A DNA stretch of 64,000 bases from Paucibacter sp. TC2R-5. Lineage in GTDB: Bacteria > Pseudomonadota > Gammaproteobacteria > Burkholderiales > Burkholderiaceae_C. The translations under genes and the position numbers were made by a program. The notes under the pieces are model-generated. The model was not told the DNA's origin. It worked only from the letters and a program-made list of their open reading frames with translations, and did not search any database. Positions 1 through 64,000 of this stretch are shown in pieces. How positions within the stretch are numbered: position 1 is the stretch's first letter; every line of letters starts with the position of its first letter. Location: NCBI RefSeq assembly GCF_025717605.1, contig NZ_JAJIRQ010000006.1:254015-318014 (forward strand). The letters run 5' to 3'.

Positions 1-851
1 CCAAAGCCCCGGCAGGTCTCGCAAGCGCCCATCGCCGAGTTGAAAGAGAACAGCGGCGGCTGCGGCTCCTGGTAGCGCAGATCGCTTTCAGGGCAATGCA
101 GGCCGGTGGAGTAACGCCATAGTTCAGGCTCTGGCCCTTCTTCCTTGGGCAGAACATAAACATTCATCCGTCCGCTGCCGCGCTTCAGGCAAAGCTCAAT
201 CGCCTCCATCGCGCGTTGCTTGTCGGTGCCTTGCAACCTGAATCTATCCGCCACCACATCCAGCAGCTTGCGCGGGCCGGTGATGGAGGCCACTTCACGT
301 TCGGCCTGCACCTTGGTGAAACCGCTGGCCGACAGCCATTGGGTCACCTCGTCCGAGCTGGTCGTCGCCGGCAACTCGACCGGGAAGGTCAAAACAATCC
401 GGGGATCCAAGCTCTTGGTCCGCTCCAGCAACTCCAGGTAGACCGTCTGCGCCGTGTCATGCCTGACCGGCTGCGCGGTTTTCTTGTCGAACAACTCGGC
501 CGCACGGGCGAACAAGAGCTTCAGGTGGTCGTTCAGCTCGGTCATCGTGCCGACCGTGGAGCGGGAGGTGCGCACCGGGTTGGTCTGGTCGATCGCGATC
601 GCCGGCGGCACGCCGTCAACGCGGTCAACGGCGGGGCGATCCATGCGGTCAAGGAACTGACGCGCATAGGCCGAGAAGGTCTCGACATAGCGGCGCTGAC
701 CCTCGGCATAAAGGGTGTCAAAGACCAGACTGGATTTGCCCGAGCCGCTTGGGCCGGTGACCACGGTCAACTCCCCCGTGTGCAAATCAAGATCGATGTT
801 CTTCAGATTGTGTTGACGGGCGCCGCGGATGCGGATGGTGCCTTCTGACAT
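1..851 (-). CDS. uvrA: UvrA, excinuclease ABC subunit A (5' part only)
   Basis: This is the first 283 codons; the gene continues past the left edge. UvrA is the DNA-damage sensor of nucleotide excision repair. The N-terminus reads RIRGARQHNLKNIDLDL and is followed by a Walker A (GPSGSGKSS, about residues 31-39), then LYAEGQRRYVETFSAYARQF and the RSTVGTMTEL stretch, all UvrA hallmarks. Later comes the zinc-module end LFSFNSAMGACETCRGFG. The first half of that zinc module reads CPESD where ordinary UvrA has CPxCG, and the usual CP.C after the 'LLFAR' segment is also missing (AAELFDKK). From memory, these changes and the DQTNPVRTSRS segment match the very long (about 1900 aa) UvrA paralog of Burkholderiales better than the canonical 940-aa protein. 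The start ATG is the first in frame. Function is certain to family level; the paralog type is inferred. Confidence 0.93.
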   Translation of the reverse strand, partial: MSEGTIRIRGARQHNLKNIDLDLHTGELTVVTGPSGSGKSSLVFDTLYAEGQRRYVETFSAYARQFLDRMDRPAVDRVDGVPPAIAIDQTNPVRTSRSTVGTMTELNDHLKLLFARAAELFDKKTAQPVRHDTAQTVYLELLERTKSLDPRIVLTFPVELPATTSSDEVTQWLSASGFTKVQAEREVASITGPRKLLDVVADRFRLQGTDKQRAMEAIELCLKRGSGRMNVYVLPKEEGPEPELWRYSTGLHCPESDLRYQEPQPPLFSFNSAMGACETCRGF

Positions 852-1242
852 GGAGTAGACCTGCTGCTGCACTGGGACCGATCATTCTAGGAAGCCTGGA
901 TGACCAAAGCTGTCAGCAGACATCCCGTCCTGCCAAGAAAAAGGCCAAATCGGCGCTTGATGGCAGTGCAGACAACTATTCAGGCCGGTCAAGCCCCCCA
1001 ATCGCGGGGGGTTGTGGGCTGCGCGGGACGAAGCACCGATCAAGCCTGTTGCAGCGCGGCCGCGCAGCAGCAACAATGCAGGCCGGCAGCAATTTGGCTC
1101 AAACAACGCTCGGATCAGCGCCTAGTCAAGCGCCCGAGGCTATAAAAAGCACTGCTGACGCCAGGCGCAGGAGCCGCCAGCAGCGCAGGCAGCGCCAAAT
1201 TCGCGATGAGGTGTGCAAGCGGCACAAAGGGGAGGGAGCGAT
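852..1242. other. Intergenic region between divergent uvrA and receiver gene
   Basis: No credible gene is seen in these 391 bases. Short frames crossing it have no ribosome-binding site and no protein-like composition. It must hold the divergent promoters of uvrA and the receiver gene. A TATAAA at 1141-1146 is a possible -10 box for the rightward gene, without a convincing -35. A GC-rich hairpin (CCCCCC at 994-999 pairing with GGGGGG at 1006-1011) has no T tract. Confidence 0.5.
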
Positions 1243-1767
1243 ATGGAAACCAGCAGTTTTAAGAACGCCGTTGCGGCCAACTGGTTGCGCATGTCTGCTC
1301 AGCATTCGAACGAAGGCGGCATGCCGGACGAGCAAGACAGCCTGCTGGGCGGGGCCAAGTTCGCCGCCGGCACTGAGCCGCCCACCGTGCTCTTGGTGGA
1401 AGACAATCAAATCAATCAAGTCGTCGCCTTGGAATTCCTCGCCGTCATGGGTCTGCGCAGCCGCCTGGCCAAAAACGGCCTGGAAGCCCTGGCGTCTTGC
1501 AAGGCCAGCCCGCCCGATCTGGTCTTGATGGACATTCAGATGCCCGGCATGGACGGCCTGGAATGCACCCGCCAGCTGCGCGAGTTGCAGGCGACGGGCG
1601 CCTTGCCGGCCTTCCCCATCTTGGCCTTGACGGCCCATGCGCTGGAAAGCGATATCGCCGCCAGCATGGCCGCCGGCATGGACGAGCACCTGACCAAGCC
1701 GCTGGACTTCGTCGCCTTGCGTGGCCGCCTGGGCCGCTGGTTGGCGCTGCCGGGCCTGAAATCCTGA
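1243..1767 (+). CDS. Stand-alone receiver (REC) domain response regulator
   Basis: A 174-aa protein with a roughly 45-residue unstructured N-terminus and then one complete CheY-like receiver domain and nothing else. The acidic pair is E53-D54 (LLVEDNQINQ), the phosphoacceptor is D97 in LVLMDIQMPGMDG, the switch threonine is T130 and the conserved lysine is K152 in TKPLD. The VEDNQINQ form is typical of receivers that accept phosphate from hybrid histidine kinases by phosphorelay. No kinase gene is adjacent, so its partner is elsewhere. ATG 1243 was chosen because GGAGGGAG lies 4 bases upstream; an in-frame GTG at 1213 lacks such a site. The next gene is convergent, with a hairpin between. Confidence 0.85.
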   Translation: METSSFKNAVAANWLRMSAQHSNEGGMPDEQDSLLGGAKFAAGTEPPTVLLVEDNQINQVVALEFLAVMGLRSRLAKNGLEALASCKASPPDLVLMDIQMPGMDGLECTRQLRELQATGALPAFPILALTAHALESDIAASMAAGMDEHLTKPLDFVALRGRLGRWLALPGLKS

Positions 1768-1776
1768 CGACTCACA

Positions 1777-1809
1777 CGAAAACGGGAATATTCACAATTT
1801 TCGTTTTCG
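1777..1809. terminator. Hairpin between convergent receiver and chemoreceptor genes
   Basis: CGAAAACG (1777-1784) pairs with CGTTTTCG (1802-1809). With G-U and A-T pairs inside, the stem reaches about 13 bp with a short loop. It sits 10 bp after the receiver stop and 25 bp after the convergent chemoreceptor stop, so it could serve both strands. There is no clean T tract on either side, which lowers confidence. Confidence 0.45.
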
Positions 1810-1833
1810 GGCCCTTGCGGACCCGACCGGGCA

Positions 1834-3375
1834 TCAGCGTTTGGTCTTGAACACCGCCACCGTATCGTTCAGCCCCTGTGCCTGCTGCTTGAGTGATTCA
1901 GCGGCGGCGGCCGTTTCTTCCACCAAAGCCGCGTTTTGCTGCGTCATGCTGTCGAGTTGGGTGACGGCCTGGTTGACCTGCGCGATCCCATCCGACTGAC
2001 CCGCACTCGCCTGGCTGATCTCGTTGACGGTGGTGGTGACGCGTTGCACCGCGCCCAAAATCTCATCCATCGAGGCCCCGGCGCGGCTGACCTGCTGCGT
2101 ACCGGCATTGACACGCTCGACCGAGTCCATGATCAGCGTCTTGATTTCCTTGGCGGCTTCGGCCGAGCGGCCGGCCAAGCTGCGCACCTCGCTGGCCACC
2201 ACAGCGAAACCGCGCCCTTGCTCGCCCGCGCGTGCCGCTTCGACGGCGGCGTTCAACGCCAAGATATTGGTCTGGAATGCCACGCCGTCAATGACCGAGA
2301 TGATGTCTGAAATCTTGCGGCTGGCGGCCGAGATGCCCTCCATCGTGCCGACCACCTCGCTCATCACCGCCGCGCCGTCGCGGGCACGGTCCGCCGCCGT
2401 GTCGGCCAGCTGATTGGTTTGCCGTGCCGCTTGTGCCGTGTGTTTGACCTGCTCGGTCAGGCCTTGCATGGAGGCCGCTGTTTCCTGCAGATTGGACGCC
2501 GCTTGCTCGGTTCGCATGGACAAATCCTGGCTGCCCGAAGCCACCTCGCTGGAGGCATGACCGATCGAGTCCGTCGCGCCGCGAATGGCCTGCACCAACT
2601 CACTGAGCCGGTCCTGCATCGCCACCACCTGCTCCATCACCAGGCCGATCTCATCGCGCTGGCCGACTTCGATCGTGACACGCAGATCACCTTCGGCCAC
2701 CGCCTGCATCACGCTTTGCATCGCGCTCAATCGACGCCGCAGCCCGCGCACAAAGATCTCGACCGCCAGCATGGCCAGCGCGCCCACCACCAGCACCGCA
2801 ACCATGCCAAATGCGGCATCGCCATTGGCGATCGCCTGCACGTCATCGATGTAAATGCCGGAACCAAAGACCCAGCCCCAAGGCGCAAAGCCCATCACAA
2901 AAGAGCGCTTGGCCACGGGCTCGGAAGCGCCGGGCTTGGCCCACAAATAATCCACATAGCCTGAACCGCTGGCCCGAACCACTTGCACCATCTCGACAAA
3001 TAAGGCCTTGCCCTTGGGGTCTTTATTGCCACTCAGGTCTTTGCCGTCAAGCTCGGGCTTGATCGGATGCATGACCATCTGCGGCCCCATATCGTTGATC
3101 CAGATGTACTCGTTGCCTGAGTAACGAATCTTGCTGATTTCAGCGGCGGCGGCAGCCTTGGCGTCCGCCTCGCTCATCGCGCCCGACTTGGCCTTGTCAT
3201 GAAAGCCGCTCGCTATTTTTTCGGCACGCTTGACCTGCTCTATCGTGGTCATCATCTTGACGGTCATCAGACTGCTGCTGGCTCTTTGAGCCAGCAAGAC
3301 CATCAACAAGGCAAAACCCAGCACCGCCAACAGCACGGCCGCACGCAAACGCGTCGCCAACATCATCTTGGACAT
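1834..3375 (-). CDS. Methyl-accepting chemotaxis protein with single Cache sensor
   Basis: A 513-aa transmembrane chemoreceptor. The order is TM1 (about 10-30), a periplasmic single-Cache (sCache_2) domain (about 35-180, with the [17 protein letters not shown] and [17 protein letters not shown] blocks), TM2 (about 186-207), a HAMP linker, and a long cytoplasmic coiled coil. The highly conserved kinase-control hairpin tip reads [36 protein letters not shown] with flanking methylation helices. It should bind CheW/CheA and bias the flagellar motor; sCache_2 receptors often sense small organic acids, but the ligand cannot be read here. No NWETF-type CheR tether is present at the C-terminus. An SD (GAGGAG) precedes ATG 3375, and a TTGACA on the minus strand (3433-3428) may be its -35 box. 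Confidence 0.95.
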
Positions 3376-3586
3376 GGTTGTCTCCTCTTCTTTTCTATGA
3401 CCAATTTGTGAATCGAGTCGATGGTCGTGTCAATTTTTCTCACTATGCTGGAGGAAGGCCGGGCGTGGCAAGCTGCGCAAACGGCGATAAGCGAGCTGAA
3501 TCACTGCCTTTCTCGGTTCGGTACAGAGCAATCAGCGGCAGGTCACAATCGCTGCATCTGCTGTTTCAGCTCTGCCTCCAAGCCAC

Positions 3587-5137
3587 ATGAACGCCAATCT
3601 TTTTGCCGCCCTGCAGGGCGCCTTCCCCGCCGACCTGGACAGTTGCGCTATTGAATGCGCCGAGTGTTCCGACGGAAGCGCGCAGGGCCAAGCGCTGCAC
3701 TACAGCTGGCGCGACCTTGAGCGCGGCACGGCAATGCTGGCGAACTTGTTGCTGTCGCTGGATTTGCCTGCCGGCAGCCGCATCGCCGCCCATACCGAAA
3801 AAAGCGTCGAGGCACTGATGCTTTACCTCGCCGTACTGCGAGCCGGCTACGTCTACCTGCCGCTCAACCCCGCCTACCAAGCGGCCGAGCTGGACTATTT
3901 CCTCAAGGACGCCGAGCCAGCCGTGCTGGTTTGCGCCGGAGCTCAGTTTGGCTGGGTCTCCAAGCTGGCGTTTCTGGCCGGCACGACCTATGTCTTCACC
4001 CTGAACAGCGACCGCAGCGGCAGCCTGCTGGACCGAGCCTCATCGATGAGCGATCGGCACGATGTCGCCGAAAAGAGCGCCGGCGACCTGGCCGCCATTC
4101 TCTACACCAGCGGCACCACCGGCCTGTCCAAGGGCGCCATGCTGAGCCACGGCAATCTGCTCAGCAACGCACGCACGCTCAAAGATTTTTGGGCCTGGCG
4201 CAGCGACGATGTCTTGATCCATGCGCTGCCGATCTTTCACGTGCACGGTCTGTTTGTCGCCTCCCATGGCGCAATTCTTGCTGGCGCCAAGATGATTTGG
4301 TTTGCCAAGTTTGAGCCGCGCGAGGTGATACGCCGCTTTGCCGACGCGACGGTCTTCATGGGCGTGCCCACGCTCTATGTGCGCATGCTCGGCGAGGCCG
4401 CCTTGACGCCCGCAGCCTGCGCGAGGATGCGGCTTTTCATCAGCGGCTCCGCGCCGCTGCTGCTGGACACTTTTGCCGACTGGCAGACCCGCAGCGGCCA
4501 CATCATCCTGGAGCGCTACGGCATGAGCGAAACGCTGATGCTGAGCTCCAACCCCTGCCGCGCCTTGGACGGCGAGCGGGTGGGCGGCACGGTCGGGCCG
4601 GCGCTGCCCGGCGTTGAGCTGCGCGTGCAAGATGAGGCTGGCCGCCTCTGCGCGCCGGGCGAGATCGGAGCCATCGAGGTGCGCGGCCCGAGTGTATTCA
4701 GCGGCTACTGGCGCATGCCGGAGAAGACACAGCAGGAATTCACCGCCGACGGCTGGTTCAAGACCGGCGACGTTGGCAAACGCGATGCCAATGGCTATGT
4801 CACGATTGTTGGGCGCAGCAAAGACCTGATCATCAGCGGCGGCTTCAATGTCTACCCGGCCGAGATCGAAGGTTTTTTGAACGAGCTGGAGGGCGTTGCC
4901 GAGTCGGCGGTGATTGGCGTGCCGCATGCCGACTTCGGCGAGGCCGTCATCGCCGTTCTGGTGGCCAAGCCCGCCCACAGCCTCGACGGCGCGGCGCTGA
5001 TCGCCACACTGAAACGCCAGATTGCCGGCTTCAAAGTGCCCAAGCAAATCTTCGTCGTCGGCGAATTGCCGCGCAATGCAATGGGCAAGGTGCAAAAGAA
5101 GCTGCTGCGCGAACAGCATGGCGGGTTGTTTGCATGA
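3587..5137 (+). CDS. matB: Malonyl-CoA synthetase (acyl-CoA ligase family)
   Basis: A 516-aa adenylate-forming enzyme that would activate malonate to malonyl-CoA with ATP and CoA in the cytoplasm. Visible ANL motifs are the P-loop YTSGTTGLSKGAM (about residues 172-184), the ALPIFHVHGLF block, SGSAPL, RYGMSET (A5), the GWFKTGDVG hinge region (A7), GRSKDLIISGGFNVYPAEIE (A8) and the catalytic lysine in NAMGKVQKK (A10) near the C-terminus. RYGMSE with the HVHGLF segment fits the MatB subgroup better than fatty-acyl-CoA ligases. No malonyl-CoA decarboxylase or malonate transporter is next to it, so the substrate rests on sequence style alone. Its stop overlaps the start of the following small gene by 4 bases (ATGA). 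Confidence 0.85.
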   Translation: MNANLFAALQGAFPADLDSCAIECAECSDGSAQGQALHYSWRDLERGTAMLANLLLSLDLPAGSRIAAHTEKSVEALMLYLAVLRAGYVYLPLNPAYQAAELDYFLKDAEPAVLVCAGAQFGWVSKLAFLAGTTYVFTLNSDRSGSLLDRASSMSDRHDVAEKSAGDLAAILYTSGTTGLSKGAMLSHGNLLSNARTLKDFWAWRSDDVLIHALPIFHVHGLFVASHGAILAGAKMIWFAKFEPREVIRRFADATVFMGVPTLYVRMLGEAALTPAACARMRLFISGSAPLLLDTFADWQTRSGHIILERYGMSETLMLSSNPCRALDGERVGGTVGPALPGVELRVQDEAGRLCAPGEIGAIEVRGPSVFSGYWRMPEKTQQEFTADGWFKTGDVGKRDANGYVTIVGRSKDLIISGGFNVYPAEIEGFLNELEGVAESAVIGVPHADFGEAVIAVLVAKPAHSLDGAALIATLKRQIAGFKVPKQIFVVGELPRNAMGKVQKKLLREQHGGLFA

Positions 5138-5358
5138 CCGCGCTCGGCAAGCCACTTGAGGACCGCTGCCCACGCTGCGGCGGCAGCTTTCACTGCGCTG
5201 CGGCCGAGGGCTTTTGCGACTGTTTCGAACTGCAATTGAGCGCCCCGCTGCGCCAAGCTTTGGCCGCGCAGTACAGCAGCTGCCTGTGCATCAATTGCCT
5301 CAAACAACTACAGTCACAAACGCCTACACAGCTGGGAGCCGGGCCCGCTCAAGTCTGA
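5134..5358 (+). CDS. Cysteine-rich CWC-family mini-protein
   Basis: A 74-aa protein with cysteines in the pattern CPRCGG...C...CDC...CLCINC. This matches the small cysteine-rich CWC family, although the middle motif is C-D-C rather than C-W-C. Eight or so cysteines suggest zinc binding or another metal site; no function is established. It overlaps matB by ATGA and so is probably translationally coupled to it. Confidence 0.7.
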   Translation: MTALGKPLEDRCPRCGGSFHCAAAEGFCDCFELQLSAPLRQALAAQYSSCLCINCLKQLQSQTPTQLGAGPAQV

Positions 5359-5501
5359 GCGCTTTGGCGGAAAAGCGGCCCCAGCGGGGGGCATTTCCGA
5401 GCTATGCTGGCAAGCATCGCACCGTAATATGGAAGAGCAACGACAGTCTGTATTGCCTGGACTCACGCCCTCCACCTTCAAGCCTTGCGCCGAAAGTCAG
5501 C

Positions 5502-6674
5502 ATGAACGCACCTCAGCACAACGCCGCCCTGCCCACTATTTTGGTCGTTGATGATTCGCCCGACATCTTGATCCTGATGGAAGAGTTGCTGAGCGATCAA
5601 TACAACATCCTGACCGCCTCCGGCGGCGCCCAGGCATTGGAAATCATTGACGGCTCGGTGCCGCCGGATCTGGTGCTGCTCGACTGCATGATGCCGGGCA
5701 TGGACGGCTACGAGACTTGCCGCAAATTGCGCAGCTCAAGCGCTGCCGGCACACCGGTGATATTTTTGTCTGCGCTGAGCTCGATCGAAGAGCGCCTACT
5801 GGGCTATTCGGCCGGCGGCGACGACTATGTCTGCAAGCCCTTCGACATGCCTGAGCTGATCGCCAAGATCGAGCGCCAGTTGGCCGTCGTGAGCTCCAAG
5901 CGCGAACTGGGCAACCAGCTCAACGAGGCCGTCAACGCGGTGATGAGCAGCGCCGATATGGTGGGCGAAGTCGGCGTGGTGCTGGACTTCCAGCGCGCCC
6001 TGAACGCCTGCACCGATTACGCCGGCATCGCCGCCCAGCTTTTCGAATCGTTCGAGAGATATCGCCTGGACGGCTGCATACGCATCCAGGGCAAGATGGG
6101 CATGGTTTCACTCAATAGCAAGACCACCTGCACCGCGCTGGAGCTGTCCATCCTGGACCACCTGGCGGCGCAAAAACCCGACCCGCGCATCCGCCCCTTC
6201 GGCCCGCACACCAGCTTCAACTTCGGCAGCATCATCCTGTTTTTGCGCGATCTACCGATGACGCGCTCACCCGATATGGACCCCGAGCTGGCCGAACGCC
6301 ACGGCCGCGCCATTGACAATGTGGCGCTGCTGATCGAGGGCGCTTGCACCAAGGTGACGGCGCTTGACAACGAGCTGGCGGTGCGCGAACTCAACAGCAC
6401 CGTGATCAAGATGGTCAGCATGACCCGCTTGGCGCTGGCGGATATTTCAGCCAAGAACAAGGCCATGTCCAACGAGGTGCAGACCTTGTTCGAGTCCTTG
6501 GCCAAAGATGTGGACGACAGCTATATGAATCTCGGGCTGCTGTCACAGCAAGAGGAATTCCTCAGCGGGCTGATCAAGTCCTATATGTCGGCGGTGATTC
6601 AAGCGCTGGCCAAAGGCCGTGAGACTGAAGGCAAGCTGGGCAAGGTGATTGAGCAGCTCGGTCAGCTGAAATAG
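5502..6674 (+). CDS. Response regulator with receiver plus uncharacterised C-terminal region
   Basis: A 390-aa protein. The N-terminal receiver has D17-D18, phosphoacceptor D61 (LLDCMMPGMDGYE) and lysine in VCKPFD (about 111). The remaining 270 residues match no output domain I recognise. They contain a globular stretch (about 160-290) and a helical C-terminal third rich in charged and leucine residues that may form a coiled coil and dimerise. There is no HTH, GGDEF, EAL or HD motif. The same frame stays open upstream, but ATG 5502 immediately precedes the receiver and the upstream translation looks non-coding. The output is likely protein-protein interaction. Confidence 0.85.
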   Translation: MNAPQHNAALPTILVVDDSPDILILMEELLSDQYNILTASGGAQALEIIDGSVPPDLVLLDCMMPGMDGYETCRKLRSSSAAGTPVIFLSALSSIEERLLGYSAGGDDYVCKPFDMPELIAKIERQLAVVSSKRELGNQLNEAVNAVMSSADMVGEVGVVLDFQRALNACTDYAGIAAQLFESFERYRLDGCIRIQGKMGMVSLNSKTTCTALELSILDHLAAQKPDPRIRPFGPHTSFNFGSIILFLRDLPMTRSPDMDPELAERHGRAIDNVALLIEGACTKVTALDNELAVRELNSTVIKMVSMTRLALADISAKNKAMSNEVQTLFESLAKDVDDSYMNLGLLSQQEEFLSGLIKSYMSAVIQALAKGRETEGKLGKVIEQLGQLK

Positions 6675-6678
6675 CCCA

Positions 6679-8019
6679 TCAGGCAATCACCCCCAGCCAA
6701 CTCAGGCCCAGGGCACCCACGCACGCGACGATCAAGCCAATGCTGACCCAACCGGCCAGCGCACCCCAAGCGCCGGTGCGCGCCGTGCCCATCACGCCCG
6801 CATCGCGTGCCAGCAATTGCAGTGCGATCACATGCAAGGGCAGCATCACCGCGTTGACGACCTGGCTGGTGTAGATCAGCGGAATCAAGGGCAGGCCCGG
6901 CAGCGACACGACACTGGCCGCCGCCACCGTCAAGCCCACAAAGGCGGCATAAAAGAGCTGAAAGTGGCGCGAGTCCAGGTCCAGCGACGCCGGCGCTCCT
7001 ATCCCTTCGGCGATCGAATAAGCGGTCGCCAAAGGCACGATGGCCGCGGCCAGCAGCGAGGCCCCGAGCAGGCCGGCGCCGAACAAAACGGTGGCGAAGT
7101 TGCCTGCCAGCGGAGCGAGCGCGGCGGCCGCGTCGCTGGCGTCGTTGATGTGCACACCGGCCCGGTTCAAGGTGGCCGCGCAGGCCACCGCAATCGCCAG
7201 CCCGATCACGCCGGTCAGCACCGACCCCACCACCACATCGACACGCTCCCAGCGCAACTTGTCCAGCGTCACCTTCTTGTCCACCGCATAGGATTGGATG
7301 AAGGCCAGGCCCCAAGGCGCCAATGTCGTGCCCAGGGTGGCGGCAATCACCACCCAACCGGCCGGGCTGCTTGGGAGATGGGGGACGACCGAGTTATGCA
7401 AGACCTGACCCCAATCCGGCCCGGCCAGAATCCCGGCGACGATGTACAGCGCCAGCGTGGACGAGATCAACAGCAAGACCCGCTCGACGCGGTGAAAAGA
7501 GCCGTAAACCACCAAGCCGCACATCAGCAGCGCAGCGAGCGGCGAGCTGATCCAGTTGGGAATGGCGACCAGCGAGCCGGCAGCGGAAATGCCAGCGTAC
7601 TCGGCGCAGATGGTGCCGAAGTTGGCGAACAGCAGACCCAAGGCGCCAAAGTAGCCGGCGCTCTTGCCCCAGCGCTGCCGGATCACACCGACAAAGCCCA
7701 AGCCTGTCACCGCACCCAAGCGCACCGCCAGCAGATGGAACTGCACCAGCAAAATGGTCGAAGCCGGGATGATCCAAAGCAGCCGGTAGCCAAAGTCGGC
7801 CCCTAACACCGAATAGGTGGTGATGCCGGCCGGATCATCGTCGGACAGGCCCGCCAGCAGGCCCGGACCCAGTACCGCCAGGAAAGCGGCGAAAGCGCCG
7901 GCGCCGGCCGCCCGAAACCGCTGAAACCTTAAGGCAATGCCACGCCGATGATGCGCAAGCCCATGCGGCGGCGCTGTCAGGCGGGCATGATGAGGCGTCT
8001 TGCTTTTCTTTGCCCTCAC
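6679..8019 (-). CDS. NRAMP-family metal transporter with atypical metal-site motifs
   Basis: A 446-aa membrane protein with about 11 hydrophobic helices and the SLC11/NRAMP layout. Helix 1 carries LSDDDPAGITTYS where canonical NRAMPs have DPGN, and helix 6 carries TLGTTLAPWGLAFIQS where they have the metal-selecting MPH. The methionine that favours Mn/Fe is therefore absent, and the histidine is a tryptophan. This resembles the NRAMP-related clade reported to move harder ions such as Mg2+, so substrate should not be assumed to be Mn or Fe. The 40-residue N-terminal tail is rich in H, R and K. The start is GTG 8019, whose GTGA overlaps the stop of the universal stress gene, so the two are translationally coupled. 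Confidence 0.85.
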   Translation of the reverse strand: MRAKKSKTPHHARLTAPPHGLAHHRRGIALRFQRFRAAGAGAFAAFLAVLGPGLLAGLSDDDPAGITTYSVLGADFGYRLLWIIPASTILLVQFHLLAVRLGAVTGLGFVGVIRQRWGKSAGYFGALGLLFANFGTICAEYAGISAAGSLVAIPNWISSPLAALLMCGLVVYGSFHRVERVLLLISSTLALYIVAGILAGPDWGQVLHNSVVPHLPSSPAGWVVIAATLGTTLAPWGLAFIQSYAVDKKVTLDKLRWERVDVVVGSVLTGVIGLAIAVACAATLNRAGVHINDASDAAAALAPLAGNFATVLFGAGLLGASLLAAAIVPLATAYSIAEGIGAPASLDLDSRHFQLFYAAFVGLTVAAASVVSLPGLPLIPLIYTSQVVNAVMLPLHVIALQLLARDAGVMGTARTGAWGALAGWVSIGLIVACVGALGLSWLGVIA

Positions 8020-8450
8020 TTCACAACCAAAACCGGCATCTTGGCGAGGGTCAACACCTTTTGTGCGACGCTGCCCAACAAGACTGCGTCCAGGCCGCGC
8101 CGGCCATGCGAGCCCATCACGATCAACTCGCAGCCGCTGCTGCCCGCATGTTCGGTGATCGCCTGCGCCGGGCCATGTTCACGCAAGACATGGCTGCTGT
8201 ATGGAACGCCTGCAGCTTTGGCTCTTGAGGCTGCGCCGTCCAAGCCGACTTTGGCCGCAGCCTCCGCCGCATCCATGTAATAGGCCATGGCCTCGGCGCC
8301 GCCATCGGGAAAATACATAAAGGGCACCGGGTCGATGACGCTGACGATCTCCAGCGTGGCGCCGTAGCGGCCTGCCAAATCGATCGCGACCAGCGCCGCC
8401 CGTTGAGCGGTTTCCGACCCATCGGTGGGCAAAAGAATCTTCTTGAACAT
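8016..8450 (-). CDS. Universal stress protein, UspA family
   Basis: A 144-aa single-domain Usp protein. The N-terminus is MFKKILLPTDGSE, and the ATP-binding signature G-x2-G-x9-G-S is intact (GSHGRRGLDAVLLGS, about residues 113-127), so it should be of the nucleotide-binding type. It is cytoplasmic and probably dimeric. A GAGGAG site precedes ATG 8450. It is the first gene of a two-gene unit with the NRAMP-like transporter, sharing GTGA at the junction, which suggests a link between stress signalling and metal uptake. Confidence 0.9.
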   Translation of the reverse strand: MFKKILLPTDGSETAQRAALVAIDLAGRYGATLEIVSVIDPVPFMYFPDGGAEAMAYYMDAAEAAAKVGLDGAASRAKAAGVPYSSHVLREHGPAQAITEHAGSSGCELIVMGSHGRRGLDAVLLGSVAQKVLTLAKMPVLVVK

Positions 8451-8531
8451 GGCGATCTCCTCGCTGAACAGTCAGCCATGATCCATCGGTGCAACCGGAT
8501 CGGCCTTGCTCTGCATCAAGGCAAGCAGAGC

Positions 8532-9017
8532 CTAATCTTGCTTGACCCGCTGCAATGTCAGTTGCAAGACCAGCGCATCACTGCTGGCGCGGTGCCGGCG
8601 CAACTGCTGCTCGGCGCGCACCTGGTCTAAGACCTCGCCCCAGCGCATGGCTTCGGCCTCGCTGAGCAGGCTGCGCAAATCGGCCAGGCGAAAACTTGGC
8701 GCCAGGTCGCAGACATCGAAGAGCCGCGCGAGCCAAGGGTAGTCATGGGCCCAGGCATCGCAGTAAACGGTCTGGCCGGCCAAGCGCCGATTGATTTGCT
8801 CGGCCACCCATAGCGGCGGCTTACCATGACGTTGCAAGATTTCGCGCGTGATGCCGTGCAATGTCTCGGCCGAAGCGTCCCAATGCAACCAATCAGGTTC
8901 GGGCCGAATCAAACAACAGAAGACCGTACCCACCGGTTCAACAAAACCGATCTCGATCGGATAGCTGCCCCGGCCGAAGCCCGAGGCTTCCACATCAAGA
9001 ATGGTGGGTGGCGTCAT
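8532..9017 (-). CDS. DEDDh-type 3'-5' exonuclease
   Basis: A 161-aa exonuclease of the DnaQ-like fold. Motif I is ILDVEASGFG (D and E metal ligands), motif II is in the CDAWAHDYPWL segment, and motif III is HRASSDALV (H-x4-D), giving the full DEDDh set. Nothing is fused to it and no polymerase gene is nearby, so it is a stand-alone exonuclease of unknown substrate. ATG 9017 was preferred over 9044 because a GAGG lies just upstream and the protein then starts directly at the domain. Confidence 0.75.
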   Translation of the reverse strand: MTPPTILDVEASGFGRGSYPIEIGFVEPVGTVFCCLIRPEPDWLHWDASAETLHGITREILQRHGKPPLWVAEQINRRLAGQTVYCDAWAHDYPWLARLFDVCDLAPSFRLADLRSLLSEAEAMRWGEVLDQVRAEQQLRRHRASSDALVLQLTLQRVKQD

Positions 9018-9049
9018 GGCCCTCAGTGTAGGCGCCAGCTGCATTAGCT

Positions 9050-9673
9050 TTAGTCAGGGTTGTCGATGATGAGTTCGCGTTCAAACAACTCGATTGCCGC
9101 CTTGGCAACTTGCTGGGTGTCGTAATAGGCATAGGCGCTGACGGCCGCCGCACCGACTACCGGCACCCAGCGCGACACGCCTTTTTGCAGCACCCGCTGG
9201 CTCAGCTTGGCGCCGACCGCGCCGACCACGCGCTGCACCAGCGCGCTGCTGGCCGGCCGGACCAAGACCCGTTGGCCGACCCGCACCGCCAGGTCGCGCA
9301 CCGCCTGCGCCGCCGTATGGCGGAACAGGCAGTAAATCATTTGCGCCTGGCCGAGCTGCGCCGAGCGGCCGTAGAGTGCGGCGATGTCGGCCACCAATTG
9401 CGACTGGATATGCCAGACCGCCGCCATCTCCGGCAGGATCGTCAACCAGCCCAGCGGCCCTGGCGGCAGCGCGAATGCGCCGGCGGCCATCGCGGCTTTG
9501 GACGCCGCATCACTGGCTGCCTTTTTGGCAGCCTGCGCTGCCAAGGACGGGCTGGCACTGGGCAGAGCCTTGGATTCGGGCGCCGTGCCTATCAGTTTGA
9601 GCAAGGCAGTCGACAGCTTGGACTGCATTTGCTCTCTGGCAGGATCGATGGGCAGATATTCCTTTTGGGTCAT
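9050..9673 (-). CDS. EcsC-like protein
   Basis: A 207-aa protein. An alanine- and lysine-rich N-terminal third is followed by a hydrophobic helical region with GPLGWLTILPEMAAVWHIQSQLVADIAALYG, which resembles the core of the EcsC family, and a C-terminal block WVPVVGAAAVSAYAYYDT that could be membrane-inserted. The biochemical function of EcsC-like proteins is not established. It lies 33 bp upstream of the exonuclease on the same strand and may share its transcript. Confidence 0.6.
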   Translation of the reverse strand: MTQKEYLPIDPAREQMQSKLSTALLKLIGTAPESKALPSASPSLAAQAAKKAASDAASKAAMAAGAFALPPGPLGWLTILPEMAAVWHIQSQLVADIAALYGRSAQLGQAQMIYCLFRHTAAQAVRDLAVRVGQRVLVRPASSALVQRVVGAVGAKLSQRVLQKGVSRWVPVVGAAAVSAYAYYDTQQVAKAAIELFERELIIDNPD

Positions 9674-9788
9674 GGCGTGACTCTACATGGCGCGGGGCGA
9701 GCACACTGCGTCGATAGTGCAGTGACAGGGCCGTTTGTCAGTCAATCTGCTCTCCCTCGGTGAGCATCAAGCCTCGCGCCCTACTCCC

Positions 9789-12773
9789 TCACCCACACTG
9801 CCCCACATACCCACAGGCGGTGCAGAAATCACAACCGTCCTTGTGAATCATCGTGCTGTTGCCACACTCCGGGCAGGGCTTGCCGGCCATCGCCTGGACC
9901 TTCTCGCCCACATGCGCCTTGGCAATCGGCGCCTGCAACAGCCCCATCTCGACCAAGGGCAGGCCCTGCTCATCCAACACACCTAACATCGCATAGCGAT
10001 GGATGATCAGGCGCGCCACATAGGCCACCGTCGAGGGCCAGATCTGCTGGCGGCGCTCGCCGGTCAGCGTCGGCACCGGCGCCATGAAGTGGCCCAAGGG
10101 CTCGCCCACGTTCAGCAGCTTACGCAGCTTCATGCCTATCCAGGCCGGGTCCATCACCCGCATGTCCAGGCTCAGCAGTCGTGCCATGCCGTCCAGTGCC
10201 TTCGGATAATTGCCCGAGAAGCCCATCGCACAAGGCCGAGTGACGAAGCCACCTTCCGGCGTTGGCAGGCTGACCTCTTTCAGCGTCAGCGTGAATTGTT
10301 CGTTAGTGGCAGGATTGTCCACGTCCACCGCCCAGGCCAGCGTACCCATGGTGCTGGTGCGTGGTTCTTCACGGCTGAACATCGCGTCGATCACCGGCGT
10401 GGCGCCGCCGTCTTGCAAAGCTCCCAACTGCTCGCAGCGCCAGCGTATCACCGCGGCCGTCGCCGCCACCACACCGGGGAAGAGGCGCGACTCGCCGCTC
10501 GGCGGGATCGGCATCTCAAACGCCCGCTCCTCGGCCACCGTCGCCAGCGCATCCAGCTTCAGGCGCAACCAGGCCGCGTCATTGGTGCGCAGGTCCATAG
10601 ACAAGGTCTTGGCCACCGCCGCCAAGCCGCGCGGCTGCTCGGCGCCGTTGACCCAAACCTCAAACGGCAGATTCTTGCCGAACAGACCGGCGTCAGGGCC
10701 TTCGGCCGGTAGCTCGCCGACGAAGAGCGCAAAGTCGCCATGCGGGTGGCGGATCATGTAGCTCCAGGCCGGGTTGCCGCCGGGCAACTCGGGCCGGCTC
10801 GGCCAACGCAGCGAGGCCAAGACAGCGTTCGGCAGGCGCGACACCAACATGCGCTGATTGCTGCCATCGGCCAACACCGGTTTCAAGGCTTCAGGCTCCT
10901 TGACGGCGCTCGGCTCGACGCTCAAGACCGAGCCCAGAATGCTGTTAGGCCGGTAGGTGGCCAGGCCCTTCAGACCCGCTTTCCAGGCATCGGTGTACAG
11001 ATCCTGGAAGTCGGCATAGGGGTAGTCGGCCGGCACATTGACGGTCTTGGAGATCGAGGTGTCTACAAAGGGTGCCACCGCCGCCACCATGGCCGCATGG
11101 TCGGCCGCGCTCAGCTCCAGCGCGGTCACAAACGCGTCTGTCAGCTGCGCGTCTTTGCCAAACATATGACGGTACAAGCGCCAAGCATGGTCCTCGACCG
11201 CGTATTCCTTGAACGAGCCATCGGCCATGCGCTTCTTGCGCGTATAGCTCCAGCTGAAGGCCGGCTCGATGCCGTTGGAGGCGTTGTCAGCAAAGGCCAG
11301 GCTGATGGTGCCGGTCGGGGCGATCGACAGCAGGTGCGAGTTGCGCAGGCCTTGCGTGCGGATCTTGTCCTTCAAGCCATTCGGCAGCCGCGACGCAAAG
11401 TTGCCGCCGGACAGATACAGATCGGCATTGAAGAGCGGAAAGGCGCCGCGCTCAACGGCCAGATCGGCCGAGGCCTCATAGGCGGCATTACGCATCACTT
11501 CGCTCAAACGGCGCGCCACATCGCGTGCGGCCTCGGTGTCGTAACGCTGGTTCAACATCACCAAGGTGTCACCCAGGCCGGTGAAGCCCAGGCCGACGCG
11601 GCGCTTGTTGCGCGCTTCTTGCTGCTGCGCCGGCAGCGGCCAGGGCGTCACATCCAGGACGTTGTCGAGCATGCGGGTGGCAACCCGGCAAACCTCGGCA
11701 TAGCCCTCTTCATCGAAGCTGGCATTCGGGCCGAACGGGTCACGCACAAAGCAAGTCAGATTGACCGAACCCAGGCAACAGCAGCCATAAGGCGGCAGCG
11801 GCTGCTCGGCGCAGGGATTGGTTGCCGCGATCGACTCGCAGTAATGCAGGTTGTTGTCGACATTGATGCGGTCCAGGAACAGCACGCCGGGCTCGGCGTG
11901 GTCATAGGTGCTGCGCATCACCTCGTCCCACAGCGCGCGCGCCTTGAGCTTGCGATAGACCCATTGCCCATCGGCGCGCTGATAGGCGCCGGCTTCGCGC
12001 TGTTTCTGGCCCGGCTCGGCCTTGTGGGTCAGCTCAATCTCGCCGTCAGCTTCAACCGCCTGCATGAACTGATCGGTGACGCCGACCGAGATATTGAAGT
12101 TCTTCAGGTCACCCTTGTCCTTGGCGCGGATGAACTCTTCGACGTCCGGGTGGTCGCAGCGCAAGACGCCCATCTGCGCGCCACGACGGCTGCCTGCGCT
12201 CTCGACCGTCTCGCAGCTGCGGTCGAACACGCGCATATAGCTGACCGGGCCAGAAGCGCTGCTCTGGGTCGAGCCGACCCAGGCGCCATGAGGACGAATA
12301 CGCGAAAAGTCGTAGCCCACGCCGCCGCCACGGCGCATGGTCTCGGCCGCTTCGGTGAGCGCCGTGTAGATGCCGGGGTGGCCGTCTTCGCTGGACGCGA
12401 TCGAGTCGCCAACCGGCTGCACAAAGCAGTTGATCAAGGTGGCAGACAGCTCGGTGCCAGCGGCCGAATTGATGCGCCCGGCGGGCACAAAGCCGCGCCG
12501 CTGCGCGTCCAGAAAGCGCGCTTCCCACTCGGCCCGCGCCTCGGGCGCCTCGGCCTGCGCCAAAGCGCGCGCCACGCGTTGGCGCAACTCGTCCAACGTC
12601 TGCTCGTCGCCCTTGGCGTATTTCTCCAACAGCACTTCGGCGCTGATCTCTTGGGCCGGCAGCGCAGCAGCAGGAGCGACTGCAACGCGGAAGGCCGGCA
12701 AGGCCGGCGCTGAGCCGAAGATGTCGCCTTGGGCAGCGTTGCTGGTGTTTTGAGTGGGGGTGGGCGAGGTCAT
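9789..12773 (-). CDS. nrdJ: Adenosylcobalamin-dependent (class II) ribonucleotide reductase
   Basis: A 994-aa enzyme that reduces ribonucleotides to deoxyribonucleotides by a B12 radical, with or without oxygen. Visible features are an N-terminal region, the substrate-site [21 protein letters not shown] block (about residues 324-344), the [12 protein letters not shown] loop, a C-terminal TSCPD-like repeat region (about 640-900), and a terminal zinc-ribbon tail with CPECGN...CDFCTACG that carries redox cysteines. The length fits the Burkholderiales form of NrdJ. ATG 12773 was chosen: GGAG lies 7 bases upstream, whereas an in-frame upstream start adds low-quality sequence. I looked for a B12 riboswitch in the 235-bp upstream gap and saw no B12 box. 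Confidence 0.95.
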
Positions 12774-13008
12774 GCAAAGTCTCCGGGACGGCGGGATCAA
12801 ATTCGGTGCGCGATGTTGCAGGCATCTTAGCGAGCGGGGCTTGATGCCGATCATGAGCCGGGCCGCTGCAGCCCAAATTTCGAGCCAAACCGCTCGGCAA
12901 AAATCATCAATTGTGAGCGATCACTCTTGGCCAGAATTCGATAGAGACTCGGCCAAAGCGAAATCCTGCTGCGGCGCAAGGACTGAAAAATTCACCGATA
13001 GAAAAAAC

Positions 13009-14061
13009 TCAAACGGCTCGCAAACCGAGTGCTATTTGCAGCTGTTCTGGGCTGTAACAACCCTGCTGATCTTGTGCCCAAGCCTGCACCAGCGCCTGCA
13101 TGCGGGCGTTCAAGGGCGCTTGGCCGCCCTGCCCGGCGGCGAACCGAACGACCTCGCCGCATAGGGCGTCGATCTCGGTCGGACGACCCAAGGCGAGGTC
13201 GTCAGCCATGCTGGAGCGGGCCTTGGCGTCGATCTTGAGCATGCGCGCCGCCAGCAAACGAAACAGCGGCGTAGGCAGGCGCAGCATCGTGATGAGGCGG
13301 CGCGGCGGCAGCGGCGTCATCGCGGCGACCTCGATACCGGCTTGCTCCAACACATCCAAAGCCTCGCTTTGCAGCGCCGCAAAACAGCGCCGATAGCCAC
13401 GCTGCAAGAGCTGGGCACGCAGCGGCACGCCGGACAGCGCATTGACCGGATTGTTAAGATTGATGAGGAGCTTGCCCCACTGCACCGCGCGCAGGTCGGC
13501 GTGCAGGCGCAAGTCCACGCACTGGCACTTGAATGCAGCTTGCAAGGCCAGCAAGCCCGACTCATCGGGCGAGCCCTGCATCGCCAGCGCGCCCATGGTG
13601 CCGCGGTGGAAATGCCCGGGCGCCAGCTCGGCCACATTGAAGGGTGTCATACCGGCTCGCCAATCAAGCGCCGGCGCGACGGTGCGCGCGCGCTCTGTAT
13701 TGCCGACGCCGTTCTGCATTGAAACGACCAAACTGCCGGCCGGCAACCCCGCCTGAAGTTGCGCAGCGGCCTCGGCGGTGGCGCCACTCTTCACGCATAA
13801 CAAGGTGATCGCGGGGCTGAGCCCGGACGGCAGGCTGTCATGCAAATGCAGCTCGGCAGCGGGCAAATGATGGCGGCCATCGCCCAGATCGCTAACGGTC
13901 AAACCCTGCGCACGCAAATCAGCCAGGACACGGGGCCGCCCAACAAAGTCGACCCGCAGCCCGGCCGCAGCCAAGAGCCCGCCAAGATAGCAGCCGATCG
14001 AGCCGGCGCCCATGATCAAGACGGAAATTGCTGCGGCCGCTGGGGCCCGCCCCCCGCTCAT
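13009..14061 (-). CDS. panE: 2-dehydropantoate 2-reductase (ketopantoate reductase)
   Basis: A 350-aa NADPH-dependent reductase of the pantothenate/CoA pathway. The N-terminal dinucleotide-binding site is VLIMGAGSIGCYLGG, followed by LLCVKSGAT and the SMQNGVGN loop. The catalytic lysine lies in the WGKLLINLNNPVNAL block (about residue 190), and the helical C-terminal domain contains the conserved R-PTEID segment. The protein is somewhat longer than the 300-residue norm. Its ATG is the last of three identical CGCATGAGCGG units in a 26-bp tandem repeat, and its start overlaps the stop of a 9-codon frame. Confidence 0.9.
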   Translation of the reverse strand: MSGGRAPAAAAISVLIMGAGSIGCYLGGLLAAAGLRVDFVGRPRVLADLRAQGLTVSDLGDGRHHLPAAELHLHDSLPSGLSPAITLLCVKSGATAEAAAQLQAGLPAGSLVVSMQNGVGNTERARTVAPALDWRAGMTPFNVAELAPGHFHRGTMGALAMQGSPDESGLLALQAAFKCQCVDLRLHADLRAVQWGKLLINLNNPVNALSGVPLRAQLLQRGYRRCFAALQSEALDVLEQAGIEVAAMTPLPPRRLITMLRLPTPLFRLLAARMLKIDAKARSSMADDLALGRPTEIDALCGEVVRFAAGQGGQAPLNARMQALVQAWAQDQQGCYSPEQLQIALGLRAV

Positions 14062-14120
14062 GCGAGAAGGACTATCAATCCGCTCATGCGAGCGCGACCC
14101 TCAATCCGCTCATGCGAGCG
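14054..14120. repeat. Three-copy 26-bp tandem repeat at the panE start
   Basis: Copies of CCGCTCATGCGAG begin at 14054, 14080 and 14106, exactly 26 bp apart; copies two and three are nearly identical over the full 26 bp. On the minus strand each copy holds a GCATGAGCGG, that is an ATG overlapping a TGA. Two 9-codon frames (14113-14084 and 14087-14058) are thereby created between the Mpo1-like gene and panE. Confidence 0.9.
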
Positions 14121-14655
14121 GATGGGCCAAATCGCGCAGATGGGTTGGGCCGACGCGGCGTTCAATTTCGCCTAGCAAGTCATGCCCCCAGCCGAGTGCA
14201 AACATCGCCTCGGCGACCACGAACATCGGGCCGACCAGCAGCCCCACCAGATCATCAACAAAGGCCGGCTTCTTGCCTTCGTAATAGTGACCGAGGAACT
14301 GGACCACCCAGCCGACGACAAAGGCGCCAACACCCCAGCTCAACCAATTGCCCAGGCTGCCGGCAGCCAGCGGCTCCGCCAAGGCCATCAACACGCCATT
14401 GACGGCACTAACGGCCAAGCCCAAGACCAGATTGCCGCGCGTCAAATACCAAGCCGTGCTGGCGCCCCAGAGCAGCCAAGCGGCGGTCAGCTGCACGCCG
14501 CCAAAGCTGAGTTCGGCCCGCGCCAGCAGCACACCGATGGCGAAAACGATCAGTGGAATGCCGACGAAATGGGTGGCGATATTGCGGCGATCGCGGTGGT
14601 AGCTGGCGTATTGCGCCATCAAATCGAGCGCTGAGCGGAACGGGCTTGCAGCCAT
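14110..14655 (-). CDS. Mpo1-like (DUF962) membrane protein
   Basis: A 181-aa protein with four to five hydrophobic helices. Conserved family blocks are RRNIATHFVGIPLIV near the N-terminus and the VQFLGHYYEGKKPAFVDDL stretch at about residues 123-141, with the histidines that in yeast Mpo1 belong to a 2-hydroxy fatty acid dioxygenase site. The bacterial members are not well studied. ATG 14655 has GGGAG 6 bases upstream. Its TGA overlaps the first ATG of the tandem repeat leading into panE, so the two are probably cotranscribed. Confidence 0.8.
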   Translation of the reverse strand: MAASPFRSALDLMAQYASYHRDRRNIATHFVGIPLIVFAIGVLLARAELSFGGVQLTAAWLLWGASTAWYLTRGNLVLGLAVSAVNGVLMALAEPLAAGSLGNWLSWGVGAFVVGWVVQFLGHYYEGKKPAFVDDLVGLLVGPMFVVAEAMFALGWGHDLLGEIERRVGPTHLRDLAHPLA

Positions 14656-14762
14656 AAAAGTCTCCCTAATCAAGGCTTGGAGCCTGCCAACCATACTAAT
14701 TCAGCACGGAGCGGCTTGGCTGTCAAAATCAAGTCAAATTCTGCGGCAATTTGGCCAACAAA

Positions 14763-15530
14763 ATGAACCCGACCCCAATATTCAGACAATTTTCAAGGGT
14801 TTGGCCGGCGATTCTTGGCGTCTGGCTTTTGATTGGCTGTGCTGCCGCGCCGCGGATCGCGCCAGCAACAGCTCAGGCGAGCGACTGGGCCGCGGACTTT
14901 GGCGACTTGCGCCAAAGCGCCGCCGCCCAGCAGCAGGCGCTGTGGCAGATTGACGCCGCCGCCTCTACGCTCAGCGTCCATGTATTCCGCGCCGGCCGCG
15001 CCGCCAAACTCGGTCACAACCATGTGCTGAACGCGCCCAAGCTGATGGGCAAGCTGCGCCTGCCCCAGGGGGAGCCGGAATTGGCCGCAGCCGGGTTCGA
15101 GCTGGCCTTGCGCCTCGACGAGTTGCAGCTCGACGCGCCGGCGGCCCGCGCGGCCTTGGGTGCGGCCTGGGCCTCGACCTTGGCGCCGGAAATGGTTGCC
15201 GCCACGCGCGCCAATATGCTGGGCGAGTCGGGCTTGCAGGCCGGCGCTTTCCCGCTGCTGCGCCTGCGTTCGCTGCGCCTGGCCGGCGCCTTGCCCAAAT
15301 TGGCCACCTTGGTCGAAATCGAGTTGCATGGCCGGCGCCAGCAGCAATGGCTGGCCTTGCACGCGACCATGGAGAGCGCCACCGTCCATGCGCGCGGCGC
15401 CATGGTGCTGCGCCAGAGTGACTTTGGCTTGACGCCGTTCTCGGTCGCCGGCGGCTTGCTGTCGGTACAAGACGAGTTGCTTATCGAATTTGATCTGTTG
15501 GCGAGGCCGCAACAAGAGCCGGAGCGCTGA
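14763..15530 (+). CDS. YceI-like domain lipoprotein
   Basis: A 255-aa exported protein. The N-terminus has a hydrophobic segment ending in a lipobox (LLIGC, about residues 21-25), so it is likely membrane-anchored. The rest contains VHVFRAGRAAKLGHNHVL, a variant of the lipocalin-like YceI start, then a beta-rich region ending in DFGLTPFSVAGGLLSVQDEL. YceI proteins bind isoprenoid or other amphiphilic ligands in the periplasm; the ligand here is unknown. ATG 14763 was preferred to TTG 14751. The gene overlaps the convergent acetyltransferase by about 50 bp at the 3' ends. Confidence 0.7.
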   Translation: MNPTPIFRQFSRVWPAILGVWLLIGCAAAPRIAPATAQASDWAADFGDLRQSAAAQQQALWQIDAAASTLSVHVFRAGRAAKLGHNHVLNAPKLMGKLRLPQGEPELAAAGFELALRLDELQLDAPAARAALGAAWASTLAPEMVAATRANMLGESGLQAGAFPLLRLRSLRLAGALPKLATLVEIELHGRRQQQWLALHATMESATVHARGAMVLRQSDFGLTPFSVAGGLLSVQDELLIEFDLLARPQQEPER

Positions 15531-16023
15531 CAAAGCATTGCACCAGCCCCTGCCACCAGCCCTCGCTCAACACATGCTCGGTGAAAGCGCCGCCCGTGTA
15601 GCCGGCAATGACGCGGCGCCAAAATGCTTGTGCCGCCAAGTTATCCCTCATCTGACCGACCTCCCACTGGCCGGGCAGCGCGCTGAACACCGCGCGGGCC
15701 AACTCGGCGCCCAAGCCGGTGCGGCGGTATTTTTTCAGCACGAAGAACTGCGCCATCCAATGCGCCGAGGCGCCGGGCTCACCCACTTTGAGCGCAGGAT
15801 TGACCAGCGCAAACCCTGCGTAGCGGCCATTGACGAGAGTCACAAACGCATGGTGGCTGCGGTCGCGCCAATACTGATCAAGCTCGTAGCCGTATTCGCC
15901 ATGGCTGTCCAAGTCCTGGTCCCAGATATCGGACAAATCATGCTGGTACAGCTCCAGCATTCGAAACAGCGGCAAGCGGTCTTCGGGCAAGGCCCGGCGT
16001 ATCTGTAACTCGGTCAAGGTCAT
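15481..16023 (-). CDS. GNAT-family N-acetyltransferase
   Basis: A 180-aa acetyltransferase. The acetyl-CoA-binding motif A is FFVLKKYRRTGLGAEL (R-x2-G-x-G), preceded by the beta-strand pair around YAGFALVNP. The substrate is unknown; the GNAT fold accepts many amines. ATG 16023 begins immediately before the domain; an in-frame ATG at 16050 is an alternative. The upstream region is the divergent control region of the efflux operon, so its expression could be affected by the TGTCCG-binding regulator. Confidence 0.8.
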   Translation of the reverse strand: MTLTELQIRRALPEDRLPLFRMLELYQHDLSDIWDQDLDSHGEYGYELDQYWRDRSHHAFVTLVNGRYAGFALVNPALKVGEPGASAHWMAQFFVLKKYRRTGLGAELARAVFSALPGQWEVGQMRDNLAAQAFWRRVIAGYTGGAFTEHVLSEGWWQGLVQCFVSAPALVAASPTDQIR

Positions 16024-16050
16024 CGCTAGGTTCCAGCTTTGTGAAGGCAT

Positions 16051-16100
16051 TGTCCGGTCGCCTTGTCCGCACATTCTGTCCGAATACTGTCCGCGGACAG
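16051..16100. promoter_or_regulatory. Array of TGTCCG sites, probable binding region of the sigma-54 response regulator
   Basis: TGTCCG occurs at 16051, 16064, 16077 and 16088; the first three are spaced by exactly 13 bp. The last forms half of a perfect 14-bp palindrome CTGTCCGCGGACAG at 16087-16100. The array lies about 65-115 bp upstream of the -24 element, the usual position for enhancer sites of NtrC-type activators. Confidence 0.65.
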
Positions 16101-16164
16101 TCCCCGACCCGGCCAAACCGTCCTAAGCCCTTGATTTGACTGACGCCCGGCAAATGGCAAGACC

Positions 16165-16179
16165 TGGCACGCCGCTTGC
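16165..16179 (+). promoter_or_regulatory. Sigma-54 (RpoN) -24/-12 promoter
   Basis: TGGCACGCCGCTTGC matches the consensus TGGCACG-N4-TTGC at every defined position. It lies 39 bp before the adaptor ATG, placing the start of transcription near 16191. The operon ends in an NtrC-family activator, which this promoter type requires. Confidence 0.85.
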
Positions 16180-16218
16180 GTTGAATAGACCAAGCAGGCC
16201 ACCCAACACAAGCACCCC

Positions 16219-17490
16219 ATGATTCGAGACACCTCTGCGCAGGACCAAATCTTGCCCCCCACCAAAAACCGCCGTCGCTTCGCGCTGGCCGGCGCGGCCC
16301 TGGCTGCCTTGGTACTCGCCGCCTACGCCGGCCCAAAATTGCTGGGCCAGTTCGGCGGCGGCGCCTCGGTCGGCCTCGCCAGGCTGTCACTCGCCACCGT
16401 TGATATTGGGCCGCTGACCCGCGACATCGCCGCCGAAGGCCGCGTCGTCGCCGCCAACAGCCCGACCCTGTTTGCCGGCAACCCGGGCAGCGTCAGCTTG
16501 AGCGTGCAAGCCGGCGACCAAGTCAAACGGGGTCAGGTCTTGCTGAAGATCGCCAGCCCGGAGCTGACGGCGCGCTTGGGCCAGGAACGTGCCAATGCCG
16601 ATGCATTACAAAGCGAATGGCTGCGCGCGCAAGCCGACTCGCGCCAGCAGCGCGCGCAGGCGCAAAGCCAGCTGGAGACCGCCCAGATCAGCTTCAAGAC
16701 CGCTCAGAACGAGCTGGCGCGCCAGACCCAGGCCTTCCAGGCCGGCGCCACCGCTGCGGCCCAAGTCGATCAAGCGCGTGACACGCTGGCCAAGGCGCAA
16801 GTCGCCTTGAAGCAAGCACAGGAGCTGCTGGGTCTGAAAGATGACGCGCTCAAGTTCGAGCTGCAGGCCAAGCGCCAGGCCTTCGAGCGCCAGGCGCTGA
16901 TGGTCAAGGATGTCGAGCGCCAGGTCGAGGAGCTGAATCTGCGCTCGCCTGTGGACGGCCAGGTGGGCCAGCTTTTTGTCATCGACCGGGCCAGTGTGGC
17001 CAAGGACGCCAAGCTGCTGTCGGTCATCGATCTGTCTGCGCTGGAGGTGCAGATCCAGGTGGCCGAGAGCCTGGCGCGCGAACTAACTCCTAAGATGGCC
17101 GGCGAAATCAGCGGTGGCGCAGATCAGAAGTGGCAGGGCTTGCTCAGTTCGGTCTCGCCCGAAGTCGTGAACGGTGAGGTGGCGGCGCGGCTGCGCTTCG
17201 CAGGCCAACAGCCCGAGCAGTTGCGCCAGAACCAGCGCCTGTCGGTGCGCATGTTGCTCGACCACCGCGACAAGGTCTTGACGCTGTCGCGTGGCAGCTT
17301 TGTCGAAGAAGGCGGCGGCCACTTTGCCTACGTGCTGCAAGGCGATCATGCGGAGAAACGCGCGATCAAGCTCGGCGTGCAAAGCCTCGCCAAGGTCGAG
17401 GTGCTGGAAGGCCTGAAGGCCGGCGATCAGGTCGTGATCTCGGGCGCAGACAACTTCAAGGACGCGCAGCGCGTCAACATCAGCCGTTAA
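16219..17490 (+). CDS. Efflux periplasmic adaptor (HlyD/MacA type)
   Basis: A 423-aa membrane-fusion protein. A single N-terminal anchor helix (about 25-42) is followed by a split lipoyl-like domain (SVQAGDQVKRGQVLLKIASP), a long alpha-helical hairpin rich in Q, A and E (about 115-235), then LNLRSPVDGQVGQLF and a beta-barrel end with LKAGDQVVISGADN. It would bridge inner-membrane ABC permeases to the TolC partner encoded two genes downstream. It is the first gene after the sigma-54 promoter. No strong ribosome-binding site is visible before ATG 16219. Confidence 0.9.
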   Translation: MIRDTSAQDQILPPTKNRRRFALAGAALAALVLAAYAGPKLLGQFGGGASVGLARLSLATVDIGPLTRDIAAEGRVVAANSPTLFAGNPGSVSLSVQAGDQVKRGQVLLKIASPELTARLGQERANADALQSEWLRAQADSRQQRAQAQSQLETAQISFKTAQNELARQTQAFQAGATAAAQVDQARDTLAKAQVALKQAQELLGLKDDALKFELQAKRQAFERQALMVKDVERQVEELNLRSPVDGQVGQLFVIDRASVAKDAKLLSVIDLSALEVQIQVAESLARELTPKMAGEISGGADQKWQGLLSSVSPEVVNGEVAARLRFAGQQPEQLRQNQRLSVRMLLDHRDKVLTLSRGSFVEEGGGHFAYVLQGDHAEKRAIKLGVQSLAKVEVLEGLKAGDQVVISGADNFKDAQRVNISR

Positions 17491-17525
17491 GCAGCTAACT
17501 CTTCAATTACTCAGGAGTCAACCCC

Positions 17526-18248
17526 ATGTTGAAAATGAAATCACTCGCCAAGGTCTACCGCACCGAGATGGTCGAGACCTATGCGCTGCGCGACTTCAAT
17601 CTGGAGGTCAAGCAAGGCGAGTTCGTCGCCGTCACCGGCCCATCCGGTTCCGGCAAGACGACCTTTTTGACCATCGCCGGCCTGCTGGAAGCCTTCAGTG
17701 GCGGCAGCTATGAGTTGGACGGCGTTGACGTCAGCCGCATGAACGACGACGCGCGCTCGAAGATCCGCAACCAGAAGATCGGCTTCGTCTTCCAGGCCTT
17801 CAATCTGATCGGTGATTTGAACGTGCTCGACAATATCGAAGTGCCGCTGCGCTACCGCGGCATGGGCGCGGCCGAGCGCAAGAAGCGCGCCTCGGATGCG
17901 CTCGCCCGCGTCGGCCTGTCGGCCCGCGCCAAGCACTATCCGGCCGAATTGTCCGGCGGTCAGCAGCAGCGCGTGGCGATCGCCCGCGCCTTGGCCGGCG
18001 AGCCGCGTCTGCTGCTGGCCGACGAGCCGACCGGTAACCTCGACAGCCAGATGGCGCGCAGCGTGATGGAGCTGCTGGAGGAGCTGCACCGCGAAGGCGC
18101 CACCATCGTGATGGTCACGCATGACCCGCAGCTGGCCGCGCGCGCCCAGCGCAATGTGCATGTGATCGACGGCCAGGTGGTCGACATCGCCGCGGAGCTG
18201 CGCATGGACCCGGCGCTGTTCAAGGCCGAGTCGCCACAGCTGGGCTGA
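17526..18248 (+). CDS. ABC transporter ATP-binding protein (MacB/LolD type)
   Basis: A 240-aa ATPase. Walker A is GPSGSGKTT (about 38-46), the signature is LSGGQQQRVAIARAL, Walker B is LLLADEPTGNLD, and the switch histidine lies in VMVTHDPQ. This is the MacB/LolD/FtsE branch, which works with FtsX-type permeases. In classical MacB the ATPase and permease are fused; here they are separate. The stop overlaps the TolC start as TGATG. GGAG lies about 9 bases before the ATG. Confidence 0.95.
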   Translation: MLKMKSLAKVYRTEMVETYALRDFNLEVKQGEFVAVTGPSGSGKTTFLTIAGLLEAFSGGSYELDGVDVSRMNDDARSKIRNQKIGFVFQAFNLIGDLNVLDNIEVPLRYRGMGAAERKKRASDALARVGLSARAKHYPAELSGGQQQRVAIARALAGEPRLLLADEPTGNLDSQMARSVMELLEELHREGATIVMVTHDPQLAARAQRNVHVIDGQVVDIAAELRMDPALFKAESPQLG

Positions 18249-19564
18249 TGACGATGAAGCTGCAACGTCTAATCCTGTTGACGGCACTGGCGTGGCCTGT
18301 GTTGGTCTTCCCAACGCTGGCGCGGGCCGACGACCTGTTGAGCATTTACGCGCAAGCGCTGGCGGCCGACCCGGTCTTGGCCGGCGCCAGCGCCAAACGC
18401 GGCGTGCAGCAAGAAGCCGCCACCCAGGCGCGCGCCGCGCTGCTGCCGCAGTGGAGCGCCGGCGTCGATCAAAATCACAGCAAACCCGGCACCACCGACA
18501 GCACGCTCGTCAACAGCCGCATCAGCCAAAGCCTGCTGGACATAGGTCAATGGCGCAGCCTGGAAGCCGAAAACACATTGCTGTCGGCCCAGGACGAGCG
18601 CTTGCGCGCAGCGCAGCAAGACCTTTGTGCACGGGTCGCTAACGCCTATTTCGGCGTGCTGATCGCCCAGGCCGGGCTGAACACCGCGCAGGCCAATGAG
18701 GCGGCCTTTGCCGAGCAAGTCAAGCAGGCGCAGAGCCGCTTTGAGGCTGGCTTGTCGGCCCAGGTTGATGTGGACCAGGCGCGCACCTTCCACGAGCTGG
18801 TGCGCGGCAATATTTTCCAGTCCGAGCAAGCGCTGGCCGATGCCAAGCAGGCCTTGACGGAGATTACCGGCAGCCCGGCCGGCGACTTGGCCGCCTTGGC
18901 GCAAGATTTGCCGGCGTTGGCGCCACAGCCGCAAGATCCGCAGGCCTGGGTAGAGCGCGCCTTGAGCGGCAACCCCCAATTGAAGGCCAGTGGTTTGGAC
19001 CTTCGCGCCAGCGAGCGCCGCATCGAAGCGGCCCGCGCCGGCCATCTGCCCACGCTCAGCCTGGGCCTGGACAGCGATCGCCGCAGCCTCAATGATTCGG
19101 CCAGTGCTCGCACGGTCAACACCATTGGTCTGAAGCTGAGCATCCCGCTGTTTGCAGGCGGGGCGACCCAGTCCCAGGTGCGCCAGGCCGGCTACAGGCG
19201 CGACGCGGCGCAAAGCGATCAAGAGTCCACCCGCCGAGCACTGATCCGCGAAACCCAAGCCCAGTACCAAGCCGCGCTGTCGGCGATGGCGCAGATGGAC
19301 AGCAGCCGCCTGGCCGTCGCCGCCGCCAATCAGGCACTCGCTTCCACCAAGGCCGGCCAAGCCCTGGGCCTGCGCAATATGACCGACCTCTTGCTGGCCA
19401 TTCAAGCCCAGGCCTCGGCGCAAAACGCGCATGAACAAGCGCGCCACCGCTACGTCTTGGCCAAGCTGCTGCTCAGCGCAGCGGTCGGCGCACTCGATGT
19501 ATCCGAATTGGCGGGCGTCAACCAATGGCTGCAAGCAAGTAATACCGAAAGGAAATCTTCATGA
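18248..19564 (+). CDS. TolC-family outer-membrane efflux protein
   Basis: A 438-aa outer-membrane channel protein. A Sec signal peptide covers about the first 27 residues (hydrophobic LILLTALAWPVLVF, cleavage near ARA-DD). The mature part has the two repeated helical halves of TolC with IAQAGLNTAQANEAAF and RYVLAKLLLSAAVGAL near the ends. An in-frame ATG 6 bases later may be used. It sits between the ATPase and permease genes, so it serves this pump specifically. Confidence 0.9.
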   Translation: MTMKLQRLILLTALAWPVLVFPTLARADDLLSIYAQALAADPVLAGASAKRGVQQEAATQARAALLPQWSAGVDQNHSKPGTTDSTLVNSRISQSLLDIGQWRSLEAENTLLSAQDERLRAAQQDLCARVANAYFGVLIAQAGLNTAQANEAAFAEQVKQAQSRFEAGLSAQVDVDQARTFHELVRGNIFQSEQALADAKQALTEITGSPAGDLAALAQDLPALAPQPQDPQAWVERALSGNPQLKASGLDLRASERRIEAARAGHLPTLSLGLDSDRRSLNDSASARTVNTIGLKLSIPLFAGGATQSQVRQAGYRRDAAQSDQESTRRALIRETQAQYQAALSAMAQMDSSRLAVAAANQALASTKAGQALGLRNMTDLLLAIQAQASAQNAHEQARHRYVLAKLLLSAAVGALDVSELAGVNQWLQASNTERKSS

Positions 19565-20868
19565 TGCTCACCTATTACTTCGAGCTGGCGCTGCGCAGCT
19601 TCAAATCCTCGCGCGGGCTGACCGCGCTGATGCTCATCACCATCGCCATGGGCGTGGCCGCCTGCATGACGACGCTGACGGTGTTCCATGTGCTGTCGGG
19701 CAACCCGATTCCAGGCAAGAGCAGCCAGCTGTTCAATATTCAATTGGATGCCAATCCAATGAACGGCTACAAGCCCGGCGAAGAGCCGAATCTGCAACTA
19801 ACCCGCTTCGACGCCGAAACCTTGCTGCGCGAGGCGCGCGCCGACAAGCAGGTGATGATGTCCGGCGGCAATATGGCGATCACCCCGCCACAAACCGGTC
19901 AGCAACCCTTCATCGCCAGGTCACGCAATACCTCGGCCGACTTCTTCGCCATGTTTGAGGTGCCCTTCCTCTACGGTCAGGGCTGGACGGCGGCCGATGA
20001 TGCGGCCGAGGCGCGTGTGGCAGTGATTTCCAAGGCCTTGAACGAGCGCTTGTTCGGCGGCGCCGACAGCCGCGGCAAAACGCTGCGGGTGCGCGACAAG
20101 GACGTCACCATCGTCGGCGTGATGAACGACTGGCGCGTTGTGCCGCGCTACTACGACCTGACCAACGGGCCCTTCTCCAAGATCGACGAGATCTACTTCC
20201 CCTTTAGCACGGCGATGGCGCTCAGGTTCGGCATCTCCGGCAACTTCTCTTGCTGGGCCAGTCCTGCCGGTGGCAATGCCCGCGCCCTCAACGCGCCTTG
20301 TTCGTGGATTCAATACTGGGTCCAGCTCGACAGCCCCGAAAAGGCCAAAAACTACCTGAGCTACCTGAATCAATACTCGGAGCAACAGCGTGCCAGCGGC
20401 CGCTTCGAGCGCCCCAGCAATGTGCGCATGCGGGACGTGATGGCCTGGCTCAAACAGAGCCAAGTCGTGCCCGATGACCTCGGCCTGCAGCTTTGGCTGG
20501 CCTTCGGCTTCCTGGCCGTGTGTTTGACCAATACCGTGGGCCTGCAACTGGCCAAAGCGCTGCGCCGCTCGGGCGAGATCGGCGTGCGCCGCGCCCTGGG
20601 CGCGCCGCGCCGGCAGATCTTTGCGCAGTTCCTGGTCGAGGCCGGCAGTCTCGGTCTGCTGGGCGGCCTGCTGGGCCTGTGCCTGACCTGGCTGGGCGTG
20701 CTGGCGGTGCGCAATGGCGCCAGCGAATACGCCGCCCAGATCCAGATGGACGCCTTGATGCTGGCCACCACGCTGGGCCTGGCCCTGGCCGCCAGCCTGG
20801 TCGCCGGCATCCTGCCCGCCTGGCGCGCTTGCCAGGTGACGCCGGCCCTGCAATTGAAGTCTCAATAA
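19561..20868 (+). CDS. ABC transporter permease 1 (MacB/FtsX type)
   Basis: A 435-aa permease. TM1 lies at about 20-42, a large periplasmic core domain follows (about 45-290), and three C-terminal helices end in a typical FtsX tail with ALRRSGEIGVRRALGAPRRQIFAQFLVEAG. The cytoplasmic coupling helix is therefore present. It overlaps the TolC gene (ATGATG, 19561-19566). It is probably one half of a heterodimer with the next gene product. Confidence 0.9.
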   Translation: MMLTYYFELALRSFKSSRGLTALMLITIAMGVAACMTTLTVFHVLSGNPIPGKSSQLFNIQLDANPMNGYKPGEEPNLQLTRFDAETLLREARADKQVMMSGGNMAITPPQTGQQPFIARSRNTSADFFAMFEVPFLYGQGWTAADDAAEARVAVISKALNERLFGGADSRGKTLRVRDKDVTIVGVMNDWRVVPRYYDLTNGPFSKIDEIYFPFSTAMALRFGISGNFSCWASPAGGNARALNAPCSWIQYWVQLDSPEKAKNYLSYLNQYSEQQRASGRFERPSNVRMRDVMAWLKQSQVVPDDLGLQLWLAFGFLAVCLTNTVGLQLAKALRRSGEIGVRRALGAPRRQIFAQFLVEAGSLGLLGGLLGLCLTWLGVLAVRNGASEYAAQIQMDALMLATTLGLALAASLVAGILPAWRACQVTPALQLKSQ

Positions 20869-20895
20869 AGTCTCAAGAAGGACGGAATCACCAAT

Positions 20896-22116
20896 ATGGA
20901 CATCCTGCCCATCCTCGCCACGCTGAAGCGCCACAAAACGGCGTCATTCTTGATCGTGCTGCAGATCGCCTTGACCTGCGCCATCGTCTGCAACGCGCTG
21001 TTCTTGATCATGCAACGCATTGAAAAGATCAATGAACCCTCGGGCTTGGCCGACTCGGAGATCGTTGCAATCCGTATGGGAGGCATCGGTCCGATCCAGA
21101 ACGAGGACGCACTGACCCGCGCCGATCTGCTGGCGCTGCGGGCCCTGCCCGGCGTCAAGGAAGCCACGCTGCTGAACCAGTTTCCCTTTGGCGACAATAT
21201 GCAAATGAGCACCATGCGTCTGCAGCCGAAGTCGGATGGCAGCGGAGTCGATGCCTCGCTGTATGCGGCCAGCGAAGGCTGGTTGAAAGCCACCGGATTG
21301 CGCCTGGTCGCCGGGCGTGATTTTGAAGCCGGCGAGTACCAGAACCAATCCGATGTCGACAAGTCCGAAGACGCTAGCATTCCTGCCGTCATCCTCAACC
21401 GGGCGATGGCCAAGCGCATGTTCCCCAAAGGCGATGCGATCGGCCAAGTCATCTACGGCATTGGCGAAAAGCCGATCCGCGTCGTTGGTTTGATCGACAC
21501 CTTGGTGTCGGCCCAACCGGGCGGCAAGGATGAGGCGCTGAGCTACAACATGGTGTTTCCGATTCGTTCGAGCTTTCGCAGCGGCACCTACTTGCTGCGC
21601 ACCGAGCCGGGCAGCCGCGACGAGGTGCTGAAGGCGGCGGCCGTGGCGCTGGACAAGAGCGGGCCCAACCGGATCAAGTCAGAGAGCAAGCGCCTGGAAG
21701 ACTACCGTGAGCGCTACTACCGCCAGGACCGCAGCATGATCAACTTGCTGGCTGCAGTCTGCCTGGCCCTGCTGGTGGTGACGGCCTTTGGCATCGTCGG
21801 CCTGGCCAGCTTCTGGGTCCAGCAGCGCACCCGGATGATTGGCACTCGCCGAGCGTTGGGCGCTACCCAGGGTCAGATCTTGCGCTACTTCCAAACCGAG
21901 AATTTCATTCTCTCGACGCTCGGCATTGCGCTGGGCATGGTCGCCGCCTACGGCATCAGTCTGCTGCTGATGAAGAGCTATGAGCTGCCGCCGCTGCCAC
22001 TGTTTTTTCTACCGATCGGCGCCTTGATACTCTGGGGTCTGGGGCAGCTGGCCGTCTGGGCGCCGGCGCGCAGGGCCGCGGCACTGCCACCGGTGGCGGC
22101 ACTGCGGGGCGCCTGA
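20896..22116 (+). CDS. ABC transporter permease 2 (MacB/FtsX type)
   Basis: A 406-aa paralog of the preceding permease: TM1 about 15-38, periplasmic domain, and C-terminal FtsX region containing QQRTRMIGTRRALGATQGQILRYFQTEN and a final LAVWAPARRAAALPPVAALRG. The two permeases differ clearly in the periplasmic domain, so substrate handling may be asymmetric. It is followed 19 bp later by the response regulator gene. Confidence 0.9.
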   Translation: MDILPILATLKRHKTASFLIVLQIALTCAIVCNALFLIMQRIEKINEPSGLADSEIVAIRMGGIGPIQNEDALTRADLLALRALPGVKEATLLNQFPFGDNMQMSTMRLQPKSDGSGVDASLYAASEGWLKATGLRLVAGRDFEAGEYQNQSDVDKSEDASIPAVILNRAMAKRMFPKGDAIGQVIYGIGEKPIRVVGLIDTLVSAQPGGKDEALSYNMVFPIRSSFRSGTYLLRTEPGSRDEVLKAAAVALDKSGPNRIKSESKRLEDYRERYYRQDRSMINLLAAVCLALLVVTAFGIVGLASFWVQQRTRMIGTRRALGATQGQILRYFQTENFILSTLGIALGMVAAYGISLLLMKSYELPPLPLFFLPIGALILWGLGQLAVWAPARRAAALPPVAALRGA

Positions 22117-22135
22117 TTGTTATGCTCGGGGCCAG

Positions 22136-23485
22136 ATGAAAACCGTTCTGATCATTGACGACAACCCCGGCGTCGGCGAGGCCTTGTCGCTATTGCTGTC
22201 CCTGCACGATATTGAGCCGCTGTATGCCGCCAGCCCCGAGGCAGGGTTGGCCATATTGGCCGGCGGCAAGGTCGATCTGGTGATTCAGGACATGAACTTC
22301 ACGGCCGACACCACTTCGGGTGCCGAAGGCGTGGCGCTGTTTCGGGCCATTCGCGCCAAGTATTCCGACCTGCCGGTGATCCTGCTGACCGCCTGGACGC
22401 GGCTGGAGGCGGCAGTGGAATTGGTCAAAGCCGGCGCGTCCGACTATCTGGCCAAGCCCTGGGATGACAACAAGCTGGTCATCACGATTGGTAATCTCCT
22501 GGAGCTGTCGGAAACCTCGGCCGAGCTGCGGCGCAGTCGTCAAGAGCGTCGCAGCCGCCGCGAGGCCCTGGAGCAGCGCTTCGACTTGGACGGGCTGGTG
22601 TTTGCCTCGGAGGCGATGCTGTCAACCTTGGAGCTAGCAGCGCAGGTCGCGCGCACCGAATTGCCCGTCTTGGTCAGCGGCCCGAACGGCTGCGGCAAGG
22701 AACGGGTTGCGGCGCTGGTGCACGCCAACTCGGCTCAGCGCAAAGGCCCATTTGTCGCCTTGAACTGCGGCGCTTTGCCGGCCGACTTGATAGAGGCCGA
22801 GCTATTCGGCGCCGACAGCGGCGCCTACACCGGCGCGCACAAAGCGCGCGAAGGCCGCTTTGAAGCCGCGCATGGCGGGACGCTGTTTTTGGACGAAATC
22901 GGCACGCTGCCGCTCGCCGGTCAGGTCAAACTCTTGCGGGTCTTGGAGACTGGCCGCTTCGAGCGCCTGGGCTCCAGCCGGACGCGCGAATCAAAAGTTA
23001 GGGTGATCAGCGCCACCAATGCCGACCTGAAGGCGATGGTGGCAGCCGGAACTTTCCGCGAAGACTTGTACTACCGACTCAATGTGTTCGAGCTGCGGCT
23101 GAGCGCCTTGGCCGACAGGCGTGATGACATCTTGCCGCTGGCCGAGTTTTTTCTAGGCAAGGGCAGCGGAGCGCGCATCACTGACGCGGCCCGCAGCGCC
23201 CTGCTGGCCCACCCCTGGCCAGGCAATGTGCGCGAGTTGAAGAACGTCATGGCCCGCGCCGGCTTGCTGGCCGGTGAAGGCAAGATTGAGCTCGGCCATC
23301 TGGGCCTGGCGAGCGCGGCCGCAGCGCCGGCCGCCACGCGCAATCTGGATGAGCCCAGCCGCGAGGCGGTGCTGGGGGCTTTGGCGACGGCCGGCGGCGT
23401 GGTCAGCCGAGCGGCTCAGGAGCTGGGCTTGTCGCGCCAGGCGCTGTACCGGCGTATGGAGCGTTACGGTCTGGACGCCGGCTGA
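22136..23485 (+). CDS. Sigma-54-dependent response regulator (NtrC family)
   Basis: A 449-aa activator. The receiver has D8-D9 and phosphoacceptor D52 in VIQDMNFTADTTSGAEG, with a longer loop than usual. The AAA+ domain (about 150-385) has an altered Walker A (GPNGCGKER), the sigma-54 contact loop GAYTGA in place of GAFTGA, Walker B LFLDEIG and the R-finger region. A Fis-type HTH closes the protein (VVSRAAQELGLSRQALYRRM). It very probably acts at the -24/-12 promoter at 16165 upstream of this same operon. Confidence 0.93.
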   Translation: MKTVLIIDDNPGVGEALSLLLSLHDIEPLYAASPEAGLAILAGGKVDLVIQDMNFTADTTSGAEGVALFRAIRAKYSDLPVILLTAWTRLEAAVELVKAGASDYLAKPWDDNKLVITIGNLLELSETSAELRRSRQERRSRREALEQRFDLDGLVFASEAMLSTLELAAQVARTELPVLVSGPNGCGKERVAALVHANSAQRKGPFVALNCGALPADLIEAELFGADSGAYTGAHKAREGRFEAAHGGTLFLDEIGTLPLAGQVKLLRVLETGRFERLGSSRTRESKVRVISATNADLKAMVAAGTFREDLYYRLNVFELRLSALADRRDDILPLAEFFLGKGSGARITDAARSALLAHPWPGNVRELKNVMARAGLLAGEGKIELGHLGLASAAAAPAATRNLDEPSREAVLGALATAGGVVSRAAQELGLSRQALYRRMERYGLDAG

Positions 23486-24816
23486 TGCGCGCACCCGGTC
23501 TGCAGACAAGGCTGAGCCTGGCGCTGCTGGCGGCGGCGCTGCTGGGTGGGCTGCTTCAAGCGGCTTTTTCTGCTCGGCCCTCGATGTGGATTTTGGCCGG
23601 GTTGTTGGGCGGCCTCGCCATGCTTTTGCTTTGTTTGAGCAGCGCCGTGCTGGCGCCGCTCAAACGGCTGTTGCGCGCACTGGAAGGCTCGGTGCTGAGC
23701 TACAGGGACGGCGACTTCAGCATGTCGCTGGCAGCACCCTCAAGCGGTCAGCCGCCCGAGCTGGCCGAATTGCTGCGTCTGCATAACGAATTAGGCCTGG
23801 CGCTGCGCGAGCAACGCCAGCTGCTTGCGCAGCGGGAACTGCTGCTCGACACCGTGGTGCAAAACACGCCCGTCGCCATGCTTTTATGTACCCAGCAGGG
23901 GCAGGTCAGCTATGCCAATATCGCCGCGCGCCAATTGCTGGCCCAAGGCCGCAGCTTGGCCGGCGCCGAGCTGGATGAACTGCTGAGCCATATTCCGCCA
24001 GCCCTGGCGCAGGCGCTGCGCAGCCAGCAAGATCAGCTGGTCAGCGTGCAAGAGCTGGACCAGGAGGAACAGTTTCATATCTCCCAGCGCATGCTCTTGC
24101 TACAGGGCCAAGCCCACCGGCTGCTCTTGATCAAACGAATGACGCGCGAGCTGTCGCGCCAAGAAGTCGCCAGCTGGAAGCGGGTGATCCGGGTCATGAG
24201 TCATGAGCTGAACAACTCGCTGGCGCCCATCTCATCGCTGGCGCACAGCGGCGCAGAGCTGGCGCGGCGTGGCCAGATCGAGCGGCTAGAAGGCGTGTTC
24301 AAAAGCCTTGGCGGGCGCGCCAGCCATTTGCATCAATTCCTGTCCGGCTATGCCAGCTTTGCCAAGCTGCCGCTGCCGCAGCCAACGACCGTTATGTGGG
24401 CAGACTTTCTGGCCGGCCTGAGTGCCCATTGTCAATTCAAGCTGGAAGCCAGCCCGCCCGCTGAAGCCGGTTACTTTGACGCCGCGCAGATCGAGCAGGC
24501 GCTGATCAATCTGATCAAGAACGCACATGAGGCCGGCGGGCCGGCCGATGAGGTCAGCCTGAGCCTGCGCCAGGAGCAGGCAACGCTGGTGCTGACCGTG
24601 GCCGACCGCGGTCCCGGCATGAGCGAGACGGTCTTGGCGCAAGCGCTGCTGCCTTTTTACTCAACAAAACGTAAGAGCCAGGACGGAGGGACCGGCCTAG
24701 GCCTAGCCCTGGCGCGCGAGATCGCCGAAGCACATGGCGGACGCATCACGTTGGCCAAGCGCAGCGGCGGCGGCTTGAGCGTCAGCCTCATGCTGCCGAC
24801 CCGGCAAAGCGCATGA
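23485..24816 (+). CDS. Sensor histidine kinase
   Basis: A 443-aa membrane kinase. Two N-terminal helices (about 8-28 and 32-55) leave almost no periplasmic loop, so the sensor may read the membrane or the cytoplasm. A HAMP-like segment and a PAS-like region (about 115-200) follow. The H box is VMSHELNNSLAPISS, the N box LINLIKNAHEAGG, and the G boxes DRGPGMSE and GGTGLGLALAREI. The start overlaps the response regulator stop by one base, marking it as the cognate kinase. Confidence 0.93.
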   Translation: MRAPGLQTRLSLALLAAALLGGLLQAAFSARPSMWILAGLLGGLAMLLLCLSSAVLAPLKRLLRALEGSVLSYRDGDFSMSLAAPSSGQPPELAELLRLHNELGLALREQRQLLAQRELLLDTVVQNTPVAMLLCTQQGQVSYANIAARQLLAQGRSLAGAELDELLSHIPPALAQALRSQQDQLVSVQELDQEEQFHISQRMLLLQGQAHRLLLIKRMTRELSRQEVASWKRVIRVMSHELNNSLAPISSLAHSGAELARRGQIERLEGVFKSLGGRASHLHQFLSGYASFAKLPLPQPTTVMWADFLAGLSAHCQFKLEASPPAEAGYFDAAQIEQALINLIKNAHEAGGPADEVSLSLRQEQATLVLTVADRGPGMSETVLAQALLPFYSTKRKSQDGGTGLGLALAREIAEAHGGRITLAKRSGGGLSVSLMLPTRQSA

Positions 24817-24886
24817 TGTTGACTTGCGTTTGATTTGTTGGGCGCTATCCTTCGCCTTGTCACCCGCAGCCCCAATACCGTCCGCT

Positions 24887-25537
24887 ATGCAAGCCGATAT
24901 TGATTTATCCACCGCCAGCCGCGCCGCCTTGGAGCAGGCCCTGGCACAAGCGGCCACCCAGCCCCGGACGCCGGCGCTGACGGCCTATTTGAGCGCCTGC
25001 TATTTGCGCTTGAGCGAGCTGTGCGAGCAAGCCCAGGACTTCGAAGCGGCGCTGCAGCATTACCGGCGCTTTCATCAGTTCAGCCTGCAAGATCAGGGCG
25101 CGGCTTTGCTGGACCGCGCCACGCTGCTGCAAAGCCTGAGCGAGTTCGCCACCCAGCCGTTGCGGCTGGACGCCGGTTTATGCCTGGTCGCCCTGGAGGC
25201 AGACGGCAGGGCCGATGGCGCCAAGTTACAAGTGCAGCTCGCCGACTTGCTGCGCCGCCAATGCCGACCCGAAGATTTGATCGCTCACCAAGGTCGTGGC
25301 GCCGGCCATGGACTCTTGCTGGTTTTGAGCGATGTGGACCTGGCTTCGGCGCGCAAGGTCTGCGAGCGGGTTCGCTCTGCTTGGCCCAAGCAAGGTGCCG
25401 GCGCCAGCCTCAGCATGGGCTTGAGCGCCTGGCGCGGCCCAAGCGACGAACTTGCCCGCCTGCTGGAACGCGCAGAAAGCGCGTTGGCCGCAGCGCAGCG
25501 CGGCGGAGGCAACTGCTTGCGCAGCGGATCGGCCTGA
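24887..25537 (+). CDS. Protein with degenerate GGDEF domain and N-terminal helical repeat
   Basis: A 216-aa protein. Residues about 30-75 look like one or two TPR-type helix pairs (LSELCEQAQDFEAALQHYRRFHQ). The C-terminal 130 residues follow the GGDEF plan, with RPEDLIAHQGRGAGHGLLLVL where active enzymes have R-x-GGDEF-x-LLL, so the catalytic site is lost (GAGHG). It may bind a nucleotide or serve as a protein adaptor. ATG 24887 was chosen over an upstream TTG. It follows the kinase gene on the same strand by 70 bp. Confidence 0.6.
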   Translation: MQADIDLSTASRAALEQALAQAATQPRTPALTAYLSACYLRLSELCEQAQDFEAALQHYRRFHQFSLQDQGAALLDRATLLQSLSEFATQPLRLDAGLCLVALEADGRADGAKLQVQLADLLRRQCRPEDLIAHQGRGAGHGLLLVLSDVDLASARKVCERVRSAWPKQGAGASLSMGLSAWRGPSDELARLLERAESALAAAQRGGGNCLRSGSA

Positions 25538-25616
25538 TGGGCTGGCCTGTTGAGGTCTATTGCGCCCCATGGCGTCCCTTTGCAATTGGCAGGGCTTTTT
25601 GCTCGCTCATCAAGCT

Positions 25617-25644
25617 TTGACTGCGGCCCGGCAGCGCCTACACT
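25617..25644 (+). promoter_or_regulatory. Sigma-70-type promoter
   Basis: TTGACT (25617-25622) and TACACT (25639-25644) are separated by 16 bp. They lie about 90 bp before the next gene and would give a leader of about 80 bases. Confidence 0.5.
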
Positions 25645-25733
25645 CAGGCGCTTAGCTGGCGAGTGTTTGCCTTTTGTGCGGTACTTGCTGAGTTTTCTGT
25701 GGCGACTCGCCATCCCCATCCCATCCCTGAGAC

Positions 25734-26177
25734 ATGAGTACACAAGCCGACTTATCCAAGCTGGCCATTGCCTTGGAATACGCCGACTTGGGCGCAGGCC
25801 TGTATCTGGCCGGCGGCAGCGATCACGCGGCCAAACTATTGGCCGCCGCAGCCGAGCAAGTGCTGGGGGATCTGGCGCGTCTGCTGGGGCCATCGGCCCA
25901 CAACGACGAGGTGCAGACCCTGCTCGCCAAGATAGCCAAACGCTACAAGGCCGCGCCGCTGGAGCCCAACACCGCGCGCGCCAAGCGGGGTGAGGGGCTT
26001 TCAGCCCTGGGCTTTGCGCAGCCGGGAGAGAAGGCGAGCGAGGAGACCCGCGAGGCCACCGCCGCCTATCTGCGCGCGGCTTGGTACACCTTGGAAGCGA
26101 TGGGCTTGGACGCCATCGTGCCGCTGCGCCTGCAAAAAGCGGTCGATCAAAGCACCATCTACGCCAACCACGGCTGA
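25734..26177 (+). CDS. Hypothetical protein, helical
   Basis: A 147-aa protein that I do not recognise. It is alpha-helical and alanine-rich, with LYLAGGSDHAAKLLAAAAEQVLGDLARLLG in the first half and a second helical block EETREATAAYLRAAWYTLEAMGLDAIVPLRLQKAVDQ. It has no signal peptide, TM segment or metal motif. The conserved-looking H in the GGSDHAAKLL segment is the only notable residue. It has its own promoter-like sequence upstream and a PilZ gene about 86 bp downstream. Confidence 0.6.
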   Translation: MSTQADLSKLAIALEYADLGAGLYLAGGSDHAAKLLAAAAEQVLGDLARLLGPSAHNDEVQTLLAKIAKRYKAAPLEPNTARAKRGEGLSALGFAQPGEKASEETREATAAYLRAAWYTLEAMGLDAIVPLRLQKAVDQSTIYANHG

Positions 26178-26263
26178 AGCGCCGAAACAGCGTCTTTGTC
26201 GGCGCTAATCTCGTCGCCAAGCACAGAGAGCATCTGCTAGCATCAAAGCCAAGCATCAAAGCG

Positions 26264-26644
26264 GTGCAAAAGGAGCTTGCTATCAATACCGACCGCCGCC
26301 ATTTCGCCCGTGTCGCCTTCGACGTCGAGGCCGAGTTGATCACCACACAAGAACACCTGAAAGCTCAGGTGCTCGACCTGTCTCTTAAAGGTGCCTTGCT
26401 GAACCTGCCCGGCGCGACCGAGTTGGCACTGAACCTGCCCTGCTTGCTCAAGGTGCGCCTGAACGACCAGGAAACCGTCATCGCCATGGCCGGCGAACTG
26501 GCCCATATCGAGGGCGAGCATGCCGGCTTTCTGTGTCGCAGCATCGACATCGAAAGCATCACCCACCTGCGCCGCCTGATCGAAATGAATCTGGGCGACG
26601 CATCGCTGGTGGAGCGCGAACTAGGCGCTCTGGTCAGCAACTGA
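26264..26644 (+). CDS. PilZ-domain protein
   Basis: A small single-domain PilZ protein (126 aa from GTG 26264, 120 aa from codon 26282). The c-di-GMP-binding signature is visible as DRRHFAR followed about 25 residues later by DLSLKGALL, a variant of RxxxR...DxSxxG. The start is odd: the natural N-terminus would be at ATC 26282 (reading as x-NTDRRHFAR), with a perfect AAGGAG 6 bases upstream, but ATC is not a normal start codon. GTG 26264 is the nearest standard codon and has no ribosome-binding site. Confidence 0.75.
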   Translation: MQKELAINTDRRHFARVAFDVEAELITTQEHLKAQVLDLSLKGALLNLPGATELALNLPCLLKVRLNDQETVIAMAGELAHIEGEHAGFLCRSIDIESITHLRRLIEMNLGDASLVERELGALVSN

Positions 26645-27493
26645 TCAGGCCTGAATAAAGCGCCGCAGCGTGGCAAACGCGGCCTCAGGGTCATCGCGCC
26701 ATGCGCCGTGGCCAACGCCGGGGAAGCTGGCGAATTGCGCCCATTGCGCCGGCAAAGCCGCCGCGATGTCTCGTGCATCTTCAAGCGGGCAGACTGGGTC
26801 TTCCTCACCGGCCATCACCAAGACCGGGCATTGCGCCCGCGCGAGGCCGGGCAAGAGGTCCATGCCCTGCTTTTCACCGCCGACAAAGTGCAAGAGGATA
26901 TCCTCGCGTAGCAAGGTACGCTGGCCGGCATCGGAGTCGCGCGGCTCGGTGCTGTTATAGAGCTTGCGGCAGCCGCTCCAATAAGCCGCCCATGAAGCCG
27001 GTGTCGGCTCGGTCCAGAACTTGTTGGCCAAATCCCGAGCCTGAGCGCCGCCGAGCTTTTCGAACATCGCCAGCTTGCGCGCCATCACCATATTCGGTGA
27101 GGTGCTGGACAGAATGATCTTGGACGCATGCTCGGGGTGGCGAGCCAGGTAATGCTGGGCCACGAAGCCGCCGAAGGACTGACCCAGCACGATAGGCTTG
27201 ACGATGCCTAACGCGTCACACAAGCGCACCACGTCATCGGCCCAGGTATCCAGCGTCCATTCGGCGCGCGGCCGCTCATCGCTGCGGCCATGTCCTCGGT
27301 GGTCGTAATAGATGATTTGCACCAGGTCGGCCAGGCGGCTGAAGATAGGCTTGAACGCGCTGTGATCAAAACCTGGGCCACCGTGCAAGCAAAGCAGCGT
27401 CGGCTTTTGACGCAAAGCGGGGCCGTCCGGCACCCACTCAGGCCCTTCCACATCCACGAATAAACGCACGCCGCCGTCGATAGCTATCTTCAT
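26645..27493 (-). CDS. Alpha/beta-fold hydrolase (proline iminopeptidase-like)
   Basis: A 282-aa hydrolase. It has the oxyanion segment LLCLHGGPG (about residues 33-41), the nucleophile elbow GQSFGG, the acid in the AGEEDPVCPLEDA region and the final histidine in GVGHGAWRDD. HGGPG and the DHRGHGRSD block are typical of proline iminopeptidase-like enzymes, but the substrate is not determined by these motifs. It is cytoplasmic, with no signal peptide. ATG 27493 was chosen because the domain begins there. It is convergent with the PilZ gene with no gap. Confidence 0.85.
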   Translation of the reverse strand: MKIAIDGGVRLFVDVEGPEWVPDGPALRQKPTLLCLHGGPGFDHSAFKPIFSRLADLVQIIYYDHRGHGRSDERPRAEWTLDTWADDVVRLCDALGIVKPIVLGQSFGGFVAQHYLARHPEHASKIILSSTSPNMVMARKLAMFEKLGGAQARDLANKFWTEPTPASWAAYWSGCRKLYNSTEPRDSDAGQRTLLREDILLHFVGGEKQGMDLLPGLARAQCPVLVMAGEEDPVCPLEDARDIAAALPAQWAQFASFPGVGHGAWRDDPEAAFATLRRFIQA

Positions 27494-27624
27494 CGCTGCA
27501 TCCTCGCCAGACAAAGGCGCAGTATGCAAGATAGCGCGCCGCTGTCGCCTAGAAGACCTGCATAGCGAGGCTCAGGCCACAGAATTCGCTCCAACCTTCG
27601 TCGATTGATTTGGAATGGAGAACC

Positions 27625-29832
27625 ATGAACGACACGCTAAAGACGCATTACCGCATCTGCCCTTTATGCGAGGCCTGTTGCGGGCTGGAGCTTCAAACCC
27701 AAGGCGACAAGGTCATCAGCATCCGCGGCGCAGAGCAGGATGTGTTCAGCCGCGGCTTTATCTGCCCCAAGGGCGTGTCACTGAAGGACCTGCACGAAGA
27801 CCCCGACCGCCTGCGCCAGCCTTTGATCAAACGTGAGGGAAGCTTTGTTGAAGCCAGCTGGGACGAGGCGCTGGGTGAAGTGGCCAAGCGTTTGTTGCCG
27901 GTGATTGAACAATACGGTCCCGATTCGATCGCCAGCGTGATTGGCAACCCTGCCGCCCACAAGATCAGCCTCTTGAGCTACTTCCCGCGTCTGGCCCGTG
28001 CCCTCGGCACGCGCAATATTTTCTCGGCCTCGACCCTGGACCAGATGCCCAAGCAGCTCTCGAGCGGCCTGATGTTCGGGCATTGGCTGTCGATCCCGGT
28101 ACCCGATATCGAGCGCTGCGACTGGCTCTTGATCCTGGGCGCCAACCCCATGGTCAGCAATGGCAGCCTCTGGACCGTGCCCGACTATCGCGGCAAGGCC
28201 AAAGCGATGCGCGCCCGTGGTGGCCGCATCGTCGTGGTTGACCCGCGCCGCAGCGAGACGGCAGCGGCGGCCGACGAGCATCTGGCGATCCGGCCGAACG
28301 GCGATGTTTTCATGCTCTTGGCCATGGTCAACACGCTGTTCTCCGAAGGTCTGGTGCGCACCGGCCGGCTGGGCGAACACATCAACGGGCTGGAGGAGCT
28401 GCGCGCTGAGACCGCTAACTTCACGCCCGAGCGCATGGCGTCCGGTTGCGGCATTGATGCAATCACGCTGCGCCGCTTGGCCCGCGAGTTGGCCGCCGCC
28501 AAATGCGCAGCGGTTTACGGGCGGACCGGCACTTGCACGCAGCGTTTCGGCACGCTCAATAGCTGGCTGGTCGATGTGCTGAACATACTCAGCGGCCATC
28601 TGGATGCGCCCGGCGGCGCGATGTTCCCCAAAGCGGCGGCCTTCGCGGCCAATACCCAGGGCAAGCCCGGCAGTGGCCGAGGCATCAGCACCGGGCGGCG
28701 CAGCAGCCGGGTGTCCAGCGCGCCCGAGGTGTTTGGAGAAATGCCCATCACCTGCTTGGCCGAAGAAATCGAAACCGCCGGTGCCGGTCAGGTCCGCGCC
28801 TTGATCTGCATAGCCGCCAACCCGGTGCTGTCGACGCCCAACGGGCCGCGCCTTGCCCGCGCGCTCGAGGGCATGGACTTCATGCTCAGCCTGGATATCT
28901 ACCTGAACGAGACCAGCCGCCATGCCGACGTGATCCTGCCGGGGCTATCGCCGCTGGAAGACCTGCACTTTGACGTCGCTTTCCCGCAGCTGTCATTTCG
29001 CAACCACGCCCGCTTTTCCGGCCCGGTGTTTGCCAAGCCAAACGGGCAGCCCGAAGAATGGGAAACCCTGTTGCGGCTGACGGCCATGCTCGAGGGCCGC
29101 GATTGGCGCGCCGATTTGACCGAGTTGGACGACGCTGCCATCGCCGCAGATCTGCAGCGCTTGGGACCCGCCACTGCCACCACCTTGTCACAACAACTCG
29201 CCGGCCTGCGCGGGCCGGAGCGCTTGATCGACTTGGCGCTGCGCACCGGGCCTTATGGTGGAGCCGCAGAGCAAGACCTGACCCTCGCCAAGATCAAGGC
29301 AGCCGATGGCGGCATCGACCTCGGCCCTTTGCAGCCGCGCATCCCCGAGTTGTTGCGCACGCCGTCCGGCCGCATCGAGCTGGCTCCGCCTTCGCTGCTG
29401 GCGGATCTGCAATATGTCGACGCGGCATTGAGCTTGCCGGCGCCCGAGTTCAGCCTGATAGGCCGGCGTGACCTGCGTTCGGGCAATAGCTGGATGCACA
29501 ACCTGCCGCTGCTGGCCAAGGGACCGGAGCGCTGCACCCTGTTCATCAATCCGCAGGACGCCGCGCGGCTGGGTCTGGGCGACGGCAGCCAAGCCAAGCT
29601 CAGCAGCGACTTGGGCGAGCTGCAAGTGCGGGTGGCATTGAGCGTGGACATGTCGGCCGGTGTGGTCAGCCTGCCGCATGGCTGGGGACATGACTTGCCC
29701 GGCGTTCGAATGGCCATCGCAGGCATCAAGCCTGGCGTCAATCTGAATGCCCTGATGAATGACAGCCTGCGCGACCCGCTCTCCGGCAACGCCGTGCTCA
29801 GCGGCGTGGCGGTCAAGATTTATGCCGCATGA
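27625..29832 (+). CDS. Molybdopterin-dependent oxidoreductase
   Basis: A 735-aa enzyme of the DMSO-reductase superfamily. The N-terminal 4Fe-4S motif is CPLCEACC...GFICPKG. It is followed by the molybdopterin-binding halves (LGANPMVSNGSLWTVPDYR, VVVDPRRSETAAAADEHLAIRPNGD) and the C-terminal dinucleotide-binding domain with LRSGNSWMHNLPLL and LPHGWGHDLPGV. The size and motif order resemble formate-dehydrogenase-like cytoplasmic members, but there is no Tat signal and no partner subunit gene nearby, so substrate and electron acceptor are open. GGAG lies 6 bases before ATG 27625. Confidence 0.88.
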   Translation: MNDTLKTHYRICPLCEACCGLELQTQGDKVISIRGAEQDVFSRGFICPKGVSLKDLHEDPDRLRQPLIKREGSFVEASWDEALGEVAKRLLPVIEQYGPDSIASVIGNPAAHKISLLSYFPRLARALGTRNIFSASTLDQMPKQLSSGLMFGHWLSIPVPDIERCDWLLILGANPMVSNGSLWTVPDYRGKAKAMRARGGRIVVVDPRRSETAAAADEHLAIRPNGDVFMLLAMVNTLFSEGLVRTGRLGEHINGLEELRAETANFTPERMASGCGIDAITLRRLARELAAAKCAAVYGRTGTCTQRFGTLNSWLVDVLNILSGHLDAPGGAMFPKAAAFAANTQGKPGSGRGISTGRRSSRVSSAPEVFGEMPITCLAEEIETAGAGQVRALICIAANPVLSTPNGPRLARALEGMDFMLSLDIYLNETSRHADVILPGLSPLEDLHFDVAFPQLSFRNHARFSGPVFAKPNGQPEEWETLLRLTAMLEGRDWRADLTELDDAAIAADLQRLGPATATTLSQQLAGLRGPERLIDLALRTGPYGGAAEQDLTLAKIKAADGGIDLGPLQPRIPELLRTPSGRIELAPPSLLADLQYVDAALSLPAPEFSLIGRRDLRSGNSWMHNLPLLAKGPERCTLFINPQDAARLGLGDGSQAKLSSDLGELQVRVALSVDMSAGVVSLPHGWGHDLPGVRMAIAGIKPGVNLNALMNDSLRDPLSGNAVLSGVAVKIYAA

Positions 29833-29853
29833 GTCAGAGAAAACTCAAACTCC

Positions 29854-29882
29854 TCGACAGAGCTATAACTTTCGTGTTACAT
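29854..29882 (+). promoter_or_regulatory. Candidate csp promoter
   Basis: TCGACA (29854-29859) and TTACAT (29877-29882) are 17 bp apart. A start near 29889 would give a leader of about 190 bases before the csp ATG, the length usual for cold-shock mRNAs. Confidence 0.45.
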
Positions 29883-30017
29883 TCATCGGATAGATACGCA
29901 CAAGACCGTTTCTTCAAGGTCTTCAATCTGCAGCCCCGCCGTACGTACGCTTTATTCGTCGCGCTAGGCTCGCTTCAGTTTCAACTCCCCGTTTGACTGT
30001 TCTTGAGTGTTTCTGTC

Positions 30018-30057
30018 TTCGAAGGTCTCGCGTTGTCGCGAGCCGCGAAGTGTTTTT
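30018..30057 (+). promoter_or_regulatory. Terminator-like hairpin in the csp leader
   Basis: CTCGCG (30027-30032) pairs with CGCGAG (30037-30042) around a TTGT loop, with an outer stem CTTCG (30018-30022)/CGAAG (30045-30049). TTTTTT follows at 30052-30057. The structure has the shape of an intrinsic terminator yet lies 25 bases upstream of the csp start codon, so it may attenuate or be temperature-controlled. Confidence 0.5.
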
Positions 30058-30081
30058 TATTTTGTTCAAAAGGAACACATC

Positions 30082-30297
30082 ATGACAACAATGCAAACTG
30101 GCACCGTGAAATGGTTCGACGACGGCAAGGGCTTCGGCTTCATCACGCCTGAAGACGGCTCCAAGGATCTGTTCGCTCACCACAGCGAAATCCGCAACAA
30201 CGGCGGTTTCCGCACTTTGGCCGAAAACCAAAAGGTTGAGTTTGAAGTCAAGCAAGGCCCTAAGGGTCTGCAAGCTTCGAACATCCGCGGCCTGTAA
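30082..30297 (+). CDS. Cold-shock protein, CspA family
   Basis: A 71-aa single cold-shock domain that binds single-stranded RNA and DNA. RNP1 is KGFGFI and the RNP2 position reads DLFAHH rather than DVFVHF, a variant usual in betaproteobacteria. The start [12 protein letters not shown] is preceded by AAGGA 8 bases upstream. It is preceded by a long leader and followed by a strong terminator, so it is monocistronic. Confidence 0.95.
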
Positions 30298-30307
30298 AAG
30301 CCCCGGT

Positions 30308-30370
30308 ACGGCGCGCAAGCGCCGTCACTAAAAAGGGTTGGCGCGCAAGTGCTGACCCTTTTGTTTTGAT
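30308..30370 (+). terminator. Intrinsic terminator of csp
   Basis: A first hairpin (ACGGCGC/GCGCCGT with a GCAA loop, 30308-30325) is followed by a second, AAAAGGGT...ACCCTTTT (30331-30338 with 30355-30362), whose stem extends to about 13 bp with G-U pairs. GTTTTGATTT comes after it. Confidence 0.85.
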
Positions 30371-30698
30371 TTACAAGTTTTGCCCGTTTCAAATTTGATC
30401 TCACCAGATCAAACGGTTTTGCCCCCAACAAAACCAATGCGCCCCATTGACCCACAATGCGCCGCAGTTTCACCTTGCCAAAATAATTACAAATCCAGGC
30501 AAGCGAATATCAAGGTCGGCCCATTGAGCCCGGCACCTGTCAAGCGCCCACCAAGCCAAGACCAAGCCATTACCGTCGTTTGAGGCCACGAAGACTCACG
30601 ACCCCATGCGCGACCCCCGATCACGCAGTCAATAAGCAAATCCCCTTCGCCATATCGCGCCGCGACATCTGTCATGGCGCACACCTCTCTCAAAAAAA
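30371..30698. other. Intergenic region after csp
   Basis: These 328 bases hold no credible gene. Several short frames exist but none has a ribosome-binding site. They presumably contain the promoter of the small gene at 30699, which I could not place. Confidence 0.5.
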
Positions 30699-30917
30699 AT
30701 GCAAACTAAAAACAGCATTGAGGTGGGCAAATATCTTGTCTCACCCATGATCAAACCCCAGGACGATGGCAGTTTTGCTGCGTCTGTTTCAATCCGCTCA
30801 GGTCGCGGCATGGCCAGCCATGACCGTGTGATGCGCTTCACCCCGCGTTTCATCAGCCAGCGCGCTGCGATGCGCTACGCCACGTCCGAAGGCTTGGCCT
30901 GGGTGCGCGCGCATTGA
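30699..30917 (+). CDS. Small conserved-looking protein of unknown function
   Basis: A 72-aa basic protein with VGKYLVSPMIKPQDDG, then a serine/arginine-rich SIRSGRGMASHDRV strand and FTPRFISQRAAMRYATSEGLAWV. The pattern suggests a small alpha+beta domain with conserved R and F residues. I recall similar small proteins in Burkholderiales but no assigned function. Its position close to csp suggests a possible link to cold or RNA biology, which is only inference. No clear ribosome-binding site precedes the ATG; eight A residues do. It has its own terminator. Confidence 0.65.
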   Translation: MQTKNSIEVGKYLVSPMIKPQDDGSFAASVSIRSGRGMASHDRVMRFTPRFISQRAAMRYATSEGLAWVRAH

Positions 30918-30943
30918 TGCACGCGAACTCATAAGCCAATAAG

Positions 30944-30970
30944 AAAAGGCGCTCCGAGGAGCGCCTTTTT
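30944..30970 (+). terminator. Intrinsic terminator
   Basis: AAAAGGCGCTCC (30944-30955) pairs with GGAGCGCCTTTT (30958-30969), followed by T. It lies 26 bp after the small gene and 20 bp before the convergent efflux gene stop, and being symmetrical it can serve both. Confidence 0.9.
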
Positions 30971-30990
30971 GCGTTCAAGCGGCCGGCAAG

Positions 30991-32388
30991 TTAGCTCTTG
31001 GCCAGGCCGCCGCCCAGCGCCTTGTACAACTGCACATTGTTCAGCAGCAAACCCAGGCGGGTCTGCAACAAGGCCTGTTGCGCGGCATAACTGGCACGTT
31101 GAGCGTCCAGCAGCTCCAGGCTGTTCGATGCGCCATTGGCAAACCGCAGCTCCACCAAGCGCAGCCGCTCGGCCTCGGCGCGCGCCTGCTCAAGCTGTGC
31201 CTGCGTTTGCTCCGCATAAGTGGCGCGGCCCGCCAAGGCGTCGGCTACTTCACGGAAAGCCTGTTGCACCGCCTTTTCGTACTGCGCGACAGCAATCGCT
31301 TGCGCCGCTTTGCTGGCTTCCAGATTGGCCTGATTGCGCCCGGCATCAAAGATCGGCATCAGCGCTTGCGCACCCAGACTCCAGACCGTGTTGCTGAACA
31401 GCTGCGACAACTCATTGCTGGCCGTCCCCAAGCTGGTGGTCAGGCTGATGGACGGGAAAAAGGCCGCCCGCGCTGCGCCGATATTGGCGTTCGCCGCAAT
31501 CAGCAATTGCTCCGCCTGCAAGACATCGGGGCGTTTGATCAAGACCTCGGACGGCAGGCCGGCCGGCAGCTCGAACACCTGAGCGGCCGCCAATTGCTGG
31601 CCTTGAGCCAAGTCGCTTGGCAGGGGCTGGCCGAGCAGCAACACCAGGCCGTTCTCGCTCTGCTCGCGCTGGCGCTTGGCCTGTGCGAGGCTGGCGCGTG
31701 CAGCCGCCGCAGCGGACTCGGCAGAGCTCAGGTCCAGGGCCGAGCCGGCGCCGCCGTCAAACTTCATGCGCGTCAAGCGCAAGGTGTCCTCGCGGGCGGC
31801 CAAGGTCTGGCGGGCCAAGAGCAGGAGCTCCTGGTCGGCTTGCAGCGCCAGATAGCTGGAAGCCACGCCGGCCACCAGGCTGATTTGCGCTGCGCGGCCA
31901 CCCTCCGCGCTGGCCAGGTAACGCGCCAGCGCAGCGTCACTTTGGCTCTTCACGCGCCCGAACAAATCGAGCTCGAAAGCGCTGATCTGCAGTCCGGCCT
32001 GGTAGTTATTGCTGCTACCTCCGCTGCCGTCTGTTTTGGGCTGCCGGTTGGCGCTGAGGCCGGCATTGACGGTCGGCCAACGGTTGGCGTCAGCCACCCG
32101 CGCCAGCGCGCGTGCCTGCTCGACATTGAGCAGCGCCACGCGCAGATCGCGGTTGTTCTTGAGGGCGATTGCGATCAGCTCGCTGAGCCGGGCGTCGGCG
32201 GCGTAGAAACTCTGCCAGGGCAGCTCGACCGCCGAAACAGCGGCCGAGGAGCTGCCTTCGGCATGAAGCCAGGTGGCAGCCACCGGCGCCGCCGGCGTCT
32301 TGTGCTCAGGCGCCAAAGACATGCAAGCGCTGAGCAGCAGGGTTGATGCTGCCGCAATCAGACTGATTGAAAAACTTGGGCGAATCAT
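30991..32388 (-). CDS. RND efflux outer-membrane lipoprotein (OprM/NodT family)
   Basis: A 465-aa outer-membrane channel. The signal peptide ends in the lipobox LLLSAC (cysteine about residue 22), so it is lipid-anchored. The mature protein has the two-fold helical repeat of OprM with DLFGRVKSQSDAALARYLAS and a second copy NGASNSLELLDAQRASYAAQQ. It is the third gene of an adaptor-pump-channel operon and overlaps the pump gene by ATGA. Confidence 0.93.
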   Translation of the reverse strand: MIRPSFSISLIAAASTLLLSACMSLAPEHKTPAAPVAATWLHAEGSSSAAVSAVELPWQSFYAADARLSELIAIALKNNRDLRVALLNVEQARALARVADANRWPTVNAGLSANRQPKTDGSGGSSNNYQAGLQISAFELDLFGRVKSQSDAALARYLASAEGGRAAQISLVAGVASSYLALQADQELLLLARQTLAAREDTLRLTRMKFDGGAGSALDLSSAESAAAAARASLAQAKRQREQSENGLVLLLGQPLPSDLAQGQQLAAAQVFELPAGLPSEVLIKRPDVLQAEQLLIAANANIGAARAAFFPSISLTTSLGTASNELSQLFSNTVWSLGAQALMPIFDAGRNQANLEASKAAQAIAVAQYEKAVQQAFREVADALAGRATYAEQTQAQLEQARAEAERLRLVELRFANGASNSLELLDAQRASYAAQQALLQTRLGLLLNNVQLYKALGGGLAKS

Positions 32389-35300
32389 GGTGCTTGCTCC
32401 TGAGTCGATGCTGGAGCGACACCAGCACCGAGATGATGTTGGGCGCTGAGCTGGCGTTGCCGCTCGGTGCCCGGGAAGATGCGCCGCACCACCAAGAAGA
32501 ACACGGGCACGAACAAGACCGCCAAGACGGTGGCCGAGATCATGCCGGCCATCACACCGGTACCGATGGCGCGCTGGCTGGCCGAGCCCGCGCCGCTGGC
32601 GAACACCAAAGGCATCACACCCAAGATGAAAGCCATCGAGGTCATGATGATGGGCCGGAAGCGCAGATGACAGGCTTGCAGAATCGATTCGATCAGCCCC
32701 AGGCCCTCGGCCTGCAAGTCCTTGGCGAACTCGATGATCAGGATCGCGTTCTTGGCCGACAGGCCGATGATGGTGATCAGGCCCACTTTCAGAAACACGT
32801 CATTGGGCATGCCGCGCAGCGACACGCCAGCCAAGGCTCCCAGCAGGCCCAGCGGCACCACCAGCAGAACCGCCAGCGGAATGGTCCAGCTCTCATACAG
32901 CGCAGCCAGGCACAAGAACACTGCCAGCAGCGAGAACACCAGCAGGATGGTCGCCTGCGAGCCCGACAGCTTTTCTTCACGCGACAGCCCGGTCCACTCA
33001 TAGCCGATACCGGCCGGCAGCTTGGTGATCATCTGCTCGAGCTCCTTCATCGCGTCGCCGGTGGAAGAGCCCACAGCGGCATCACCGGCCAGACGCATCG
33101 CCGGGTAGCCGTTGTAGCGCACCGCCTGCATCTGACCGCTGGTCCAATGCGTGGTGGCGAAGGCCGACAGCGGCACACTCTTGCCCAGGTTGTTGTTGAC
33201 ATTGAGCTTGAGCAAGTCCTCCGGCTTCATGCGCGCGGCGGCCTCGGCCTGCACGATCACGCGCTGCAACCGTCCACTGCTCGGGAAGTCATTGATATAG
33301 GCCGAACCCAGCTGGGTGCCGATTACCGCCGCCACCGACTCATAGGCGACGCCCAGGGCATTGGCCTTGTCGCGGTCGATCTCGACCTGCAGCTGCGGCG
33401 CGTCTTCCAGACCGTCCGGCCGCATGCCGGTGATGACCTTGCTCTTGGATGCCATGCCCATCAGCTGATTGCGCGCATTCAGCAAGGCCTCATGGCCTAG
33501 GCCGGCGCGGTCCTGCAGACGCAGGGCGAAGCCAGAGGCCGTGCCCAGCTCGGGGATGGGCGGCGGCGAGAGCGGGAAGATGAAGGCATCGCGCACCGCC
33601 ATCATCGCGCCGAAGGCTCGCCCGGCCAGCGCCTGCGCGCTGTGCTCGGGGCCATGGCGTTCGCTCCAGGGCTTCAGCGGCACGAACACCAGCGCGGCAT
33701 TCTGGCCCTGGCCGGAGAACGAGAAGCCGATCACGCCGACGGTGGCTTGCACCTCGGGCTGCTTGAGCATGAAGTCTTCCACCTGCTTGACCGCAGCTTC
33801 GGTGCGATTGGTCGTCGCACCCGGCGGCAGTTGCACATTGACGATCAGATAGCCCTGATCTTCATTGGGTAGGAAGGAGGTTGGCATGCGCACATAGAGC
33901 AGGCCGACGACGGCGACCAGCGCCACATAAATGATCAAGACCCGACCGCTGCGGCGCAGCAGCTTGGCGACCCAGCCCTCGTAGCCCTTGGCGGTGCGCG
34001 AGAAACCTCGGTTGAACCAGCCGAAGAAGCCGGTCTTGGCATGGGCATGGCCGGCCTGCACCGGCTTGAGCAGCGTCGCGCACAGCGCCGGCGTCAGCGT
34101 CAGCGCCATCAACGCGGACAAGAGCATCGCCGCCACCATGGCGAGCGAGAACTGGCGGTAGATATTGCCGACCGAGCCGGCAAAGAAGGCCATCGGCACG
34201 AACACCGAGACCAGCACCACGGTGATGCCGATGATGGCGCCGGAGATCTGCCCCATCGCCTTGCGGGTGGCCTCCAGCGGCGACAGGCCCTCCTCGTTCA
34301 TGATGCGCTCGACGTTCTCGACCACCACGATGGCATCGTCAACCAGGATGCCGATCGCAAGCACCATGCCGAACAGCGTCAGCACGTTGATGGAAAAACC
34401 CATGGTCAGCATGATGGCAAAGGTGCCCAGCAAAGCAATCGGCACGACCAGGGTCGGGATCAAGGTGTAGCGCCAGTTCTGCAGGAACAGATACATCACC
34501 AGGAAGACCAGCACGATGGCTTCGAACAAGGTCGTCACCACTTGCTTGATCGAGATGTCGACGAACTTGGACGAGTCGTAGGGGATCTCGTAATTGACGT
34601 CCTCAGGGAAGTAGCGCTGCAATTCCAGCATGCGCGCCTTGACCGCATCGGCGGCCGCCAGTGCATTGCCGCTCGGCGCCAGCTGGATGCCGATGCCGGT
34701 GGATGGCTTGCCGTTCAGGCGCGAGTAGGAGCCATAGCTCTGGCCACCCAGCTCAATGCGGGCGACGTCCTTGAGGCGCACGCTTGAGCCGTCGGCGTTG
34801 GCGCGCAGCACCACATTCTGGAACTGCGCAGCACTCTCCAGCTGACCCTTGACCACCACCGTGGCCGACATGGTCTGAGTCGACAGATTCGGCAGATCAC
34901 CCAGCGTGCCGGCTGGCACCAAGGCGTTCTGATTGCGGATCGCGTTATTGACTTCGGACGGGCTGATATTGAAAGACAACATCTTGGCCGGGTCCAGCCA
35001 GATACGCATCGCCCGCTCGGTGCCGAAGAGCTGGGCCTGGCCGATGCCGGGCAGGCGCTGGATCTCGGGGATGATGTTGCGCGAGGCGTAATCACCCAAT
35101 TGCACGGGATCCATGGTCCCATGCTTGGACGACAAGGTGACGAACAATAAGAAGTTGCTGCGCGCCTTGTCGATGCGCACGCCCTGCTGGACCACGGCCG
35201 AAGGCAGACGCGGCGAGGCGCGGCCCATGCGGTTCTGGATCTCGACCTGAGCCAAGTCGATATTGGTGCCGGGCTCGAAGGTGACGGTGATCGCACCGGT

Positions 35301-35558
35301 GCCGTTGGCCTGGCTGACTGATTCCAGATAGGCCAGACCGGGCGCGCCGTTGAGCTCTTGCTCGATCACGGAAATAACGCTCTCGTCCAGGGTCTTGGCC
35401 GAAGCTCCCGGATAGACGGTGCTGATGACCAGCGACGGTGGCGCCACGGTCGGATACTGGGCGACCGGCAATTTGGTGATGGCGACAGCGCCAAACACCA
35501 AAATGAACAGCGCAATCACCCAGGCAAAAATCGGTCGATCAATGAAAAAACGTGCCAT
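32385..35558 (-). CDS. RND multidrug efflux pump, AcrB/MexB (HAE-1) family
   Basis: A 1057-aa inner-membrane proton/drug antiporter. It begins MARFFIDRPIFAWVIAL, has the proton-relay aspartates in GILVDDAIVVVENVER (TM4) and the partner lysine in GLSAKNAILIIEFAKD (TM10), and two large periplasmic loops. The length is right for the family. A 15-bp gap separates it from the adaptor gene, and it overlaps the outer-membrane gene. Typical substrates of this class are hydrophobic drugs, detergents and aromatic acids. Regulation is probably by the divergent TetR repressor. Confidence 0.96.
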   Translation of the reverse strand: MARFFIDRPIFAWVIALFILVFGAVAITKLPVAQYPTVAPPSLVISTVYPGASAKTLDESVISVIEQELNGAPGLAYLESVSQANGTGAITVTFEPGTNIDLAQVEIQNRMGRASPRLPSAVVQQGVRIDKARSNFLLFVTLSSKHGTMDPVQLGDYASRNIIPEIQRLPGIGQAQLFGTERAMRIWLDPAKMLSFNISPSEVNNAIRNQNALVPAGTLGDLPNLSTQTMSATVVVKGQLESAAQFQNVVLRANADGSSVRLKDVARIELGGQSYGSYSRLNGKPSTGIGIQLAPSGNALAAADAVKARMLELQRYFPEDVNYEIPYDSSKFVDISIKQVVTTLFEAIVLVFLVMYLFLQNWRYTLIPTLVVPIALLGTFAIMLTMGFSINVLTLFGMVLAIGILVDDAIVVVENVERIMNEEGLSPLEATRKAMGQISGAIIGITVVLVSVFVPMAFFAGSVGNIYRQFSLAMVAAMLLSALMALTLTPALCATLLKPVQAGHAHAKTGFFGWFNRGFSRTAKGYEGWVAKLLRRSGRVLIIYVALVAVVGLLYVRMPTSFLPNEDQGYLIVNVQLPPGATTNRTEAAVKQVEDFMLKQPEVQATVGVIGFSFSGQGQNAALVFVPLKPWSERHGPEHSAQALAGRAFGAMMAVRDAFIFPLSPPPIPELGTASGFALRLQDRAGLGHEALLNARNQLMGMASKSKVITGMRPDGLEDAPQLQVEIDRDKANALGVAYESVAAVIGTQLGSAYINDFPSSGRLQRVIVQAEAAARMKPEDLLKLNVNNNLGKSVPLSAFATTHWTSGQMQAVRYNGYPAMRLAGDAAVGSSTGDAMKELEQMITKLPAGIGYEWTGLSREEKLSGSQATILLVFSLLAVFLCLAALYESWTIPLAVLLVVPLGLLGALAGVSLRGMPNDVFLKVGLITIIGLSAKNAILIIEFAKDLQAEGLGLIESILQACHLRFRPIIMTSMAFILGVMPLVFASGAGSASQRAIGTGVMAGMISATVLAVLFVPVFFLVVRRIFPGTERQRQLSAQHHLGAGVAPASTQEQAP

Positions 35559-35573
35559 TGCGTGACCCTCCGC

Positions 35574-36836
35574 TTAGTGGCTGGCAGCCGAAGCTGCAGC
35601 CATAGGCGCGGACGCCGAAGCGGCTGGAGCCGAAGCTGCCATCCAAGGCACCGGCGTCACCGGCGCGCCGGGCACGAACATCTTCTGGAAGCCGTCAACA
35701 ATGACTTGCTCGCCGACCTTCAGACCCTCCAGCACCACCCATTGATTGCCGGCTGCTTGGCCGATCTTGACCTGTCGCGCCAGCGGCTTGTTGTCGGGGC
35801 CAACGACCAGCACCGAGTCACCCTGATTGCCCCGCTTGACCGCTTGCTGCGGCAGCAGAATACCGGCCGGCAACTCGGCCTGCACCAGACGCACCCGCAC
35901 ATATTGGCCGGGCAGAAGCTGAACTTCAGCATTCGAGACTTCGGCACGCAGCGTCACTTGACCCGAAGTGGGGTCCACACTCAAATCGGTGAACAGCAGA
36001 CGACCGGGCTGCTTGAGCTCGCTGCCGTCATCCAACACGATGCGCACTTCCGCCGCGGGCTGGCCCGTCTTTGAGCCGAGCTTGCGCAATTGCCCTGCAT
36101 TCAGTGCCCGGCGCAATTGCTGCACCTCGTTGGCGCTTTGGGTGAAGTTAACGAACACGCTGGAGGTTTGCTGAATCAGCGCCAGCTGTGTCGCTTCCGC
36201 TGCACTGACCAAGGCGCCCTCGGTCACCAGCGCACGCCCGATGCGGCCGGAGATCGGTGCCGTCACATGGGCATAGTCCAGATTCAATTTAGCGCCAGTA
36301 ATGGTCGCTTTGGCTGCGGCCACATCGGCCTCGGCGGACTTGGCGGACGCGACCGATATCAAGTATTCCTGCTGCGAGATCGCCCTGCCCTCATACAAAG
36401 GCTTGTTGCGTTCCGCTTGCGCCGCTGCCTGGCTCAGATTGGCCTGCGCCTTGGCCAAGTTGGCCTGCGCGCTGTCCAGCGCGGCCTGGTAGGGCGCGGG
36501 GTCGATCTGGAACAAGGCCTCACCGGCTTTGACTTCAGCACCTTCGGTAAACAAGCGCTTGAGCACCACGCCATTGACGCGCGCCCTCACCTGCGCGGTG
36601 CGCAAGGCTTCGACCCGACCGGGCAATTCGGTCTGCAAGGCCACGGCCTGCTGCTGAGCGCTGATCACGCCAACCTGCGGTGGTGGGGGCGCGCCACCTC
36701 CGGCTGCGGGCTTGTCGGTGCCGCCGCCACAGGCACTCAATGCGGCAGCCACGGCGATGACCAAGGGAATCAGATAGAGAACCCGAGCGCCGGTACTCAG
36801 CGCGCGTGGGGTCAAAGATGCGTTTTTTGTCGGCAT
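35574..36836 (-). CDS. RND efflux periplasmic adaptor (AcrA/MexA type)
   Basis: A 420-aa lipoprotein. A signal segment ends in the lipobox ALSAC (about residue 36). The lipoyl and hairpin domains (RARVNGVVLKRLFTEGAEVKAGEALFQIDPAPYQAAL) are followed by LDYAHVTAPISGRIG and the beta-barrel. The C-terminus is a low-complexity alanine/serine/proline tail. ATG 36836 was chosen over a TTG 15 bases upstream. It is the first gene of the operon and faces the repressor gene across a 24-bp operator. Confidence 0.94.
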   Translation of the reverse strand: MPTKNASLTPRALSTGARVLYLIPLVIAVAAALSACGGGTDKPAAGGGAPPPPQVGVISAQQQAVALQTELPGRVEALRTAQVRARVNGVVLKRLFTEGAEVKAGEALFQIDPAPYQAALDSAQANLAKAQANLSQAAAQAERNKPLYEGRAISQQEYLISVASAKSAEADVAAAKATITGAKLNLDYAHVTAPISGRIGRALVTEGALVSAAEATQLALIQQTSSVFVNFTQSANEVQQLRRALNAGQLRKLGSKTGQPAAEVRIVLDDGSELKQPGRLLFTDLSVDPTSGQVTLRAEVSNAEVQLLPGQYVRVRLVQAELPAGILLPQQAVKRGNQGDSVLVVGPDNKPLARQVKIGQAAGNQWVVLEGLKVGEQVIVDGFQKMFVPGAPVTPVPWMAASAPAASASAPMAAASAASH

Positions 36837-36890
36837 GGTGATGGGAGGCAAATGTGTTGAGGCAACTGAACAAGAATGGCTCGCATTCTA

Positions 36891-36914
36891 TACATACATT
36901 CACGCATGTATGTA
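36891..36914. promoter_or_regulatory. AcrR-type operator palindrome
   Basis: Arms TACATACAT (36891-36899) and ATGTATGTA (36906-36914) flank a 6-bp centre. The arms are those of the AcrR operator known from enterobacteria. It lies between the divergent adaptor and repressor genes, 23 bp before the repressor ATG. Confidence 0.88.
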
Positions 36915-36937
36915 AATAGGGTTAAAATATCCCCACG

Positions 36938-37648
36938 ATGGCCAGAAAAACCAAACTCGAAGCACAGGAAACGCGCAACCGCTTGCTCGACGCAGCTGAA
37001 CTGCTGTTCCAGCAACGCGGCGTCTCACGCTGCTCGCTGCAGGACATTGCCTTGGCGGCGGGCGTGACGCGCGGGGCGATCTACTGGCATTTCCAGGACA
37101 AGGCCGAGTTGTTCAACGCGATGATGGAGCGCGCCACCATGCCGCTCGAAGAAGGCATGCACCCGCCCAGCGCGGCCGCCGCCCACCTGACGCTGACGGA
37201 ATTGCGCTGGGGTTTGGTCAACGTTTTCTACTCTGCCATGCACAACGAACGCACCCGCCGGGTGTTCGAGATCGCGATGCAAAAGGTCGAGTACACCGGC
37301 GAGATGCAGGCCCTGCAGGAGCGCAAACTTGCCTCGCACCGCGAGTGGCGCGAGCAAAATCGCGCCGCGTTCAATCACGCTGTGGGCTTGGGCCAATTGC
37401 CTAGCAGCCTGGACACGCGCATCGCGGCGGTCTCCCTGGTCGCCCTGGTGGACGGGCTGCTGCACCAATGGATGATGGACCCCAGCTCCTTCGATTTGCT
37501 GGAAGTCGGGCAAGCTGCTGTGGAAGGCTTCTTGACCAGTTTGGCCTCCAAGGACGTTAATTTGCTGCCGCCAATGAGCGAGGAAGAGCGCACTCGGCTC
37601 GGGCAAGTCGGAATTTGCAGGCGCAGCAGCCAGCTTGATACGCAGTAG
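36938..37648 (+). CDS. TetR-family repressor of the efflux operon (AcrR/TtgR-like)
   Basis: A 236-aa repressor. The N-terminal HTH reads FQQRGVSRCSLQDIALAAGVTRGAIYWHFQDKAELF, the AcrR/MexR-like form, and the ligand domain contains LVALVDGLLHQWMMDP. It should bind the adjacent palindrome, shutting off both itself and the pump until a drug ligand releases it. The C-terminal 30 residues after KDVNLLPP look unstructured. Confidence 0.93.
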   Translation: MARKTKLEAQETRNRLLDAAELLFQQRGVSRCSLQDIALAAGVTRGAIYWHFQDKAELFNAMMERATMPLEEGMHPPSAAAAHLTLTELRWGLVNVFYSAMHNERTRRVFEIAMQKVEYTGEMQALQERKLASHREWREQNRAAFNHAVGLGQLPSSLDTRIAAVSLVALVDGLLHQWMMDPSSFDLLEVGQAAVEGFLTSLASKDVNLLPPMSEEERTRLGQVGICRRSSQLDTQ

Positions 37649-37785
37649 CTGTAAGTCCGATTCATCAGCAAAGCATGAACAAAGCCCGCCACTTGCTGGG
37701 CTTAAGCCCTTGATTTTTGATGGCAATGAGCGGGTTTGTCCTAAGTCAGGGACAATCGCGGGTTGCTCTCCAAAGAATTGCCGCC

Positions 37786-40161
37786 GTGTCCGCACACCCA
37801 ACCCTCACCGCACCGAAACCAGTCAAGGCCCTGACGGCTTATCGCCCGTTCTGGGCCAAGCGTTTTGGTCACGCCCCTTTTCTGCCCATGAGCCGGGCCG
37901 AGATGGATCAGCTCGGCTGGGATTCCTGCGACATCATCATCGTCACCGGCGACGCCTATGTGGACCACCCGAGCTTCGGCATGGCGGTGATTGGCCGCAC
38001 GCTGGAAGCGCAGGGTTTCCGCGTCGGCATCATTGCCCAGCCCGATTGGCAAAGCGCCGAGCCTTTCAAGGTCTTGGGCAAACCGAATCTATTTTTCGGC
38101 ATCGCCGCCGGCAATATGGATTCGATGATCAACCGCTACACGGCCGACCGCAAGATCCGCAGCGACGATGTCTACACGCCGGGCGGCCAGGGCGGCAGCC
38201 GGCCCGACCGCGCCACGCTTGTCTACACCCAGCGCTGCAAAGAAGCCTGGAACGAGGTGCCTATCGTGATCGGTGGCATCGAGGCGTCGCTGCGCCGCAT
38301 CGCGCATTACGACTACTGGCAAGACAAGGTGCGCCGCTCGGTGCTGGTCGACTCCAAGGCCGATCTCTTGGTCTACGGCAATGCCGAGCGCGCCATTGTC
38401 GAGATCGCCCACCGCTTGGCCGCGCGCCAGCCGGTCGAGAGCATCACCGATGTGCGCGGCACCTCCTTCATGCGCCGCACCGATGATCCGACCTCGCATG
38501 AATGGTTCGAGCTGGACTCCTCCTCCGTTGATCTGCCCGGCCGCATCGATGCGCATATCAGCCCCTATCAGACGATTGAAGAGACCGCCACCGACAAGGC
38601 CGCCGCCTGCGTGACCGGCCAGGTCAAGGCGCCCGGCGACGACGGCAGCAAGCCGATCAAGATCGTGCGCATGGCCAGCGCCGCCGTGGCTGCAGCACCT
38701 CTGTCCGGCAAGATCCAACTGCCAGACCGCGCTCGCACCGTCGTGCGCCTGCCCTCTTACGAGCAAGTCAAGAGCGACCCGGTGCTGTATGCCCACGCCA
38801 ACCGCGTCTTGCACCTGGAGACCAACCCGGGCAATGCCCGCGCGCTGGTGCAAAAGCACGGTGACCGTGACGTATGGATCAATCCTCCGCCAATCCCGCT
38901 GACGACGGCCGAGATGGACCATGTGTTCGATCTGAACTATGCGCGCTCACCGCACCCGCGCTATGCCGACGAGAACGGCAGCCATGACGGGACAACCAAG
39001 ATCCCGGCCTGGGAGATGATCCGCTTCAGCGTCAACATCATGCGCGGCTGCTTCGGTGGCTGCACTTTCTGCTCGATCACCGAGCACGAAGGCCGCATCA
39101 TCCAGAGCCGCAGCGAGGACTCGGTGATCCGCGAAATCGAAGAGATGCGCGACAAGGTCAAGGGCTTCACCGGCGTCGTTTCCGACCTCGGGGGACCTAC
39201 CGCCAATATGTACCGCATCGGCTGCAAGTCGCCCGAAATTGAAGCCGCTTGTCGCAAGCCGTCTTGCGTCTACCCCGGCATCTGCTCCAACCTCAACACC
39301 AATCATGATCCGCTGATCAAGATGTACCGCCGCGCGCGGGCCTTGAGGGGCGTGAAGAAGATTCTGATCAGCTCCGGCCTGCGCTATGACCTGGCCGTCA
39401 AGTCACCCGAATACGTCAAAGAACTCGTAACGCATCATGTCGGCGGCTACCTGAAGATCGCGCCCGAGCACACCGAGAACGGGCCGCTGACCAAGATGAT
39501 GAAGCCCGGTATCGGCACTTACGACAAGTTCAAGCAAATGTTCGAACAGGCCAGCGAAGAAGCCGGCAAGAAGCAGTATCTGATCCCTTACTTCATCGCC
39601 GCTCATCCGGGCACCTCGGACGAGGACATGATGAATCTGGCGGTCTGGCTGAAGAAGAATGGCTTTCGCGCCGATCAGGTGCAGACCTTCTACCCCAGCC
39701 CCATGGCCACGGCCACAGCGATGTACCACACCAGCAAGAATCCGCTGAAGAAGATCACCCGCAGCGCAGAGACCAGCGAGACGGTGGACATCGTGCGCGG
39801 CGATCGCCGCCGGCGACTGCACAAGGCCTTTTTGCGCTATCACGATGCGAACAACTGGCCGCTCTTGCGCGAGGCTTTGCAGACCATGGGCCGGGCCGAT
39901 CTGATCGGTAACGGCAAATATCATCTGATTCCGACCTATCAGCCGGTCACCGACGGTAGTTACGAGAGTGCGCGGCGCAAGAACTCGACGCCGACCGGCG
40001 CGGCAAAACCTGCGCTCGGCAGCAAGCCGCGCCCAGGCCAGATCCTGACCCAGCACACCGGCCTGCCACCGAGAGATAACGGATCACGGCCGGCGCCGCG
40101 CCGATCGACATCCGCTACGACGGTCAGCACCGGCGTACGTCGCCCGCAGACGAAGAAGTAA
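37786..40161 (+). CDS. YgiQ-family radical SAM protein
   Basis: A protein of about 791 aa. The radical SAM cluster motif is CFGGCTFC at about residues 425-432. The N-terminal domain has [34 protein letters not shown], highly characteristic of YgiQ (UPF0313), and the C-terminus is basic and disordered. Its reaction is unknown. The start is uncertain: GTG 37786 was chosen because the next block resembles the usual N-terminus, while in-frame ATGs at 37720 and 37726 run through what looks like a promoter region with an inverted TTGTCC/GGACAA. None has a good ribosome-binding site. Confidence 0.9.
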
Positions 40162-40164
40162 GAC

Positions 40165-40428
40165 TCAAGGCTTGGCGCGCAAGGCAGTCAGCAAGCGCGC
40201 CAGCCGCAGGCCCAAGCTGGTAAAGCCAAGCACCTTGCTGAAGAAGCCAGGGCGCCGCAAGCCCGCCGCCATCACCGCCGCGCCAGCCAAACCGCCGGCT
40301 GCGCCAAACCAGCCCACCGGCTTGAGCAGGGCTTGGGCCTCGGCGCGCATTTCGGCGCGCAACTCGATATTGCGCAGGCGCAGCGCCAACTGGCGCTGCC
40401 TCAATTCGACCAATTCGCGTGTAAACAT
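40165..40428 (-). CDS. YqjK-like small membrane-associated protein
   Basis: An 87-aa protein. A charged helix (RELVELRQRQLALRLRNIELRAEMR) is followed by a hydrophobic stretch (GWFGAAGGLAGAAVMAAGL) and an arginine-rich end. Its size, layout and place directly after the YqjE gene (no gap) suggest a YqjK counterpart, although similarity is weak. The function is unknown; in E. coli the yqjCDEK genes are stress-induced envelope genes. Confidence 0.6.
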   Translation of the reverse strand: MFTRELVELRQRQLALRLRNIELRAEMRAEAQALLKPVGWFGAAGGLAGAAVMAAGLRRPGFFSKVLGFTSLGLRLARLLTALRAKP

Positions 40429-40842
40429 TCAGGGCTCCAAGGCATTGCGGTCACGACCCAGCTCGGCCACTGTGCCGGCAAAGGCACCGCCGGGTTGACT
40501 CAACTGGCGACCGGCCCGCCGCCAGCAAACCCAGGCTAGCGCCAAGTAAAGCAAACCCAAGACCAGCGCCGTCAGCCAACGCCACGTCTCCGGCGTCATC
40601 AGCAACAAGCACAAACTCAACATGCCCAGCGCGGCCGCCGCCAAGAGCAAGGCTAGCAGCGACTGAATCAGGGCGCTGAAAAGCCTGAGTTTTTCAGCCT
40701 CGAACTCCAGCGAAATTTGCTCGACACGGATCTGCACCAACTCCAGGCCATGCCCAAACAGACGCCGTAAGGACGCCAACAGTCCCGCCGCAGGCGCGGG
40801 CTCTTGTTCGCCTCGCTCCTGGCTATCCGGCTCGCTCTTCAT
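40429..40842 (-). CDS. YqjE-family membrane protein (phage-holin-like superfamily)
   Basis: A 137-aa protein. A hydrophilic N-terminus with LVQIRVEQISLEFEAEKLRLFSALIQSL leads into two TM helices (about 70-92 and 95-117). This is the YqjE/DUF1469 arrangement. ATG 40842 has GGAG and an A-rich spacer upstream. It abuts the YqjK-like gene, so the two form an operon. Confidence 0.8.
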   Translation of the reverse strand: MKSEPDSQERGEQEPAPAAGLLASLRRLFGHGLELVQIRVEQISLEFEAEKLRLFSALIQSLLALLLAAAALGMLSLCLLLMTPETWRWLTALVLGLLYLALAWVCWRRAGRQLSQPGGAFAGTVAELGRDRNALEP

Positions 40843-41027
40843 ATCTTTTTCTCCAAAAAAACATCTTGCCAAGCTATTCAATCGATCAATGCTGCTGCAA
40901 ATCGTCTATAACCGCAAACAATGCCGCTACGGGCGTTGCTTCATAGGCAATTGCGCGCATAGCGGCAGGGTGCAAAATGAAATACCCTTACGCCATTGTC
41001 AATCCATAGGCTGGAGCACAGGCCCAC

Positions 41028-43280
41028 ATGCGCGAGACAGACAGTCCGGCCAAGTCCGATCACAAGGACGACGACGATCTATTGGAATTTTTGGATGGCC
41101 CAGAAATAGGCGATGCCGGCGATCACGCTTCGAGTCAGCCATGGCGCGTCTTGATCGTTGACGACGATGGGGACGTTCACAAGGCGACCGAGTTGGCCAT
41201 GCAAGGCCTGCTGGTTGAGGGCCTTCCGCTGACTTTTTTGCATGCCAATTCGGCAGCCGAGGCCAGACAAGTCTTGACCAGCGAGAGCGACCTGGCGGTC
41301 GTCCTGCTCGATGTCGTGATGGAGTCCGAAGACGCCGGCCTGCAGCTGGTGCGCTATATCCGAGACGACCTGCGGCTCGGCGCCGTGCGCATCATCTTGC
41401 GCACCGGTCAGCCCGGCTACGCGCCCGAGATCGAAACGGTGCAGGCCTATGACATCAATGACTACAAGACCAAGTCCGAGCTGACGCGCACACGGCTGTA
41501 CACCGTGTTGACGGCCGCGATTCGCTCCTACCGCCAGATTTGCTCGCTCGATTCGAATCGACGCGGTCTGGAAATGATCGTCGAGGCCAGCACCGAGCTG
41601 AGCCGCCTGCGTGGACTGCACCGCTTTGCTGAGGGCGTTGTTACCCAACTCTGCGCGATGTTGGGCATCTTGCCGGAAGGCATGGTCTGCGTGCAGATGG
41701 AAAACGCGGCAGAGGCCGATGTGCGCATCGTCGCGGCCGCCGGGCAATACAGCGGACTGATCAACTGCTCGCTGGCCTCTGTGCAAATCAAGTCGGTGCG
41801 GGAGCGCCTGCAACGTTGCCTGAACCAACGCGAAAACATCTACGACGAGGGCACTTGCCTCTACTTCAGCCTCTCCAACGGGCGGCCGATGGCGGCCCTG
41901 GTCGATGTGGGCCGCAGGCTCAGCGATCTCGATCAGCAGTTGCTGCGTGCGTTTTGCTCCAATATCTCGGTGGGTTTCGAGAACGTAGTGCTGTACGGCA
42001 AGCTGCTGGATCAAGCCTATAACGATCAGCTGCTGCAACTACCCAACCGCAACCGCTTTGTCGAGTTGCTGGACAAGAACCTGAAAGACCCGGCCGGCGT
42101 CACGCTGGCCTTGATCGATCTGGATGATTTCTCCGACATCAATGACGCCTTTGGCCACCATTTCGGCGATCAAGTCTTGAAGGCTGTTGTGGCCCGACTG
42201 GGCAGCAAGCTGGGCCTGAGCACCGCGATGGCGCGGATTGGCTCGGACACCTTCGGCCTGCTGGGTGAAAACGCCGTGGTCTGCGGCGAGACGATTCAAG
42301 ACGTGTTCCTGGAACCTTTCTCGGTCGCCGGAGAGCGCCTTCAGTTGTCGGCCACGACAGGCTTGGTGCGCTTGACCGAGTCCGCTGCCGTTGGTTCGGA
42401 GTTGCTCTTGGACGCCCAGATTGCGCTCAAGCAAGCCAAACAACAGCACCGCGGATCGTCCGAATACTTCTCACCCGCCATGGGCACCGATGCACGCGAG
42501 CGCTTCAAACTGCTGAAAGGCCTGCGCGCGGGCTTCGAAGAGAACCGTTTGTTTGTCGTCTATCAGCCGCAGGTTGATCTGCTCAGCGGCAAACCGATAG
42601 GCGCCGAAGCCTTGTTGCGCTGGCGCACCGAAGACGGCAAATTCGTGCCGCCCGATCAGTTCATCCCGCTGGCCGAAAAGTCGGGGCTGATCATCAGCAT
42701 CGGCGAGTTCGTGCTGCGTACGGCCTGCCACCAACTCAAACACATGATCGAGCTCGGCTATGCCGACTTCCGCATGTGCGTGAACGTCTCCTTGGCGCAG
42801 TTCCGCCATCCTGACTTCATGACCGTGGTGAACAATGCCATGCGCGATATCGGCGTGGCCGGCCGCAATTTGGAGCTCGAGATTACCGAATCGATGGCCA
42901 TGGAAGACACCGAGTTGGTGATGCACATCCTGGCCAATATCAAAAAGCTAGGCATCACCGTGGCGATTGATGACTTTGGCACCGGCTTCTCATCGCTGAG
43001 CCATCTGCGCCAACTGGATGTGGATCGACTCAAGATCGACCGGGCCTTTGTGCGCGAGGCGCAGACCTCGACGGCAGGGTCCACCATTGCGCAAATGGTC
43101 ATCAACCTGGGGCGCGGGCTTGGCCTGACCGTGATCGCCGAGGGCATCGAGACCGAAGAACAGCGCTCGCTGCTGCTCGATCTGGGCTGCCATGAAGGTC
43201 AGGGTTACTTGTTCGCCCGGCCCATGCCGGCCGACCAGTTGGAAAACTGGATGAGCCAAACAAAAGCCGGCGCCGAATAA
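41028..43280 (+). CDS. Response regulator with DUF3369, degenerate GGDEF and active-type EAL
   Basis: A 750-aa signalling protein. The receiver (about 38-165, VVLLDVVMESEDAG holds the phosphate acceptor) is followed by DUF3369 (about 185-325, a GAF-like region), then a GGDEF domain whose site reads ARIGSDTFGLLG, so GSDTF replaces GGDEF and cyclase activity is probably lost. The EAL domain (about 490-745) keeps EALLRW, ELEITES, IDDFGTGFSS, KIDRAFV and VIAEGIE, the residues needed for c-di-GMP hydrolysis. It is therefore a likely phosphodiesterase tuned by phosphorylation. No kinase is adjacent. Confidence 0.93.
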   Translation: MRETDSPAKSDHKDDDDLLEFLDGPEIGDAGDHASSQPWRVLIVDDDGDVHKATELAMQGLLVEGLPLTFLHANSAAEARQVLTSESDLAVVLLDVVMESEDAGLQLVRYIRDDLRLGAVRIILRTGQPGYAPEIETVQAYDINDYKTKSELTRTRLYTVLTAAIRSYRQICSLDSNRRGLEMIVEASTELSRLRGLHRFAEGVVTQLCAMLGILPEGMVCVQMENAAEADVRIVAAAGQYSGLINCSLASVQIKSVRERLQRCLNQRENIYDEGTCLYFSLSNGRPMAALVDVGRRLSDLDQQLLRAFCSNISVGFENVVLYGKLLDQAYNDQLLQLPNRNRFVELLDKNLKDPAGVTLALIDLDDFSDINDAFGHHFGDQVLKAVVARLGSKLGLSTAMARIGSDTFGLLGENAVVCGETIQDVFLEPFSVAGERLQLSATTGLVRLTESAAVGSELLLDAQIALKQAKQQHRGSSEYFSPAMGTDARERFKLLKGLRAGFEENRLFVVYQPQVDLLSGKPIGAEALLRWRTEDGKFVPPDQFIPLAEKSGLIISIGEFVLRTACHQLKHMIELGYADFRMCVNVSLAQFRHPDFMTVVNNAMRDIGVAGRNLELEITESMAMEDTELVMHILANIKKLGITVAIDDFGTGFSSLSHLRQLDVDRLKIDRAFVREAQTSTAGSTIAQMVINLGRGLGLTVIAEGIETEEQRSLLLDLGCHEGQGYLFARPMPADQLENWMSQTKAGAE

Positions 43281-43295
43281 ATCGCCGCCGGCTTT
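43263..43295. terminator. Hairpin over the stop codon of the GGDEF-EAL gene
   Basis: AAAGCCGGCG (43263-43272) pairs perfectly with CGCCGGCTTT (43286-43295); the TAA stop at 43278-43280 lies in the loop. AAA and TTT at the ends make it usable on both strands, and the convergent YqjD gene ends 24 bp away. Confidence 0.65.
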
Positions 43296-43318
43296 ACCCG
43301 AACTGAACTGCCGATTGA

Positions 43319-43630
43319 TTAACGTCGGCTGATCAACATACCCAGCAGCAAGCCCACACCGGCCGCCAAGCCCATGGCCTGCCATGGCTTTTCATGCACA
43401 TAGAGGTCGGTGGCTCGGCCGGCAGCGCGTGCCTTGTCGACGGCAGCGTCCTGCAGGTCCGCCAGGTTATGTTTAGCGCGGTCCAAGCTGGCCTGCACCT
43501 TGGCGCGCAACTCGGACGCGCCTTCGCTGGCCGAACCTGCAGTGGCACGCAGCAGGCTCTCGGCTTCCGACACGACGGAATGCAAATCGCTCATCAAGCG
43601 GTCTTTATGGGCTTGGTTGATTTCAGACAT
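43319..43630 (-). CDS. YqjD/ElaB-family (DUF883) protein
   Basis: A 103-aa protein. The helical body is rich in alanine and charged residues with LLRATAGSASEGASELRAKVQASLDRAKHNLADLQ, and the C-terminus is an anchor (EKPWQAMGLAAGVGLLLGMLISRR). In E. coli the family members YqjD and ElaB tether ribosomes to the inner membrane in stationary phase. AAGGAG lies 9 bases before ATG 43630. In E. coli yqjD is next to yqjE and yqjK; here those genes lie 2.5 kb away beyond a diguanylate-type gene on the other strand. Confidence 0.85.
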   Translation of the reverse strand: MSEINQAHKDRLMSDLHSVVSEAESLLRATAGSASEGASELRAKVQASLDRAKHNLADLQDAAVDKARAAGRATDLYVHEKPWQAMGLAAGVGLLLGMLISRR

Positions 43631-43758
43631 GGCAATGCTCTCCTTGGCTACAAAAATCTCACCCCGTAACTTAACACCTCTTTTAGACGGATGGGTGACG
43701 GGCGGCTGATTTGGATCAATAAGCCGCCGCCCTAGAGTAGCGTGTCGACATGGAAATG

Positions 43759-44874
43759 TCAGTCCAGCAAGCCTTCCGCCGGCACATATTCATAGCCCAG
43801 ATCACGCGCCACCGCCTCATAGGTCAGCTGACCCAAGGCCACATTGAGGCCCGCGCAGAGGTAGGGGCTGTCATTCAGGGCTCGCCGCCAGCCCTTGTCA
43901 GCCAAGGCCACGGCGTGGGCAATGGTGGCGTTATTGAGTGCGAAGGTCGAGGTGCGTGCGACAGCGCCGGGCATATTGGCGACGCAGTAATGGACAACAC
44001 CGTCCACCACAAAGGTCGGATCTGCGTGCGTGGTCGCGTGCGATGTCTCGAAGCAGCCGCCCTGGTCGATCGCAACGTCGACCACCACGGCGCCCTTCTT
44101 CATGCGCGAAATCATCTCGCGCGTCACCAGCTTGGGCGCCGCCGCACCAGGGATCAACACACCGCCTATGACCAAGTCGGCCGACAGCACCGATTCCTCC
44201 AGGCTTTGCACGTTCGAATAGGCAGTGCTGATGCGGTTGCCGAAGACCAGATCGAGCTGCCGCAGGCGATCAACGTTGCGGTCCAGCACAGTGACGCGCG
44301 CGCCCATGCCGACGGCCATCTGCAGCGCATGGGTGCCGACCACGCCGGCGCCGATGATCACCACATGGGCCGGAGCCACGCCGGGCACGCCGCCCAGCAG
44401 CACGCCCATGCCGCCCTTGCTCTTCTCCAGATGAGCCGCGCCGGCCTGAATCGACATGCGCCCCGCCACCTCGCTCATCGGCGCCAGCAGTGGCAGGCCA
44501 CCGCCGGGACCGGTAACGGTCTCATAGGCGATACAAACCGCGCCCGACTTGACCAGCGCGGCGGTCTGCTCCGGATCGGGCGCCAGGTGCAGATAGGTGT
44601 ACAGGATCTGGCCTTCGCGCAACATCGCGCATTCCTGCGGCTGCGGCTCCTTGACCTTGACGATCATGTCGGCCTGCGCGAACACAGTCGCGGCATCGGG
44701 TGCCATGCTGGCGCCGGCCGCCACGTAATGCTCGTCCAGCAGGCCAATCGCTGCGCCAGCGCCGGTCTGCACCAGCACCTGATGGCCGCGCGAGGTCAGC
44801 TCGCGCACACTGGCCGGTGTCAGGCCAACGCGGTATTCATGATTCTTGATTTCCTTGGGGCATCCGACTTTCAT
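43759..44874 (-). CDS. ald: Alanine dehydrogenase
   Basis: A 371-aa NAD-dependent enzyme interconverting alanine with pyruvate plus ammonia. The start [20 protein letters not shown] is the classic Ald N-terminus, followed by KVKEPQPQE, the active-site lysine/histidine region (LHLAPD), the dinucleotide site [14 protein letters not shown] and [16 protein letters not shown]. Length equals the family norm. ATG 44874 has GGAG 7 bases upstream; an in-frame upstream ATG at 44970 adds implausible residues. The leader holds two inverted repeats, suggesting dedicated control. Confidence 0.97.
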
Positions 44875-44934
44875 GCTTGTCTCCAGGGCCTTGGCGGCTT
44901 GTTGTGGTGTGCTGTTGTACGCCCAAGGCCCCCC

Positions 44935-44959
44935 GCTAAGCAAGCTTGATTTGCTTAGC
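44935..44959. promoter_or_regulatory. Inverted repeat between ald and pfp
   Basis: GCTAAGCAA (44935-44943) and TTGCTTAGC (44951-44959) form a perfect 9-bp repeat with a 7-bp centre, 60 bp upstream of ald. A second imperfect hairpin (GGGCCTT at 44886-44892 with AAGGCCC at 44925-44931) lies directly in the ald leader. Either could be a regulator site; the regulator is not in the window. Confidence 0.5.
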
Positions 44960-45064
44960 TTCAGATTCATTAGAGCCGCTTATGCAAGCAAGCCAAAGCA
45001 GCCAAGCTAAGTCACAATCACCACGCACCTTTGTGCTGCCATCAAACCATGCCAAGGAACGTTC

Positions 45065-46282
45065 ATGTCCCTCTGCAAGATCCTCGTCGCCCAGGGCGGC
45101 GGCCCAACCGCTGTCATCAATCAATCCTTGGTCGGCGTGGTGCTCGAAGCACGCCGGCAACACCAGGTCGGCCTGGTCTACGGTGCCCGCCATGGTGTGC
45201 GCGGCATCATCAATGAAGACTTCGTCGACCTGACGCAAGAAACCAGCCACAACCTGGAACTGGTCGCTCAGACGCCTTCGTCCGCCCTGGGCTCAACCCG
45301 GGACAAACCCGATGCCGCCTACTGCCACAAGATGTTCAAAGTGCTGCAGGCGCACGGCATCACGCACTTTTTCAATATCGGCGGCAATGATTCGTCCGAC
45401 ACCGTGCGCATCATCAGCGAGGAAGCGGCCAGAGCCAGCTACCCGCTGCGCTGCATCCACATCCCCAAGACGATTGACAACGACCTCGTCGGCAACGACC
45501 ACACGCCCGGTTTCCCTTCGGCCGCGCGCTTTGTGGCCCAAGCATTCGCCGGCGCAAACCTCGACAACGCCGCCCTGCCCGGCGTCTATGTCGGCGTCGT
45601 GATGGGCCGGCACGCCGGCTTCCTGACGGCCGCCTCGGCCTTGGGCAAGAAGTTCCCCGACGACGGCCCGCACCTGATTTATCTGCCCGAGCGCGTGTTC
45701 GACTTGCAGCAATTCTTGGCCGACGTGAAGGCGACCTACGAGCGTTTTGGGCGCTGCGTGATCGCCGTCTCCGAGGGCATCCATGACGCCTCGGGTGAGC
45801 CCATCGCCGCACAGCTGGCCAAAGACCTGGAGCGCGACGCGCACGGCAATGTGCAGCTGTCCGGCAATGGCGCGCTGGCCGATCTGCTGTGCGAAGAAAT
45901 CAAAGAAAAGCTCGGCATCAAGCGGGTGCGCGGCGACACCTTCGGCTATCTGCAGCGCAGCTTCATCGGCTGCGTGTCAGACGTAGACCAGCGCGAGGCA
46001 CGCGAGGTCGGCGAGAAGGCGGTGCAGTTCGCCTTCAATGCCGGCCGTGACGGTTCGGTCGCCATCAAGCGCAGCGGCTATTACTCGGTCGATTACGAGT
46101 TACTTCCACTCACTGCCGTGGCCGGCAAGACCCGCGTGATGGAGGACGAATTCATTGCGGCCAGCGGCACCGATGTGACCGATGCCTTCCGTCTCTATTT
46201 GCGCCCGCTTTTGGGCTCCGGCCTGCCGGATGCGTTCCGGCTGCGGCCTAACCCGGTTGCCAAGGTACTCAACCCAGAATGA
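45065..46282 (+). CDS. pfp: 6-phosphofructokinase, pyrophosphate-dependent type
   Basis: A 405-aa enzyme that phosphorylates fructose 6-phosphate, most likely with pyrophosphate. The N-terminus is ILVAQGGGPTAVINQSL, the phosphoryl-donor site reads NIGGNDSSDT (N-D in place of the G-D-G of ATP enzymes), and the catalytic PKTIDNDL has the lysine typical of the PPi form. Other sites are VMGRHAGFL and VAVSEG-like (VIAVSEGI). PPi use makes the step reversible, fitting an organism that runs gluconeogenesis. The stop overlaps the aldo/keto reductase start by ATGA. Confidence 0.9.
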   Translation: MSLCKILVAQGGGPTAVINQSLVGVVLEARRQHQVGLVYGARHGVRGIINEDFVDLTQETSHNLELVAQTPSSALGSTRDKPDAAYCHKMFKVLQAHGITHFFNIGGNDSSDTVRIISEEAARASYPLRCIHIPKTIDNDLVGNDHTPGFPSAARFVAQAFAGANLDNAALPGVYVGVVMGRHAGFLTAASALGKKFPDDGPHLIYLPERVFDLQQFLADVKATYERFGRCVIAVSEGIHDASGEPIAAQLAKDLERDAHGNVQLSGNGALADLLCEEIKEKLGIKRVRGDTFGYLQRSFIGCVSDVDQREAREVGEKAVQFAFNAGRDGSVAIKRSGYYSVDYELLPLTAVAGKTRVMEDEFIAASGTDVTDAFRLYLRPLLGSGLPDAFRLRPNPVAKVLNPE

Positions 46283-47268
46283 ATATGCCAAGCACCCCAC
46301 CCTCGCGCCCTGTTGACAGGCCTTTGCCTAGCAGCAGCCGCCTCATACTCGGCTGCATGGGCATGGGCAGCGACTGGAATGGTGGCGCCGTCACCGAAAG
46401 CCATATCGCGCAGGCCCATGCTGCGCTGGAAGCTGCACTTGAGATCGGCATCACGCTGTTCGACCATGCCGACATCTACAAGCGCGGCACCGCCGAGCAA
46501 TGCTTTGGTGAATTGCTGCGCCGCCAGGCTTCGCTGCGCGACGGCATCCTCTTGCAAAGCAAATGCGGTATTCGCTTCGCCGATGACAGCGGGCCGGCCC
46601 GCTATGACTTGTCCGGCGCCTACATCGTGTCCGCCGCGGAGGCCAGCTTGCGGCGCCTCGGCGTCGAGCATCTGGACATCCTGCTGCTGCACCGCCCCGA
46701 CCCCTTGATGGAGCCGCACGAGATTGCCGAAGCCTTCAGCCGCTTGCGCAGCGCCGGCAAGGTGCGCTTTTTTGGCGTCTCGAATATGCAGGCCGGTCAA
46801 ATGCGCTGGCTGCAACAGGCCCTGGATGCGCCGCTGGTGGCCAATCAGCTGGAAATGAGCCTGGCCAAGTTGGACTGGCTGGACCACGACAGCAGCTTCA
46901 ACGATGCCCAAAACGCCAGCGCCTTGCCCTGGGCCGACACGCTGCAGTATTGCCAGCAGCAGGGCGTTCAGTTGCAAGCCTGGAGCCCTTTGGCGCAAGG
47001 CGCGTTCAGCGGCGCCAAGTCAGACAGCGCCAGCCCGGTTCAGCAGGCCACCGCCGAACTGGTGCAGAGCATGGCCGAGCAATATGGGGTGAGCGCGGAG
47101 AGCATCGTGCTGGCCTGGCTGCTGCGGCACCCGGCGGGCATACAGGCGGTGATAGGCAGTACCCGGCCGGATCGAATCCGCGCTTGCGCCGGCGCCACAA
47201 CAATTCAGCTGAGCCGCGAAGATTGGTATCGGCTCTATCTCAGCGCTCGCGGCCAGGCCTTGCCTTGA
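46279..47268 (+). CDS. Aldo/keto reductase (YdhF-like)
   Basis: A 329-aa NADPH-dependent reductase. The catalytic set is visible: D in FDHADIYKRG, Y in the same segment, K in LLQSKCGIRF, and H in LLLHRPDPL. The cofactor-binding end is IQAVIGSTRPDRIR. It resembles E. coli YdhF. The substrate is unknown. It is translationally coupled to the phosphofructokinase gene, so it may act on sugar phosphates or related carbonyls. Confidence 0.9.
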   Translation: MNMPSTPPSRPVDRPLPSSSRLILGCMGMGSDWNGGAVTESHIAQAHAALEAALEIGITLFDHADIYKRGTAEQCFGELLRRQASLRDGILLQSKCGIRFADDSGPARYDLSGAYIVSAAEASLRRLGVEHLDILLLHRPDPLMEPHEIAEAFSRLRSAGKVRFFGVSNMQAGQMRWLQQALDAPLVANQLEMSLAKLDWLDHDSSFNDAQNASALPWADTLQYCQQQGVQLQAWSPLAQGAFSGAKSDSASPVQQATAELVQSMAEQYGVSAESIVLAWLLRHPAGIQAVIGSTRPDRIRACAGATTIQLSREDWYRLYLSARGQALP

Positions 47269-47311
47269 GGCCGTCGCTGATCACCGTTAGCAAAACAAGC
47301 TAGGAAGCATC

Positions 47312-47983
47312 ATGGGACAGACCATCCAATTCACGCGACCGGACGGCGCCAACAGCGCCGCCTACCTGGCCGAGGCCGACAGCAGCGAAGGGCTCAAGCG
47401 CCCGGGCCTGATCCTGATTCAGGAATGGTGGGGCTTGAACCCGCAGATCTGCGGCGTCGCCGATCGCTTTGCGGCGGCAGGCTTCACCACTTTGGCGCCC
47501 GACCTCTACCGTGGCCGCCTGGCCAGCACGGCCGATGAAGCCACGCATCTGAAAAGCGGCCTGGACTTTGCCGACGCCACCCATCAGGACCTGGCCGGCG
47601 CCTTCGCCTTCTTGGCCCATCATTGCACCAAGATTGGCGTGACCGGCTTTTGCATGGGCGGCGCGCTGACCATCGCCGCCGCCGTGCACCTGCCGAGCTT
47701 AAGTGCGGCCAGTTGCTTTTACGGCATTCCACCGGCCGAGTTGGCGGACCCGGCGCTGATCAAAATACCCTTCCAGGGCCACTTTGCCAATCTGGACGAC
47801 TGGATCACACCTGCCGCCGCTGATGCCTTGCAAGCCAAGCTGCCGGCCTCAGCCGAAATACACCGTTATGCCGCCGAACACGGCTTCTTCAATGAGCAGC
47901 GCCCCGAGGTCTATGACGCAGCCAGCGCCGAGCTGGCCTGGACCCGCACATTAGCGTTCTTCAACAAGCATCTGTTGGCCTGA
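47312..47983 (+). CDS. Dienelactone hydrolase family protein
   Basis: A 223-aa alpha/beta hydrolase. The nucleophile is cysteine, in GFCMGGALT, as in true dienelactone hydrolases. The partner histidine lies in AAEHGFFNEQRP near the C-terminus, and the acid in the NLDDWITP region. The N-terminal LILIQEWWGLNPQI block is also family-typical. Chlorocatechol pathway genes are absent, so the natural substrate is unknown. The 3' end is 4 bp from the convergent mvaB. Confidence 0.9.
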   Translation: MGQTIQFTRPDGANSAAYLAEADSSEGLKRPGLILIQEWWGLNPQICGVADRFAAAGFTTLAPDLYRGRLASTADEATHLKSGLDFADATHQDLAGAFAFLAHHCTKIGVTGFCMGGALTIAAAVHLPSLSAASCFYGIPPAELADPALIKIPFQGHFANLDDWITPAAADALQAKLPASAEIHRYAAEHGFFNEQRPEVYDAASAELAWTRTLAFFNKHLLA

Positions 47984-47987
47984 CGCA

Positions 47988-48902
47988 TCAGGCCGCAGCG
48001 CGTTTCGCCAGCAAGGCTCTGCCGAGTCTTGACACCGGCGGCCGCCCCAACACGCCGGAGATAAAGGCGCCGGCGTCGACCAGCTTGTCGATGTCGATGC
48101 CGGTCTCGATGCCCAGGCCATTAAGCATGAAGACCACGTCTTCGGTCGCCACATTGCCGGTCGCGCCCTTGGCATAAGGGCAGCCGCCCAGGCCTGCCAC
48201 GCTGGCGTCGAAGGTGTGGATGCCCATCTCCAGGCAGGCATAGATATTCGACAGGGCCTGGCCATAGGTGTCATGGAAATGCCCGCTGACCTCGACCAGC
48301 GGGTAATGCTTCAAGGCCCGCTCCATCGCCGCCTGAATCCTTCTGGGCGTGCCAACGCCGATGGTGTCCGCCACGCCCAGATGATCAACGCCTATGCCCT
48401 TCATCAGCAGCACGACTCGCTCGACCTGGTCCGCGCTGATATCGCCCTCGTAAGGGCAGCCGACCGCGCAAGACAGCGCACCGCGCACCTTGATGCCGGC
48501 CGCGTGGGCGGCTTCCACCACCGGGGCAAAGCGCTCAATGCTCTCGGCAATCGAGCAGTTGATGTTCTTTTGGCTGAAGGCTTCGGACGCTGCGGCGAAG
48601 ACGACGATTTCATCGGGCTGGGTAGGCAGAGCCGCTTCCAAACCCTTCATATTCGGTGTCAGCACCGAATAGCGCACGCCGGGATGACGGGCTATGGCCG
48701 CCATCACCGCAAGGTTGTCGGCCATCTGCGGCACCCATTTCGGGCTGACGAAACTGCTCACCTCGATCTCGCGCAGGCCGGCCAGATAAAGCATCTCGAC
48801 CAACTGCGCCTTGTGCTCGGTGGTAACCAGCTCTTTCTCGTTTTGCAGGCCGTCGCGCGGACCGACGTCGACCAGCGTAACGCGGGAAGGGAGCGTGCTC
48901 AT
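47988..48902 (-). CDS. mvaB: Hydroxymethylglutaryl-CoA lyase
   Basis: A 304-aa enzyme that cleaves HMG-CoA to acetyl-CoA and acetoacetate, the last step of leucine degradation. It has the N-terminal VTLVDVGPRDGLQNEK, the metal-site HFHDTYGQAL, and the catalytic cysteine segment GLGGCPYAKGATGNVATED near residue 240. The start overlaps the stop of liuD by ATGA, so it is coupled to the carboxylase. Confidence 0.96.
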   Translation of the reverse strand: MSTLPSRVTLVDVGPRDGLQNEKELVTTEHKAQLVEMLYLAGLREIEVSSFVSPKWVPQMADNLAVMAAIARHPGVRYSVLTPNMKGLEAALPTQPDEIVVFAAASEAFSQKNINCSIAESIERFAPVVEAAHAAGIKVRGALSCAVGCPYEGDISADQVERVVLLMKGIGVDHLGVADTIGVGTPRRIQAAMERALKHYPLVEVSGHFHDTYGQALSNIYACLEMGIHTFDASVAGLGGCPYAKGATGNVATEDVVFMLNGLGIETGIDIDKLVDAGAFISGVLGRPPVSRLGRALLAKRAAA

Positions 48903-50899
48903 TGCGCTGTCTCCAAACGCAGCAACTCGGCGCCGTCACCGATCTGATCACCGACGGCGAACAGCAACTCGGCCACCACGCCGTCGCGCGGAGCACTGAT
49001 CGTGTGTTCCATTTTCATCGCCTCCATCACCGCCAGCGGCTGACCCTTGGCTACGGCATCGCCGACCTGAGCCAGAAAGCCAACCAACTTGCCCGGCATC
49101 GGCGCGGTCAGGCGGCCGCCTTCGGCCGGGCCGCTGCCGGCGCGGGCGATCACGTCGATCTCGATCACCAGGGCCGAGCCGGTCGGCGCGAACACTGCCA
49201 CCGTTTCGCCCTCGGCATAGGTTTTGACGGTGATGCGCTGCTGGTTGAGCCCTTCACCCAAAAGCAGCTCATGCGCTTCCAGGCTGGCCGAGTTGGCCGC
49301 GAAGGCGATCGCCTCACCGGCCACCGTCAACTGCATGCCGCCCTGGTGATGGCGCGACAGCAAGACCTCGTGGTGCACGCCGGAAATCTCCAGATCGAAG
49401 CGGCGCGACGAGGCGCCGTACATGCGCCAGCCGTCACGGCGGCTCCAGGGGTCGCTGGTTTGCAGAGTTGCTTCGGCCGCCAGCGTGTGGGCGACCACGG
49501 CCGCTGCGCTGAGACTCAAAGGCAAGCCGGGCTGCTCGAACAAAGCGGCGCGCTCGCGCTCGATCAGCGCGGTGTCGAGGTCGGCGCTTGCAAAGGATGC
49601 GGCCCCTGCGCAGCGGCGCAGGAATGCCACATTGGTTTGCAGGCCGACGATATGGGTGTCGCGCAGCGCGGCGTCCAAGCGCGCCAAGGCTTCAGCCCTG
49701 TCTTCGCCCCAGACGATCAGCTTGGCGACCATCGAGTCGTAATAGGGGCTGATCGCGTCGCCCTCGTCCACGCCGGCATCGATGCGCACATTGCCGCGCT
49801 GAAACTTCACGTGTTCAGGCCAGCGCGCCACATGCAGCGCGCCGGTGGCGGGCAGGAAGCCGGCATCGGGGTTTTCGGCGCAGATGCGCGCCTCGATCGC
49901 GTGGCCGGTCATCGTCAATTGCTCTTGCTTCAGCGGCAGCGGCTCGCCGGCGGCGACGCGCAATTGCCACTCGACCAAGTCCTGCCCCGTGATGGCTTCC
50001 GTCACCGGATGCTCGACCTGCAGGCGGGTGTTCATTTCCATGAAATAGAAGCGCCCGTCTTGCTCACAGATGAACTCGACCGTACCGGCGCCGCTGTAGC
50101 CCACCGCCTTGGCCGCCGCGACTGCCGCGCCGCCCATCTGGGCGCGGCGCTCGGCCGTCATGCCCGGCGCGGGCGCTTCTTCCAGCACCTTCTGGTGGCG
50201 CCGCTGCACCGAGCAATCGCGCTCGAACAGATAGACGCAGTCGCCGAAATTGTCGCCAAAGACCTGGATTTCGATATGGCGCGGGCGCTGCACATAACGC
50301 TCGATCAAGACTGCATCGTCGCCAAAGCTGTTGATCGCTTCGCGCTTGCAGGACGCCAGGGCCGCGTCGAACTCGTCTGACTGATAGACCGCCCGCATGC
50401 CTTTGCCGCCGCCGCCGGCGCTGGCCTTGATCAGGACGGGGAAGCCAATGCGCTCGGCCTCGGCACGCAGCAGCGCCGGGTCTTGGTCGGCGCCGTGGTA
50501 ACCGGGCACCAGCGGCACGCCGGCCGTCTCCATCAGGCGCTTGGATTCGGCCTTCAGGCCCATGGCCTGGATGGCGGCGGGTGAAGGGCCGATGAAGGCG
50601 ATGCCGTTGGCCGCGCAGGCGGTGGCAAAGGCTTCGTTCTCGCTCAGGAAGCCGTAGCCGGGATGGACGGCTTCGGCGCCGGTGGCTTTGGCCGCATCGA
50701 TGATGCGCTGCCATTGCAGATAAGAGTCGCGGGGTGCGGGGCCGCCGATCAGGATGGCCTCATCGCAGGCCTGGACATGCTTGGCTTTGGCGTCGGCGTC
50801 GGAGTAGACGGCAACGGTTTTGATGCCCATTCGGCGGGCGGTGGCCGCGACGCGGCAGGCGATTTCGCCGCGGTTGGCGATCAGGATTTTCTTGAACAT
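48899..50899 (-). CDS. liuD: Methylcrotonyl-CoA carboxylase alpha subunit (biotin carboxylase plus BCCP)
   Basis: A 666-aa biotin enzyme subunit. The biotin carboxylase domain starts MFKKILIANRGEIACRV, the ATP-grasp glycine-rich loop is KASAGGGGKGMR, and EMNTRLQVEHPVTE is the catalytic block. The biotin-accepting lysine lies in VMEAMKMEHT at about residue 630. The architecture is shared with propionyl- and geranyl-CoA carboxylases; the neighbours mvaB, liuC and liuB identify it as the leucine enzyme. GGAG is visible before ATG 50899. Confidence 0.92.
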   Translation of the reverse strand: MFKKILIANRGEIACRVAATARRMGIKTVAVYSDADAKAKHVQACDEAILIGGPAPRDSYLQWQRIIDAAKATGAEAVHPGYGFLSENEAFATACAANGIAFIGPSPAAIQAMGLKAESKRLMETAGVPLVPGYHGADQDPALLRAEAERIGFPVLIKASAGGGGKGMRAVYQSDEFDAALASCKREAINSFGDDAVLIERYVQRPRHIEIQVFGDNFGDCVYLFERDCSVQRRHQKVLEEAPAPGMTAERRAQMGGAAVAAAKAVGYSGAGTVEFICEQDGRFYFMEMNTRLQVEHPVTEAITGQDLVEWQLRVAAGEPLPLKQEQLTMTGHAIEARICAENPDAGFLPATGALHVARWPEHVKFQRGNVRIDAGVDEGDAISPYYDSMVAKLIVWGEDRAEALARLDAALRDTHIVGLQTNVAFLRRCAGAASFASADLDTALIERERAALFEQPGLPLSLSAAAVVAHTLAAEATLQTSDPWSRRDGWRMYGASSRRFDLEISGVHHEVLLSRHHQGGMQLTVAGEAIAFAANSASLEAHELLLGEGLNQQRITVKTYAEGETVAVFAPTGSALVIEIDVIARAGSGPAEGGRLTAPMPGKLVGFLAQVGDAVAKGQPLAVMEAMKMEHTISAPRDGVVAELLFAVGDQIGDGAELLRLETAQ

Positions 50900-50939
50900 G
50901 CTGTTTGTCTCCAGTCTCGTGAACTTTGAACTTTCTCTG

Positions 50940-50964
50940 GCACTTCTAGATCACTGAGAAGTGC
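50940..50964. promoter_or_regulatory. Inverted repeat upstream of liuD
   Basis: GCACTTCT (50940-50947) and AGAAGTGC (50957-50964) form a perfect 8-bp repeat with a 9-bp centre, 41 bp before the liuD start. It could be an operator or a leader hairpin; the palindromes near liuB have other sequences. Confidence 0.45.
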
Positions 50965-51020
50965 TGCAATATCTTCATTTCGTCGGGGCTTCGCTGCAAC
51001 TTCGTCATCCTTCCCAGACC

Positions 51021-51290
51021 GTGCCGGGTGTTCGCCCCGGCAGGCGACCTTCTTTCTTGGGCGTCCAAGAAAGAAGGCAAAGAAACCGCCCCTGCCGCAT
51101 GGCCCTGCGGGTCCGCTGTGGTGCTCAAGTTCGCAGGGCCGCGCCCAACTCACTGCGCTACGCTCCGTTCAGACAAGGGGCGCGAAACCAGTTCTTGCAG
51201 TCGCTTCGCGACGCCCTGCAAACTTTCCGCTCCTCGCCCACGCAGAAGGGGAACCCCGGAATACCAATACGCCTCGCTTCGCATCGGCTG
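51021..51290 (+). repeat. Copy A of a 270-bp GC-rich intergenic repeat
   Basis: About 270 bp that recur in inverted orientation at 51714-51983. Shared blocks include GCCCCGGCAGGCGACC, a 30-bp near-palindrome (51048-51077), AAACCGCCCCTGCCGCATGG, CGCGCCCAACTCACT, CAAGGGGCGCGAA, CTCCTCGCCCA and AGAAGGGGAACCCCG. The open frames over it differ between copies and look spurious, so I read it as non-coding. Confidence 0.85.
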
Positions 51291-51399
51291 ATCCAGCACT
51301 CGCGCCCGTCGTTGGAGTTCGCGTTCGCTCACTACAACCTACCCAGCCAACAAAAACTAAAAAACTGCGCGGTGAATTTAGACAGGCAACTCGGCAAAT

Positions 51400-51639
51400 T
51401 CAGTTTCTCCGCCCGCTCCTACCATCCATAAAAACAGAAACAATTGCAAAGGGTAAAAACACCGGCCAAACCATCGCGATACCGACGCCCGAAGCAAAAC
51501 GTGAAACACACGAATCTGCGAAAACGCGGTGACCAATAAGAGGGCAGTCACCTCGAACAAGCCCGGCCACCGAATAAATCAGGCCAATGAATATAAAAAA
51601 GAGTCCGCCCCATTGGTAAATTGACTGGAACAGTTGCAT
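51400..51639 (-). CDS. Small two-TM membrane protein in lower-GC spacer
   Basis: A 79-aa protein that I do not recognise. Helix 1 is GGLFFIFIGLIYSVAGLV (about residues 11-28) and helix 2 is VGIAMVWPVFLPFAIVSVFM (about 52-71); a cysteine-containing loop lies between (RGDCPLIGHRVFADSCVSRF). It ends in a basic tail DGRSGRRN. An AAGG lies about 11 bases before ATG 51639. The DNA is visibly poorer in G+C than its surroundings and lies between two inverted repeats, suggesting acquisition. Whether it is expressed is unknown. Confidence 0.5.
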   Translation of the reverse strand: MQLFQSIYQWGGLFFIFIGLIYSVAGLVRGDCPLIGHRVFADSCVSRFASGVGIAMVWPVFLPFAIVSVFMDGRSGRRN

Positions 51640-51713
51640 TTACTGCCGAACCTTCTGACCGAGATATCGCGAAACAACTATTGCCCTGTCTCCCGAGCGG
51701 CACGGCTCTAGCG

Positions 51714-51983
51714 AGCCGATGCGCAGCGAGGCGTGTCGGTATTTCGGGGTTCCCCTTCTGCATGGGCGAGGAGCGGAAGGTTTGCCGGGCGTCGCGTAGC
51801 GACTTCAAAGACTGAATTCGCGCCCCTTGTTTGAACGCAGCGTAGCGAAGTGAGTTGGGCGCGGCCCGGTAAACCTGAGCACTGCAGCGAACCCGAAGGG
51901 CCATGCGGCAGGGGCGGTTTCTTTGCCTTCTTTCTTGGGCGCCCAAGAAAGAAGGTCGCCTGCCGGGGCGAAATCCCGGCATC
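51714..51983 (-). repeat. Copy B of the 270-bp GC-rich intergenic repeat
   Basis: Inverted copy of 51021-51290, similar at most positions over the whole length. Its internal 30-bp palindrome (51926-51955) is perfect, whereas copy A has one mismatch. Homology stops abruptly at both ends. The outer end lies 37 bp from the bioB stop. Confidence 0.85.
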
Positions 51984-52019
51984 GGCCTCAACGACAAAGC
52001 AATGCCCACAAAACCGGCC

Positions 52020-53090
52020 TCAGTGCGAGTGGCAACTCACCTTGCCGCAACCATCCTCAGCAGCAGCCTGCGGCACCAACTTCTCCTCGGTAGCGCACCG
52101 CATCCCCAGCCGATCCAGCAGCGCCCTATCCTTCTCCGCCTGCGGATTGCTCGTCGTCAGCAACTTGTCCCCATAGAACATCGAGTTAGCCCCCGCCAAG
52201 AAGCACAGCGCCTGCATGCTCTCAGGCATCTCTTCACGCCCGGCCGACAAGCGCACCATCGCACGTGGCATGGTGATCCGCGCCACCGCGATCGATCGGA
52301 TGAACTCGAACGGATCCAAAGCCTCGGCGTCGGCCAAAGGCGTGCCCTCGACCTTGACCAAGTTATTGATCGGCACCGACTCCGGATACGGATTCAGATT
52401 GGCCAACTGCACGATCAAGCCAGCCCGCTGACCGCGCGTCTCGCCCAGCCCAACGATGCCGCCCGAGCAAACCTTTAAGCCCACATTGCGCACCCGGTCC
52501 AGCGTATCCAGCCGGTCCTGATAAGTACGCGTGGTGATGATCTGGCCGTAGAACTCGGGCGAGGTATCGAGATTGTGGTTGTAGTAGTCAAGGCCTGCCT
52601 CGGCCAATTGCTCGGCCTGGCCGTCACCCAACATACCGGCGGTCAAGCAGGTTTCCAGGCCCAGGGCCTTGACCTCCTTGACCATCTCACCAATCGCTTC
52701 CAAATGACGATCTTTCGGGGTGCGCCAAGCGGCACCCATGCAAAAACGGGTGGCGCCATTGGCCTTGGCCGCACGCGCCGCTTCCAGCACTTCTTGCAGC
52801 GGGATCAGCTTCTCGGCCTTCAGGCCGGTGTCGAAATGCGCCGACTGTGGGCAGTAAGCGCAGTCTTCCTCACAGCCGCCGGTCTTGATAGACAGCAGCG
52901 TGGACAGCTGCACCGCATTGGCGTCGAAGTTCTCGCGGTGCACCTGCTGGGCGCGGAACATCAGGTCATTGAAGGGCAGGTCATACAGCGCCACCACCTC
53001 TTTGACCGTCCAGGTCCTATTGCTGCGGCGCTCGGCGTCGGTGGTCGGCGTCAGCGACTGAATTTGATTGACGGTTTGGGAGTGGGTCAT
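52020..53090 (-). CDS. bioB: Biotin synthase
   Basis: A 356-aa radical SAM enzyme that inserts sulfur into dethiobiotin, the last step of biotin synthesis. The cluster motif is CEEDCAYC (CxxxCxxC, about residues 68-75). Other BioB blocks are [23 protein letters not shown] and [15 protein letters not shown]. The C-terminus ends in a short His/Cys tail (CGKVSCHSH). ATG 53090 was chosen; the frame is open upstream through bioD but with no family similarity. It is the last of the bioA-F-D-B run. Confidence 0.97.
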
Positions 53091-53110
53091 AAAAGTAGTA
53101 CTTCCTGAAC

Positions 53111-53812
53111 TTACAAAGACGAGAAAGACGCGGCTTGCGTGCGCAAGAGCGACTGATTCAAATGCGCGGCCACGGTCGACGGCGAGGGCAATGCCAAGCG
53201 GGGCACATAGCCCCAGCAAGGTGCGGCCAAAGAGGCGTCCAGCGCAGCCAGATTGTCGGTCAGATGCGGCATGTCGGCGTCCACCACGTTGCCCACCCAG
53301 CCGACCAGCTTCAAGCCCCGGGCCCGAATCGCTTCGGCCGTCAGCAAGGCATGGTTGATGCAACCCAGACGCAGGCCCACGACCAGCACGACCGGCAGGC
53401 CCAGGTCCACAGCCATATCGGCGGTGTCCCAGCCGGCACACAGCGGCACACGGAAGCCGCCAACGCCTTCAACCAGCGCCAACTCGCCCAAGGCGGCGCT
53501 GGCGCGAATGGCAGCCAACACCGGCGCGCGCTCAATGCTGCGACCTTCAAGCGCGGCGGCGATATGCGGCGCGCAGGCGGCGCGGAATTGCAGCGGGCCA
53601 ACCTGCTCCGCCGTCATGCCTATGCTTTGGGCAGCGTGCAAGCGCTGCACATCTTCATTCACCCATTGCTCGTCCAGCCATTCTTGGCCGGCAGCCAAGG
53701 GCTTGATCGGCGCCACGCGCAGGCCTAGCTGCGTGAACGCATGGGTCAAGCCAGCAGTGATGCAGGTCTTGCCGACCTCGGTGTCGGTGCCGGTGATGAA
53801 CAGCCCCCTCAT
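53111..53812 (-). CDS. bioD: Dethiobiotin synthetase
   Basis: A 233-aa ATP-dependent carboxylase closing the ureido ring. It begins [19 protein letters not shown] (P-loop), followed by the PIKPLAAG substrate lysine segment and the [11 protein letters not shown] block, where family members usually have VEGAGG. The start overlaps the bioF stop by ATGA. Confidence 0.95.
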
Positions 53813-55041
53813 AAAACCTCTGCCTTTTCCATGTCGGCAGCCGCCGCCGCCAAGGCTTGCAAAAGCTGCGCCACATCGGCCTCAGTATGCGTGGCGCACA
53901 GAGTAATTCGCAGCCGCGCCTCGCCTGCCGGCACGGTCGGCGGGCGTATGCCGGGCACGCGCAGCCCCTCGCGCTCCAGCCGCGCGGCCAGCGCCATCAC
54001 TTCGGCATTGCCGCCGATGATCAAGGGCTGGACGGGGGTGTCGGACGGCGCCAGGCGCCAGCCCAAGGTCGGGTGCTGCGCCAACATCGCTTCGATGCCG
54101 ACGCGCAGCTGCGCTTGAAGGCGGCGCAAATTGGCGCGGCGCTCGGCGCCCAGCTCGCTGTCGATCAGCCCCAAGCTGGTCAGCAAGGCATGCTCGACGG
54201 CCGGCGGCGAGGCGGTCGAGAAAATGTAGTTGCGGGCGGCCTGCAGCAGGTAATCGGTGATGGTGGCGTGGGCCACCACAAACGCGCCGGCCAGCCCGGC
54301 CGCCTTGCCCAGCGTGCCGACCAGAATCAGGCGTTCGCTGCGCAGTTTGAAATGCTCCAGCGAGCCGCGGCCCCGCTCGCCCAGCACGCCAAAGCCATGC
54401 GCATCGTCAACAATCAGCCAGGCGTCGAACTCGTCGGCCAGCGCCAGCAGCTCCGGCAGCGGCGCCAAGTCGCCGTCCATGCTGAAGACGGCGTCGGTGA
54501 CGATCAGCTTGACCTTGGCTTGGCTGACCGCCAACAGGCCGCGCAGCTGCACCACATCGGCATGGGCATAACGCGTCACTTGCGCGCGCGCGAGTCGGCT
54601 GCCATCGATCAGCGAGGCATGGTTCCAGGCTTCCGAAAAGATCTCGGTGTGCTCGTCGCCCAAAGCGGTGACGACGGCCAGATTGGCCATATAGCCGGTG
54701 CAAAAGCCCAGCGCCTTGGCCTCGGGGATGTGCGGCGCCATCCAAGCGGCCAAGGTTTCGGCGACTTGTTCATGGGCTCGGCTGTGGCCGCTGATCAGCG
54801 GCGATGCACCGGAGCCGCCGCCGTAGAGCATCGCGCCGTCGATCAAGGCGGCGGTGATTTGCGGCTCGGCCGCCAGGCCCAAATAGTCGTTCGAGCAGAA
54901 CATCAACAGCTCACGCGTGCGGCCGTCAGCGCCCCGCACCTGCTGGCGCGGCGCGGTCGGGCTCTCGGCCTGACGCAAAAAACGAGTCAGGCTTTGCGCC
55001 TCGATAGCAGCCAGTTTGGCGTTCAGATGGTCAAGCAACAT
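53809..55041 (-). CDS. bioF: 8-amino-7-oxononanoate synthase
   Basis: A 410-aa PLP enzyme joining pimeloyl thioester and alanine. Visible blocks are FCSNDYLGLA, GSGASPLISG, FCTGYMANLAV, VTDAVFSMDGDLAPL, VDDAHGFGVLG and the PLP lysine in GTLGKAAGLAG (about residue 240). ATG 55041 lies 9 bases after GGAGG; ATG 55047 is 6 bases nearer to the same site. Either start overlaps the end of bioA. Confidence 0.95.
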   Translation of the reverse strand: MLLDHLNAKLAAIEAQSLTRFLRQAESPTAPRQQVRGADGRTRELLMFCSNDYLGLAAEPQITAALIDGAMLYGGGSGASPLISGHSRAHEQVAETLAAWMAPHIPEAKALGFCTGYMANLAVVTALGDEHTEIFSEAWNHASLIDGSRLARAQVTRYAHADVVQLRGLLAVSQAKVKLIVTDAVFSMDGDLAPLPELLALADEFDAWLIVDDAHGFGVLGERGRGSLEHFKLRSERLILVGTLGKAAGLAGAFVVAHATITDYLLQAARNYIFSTASPPAVEHALLTSLGLIDSELGAERRANLRRLQAQLRVGIEAMLAQHPTLGWRLAPSDTPVQPLIIGGNAEVMALAARLEREGLRVPGIRPPTVPAGEARLRITLCATHTEADVAQLLQALAAAAADMEKAEVL

Positions 55042-56392
55042 GGGCATCGTCCTCCATGCTGACCGGCGCTTTGGGCGCTTGCGCCAAGACCTCGTCAAGC
55101 GTCAGGCGCACGGCTTGCGCCAAGAAGGCGGCAGCCGCGGCGTCGATCACATAAGGCGGCATCAGATAGACCGTATTGCCGATCGGGCGAATCAAGAGCT
55201 GATGCGCACGCGCGGCCAGATGGAAACGCTCGGCAAAGCGCAGGCCGGCGTCTTGCACATCAAAGGCCAAGACCATGCCGAGCTGGCGCAAATGGGCGAC
55301 GCGCGGATGCGCGGCCAGCGGCGCGAAGGCCTCGGCCAACAAGCGCGCTTGCAGCGCATTGGCTTCGAGCTGGCCCGCATCGAAGCGATCCAGGACCGCA
55401 TTCGCCGCCGCACAAGCCAGCGCATTGCCGGTGTAGGAGTGCGAATGCAAAAAGCCGCGCGTCACGTCCTCGCTCCAAAAGGCTTGGAACACCGCCTCGG
55501 TCGTCAGCACCAAGGACAGCGGCAAGGTGCCGCCGGTGATCCCCTTGGACAACAAAATAAAGTCAGGCCAGTCGGCGTTGCATTGCGGCTGCGTCTGCTC
55601 AAACGCGAAGAAAGTGCCGGTGCGCCCGCAACCCATTGCGATTTCGTCGACGATCAGATGCACCTCGAACTCGGTACAAAGCTTGCGCAAAGCCCGCAGA
55701 TAGTCGGCCGAATACATCACCATGCCGGCAGCGCCCTGCACCAGTGGCTCGACGATGACGGCGGCAATCGTGGCGCTGCGCTCGGCCAGCAAGTCGCGCA
55801 TCGCGGTCAGAGCAGCTGTCTCGTTAGCAAGGCGGGAGTCGGGGGACATCACGATGTGCGCGCGCATCAGCAGCGGGTCATAGGCGTCGCGGAACACCGC
55901 CACGTCGGTGACGGCCAGCGCACCTATGGTTTCACCGTGATAGCCGTTCTTCAGGCACACGAACTCGCGCTTGCCGCCACGACCCAGATTGCGCCAGCTG
56001 TGAAAGCTCTGCTTGAGCGCAATCTCGACCGCACTGGCACCGTCGCTGCCGAAGAAGACATGTCCTAAGGCTCCACCTGTGCGCGCACTCAAGCGCTCGG
56101 CCAGGCGCACCGCCGGCGCATGGGTGCAGCCGGCCAGCATCACATGCGGCAAGGTGTCGAGTTGCTGCTTGATGGCGTCATTGAGGCCGGCGTCGGCGTG
56201 GCCGAACAGATTGACCCACCAGCTGCTGTTTGCGTCGAAATAGCGGCCACCGTCAAAGTCATACAACCAAGGGCCGGCGCCGCGCGCGATGGCCAGGGGC
56301 GGCACCACGGCCGCACGCGCCATCTGTGTGCAGGGGTGCCAAACGGCGGCAAGACTGCGCTGTTGCCAGTCTTTTTGAGTAGAAATCGTCAT
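55031..56392 (-). CDS. bioA: Adenosylmethionine-8-amino-7-oxononanoate aminotransferase
   Basis: A 453-aa PLP transaminase using SAM as amino donor. The N-terminal WHPCTQM, SSWWVNLFGH and GSDGASAVEIALK blocks, IVDEIAMGCGRTG, and the PLP lysine in LLSKGITGGTLPLS (about residue 283) identify it. It begins 20 bp after the liuC stop on the same strand, so bioA-F-D-B very likely continues the leucine-pathway transcript. Confidence 0.96.
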   Translation of the reverse strand: MTISTQKDWQQRSLAAVWHPCTQMARAAVVPPLAIARGAGPWLYDFDGGRYFDANSSWWVNLFGHADAGLNDAIKQQLDTLPHVMLAGCTHAPAVRLAERLSARTGGALGHVFFGSDGASAVEIALKQSFHSWRNLGRGGKREFVCLKNGYHGETIGALAVTDVAVFRDAYDPLLMRAHIVMSPDSRLANETAALTAMRDLLAERSATIAAVIVEPLVQGAAGMVMYSADYLRALRKLCTEFEVHLIVDEIAMGCGRTGTFFAFEQTQPQCNADWPDFILLSKGITGGTLPLSLVLTTEAVFQAFWSEDVTRGFLHSHSYTGNALACAAANAVLDRFDAGQLEANALQARLLAEAFAPLAAHPRVAHLRQLGMVLAFDVQDAGLRFAERFHLAARAHQLLIRPIGNTVYLMPPYVIDAAAAAFLAQAVRLTLDEVLAQAPKAPVSMEDDAHVA

Positions 56393-56412
56393 CTGAAGAA
56401 GTGATCGGGACT

Positions 56413-57216
56413 TCAGGCCAGCCAGGCGGGCCGGCTCTTGTTCAAAAAGCTCTGCACGCCCTCGCGGCCCTCGGCGCTGGCGCGAATGTCTGCAATACGG
56501 CGGGCGGTGTCGTCGCGCAGCGCGGGCGTGAGGCTCGCGTGGGCGACGTCTTGCACCAAGCGCTTGCAGGCGCGCACCGCGTGCGGGCCGTTGGCGGCGA
56601 TGGCAGCGGCGATCGCGCCGACCTTGTCATCCAGCGACTCGGGCGTTGCCAACTCATGCACCAGCCCCAGGCGATGAGCCTCGGCGGCGCTGAAGCGCTC
56701 GGCCGTCACGAAGTAGCGCCGCGATGCCTGCTCACCCAGGGCGCGCACCACATAGGGCCCGATGGTGGCCGGCAGCAAGCCCAGCTTGGCCTCAGACAGG
56801 CAAAAGCCAGCCGACTCCACCGCCACCACCACATCGCAAACCGCCACCAGGCCGACGCCGCCGGCATAGACATCACCCTGCACGCGCGCAATCACCGGCA
56901 CCGGACAGCTGTAAATCGTCCACAGCATTTCGGCCAGCAGGGCGGCGTCGGCATGGTTTTGCTCCCAGCTGAATCCGGCCATCGCCTTCATCCAGTTGAG
57001 ATCCGCGCCAGCGCAAAAAGCCTTGCCCTCGGCAGCCAAAACGATGGCGCGCACGCTGCTGTCTTGGCCCAACTCGGCAAAGGCGGCGGTCAGCTCGGCC
57101 ACCACCACTTCATTGAAGGCATTGCGCACATCGGGGCGGTGCAGGCTGACGCTGGCGGTATGCGGGCCAAAACCGCCGCGTTGCACCACCAAGGTTTGAT
57201 ACTTGCTGTTATTCAT
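56413..57216 (-). CDS. liuC: Methylglutaconyl-CoA hydratase (enoyl-CoA hydratase family)
   Basis: A 267-aa crotonase-fold enzyme hydrating 3-methylglutaconyl-CoA to HMG-CoA. The oxyanion block FCAGADLNWMKAMAG is typical of LiuC, and VQGDVYAGGVGLVAVCDVVVA carries the second glycine site; the catalytic E is in LSEAKLGLLPATIGPYV. Placement between carboxylase, lyase and biotin genes supports the assignment over a general enoyl-CoA hydratase. ATG 57216 has GGAG and overlaps the preceding stop as ATGA. Confidence 0.9.
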   Translation of the reverse strand: MNNSKYQTLVVQRGGFGPHTASVSLHRPDVRNAFNEVVVAELTAAFAELGQDSSVRAIVLAAEGKAFCAGADLNWMKAMAGFSWEQNHADAALLAEMLWTIYSCPVPVIARVQGDVYAGGVGLVAVCDVVVAVESAGFCLSEAKLGLLPATIGPYVVRALGEQASRRYFVTAERFSAAEAHRLGLVHELATPESLDDKVGAIAAAIAANGPHAVRACKRLVQDVAHASLTPALRDDTARRIADIRASAEGREGVQSFLNKSRPAWLA

Positions 57217-58418
57217 TGGGGTCTCCAGACCACTTTGTCGTCGACGGCGTAAAAACTGCACGGCTTGCCCTTGCGCTTTTGGCAAAAGCCCAGCGCGCGC
57301 GACAGCACGTCCTCGCCGCTGGCATAACCGAATTCACCCTCGGTATTGAGGGCAAAGGCACGCGGCTTCTTGGCCATCAGGAATTTCTTATAGCCCTCTT
57401 GCGCAGACCAGCCCCGCAGCGGCAAGGCTTCCACGTCATTGAGCGGCGCGAAGTCGGTGTCGGGCGGCGCTTTCATCAGGCCGGTCTGGGTGAAGCCTTG
57501 CTGGGCCAAAAACTCATCGACCAAGGGCTGCCAGACGTCATTGGCCGCCGCGAACAGGCGATGACCATCGTCCCCGATGGCGGGCAAGAGCCGGTAGTCC
57601 ACCAGGCCGCCACCATGGCGGTAGGCCTCGGCCCAGTCGCGGCTGTGGTGCGGGGCGAAATACATATCGTTCTCGGTATAGATCCAAAGCGTCGGCGTGG
57701 GCAAGTCGGCGCGGGCATTGAACTCGCCATAGCGCTGAAACAGGCGCTTGAGCTGCTCGGCTTGACAAGGCTCGCCTCGGCGCAGGGTCGGGCTGCCGCC
57801 ATGCCCGCCGGCAAAGTTGATCGCCGCCACCAAGCCCGGCGGACGCTCCGCTGCTGCGGCGACGGTGGCGATGCCGCCGACCGACTGCCCGACCAGCACC
57901 AGACGGCTGGCGTCCACATCTGTTTGCGCGGCCATGGCGCGCGCGACCGCGATGATTTGCTGGGCAGCAGCGTTCAAGGCCGGCGCGTAGATGGGCTTGC
58001 TGCAACTCTGGCTGCTTTCCGGGTCGCCGAGCTGGGCCAACTCGCCGTAACCCAGACGCAGCGGTGAGGCCACGGCGAAGCCCTTGCGGACGAAAAAGCG
58101 CGCGGCCGATTCAAAACGCTGGCGCCCATATTCGCTGCGCTTGTCGCTGTTGCGGCCATGGCTGATGATGAGCAGCGGAAAGGGGCCGGGGCCGTTTGGT
58201 TTGAAGGTAGTGACCAGTAGATCGCCGGCAATATCGCGACCGTACGCGTCCTGCACGCTGACAGGCACGCGCAGCACCGCCTCACGTATATCCTTGTTCA
58301 AGGTGGCGGGGTCGATCAAAGCCTGGGCCCGCGCGCCGCTAGGCAGGCCGCTAAACAGGCCGCACAACAGGCCCGCCAGCAAGGCGACGCAAACTTTTGT
58401 GGTGCGCACAGCAGCCAT
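57213..58418 (-). CDS. Secreted alpha/beta hydrolase
   Basis: A 401-aa exported hydrolase. A Sec signal peptide covers about the first 32 residues (hydrophobic VALLAGLLCGLFSGL, cleavage near ARA-Q). The core has LLIISHGRNSDKR, the nucleophile elbow VGQSVGGIA, the acid in WIYTENDMYF and the histidine in GDDGHRLF. The C-terminal 100 residues are extra to a simple dienelactone-hydrolase-like core. ATG 58418 lies 2 bases after the vapC stop, and the end overlaps liuC. Its role in leucine or biotin metabolism is unclear; an esterase that supplies acyl substrates is one possibility. Confidence 0.8.
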   Translation of the reverse strand: MAAVRTTKVCVALLAGLLCGLFSGLPSGARAQALIDPATLNKDIREAVLRVPVSVQDAYGRDIAGDLLVTTFKPNGPGPFPLLIISHGRNSDKRSEYGRQRFESAARFFVRKGFAVASPLRLGYGELAQLGDPESSQSCSKPIYAPALNAAAQQIIAVARAMAAQTDVDASRLVLVGQSVGGIATVAAAAERPPGLVAAINFAGGHGGSPTLRRGEPCQAEQLKRLFQRYGEFNARADLPTPTLWIYTENDMYFAPHHSRDWAEAYRHGGGLVDYRLLPAIGDDGHRLFAAANDVWQPLVDEFLAQQGFTQTGLMKAPPDTDFAPLNDVEALPLRGWSAQEGYKKFLMAKKPRAFALNTEGEFGYASGEDVLSRALGFCQKRKGKPCSFYAVDDKVVWRPQ

Positions 58419-58420
58419 CG

Positions 58421-58822
58421 TCAATGCTTCCAAACCTTGAGGCCGCGCAGCGTTTCCATCGCGTCGTAGTCGCGATCCGCGTGCAGCAGGGCGCAATCGT
58501 TGCTGATGCAAAAACTGGCTTGCAAGACATCGACCGGGCTGTTGACGGTCACACCACCGGCGCGCAGCGCACGGTAATGCTCGACGGCATGCAACGCGTT
58601 GTCCTCACCACCCATTTCGATCACATCCAGCGCGCCCAAGGCCCGCTTGGCGGCCAGGTAATCGCGCTCATCTCGAAAGCCGCGCAAGACCTCGAACAAG
58701 ACCAGATCGGCCAGCGCCAAGGGCGCACCGGCATCTTCCAGCAACTCGCTCAGGCGGCGCACACCGACGGTATCGCGGCCGTTGAAGAAATCTATCCAGA
58801 CCGAGGAATCAACCAGAATCAT
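58421..58822 (-). CDS. vapC: PIN-domain toxin, VapC family
   Basis: A 133-aa ribonuclease toxin. PIN acidic residues are visible in ILVDSSVWIDFF (D5), LADLVLFEVLRG, SPVDVLQASFCISN and LHADRDYD. VapC toxins cleave tRNA or rRNA when freed from their antitoxin. The start overlaps the vapB end by 4 bases. Confidence 0.9.
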   Translation of the reverse strand: MILVDSSVWIDFFNGRDTVGVRRLSELLEDAGAPLALADLVLFEVLRGFRDERDYLAAKRALGALDVIEMGGEDNALHAVEHYRALRAGGVTVNSPVDVLQASFCISNDCALLHADRDYDAMETLRGLKVWKH

Positions 58823-59079
58823 GGCGTGCCCGGCTTCGCGCTCAAGGCTTCATTTGGCCGCACCGGATGGCCTGTTGCGGGCCCATTCAAGATCAACTCG
58901 ACAGCCCGAGGCGCATCTTCCCAACGCAGCTTGCCGCGCAGGGCCAGGATTTCACGGTAGGCCGCCTGCCGCGCCAGCAGGCGCAGGCCGGCCTCGACCG
59001 CGTCCTTCTTGGTCTTGAACGCGCCCGACTTCATCGCCTGGTCCATCAAATCATCATTGATTTCGATATTGGTGCGCAT
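58819..59079 (-). CDS. vapB: Antitoxin, VapB family
   Basis: An 86-aa antitoxin. The N-terminal MRTNIEINDDLMDQAMKSGAF is a ribbon-helix-helix DNA-binding domain of the VapB type-II (MazE/Arc-like) form, with KTKKDAVEAGLRLLAR as its second helix pair. The C-terminal tail should wrap the toxin. ATG 59079 was preferred to 59100. The upstream operator-like repeats suggest autoregulation and a private promoter. Confidence 0.88.
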   Translation of the reverse strand: MRTNIEINDDLMDQAMKSGAFKTKKDAVEAGLRLLARQAAYREILALRGKLRWEDAPRAVELILNGPATGHPVRPNEALSAKPGTP

Positions 59080-59120
59080 GATGTGTACGGAATTACCCAA
59101 ATGTGTGTATTTTACACATC
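59080..59120. promoter_or_regulatory. Operator-like inverted repeats before vapB
   Basis: A perfect palindrome TGTGTA-TTT-TACACA (59104-59118) and outer complementary elements GTACACATC/GATGTGTA (about 59080-59088 and 59113-59120 on the minus strand) occupy the whole gap between the liuB stop and the vapB start. A ribbon-helix-helix antitoxin would be expected to bind here. Confidence 0.6.
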
Positions 59121-60726
59121 ACATCCGGAAGACACCAAACTTGGTCTCGGCAATCGGCGCATTCAGTGCAGCACTCAAGCCCAGAGCCAAAACTCGGCGC
59201 GTGTCTGCCGGGTCGATCACGCCGTCGTCCCACAGCCGGGCCGACGCGTAATGGGGATGCCCCTGGTCTTCGTATTGCTGGCGGATCGGCGCCTTGAAGG
59301 CTTCTTCTTCATCGGCCGTCCAGCTGCCGCCCTTGCCCTCAATGCCGTCGCGCTTGACCGTGGCCAGCACCGAAGCGGCCTGCTCGCCGCCCATCACCGA
59401 GATGCGCGCGTTCGGCCACATCCACAAGAAGCGCGGCGAGAAGGCGCGGCCGCACATGCCGTAATTGCCGGCGCCAAAGCTGCCGCCGATGATGATGGTG
59501 AACTTGGGCACCTGGGCGCAGGCGACCGCCGTCACCATCTTGGCGCCAGCGCGCGCAATGCCCTCGTTCTCGTATTTGCGCCCGACCATGAAGCCGGTGA
59601 TGTTCTGCAAAAAGACCAAAGGGATTTTGCGCTGGCAGCACAGCTCGATGAAATGCGCACCCTTGTTGGCGCTCTCGGTGAACAAGATGCCGTTGTTGGC
59701 GACGATGCCGACCGGCATGCCCTCGATATGGGCAAAGCCGCAGACCAAGGTGGCGCCGTAACGAGCCTTGAATTCCTCGAACTCGGACCCGTCCACGACG
59801 CGGGCGATCACCTCGCGCACATCGAAAGGCTTGCGTGTGTCGGTCGGGATCACCCCGTGCAATTCTTCGGCATCAAACAAGGGCGCGCGCGGTGCCTGCA
59901 TCAAGAGTTGCGAGTCCTTGCGCCAATTCAGGCCGGCCACGGCTTGCCGCGCGATGGCCAGCGCATGGGTGTCGTTATTGGCCAGATGGTCGGCCACGCC
60001 GGACAGACGCGTGTGCACATCGCCGCCGCCCAAATCTTCCGCCGTCACCACCTCGCCGGTGGCCGCCTTCACCAGAGGCGGGCCGCCCAGGAAGATCGTG
60101 CCCTGATTCTTGACGATGATGGTCTCGTCGCTCATCGCCGGCACATAAGCGCCACCTGCCGTGCAGGAGCCCATCACGACGGCGATCTGCGGGATGCCGG
60201 CGCCCGACAAATTGGCCTGGTTGAAGAAGATGCGACCGAAATGATCACGGTCCGGGAACACATCATCCTGATTGGGCAAATTCGCGCCGCCCGAGTCGAC
60301 CAGATAGACGCAGGGCAGGCGGTTTTGCGCGGCGATCTCCTGCGCGCGCAAATGCTTTTTGACGGTGATGGGGTAGTAAGTGCCACCCTTCACCGTCGCA
60401 TCATTGCAGACGATCATGCAGTCCACGCCGGAGACGCGGCCGATGCCGGCAATCATGCCGCCACCGGGTGCGGCGTTGTCATACATATTGAGGCCGGCCA
60501 GCGGCGCCAACTCCAGAAACGGCGTGCCAGGGTCCAAGAGCATTTCGACTCGGTCGCGTGGCAGCAACTTGCCGCGCGCGATGTGCTTGGCCCGCGCCGC
60601 TTCGCCGCCGCCCTGGGCAATCTGCTCCAACCGGCTGTTCAGATCATCCAGCAGGCCACGCATGGTGGCGGCGTTGGATTTGAAGTCTGCGGAACGGGCA
60701 TTGAGCTTGCTGCTGAGAACGGGCAT
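59119..60726 (-). CDS. liuB: Methylcrotonyl-CoA carboxylase beta subunit (carboxyltransferase)
   Basis: A 535-aa carboxyltransferase subunit, the normal length. Blocks include [63 protein letters not shown] and the second-half [36 protein letters not shown] and [15 protein letters not shown] are the methylcrotonyl-type signatures rather than propionyl-type. AGGAGG precedes ATG 60726. It leads the liuB-vapBC-hydrolase-liuC-bioAFDB run. Confidence 0.95.
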
Positions 60727-60841
60727 GGAGCCTCCTGAAAGCGATGGCACCCGATTTTCTGAGTGCAACTCACAAATTTCACAAAAATAGCTCACGATCG
60801 ACCGAGCCGACACGCGAGGCCCGAAGAATAGGTCAGAGTGA

Positions 60842-60856
60842 TGCTTGATGCAAGCA
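60842..60856. promoter_or_regulatory. Palindrome between divergent liuB and TetR gene
   Basis: TGCTTG-ATG-CAAGCA is a perfect inverted repeat, 23 bp before the regulator ATG; TTGAG-N5-CTCAA (60861-60875) follows directly. The spot is right for an operator controlling both divergent genes. Confidence 0.5.
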
Positions 60857-60878
60857 GGACTTGAGCTTTACTCAATTA

Positions 60879-61607
60879 ATGCGCAAAATAGCGCCCGTGA
60901 CCACCATTCCCAGCCCCATCAAAGCACCCCAACGCCGCTCGCCTGCCAGCGCCAAGGCCGAACAGCGGGTACGCGATATTTTGCGCGTGGGGCGAGAAGT
61001 ATTCTCCGAGCGCGGCTACGAACGCGCCACCACCACCGAGATTGCACAGCGCCTGGGCATCTCGGAGGCCACCGTATTCACCTACTTTCGCAGCAAGCGC
61101 GAGTTGTGCATGCGGGTGATTGGCGACTGGTATGACGAAATCATCGACGCCATCGAGACCGGCTTGCCCCTCAAGGCGACGGTGCGCGAACAGTTGGAGT
61201 TCATGGTCCACACCCATCTGCGCCTATTCCTGATCCAGGGCACGGGGCTGTGCGCCTTGGTGCTGTCGGAGGGGCGCACCAAGGGTGAATCGGGCCAAGA
61301 ACTGAGCGAGCCCTTTGTCGCGCTGCAGCGCCGCTACACCGCGCCCTTGATGGATTTGCTGGCGCGCGGCCAGGCCAGCGGCGAGGTACGTGCGGACATC
61401 CCCTTGCGCCTGTTGCGCTCACTGGTGTTTGGGCCGATGGAGCATATCTTGTGGGAGGTTGTCATTGGCGGGCGCCAGATCGACATCGACAGCAGTGCCC
61501 GCGATCTGGTCGCCCTGCTCTGGCCAGCGCTGCAAGCCCCCGACCAAGAGCTGCTGGGCCTGCGCCGCATGCGCACCGAGCTGGCGGCCGCTTTGGCGCA
61601 AGGCTGA
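60879..61607 (+). CDS. TetR-family transcriptional regulator
   Basis: A 242-aa repressor, with HTH FSERGYERATTTEIAQRLGISEATVFTYFRSKREL after a 30-residue disordered head, and a helical ligand domain. Divergent orientation to liuB suggests it controls the leucine/biotin cluster, perhaps with an acyl-CoA as ligand. ATG 60879 was chosen over TTG 60861 and GTG 60897. Confidence 0.88.
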   Translation: MRKIAPVTTIPSPIKAPQRRSPASAKAEQRVRDILRVGREVFSERGYERATTTEIAQRLGISEATVFTYFRSKRELCMRVIGDWYDEIIDAIETGLPLKATVREQLEFMVHTHLRLFLIQGTGLCALVLSEGRTKGESGQELSEPFVALQRRYTAPLMDLLARGQASGEVRADIPLRLLRSLVFGPMEHILWEVVIGGRQIDIDSSARDLVALLWPALQAPDQELLGLRRMRTELAAALAQG

Positions 61608-61625
61608 AACGCAGCCAGTTTCTAA

Positions 61626-63914
61626 CTAGCTGCGCCCTCCCGGCGCCACCTGCCACCACCTCGGCAATAGAGCCTGCACCTCGCGGCGGCCGAAACGGTC
61701 GTCCATCAGATGAAGCACCCCTTGATCACTGACGGTGCGTATCACCCGGCCAGCCGCCTGCACGACTTTTTGCAAGCCGGGGTAGAGATAGGTGTAGTTG
61801 TAGCCGGCGCCGCCGCCCATCAACTGGTCAAGGCGAAGCTTGATTTGCTCGTTGACCGGGTTCACCTGCGGCAAGCCCAGCGTGGCAATGAAGGCGCCTA
61901 TCAAGCGCTTGCCCGGCAGATCGACCGCCTCACCAAACGAGCCGCCCAGCACCACGAAAGCGATGCCTAGGCTATCGGGCGTCAATCGACTCAAAAATGC
62001 TTGCTGCTCTTGCTCCGTCATGCGCCGCGTCTGCTTGCTGATCGATATCTGCCCATGCAGGGATTCAAACAAGGCGGCGGCCTCTTGCAAATAGTCGTGG
62101 CTGCTGAAGAAAGCCAGGTAGTTGCCGGGCTGCGCCTGAAACTGCCGCGCCATCAATTCGACAATGGCCGGCAAGGAGGCTTGGCGCTGCTGGTAGCGGG
62201 TGGAAATATGCGCCGCCACCGACACCTGCAACTGATCAGCCTCAAAAGGCGCGGCCACATCGACCCAAGCAGTGTCGGCGGGCAGTCCCAGGATGTCGGC
62301 AAAGTAGGCCATGGGCTGCAAGGTGGCCGAGAACAAAATCGTTGTGCGCGCAGCAGTGAACCTGGGCCCCAGAAAGGGCGCGGGCAAAACATTGCGCAAA
62401 CAGAGCACCGAGCCTGCTCGTGCCAGCCCGGTATCAGCCTTGCTCACGTCACACAAAGAATGCGGGCCGAACAACTCGGCCATGCGGGTGAAATGCAGCG
62501 CCTCGAAGTAAAAGACTTGCAGCGCGGCATTGACCTCGGTGGGATGCTCGGCCTGGTAGTCGGCCAGCGCCGAGTTCAGCAACTGCAAACTAGCGACAAA
62601 TTTCAGCGGCAAGCCGTCCAGCACCTGATAGGGCGAGAGCTGCGCTTTGTTCAGTTCATTCCATTGCCGGTGCAGCCGGTCCAGCGCTTTCTTCAAGGCC
62701 GGCGGCGCCGCCAGCCTTGCCGCCCGCAAGCTGGCCTGATCCAGCTCGGCCGTGTACATCTTGCGGCCGCGCTCGACTAGGTTGTGTGCCTCATCCACCA
62801 AGACCGCCACCCGCCACTGATTGGCCTGCGTCAGGCCGTGCAGCAAGGCGCTGACGTCGAAGTAATAGTTGTAGTCCCCCACCACCACATCGCTCCAGCG
62901 CACCAACTCCTGGCTCAGGTAGTAGGGGCAAACGCTATGAGCCAGCGCGACTTCACGCAGGGCGCCACGGTCGAGCAGACCGTCGGTTGAAACCGTTACG
63001 GCCGCCGCCCGCGCCGCGCCCAACCGATCATAAAAACCCTGCGCCAGCGGGCAAGACTCACCGTGACAGGCCTTGTCCGGGTGCTCGCAAGCCTTGTCCC
63101 GCGCCACCAACTCCAGCGCCCGCAAGGGCAGCTTGCCGACGCTCTTCTTGAGCAGATGCAAGGCCTCCAGCGCCAAGCCTCGGCCGGCCGACTTGGCGGT
63201 GAGAAAGAACACCTTGTCGAGTTGCTGACCCGGGCAAGCCTTCAAGAGCGGGAAGATCGTGCCCACCGTCTTGCCGATGCCGGTGGGCGCTTGGGCCATC
63301 AGGCAGCGGCCGGTTTGGGCAGCGCGATAAACCGCAGTGGACAAATCACGCTGGCCGGGGCGGAAGTCGCCATGCGGGAAAGCCAAGGCCGACAGCGCCT
63401 CGTCACGCTGGCCGCGATGGGCCAGCTCCTGCTGAGCCCAGGCCAGAAAGCGCCCACACAGCGTCTCGAAAAAGACCTGCAAATCGGCGGCCGCGTGGCG
63501 CTCGCACAGCAGCGTTTCTTGCTGCGAGCCGATATTGAAATACACCAGCGCCAGCTCGACCTCGGCCAAGCCCTGCGCCCGGCACAGCATCGCGCCGTAA
63601 ACCTTCAGCTGCGCCCAATGCAGCAGGCGATGGTTCTCCGGGATGCGCTCGATTTTGCCCTTGAAGGTCTTGACCTCCTCCAGCCGGCCCAGCTGCGCAT
63701 CAAAACCATCGGCGCGCCCGCGCACCAGCAAGTCTTGGTATTGCCCACTCAAAGCCAGCTCGGCCTGGTAATGCGCCGGGCGCCTGGATGCCACCAGGGC
63801 GTGGCCTTCAATGCCTTCTTGCGCGCTGGGTGCGGGCGTGAAGCGCAGGTCCAAATCACCTTGTTTGGCGGTGAACTCGCACAGCGCTCGCACCGCCACC
63901 GTGTAGGGCTTCAA
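61626..63914 (-). CDS. XPD/DinG-like superfamily 2 helicase with N-terminal nuclease-like domain
   Basis: A 762-aa DNA helicase. The helicase part has Walker A APTGIGKT (about 208-215), an iron-sulfur cysteine set in ACEHPDKACHGESCP plus HSVCPYYL, the DEAH motif LVDEAHNLVE and motif VI QAAGRVIRT. The first 150 residues hold a PD-(D/E)XK-like core: GRADGFDAQLGRLEEVKTFKG, where D, E and K can form a nuclease site. This is the family of bacterial Rad3-like helicases fused to a nuclease domain. The start TTG 63914 overlaps the previous gene's stop (TTGA), so it is coupled to it. Confidence 0.88.
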   Translation of the reverse strand: MKPYTVAVRALCEFTAKQGDLDLRFTPAPSAQEGIEGHALVASRRPAHYQAELALSGQYQDLLVRGRADGFDAQLGRLEEVKTFKGKIERIPENHRLLHWAQLKVYGAMLCRAQGLAEVELALVYFNIGSQQETLLCERHAAADLQVFFETLCGRFLAWAQQELAHRGQRDEALSALAFPHGDFRPGQRDLSTAVYRAAQTGRCLMAQAPTGIGKTVGTIFPLLKACPGQQLDKVFFLTAKSAGRGLALEALHLLKKSVGKLPLRALELVARDKACEHPDKACHGESCPLAQGFYDRLGAARAAAVTVSTDGLLDRGALREVALAHSVCPYYLSQELVRWSDVVVGDYNYYFDVSALLHGLTQANQWRVAVLVDEAHNLVERGRKMYTAELDQASLRAARLAAPPALKKALDRLHRQWNELNKAQLSPYQVLDGLPLKFVASLQLLNSALADYQAEHPTEVNAALQVFYFEALHFTRMAELFGPHSLCDVSKADTGLARAGSVLCLRNVLPAPFLGPRFTAARTTILFSATLQPMAYFADILGLPADTAWVDVAAPFEADQLQVSVAAHISTRYQQRQASLPAIVELMARQFQAQPGNYLAFFSSHDYLQEAAALFESLHGQISISKQTRRMTEQEQQAFLSRLTPDSLGIAFVVLGGSFGEAVDLPGKRLIGAFIATLGLPQVNPVNEQIKLRLDQLMGGGAGYNYTYLYPGLQKVVQAAGRVIRTVSDQGVLHLMDDRFGRREVQALLPRWWQVAPGGRS

Positions 63915-64000
63915 GTCGTGTCGCCTTCGCTGGACGAGGCCAACTGACGCTGCGCCGGATCTTCATCCAGCCGCGCCGGCGTCGCCTTGGCCAGCGCCAG
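63911..64000 (-). CDS. 3' end of an unknown gene (partial)
   Basis: Only the last 29 codons lie in the window, ending QRQLASSSEGDTT and a TGA that overlaps the helicase TTG start. The tail is too short to classify. In related bacteria, a VRR-NUC-type nuclease gene often precedes this helicase, which would make a natural guess, but nothing in these residues proves it. Confidence 0.55.
   Translation of the reverse strand: MALAKATPARLDEDPAQRQLASSSEGDTT

Follow-up and report, generated by a model that had tools for sequence, protein, structure and literature searches.

Paired palindromic repeats with changing contents between bioB and liuD and at other chromosomal sites in Paucibacter sp. TC2R-5 and its relatives

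Introduction

In the minimal mobile elements of Neisseria, different genes are found between conserved neighbours and are exchanged by homologous recombination. REP units are short sequences. REPINs, which are doublets of REP units and occur with RAYT transposases, are described as inverted pairs of repeats around a spacer, which are extragenic, are predicted to form a hairpin as a single strand, and have no transposase of their own (PMC3116915). Transposase-free short repeats lie on either side of foreign genes in the TIME-COMPs (PMC13367494), while the MITE-bounded integrons (PMC3934969) have repeats around foreign genes, some of which are integron genes. Integron arrays and CALINs contain cassettes with attC sites (PMC12444791).

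The present analysis concerns a pair of inverted repeats between bioB and liuD in Paucibacter sp. TC2R-5, which an earlier note had read, from the DNA letters, as a mobile composite element. A description of the repeat family was not found in the open-access literature, as far as titles and the first lines of abstracts extend. The element is real, and it is more organised than the earlier reading saw. The best description, to which we give about an even chance, is a REPIN-like long palindrome serving as a platform for cargo.

Results

The window, i.e., the whole stretch of 64,000 nt that was analysed, is G000:C42:254015-318014, where G000 designates the window's own genome (5.13 Mb). It includes the following features:

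48899..50899, minus strand: liuD, flanking gene; among NCBIfam models a biotin carboxylase subunit fits best, scoring just below the cut-off
51021..51290, plus strand: left arm (liuD side); GCCGGG hairpin at the outer end, at 51022, and inner end GCATCGGCTG at 51290
51291..51713, no strand: cargo spacer, 50.6% GC; relatives differ at the same site
51297..51343, no strand: 47-bp piece adjoining the left arm, common to G005 and G001 beside the liuD-side arm
51400..51639, minus strand: 79-aa frame with two hydrophobic stretches, a candidate gene
51714..51983, minus strand: right arm (bioB side), an inverted copy, 90% to the left arm
52020..53090, minus strand: bioB, flanking gene; NCBIfam model TIGR00433 above the cut-off, with a start codon of our choice

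The name liuD is that of the earlier note, and liuE is the name that we assume for its gene; liuE matches the hydroxymethylglutaryl-CoA lyase model of NCBIfam. The arms form an inverted pair of 268 nt each (51022-51289 and 51714-51981), with 90% complementarity and a gap of 424 nt, and the left arm has a GC content of 64.1%, as against 50.6% in the spacer. Inverted repeats of about 270 bp, a spacer of lower GC content, an insertion between bioB and liuD (both of which are on the minus strand), and the lack of a transposase between the arms had all been claimed previously, and these claims were borne out. The two arms of the window are closer to each other than is usual for one element (median 77%), and this copy is without the inner GGGTCAGGTC..GACCTGACCC module that many copies outside bioB-liuD carry. 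The 47-bp piece beside the liuD-side arm has 89% identity in G005 and 83% in G001, where it is 46 bp long, and is an older residue of the core. An Rfam search over positions 50500-52500 with E values up to 1 gave a single match (E value 0.33, below the gathering score) inside bioB; a known RNA family was rejected for the arms, which have no Rfam match.

The arm matches 15 places in G000, including the two arms of the window and two short matches inside these. Eleven places, again including the window's two arms, match with E values of at most 4e-55, and the repeat is thus not due to chance. The arm search covered 16 genomes of the genus, the window's own included, and one from another genus. 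Of its 183 match rows, 146 from 14 genomes were entered; those omitted were 33 around query positions 27-58 (the small palindrome of the arm), three weak ones in G022 and one in G003. Merging joined eleven rows to neighbours less than 250 bp away on the same strand and left 135 copies; it may hide a direct duplicate: one merged case in G005 (C52, about 430432-431029) has overlapping query positions and is possibly a direct partial duplicate. The earlier note had recommended a BLASTN search to map copies of the repeat, and the repeats proved to be a multicopy family. Arm length is about 255-285 bp across the family. As for the precise ends, the inner ends are sharp and the outer ends are modular, by eye, with a GGCCCA/TGGGCC extension and with an extra inverted stretch of about 25 bp in copies outside bioB-liuD in G000, G001, G004 and G005. 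The inner module, GGGTCAGGTC..GACCTGACCC, measures 80-125 bp in many copies outside bioB-liuD. The GGGTCAGGTC module occurs as a tandem pair next to one G000 arm that lies close to the end of a contig (L020:2363-2446 and 2491-2574, 128 bp apart).

Copies of the repeat are paired in a characteristic way. Among 47 cases of neighbours less than 5 kb apart, 44 are oriented '+-', with the GCCGGG hairpin end outside, three are '-+', and none is direct, while 47 of the 135 copies lack any neighbour that close. The three '-+' cases were rejected as a separate type, as they correspond to a methionine-transporter-like operon of 2.8-2.9 kb between two palindromic elements in G003, G007 and G015 (L069, L079 and L089); of the G007 operon proteins, one matches the MetI model above its cut-off, and the matches to the MetN and MetQ models are below theirs. 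The arms of the 44 '+-' pairs are separated by 45-53 bp in 11 pairs, by 63-218 bp in 15, and by 423-2165 bp in 18. The last group, referred to here as filled, was found in G000, G001, G004, G005 and G012, and in two of its members the second arm is only fragmentary (61 nt in L060 and 87 nt in L061, the latter where a contig ends). In the family, a query made of an empty element matched 117 of 250 genomes, in 80 of 141 genera, mostly through the outer 75-110 bp; this number is a lower bound, because two candidates were scored per genome. Three weak plasmid records and no record of the phage collection matched, and a plasmid- or phage-borne element was rejected on these grounds.

Structure and arm comparisons were built on 56 full-length arms. 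The predicted consensus structure has 54 pairs, 21 of which have changes on both sides. Paired cells amount to 96.8%, compared with 88.5% for shuffled and 36.0-49.2% for slid versions, and double-change cells to 280 compared with 106, in a count that favours the structure both because the fold was predicted from the same alignment and because the rows are related. None of 500 shuffles reached the values of the arms for paired cells, double changes, the 21 pairs or the covariation score; further pair types are not clearly above shuffles, 46 of 500 reaching the observed number. As single-stranded DNA, one empty element has a predicted energy of -248.7 kcal/mol (z -20.9 relative to 100 shuffles). 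Since the pairs fall within one arm, the constraint exceeds that of arm-to-arm pairing. Judged from the alignment, the arms carry a covarying secondary structure.

The bioB-liuD site was compared across species. Both arms with different insides are present in G000, G001, G004, G005 and G012, the longest plausible frames being 79, 173, 134, 119 and up to 237 aa, respectively, and the flanking genes are about 80-92% identical over the species that keep arms. G009 has both arms with a core of 50 bp between bioB and liuD, along with about 0.9 kb extra on the bioB side, and in G017 two arms separated by 160 bp adjoin liuD. Matches to the 134-aa protein of G004 (E values 3e-6 to 4e-4) extend over 28 residues between the two arms of G017 and over 26 residues in G013 and G016, where they adjoin the arm. 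G006 and G015 retain an acetyltransferase gene together with the arm on the bioB side, and bioB and liuD lie close together without arms in G002, G011 and G014. Among 40 of the 80 named loci, an arm was found in five (G009, G010, G012, G013 and G015); in the 35 armless ones, bioB and liuD are less than 500 bp apart in 29 and 2.0-2.8 kb apart in three, and three have no liuD match. The presence of arms in some relatives and their absence in others indicates either that a subgroup acquired the element or that others lost it, and that it has since been retained. Both the empty sites that the earlier note had suggested looking for and variation of the contents between relatives were thus found. 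An integron integrase gene, whole or in part, immediately follows liuE on its far side in three relatives, at about 4 kb from the element (L184, G013:C27; L185, G017:C44; L186, G016:C167), with attC sites near it in G013 and G016, and this is perhaps an ancestral integron site.

The previous reading of a composite mobile element, in which inverted MITE-like copies carry a gene along with the help of a transposase in trans, is in keeping with multicopy inverted repeats around single genes and with armless sites in relatives. It is nevertheless improbable. Direct repeats of at least 6 bp were found at 2 of 37 elements, where 0.75 were expected from shuffled flanks, so that the recommended check for target duplications gave nothing beyond shuffled flanks and a composite element with target duplication was rejected. 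Furthermore, arms are constant at orthologous sites while their contents differ, no cargo was found at a second locus, and near-empty pairs are as common as filled ones (26 versus 18). The multicopy repeats and the turnover of the contents lend the earlier claim partial support; movement of arms and cargo as a unit is not supported. Arms at the same site with changing insides, together with the lack of target duplication, point instead to a fixed platform with exchangeable cargo.

Other loci were compared in the same manner. Three different contents occupy locus B in G000, G004 and G005. At locus G, G001 and G004 are alike over about 365 bp beside one arm and then diverge. Locus D is empty, with 63 bp in G000 and 75 bp in G004, and locus K is nearly so, with 99 bp in G009 and 76 bp in G015; the locus D flank, employed as a probe for an empty site, matched 5 of 18 genomes, at full length only G004 besides G000. 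At locus C, G000 and G004 have a common cargo (91% identity), and that of G005 differs. The same cargo gene was not found at two different element loci among those compared. An invertible switch, in which recombination between the arms flips the cargo on and off, would make use of long inverted repeats around a gene. We consider it extremely improbable: the cargo of locus C, the sole one common to two species, has the same orientation relative to the flanks in both, on which ground the switch was rejected, and the interior is shorter than 250 bp in 26 of the 44 pairs.

In comparisons of unlike contents at loci A, B, C and E, the homology spans flank and arm and stops at a point from a few bases before the inner end of the arm to about 110 bp further in. 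This bears on the view that the arms do nothing specific and mark a passive safe site, i.e., ordinary intergenic repeats whose interruption is costless and in whose loops foreign genes accumulate by illegitimate insertion and selection. The mixed nature of the cargo (13 of 18 filled elements lack attC), the occurrence of dispersed attC cassettes outside elements as well, and the fact that the arms are less than 250 bp apart in all 18 pairs counted in G003 and G009 would agree with it. Against it, the insertions lie between the arms, the breaks in homology occur at the inner ends or no more than about 110 bp from them and are not scattered, and one site has been refilled in several species. We regard the safe site as rather unlikely.

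Kinship among arms was tested on full-length arms only, so that some true partners are missing from the figures that follow. The arms of loci B-G look mosaic, 12 of 14 (in G000, G001, G004 and G005) having at least one half nearest to another or an unassigned locus. Six of the seven full-length arms of locus A (G000, G001, G004, G005 and G015) group with locus A in at least one half, and ectopic exchange is therefore not evident there. Median likeness is 0.77 between the two arms of one element (11 pairs) and 0.84 between arms of orthologous loci (61 pairs); thus, no general homogenisation within an element is seen.

The cargo is of several kinds. Pfam domains were found in 5 of 10 cargo proteins (TIR_2/SEFIR, PIN_12, DUF4357, DUF4326 and Ivy), the other five having none, and four more cargo proteins have GNAT (twice), tautomerase and DUF488 domains. 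Integron integrase (IntI) matches exceed the curated cut-off in 13 of 18 genomes of the genus; in the control search, matches occurred in 14 genomes, none above the cut-off. In G000, a full-length integrase gene (C42:199546-200490) lies about 54 kb before the start of the window in a stretch of 18 kb with 13 attC sites (L175, G000:C42:192000-210000), and a second attC array (L277, G000:C41:248000-261000) lies near a broken piece of an integrase gene. None of the elements examined was found to contain an integrase gene.

A covariance model of attC, built from 14 sites, was run on the window and on 54 loci with arms or arm fragments (263,562 bases). Seven distinct attC sites at E values below 0.01 were found, all between arms, in L060, L072, L075, L076 and L077; loci B, E and G are those concerned, and the five make up the attC-bearing part of the 18 filled elements. 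When 20 sources were scanned without filters, nothing further appeared below an E value of 0.28. The model supersedes a hand-made attC pattern, which had matched the spacers four times compared with 2.2 in shuffles. Two cassettes are in tandem in L077, where the attC site closest to the arm appears truncated. In five whole genomes, the attC sites among those listed are mostly in arrays and some are dispersed; no arm was found in seven dispersed stretches examined. The Ivy-like cargo of G004 at bioB-liuD shares 53% identity with a G000 gene on C41 that lies between two attC sites. Of 22 cargo proteins, this one and an acetyltransferase (33%) match 274 kb of integron-bearing stretches; in 723 kb of other loci, two proteins matched, each only to itself, their own genomes being represented there. 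Relatives of the acetyltransferase cargo of G015 and G006 occur in 5 of 200 genomes of the family, one of them in G000, and no arm or attC was found in the stretches surrounding them. Under the platform reading, with its even chance, a part of the cargo would be drawn from the bacteria's own pool of integron cassettes.

The integron integrase might also insert cassettes straight into the loop, which would then be an attG-like secondary site. Insertion at attG is reported for other bacteria (PMC12901181, PMC12444791). The frequency of IntI in the genus, the presence of attC between the arms of five elements, and the tandem cassettes of L077 fit with this proposal. In most filled elements, by contrast, no attC is detectable, and the attC of L077 that is nearest the arm looks shortened. 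We consider direct insertion unlikely. A broader reading, in which the palindromes are the dispersed counterpart of integrons and are partly fed by them, and in which the folded arms would be a signal for copying and for cargo exchange, is possible though doubtful. It would make them structured docking sites across the chromosome that have no integrase themselves, each with one or two exchangeable accessory genes, and the kinds of cargo concerned are TIR, PIN, DUF4357, DUF488/DUF4326, Ivy, acetyltransferase and tautomerase.

The cargo of the window itself is the least distinct. The 79-aa frame begins with ATG, has the purine-rich sequence AGAAGG upstream, and reaches Kyte-Doolittle maxima, over 19 residues, of 2.05 (residue 10) and 2.23 (residue 52). 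When the spacer was shuffled by mononucleotides, 190 of 2000 versions (9.5%) also contained an ATG frame this long or longer, and the third-position GC content is 0.47 for the frame compared with 0.83 for liuD and 0.80 for liuE. The protein has no Pfam match, and no relatives were found in the genome contigs (pattern scan, then tblastn) or in the plasmids, two collections in which the window's own genome is possibly absent. Spacer DNA showed no similarity to the genus genomes past about 55 bp adjoining the left arm, and the covariance model found no attC in the element (no match at an E value below 2). Of the two-helix membrane protein proposed previously, the frame and the two hydrophobic stretches stand; its coding nature is weakly supported, in view of the shuffles, the third-position GC content and the lack of relatives. 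The frame is not kept at bioB-liuD in relatives, and the suggested homology searches returned neither relative nor domain.

Transposases of the type associated with REP sequences were examined as well. Y1_Tnp matches, which we take to mark RAYT-type loci, occur in all 18 genomes of the genus. An arm was not found beside such a gene at 30 Y1_Tnp loci (best E value 0.24), and parts of the inner modules of other copies match repeats at the Y1_Tnp loci of G005, G002 and G003 (E values 5e-8 to 2e-6). G000 has two Y1_Tnp genes, one at C42:239426-239749, about 14 kb before the window, and one at C34:207912-208238, which has a GGGGTCAGGTTCATTTA-like repeat on either side, the two being in inverted orientation. 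There are 31 matches in G017, many of them fragments at contig ends, compared with one to four in the other 17 genomes; this is an expanded transposase family.

Discussion

We propose, again at about even confidence, that the element between bioB and liuD is one filled copy of a long palindromic family that forms a fixed cassette platform with REPIN-like architecture and without an integrase of its own. The arms are paired, folded and stable in position; the contents between them change, and attC sites lie between the arms of some copies. The empty element would probably have spread as a single-stranded, REPIN-like unit, for which a transposase acting in trans is proposed. It would then stay put at its site, with the loop as a docking place for single foreign genes, and cargo would be exchanged with arms and flanks left in place, most likely as flanks and arms undergo homologous recombination with incoming or ectopic DNA. 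The routes by which cargo enters and leaves, any benefit to the cell and the origin of the window's own cargo are what we infer.

If this proposal is true, bacteria keep and swap accessory and defence-like genes singly at fixed places by means of an element that has neither transposase nor integrase, and integron cassettes gain a destination outside arrays. A widespread repeat, present in at least 117 of 250 family genomes, would gain a use. The bioB-liuD site, with five contents and one bare copy in related species, constitutes a natural experiment on the turnover of single genes.

The likeness to known systems is partial in each case. Different genes between conserved neighbours recall the minimal mobile elements of Neisseria; here, structured repeat arms separate the cargo from the neighbours and recur at many loci. 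The inverted-doublet organisation of REPINs is found in the family (44 '+-', three '-+', no direct pairs), which also shares with them a spacer between the repeats, a predicted single-strand hairpin, an extragenic location and the lack of an own transposase (PMC3116915). The family differs in its arms of about 270 bp with several helices, REPIN units being short, and in spacers of up to 2.2 kb which carry genes. The size of the arms (about 255-285 bp), their absence beside the RAYT-type genes examined and the failure to find target duplication lead us to file the family under neither REPINs nor MITEs. With TIME-COMPs (PMC13367494) and MITE-bounded integrons (PMC3934969), it has in common repeats on both sides of foreign genes; unlike composite MITEs, it is chromosomal, with only three weak plasmid matches, and fixed at orthologous sites, its contents change, and no target duplication was found. 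Some of its cargo has the attC types of the genus's own arrays, as in integron arrays and CALINs (PMC12444791). It differs from these in that most copies lack attC, the elements examined contain no integrase gene and one or two cassettes at most, and arms stand on both sides.
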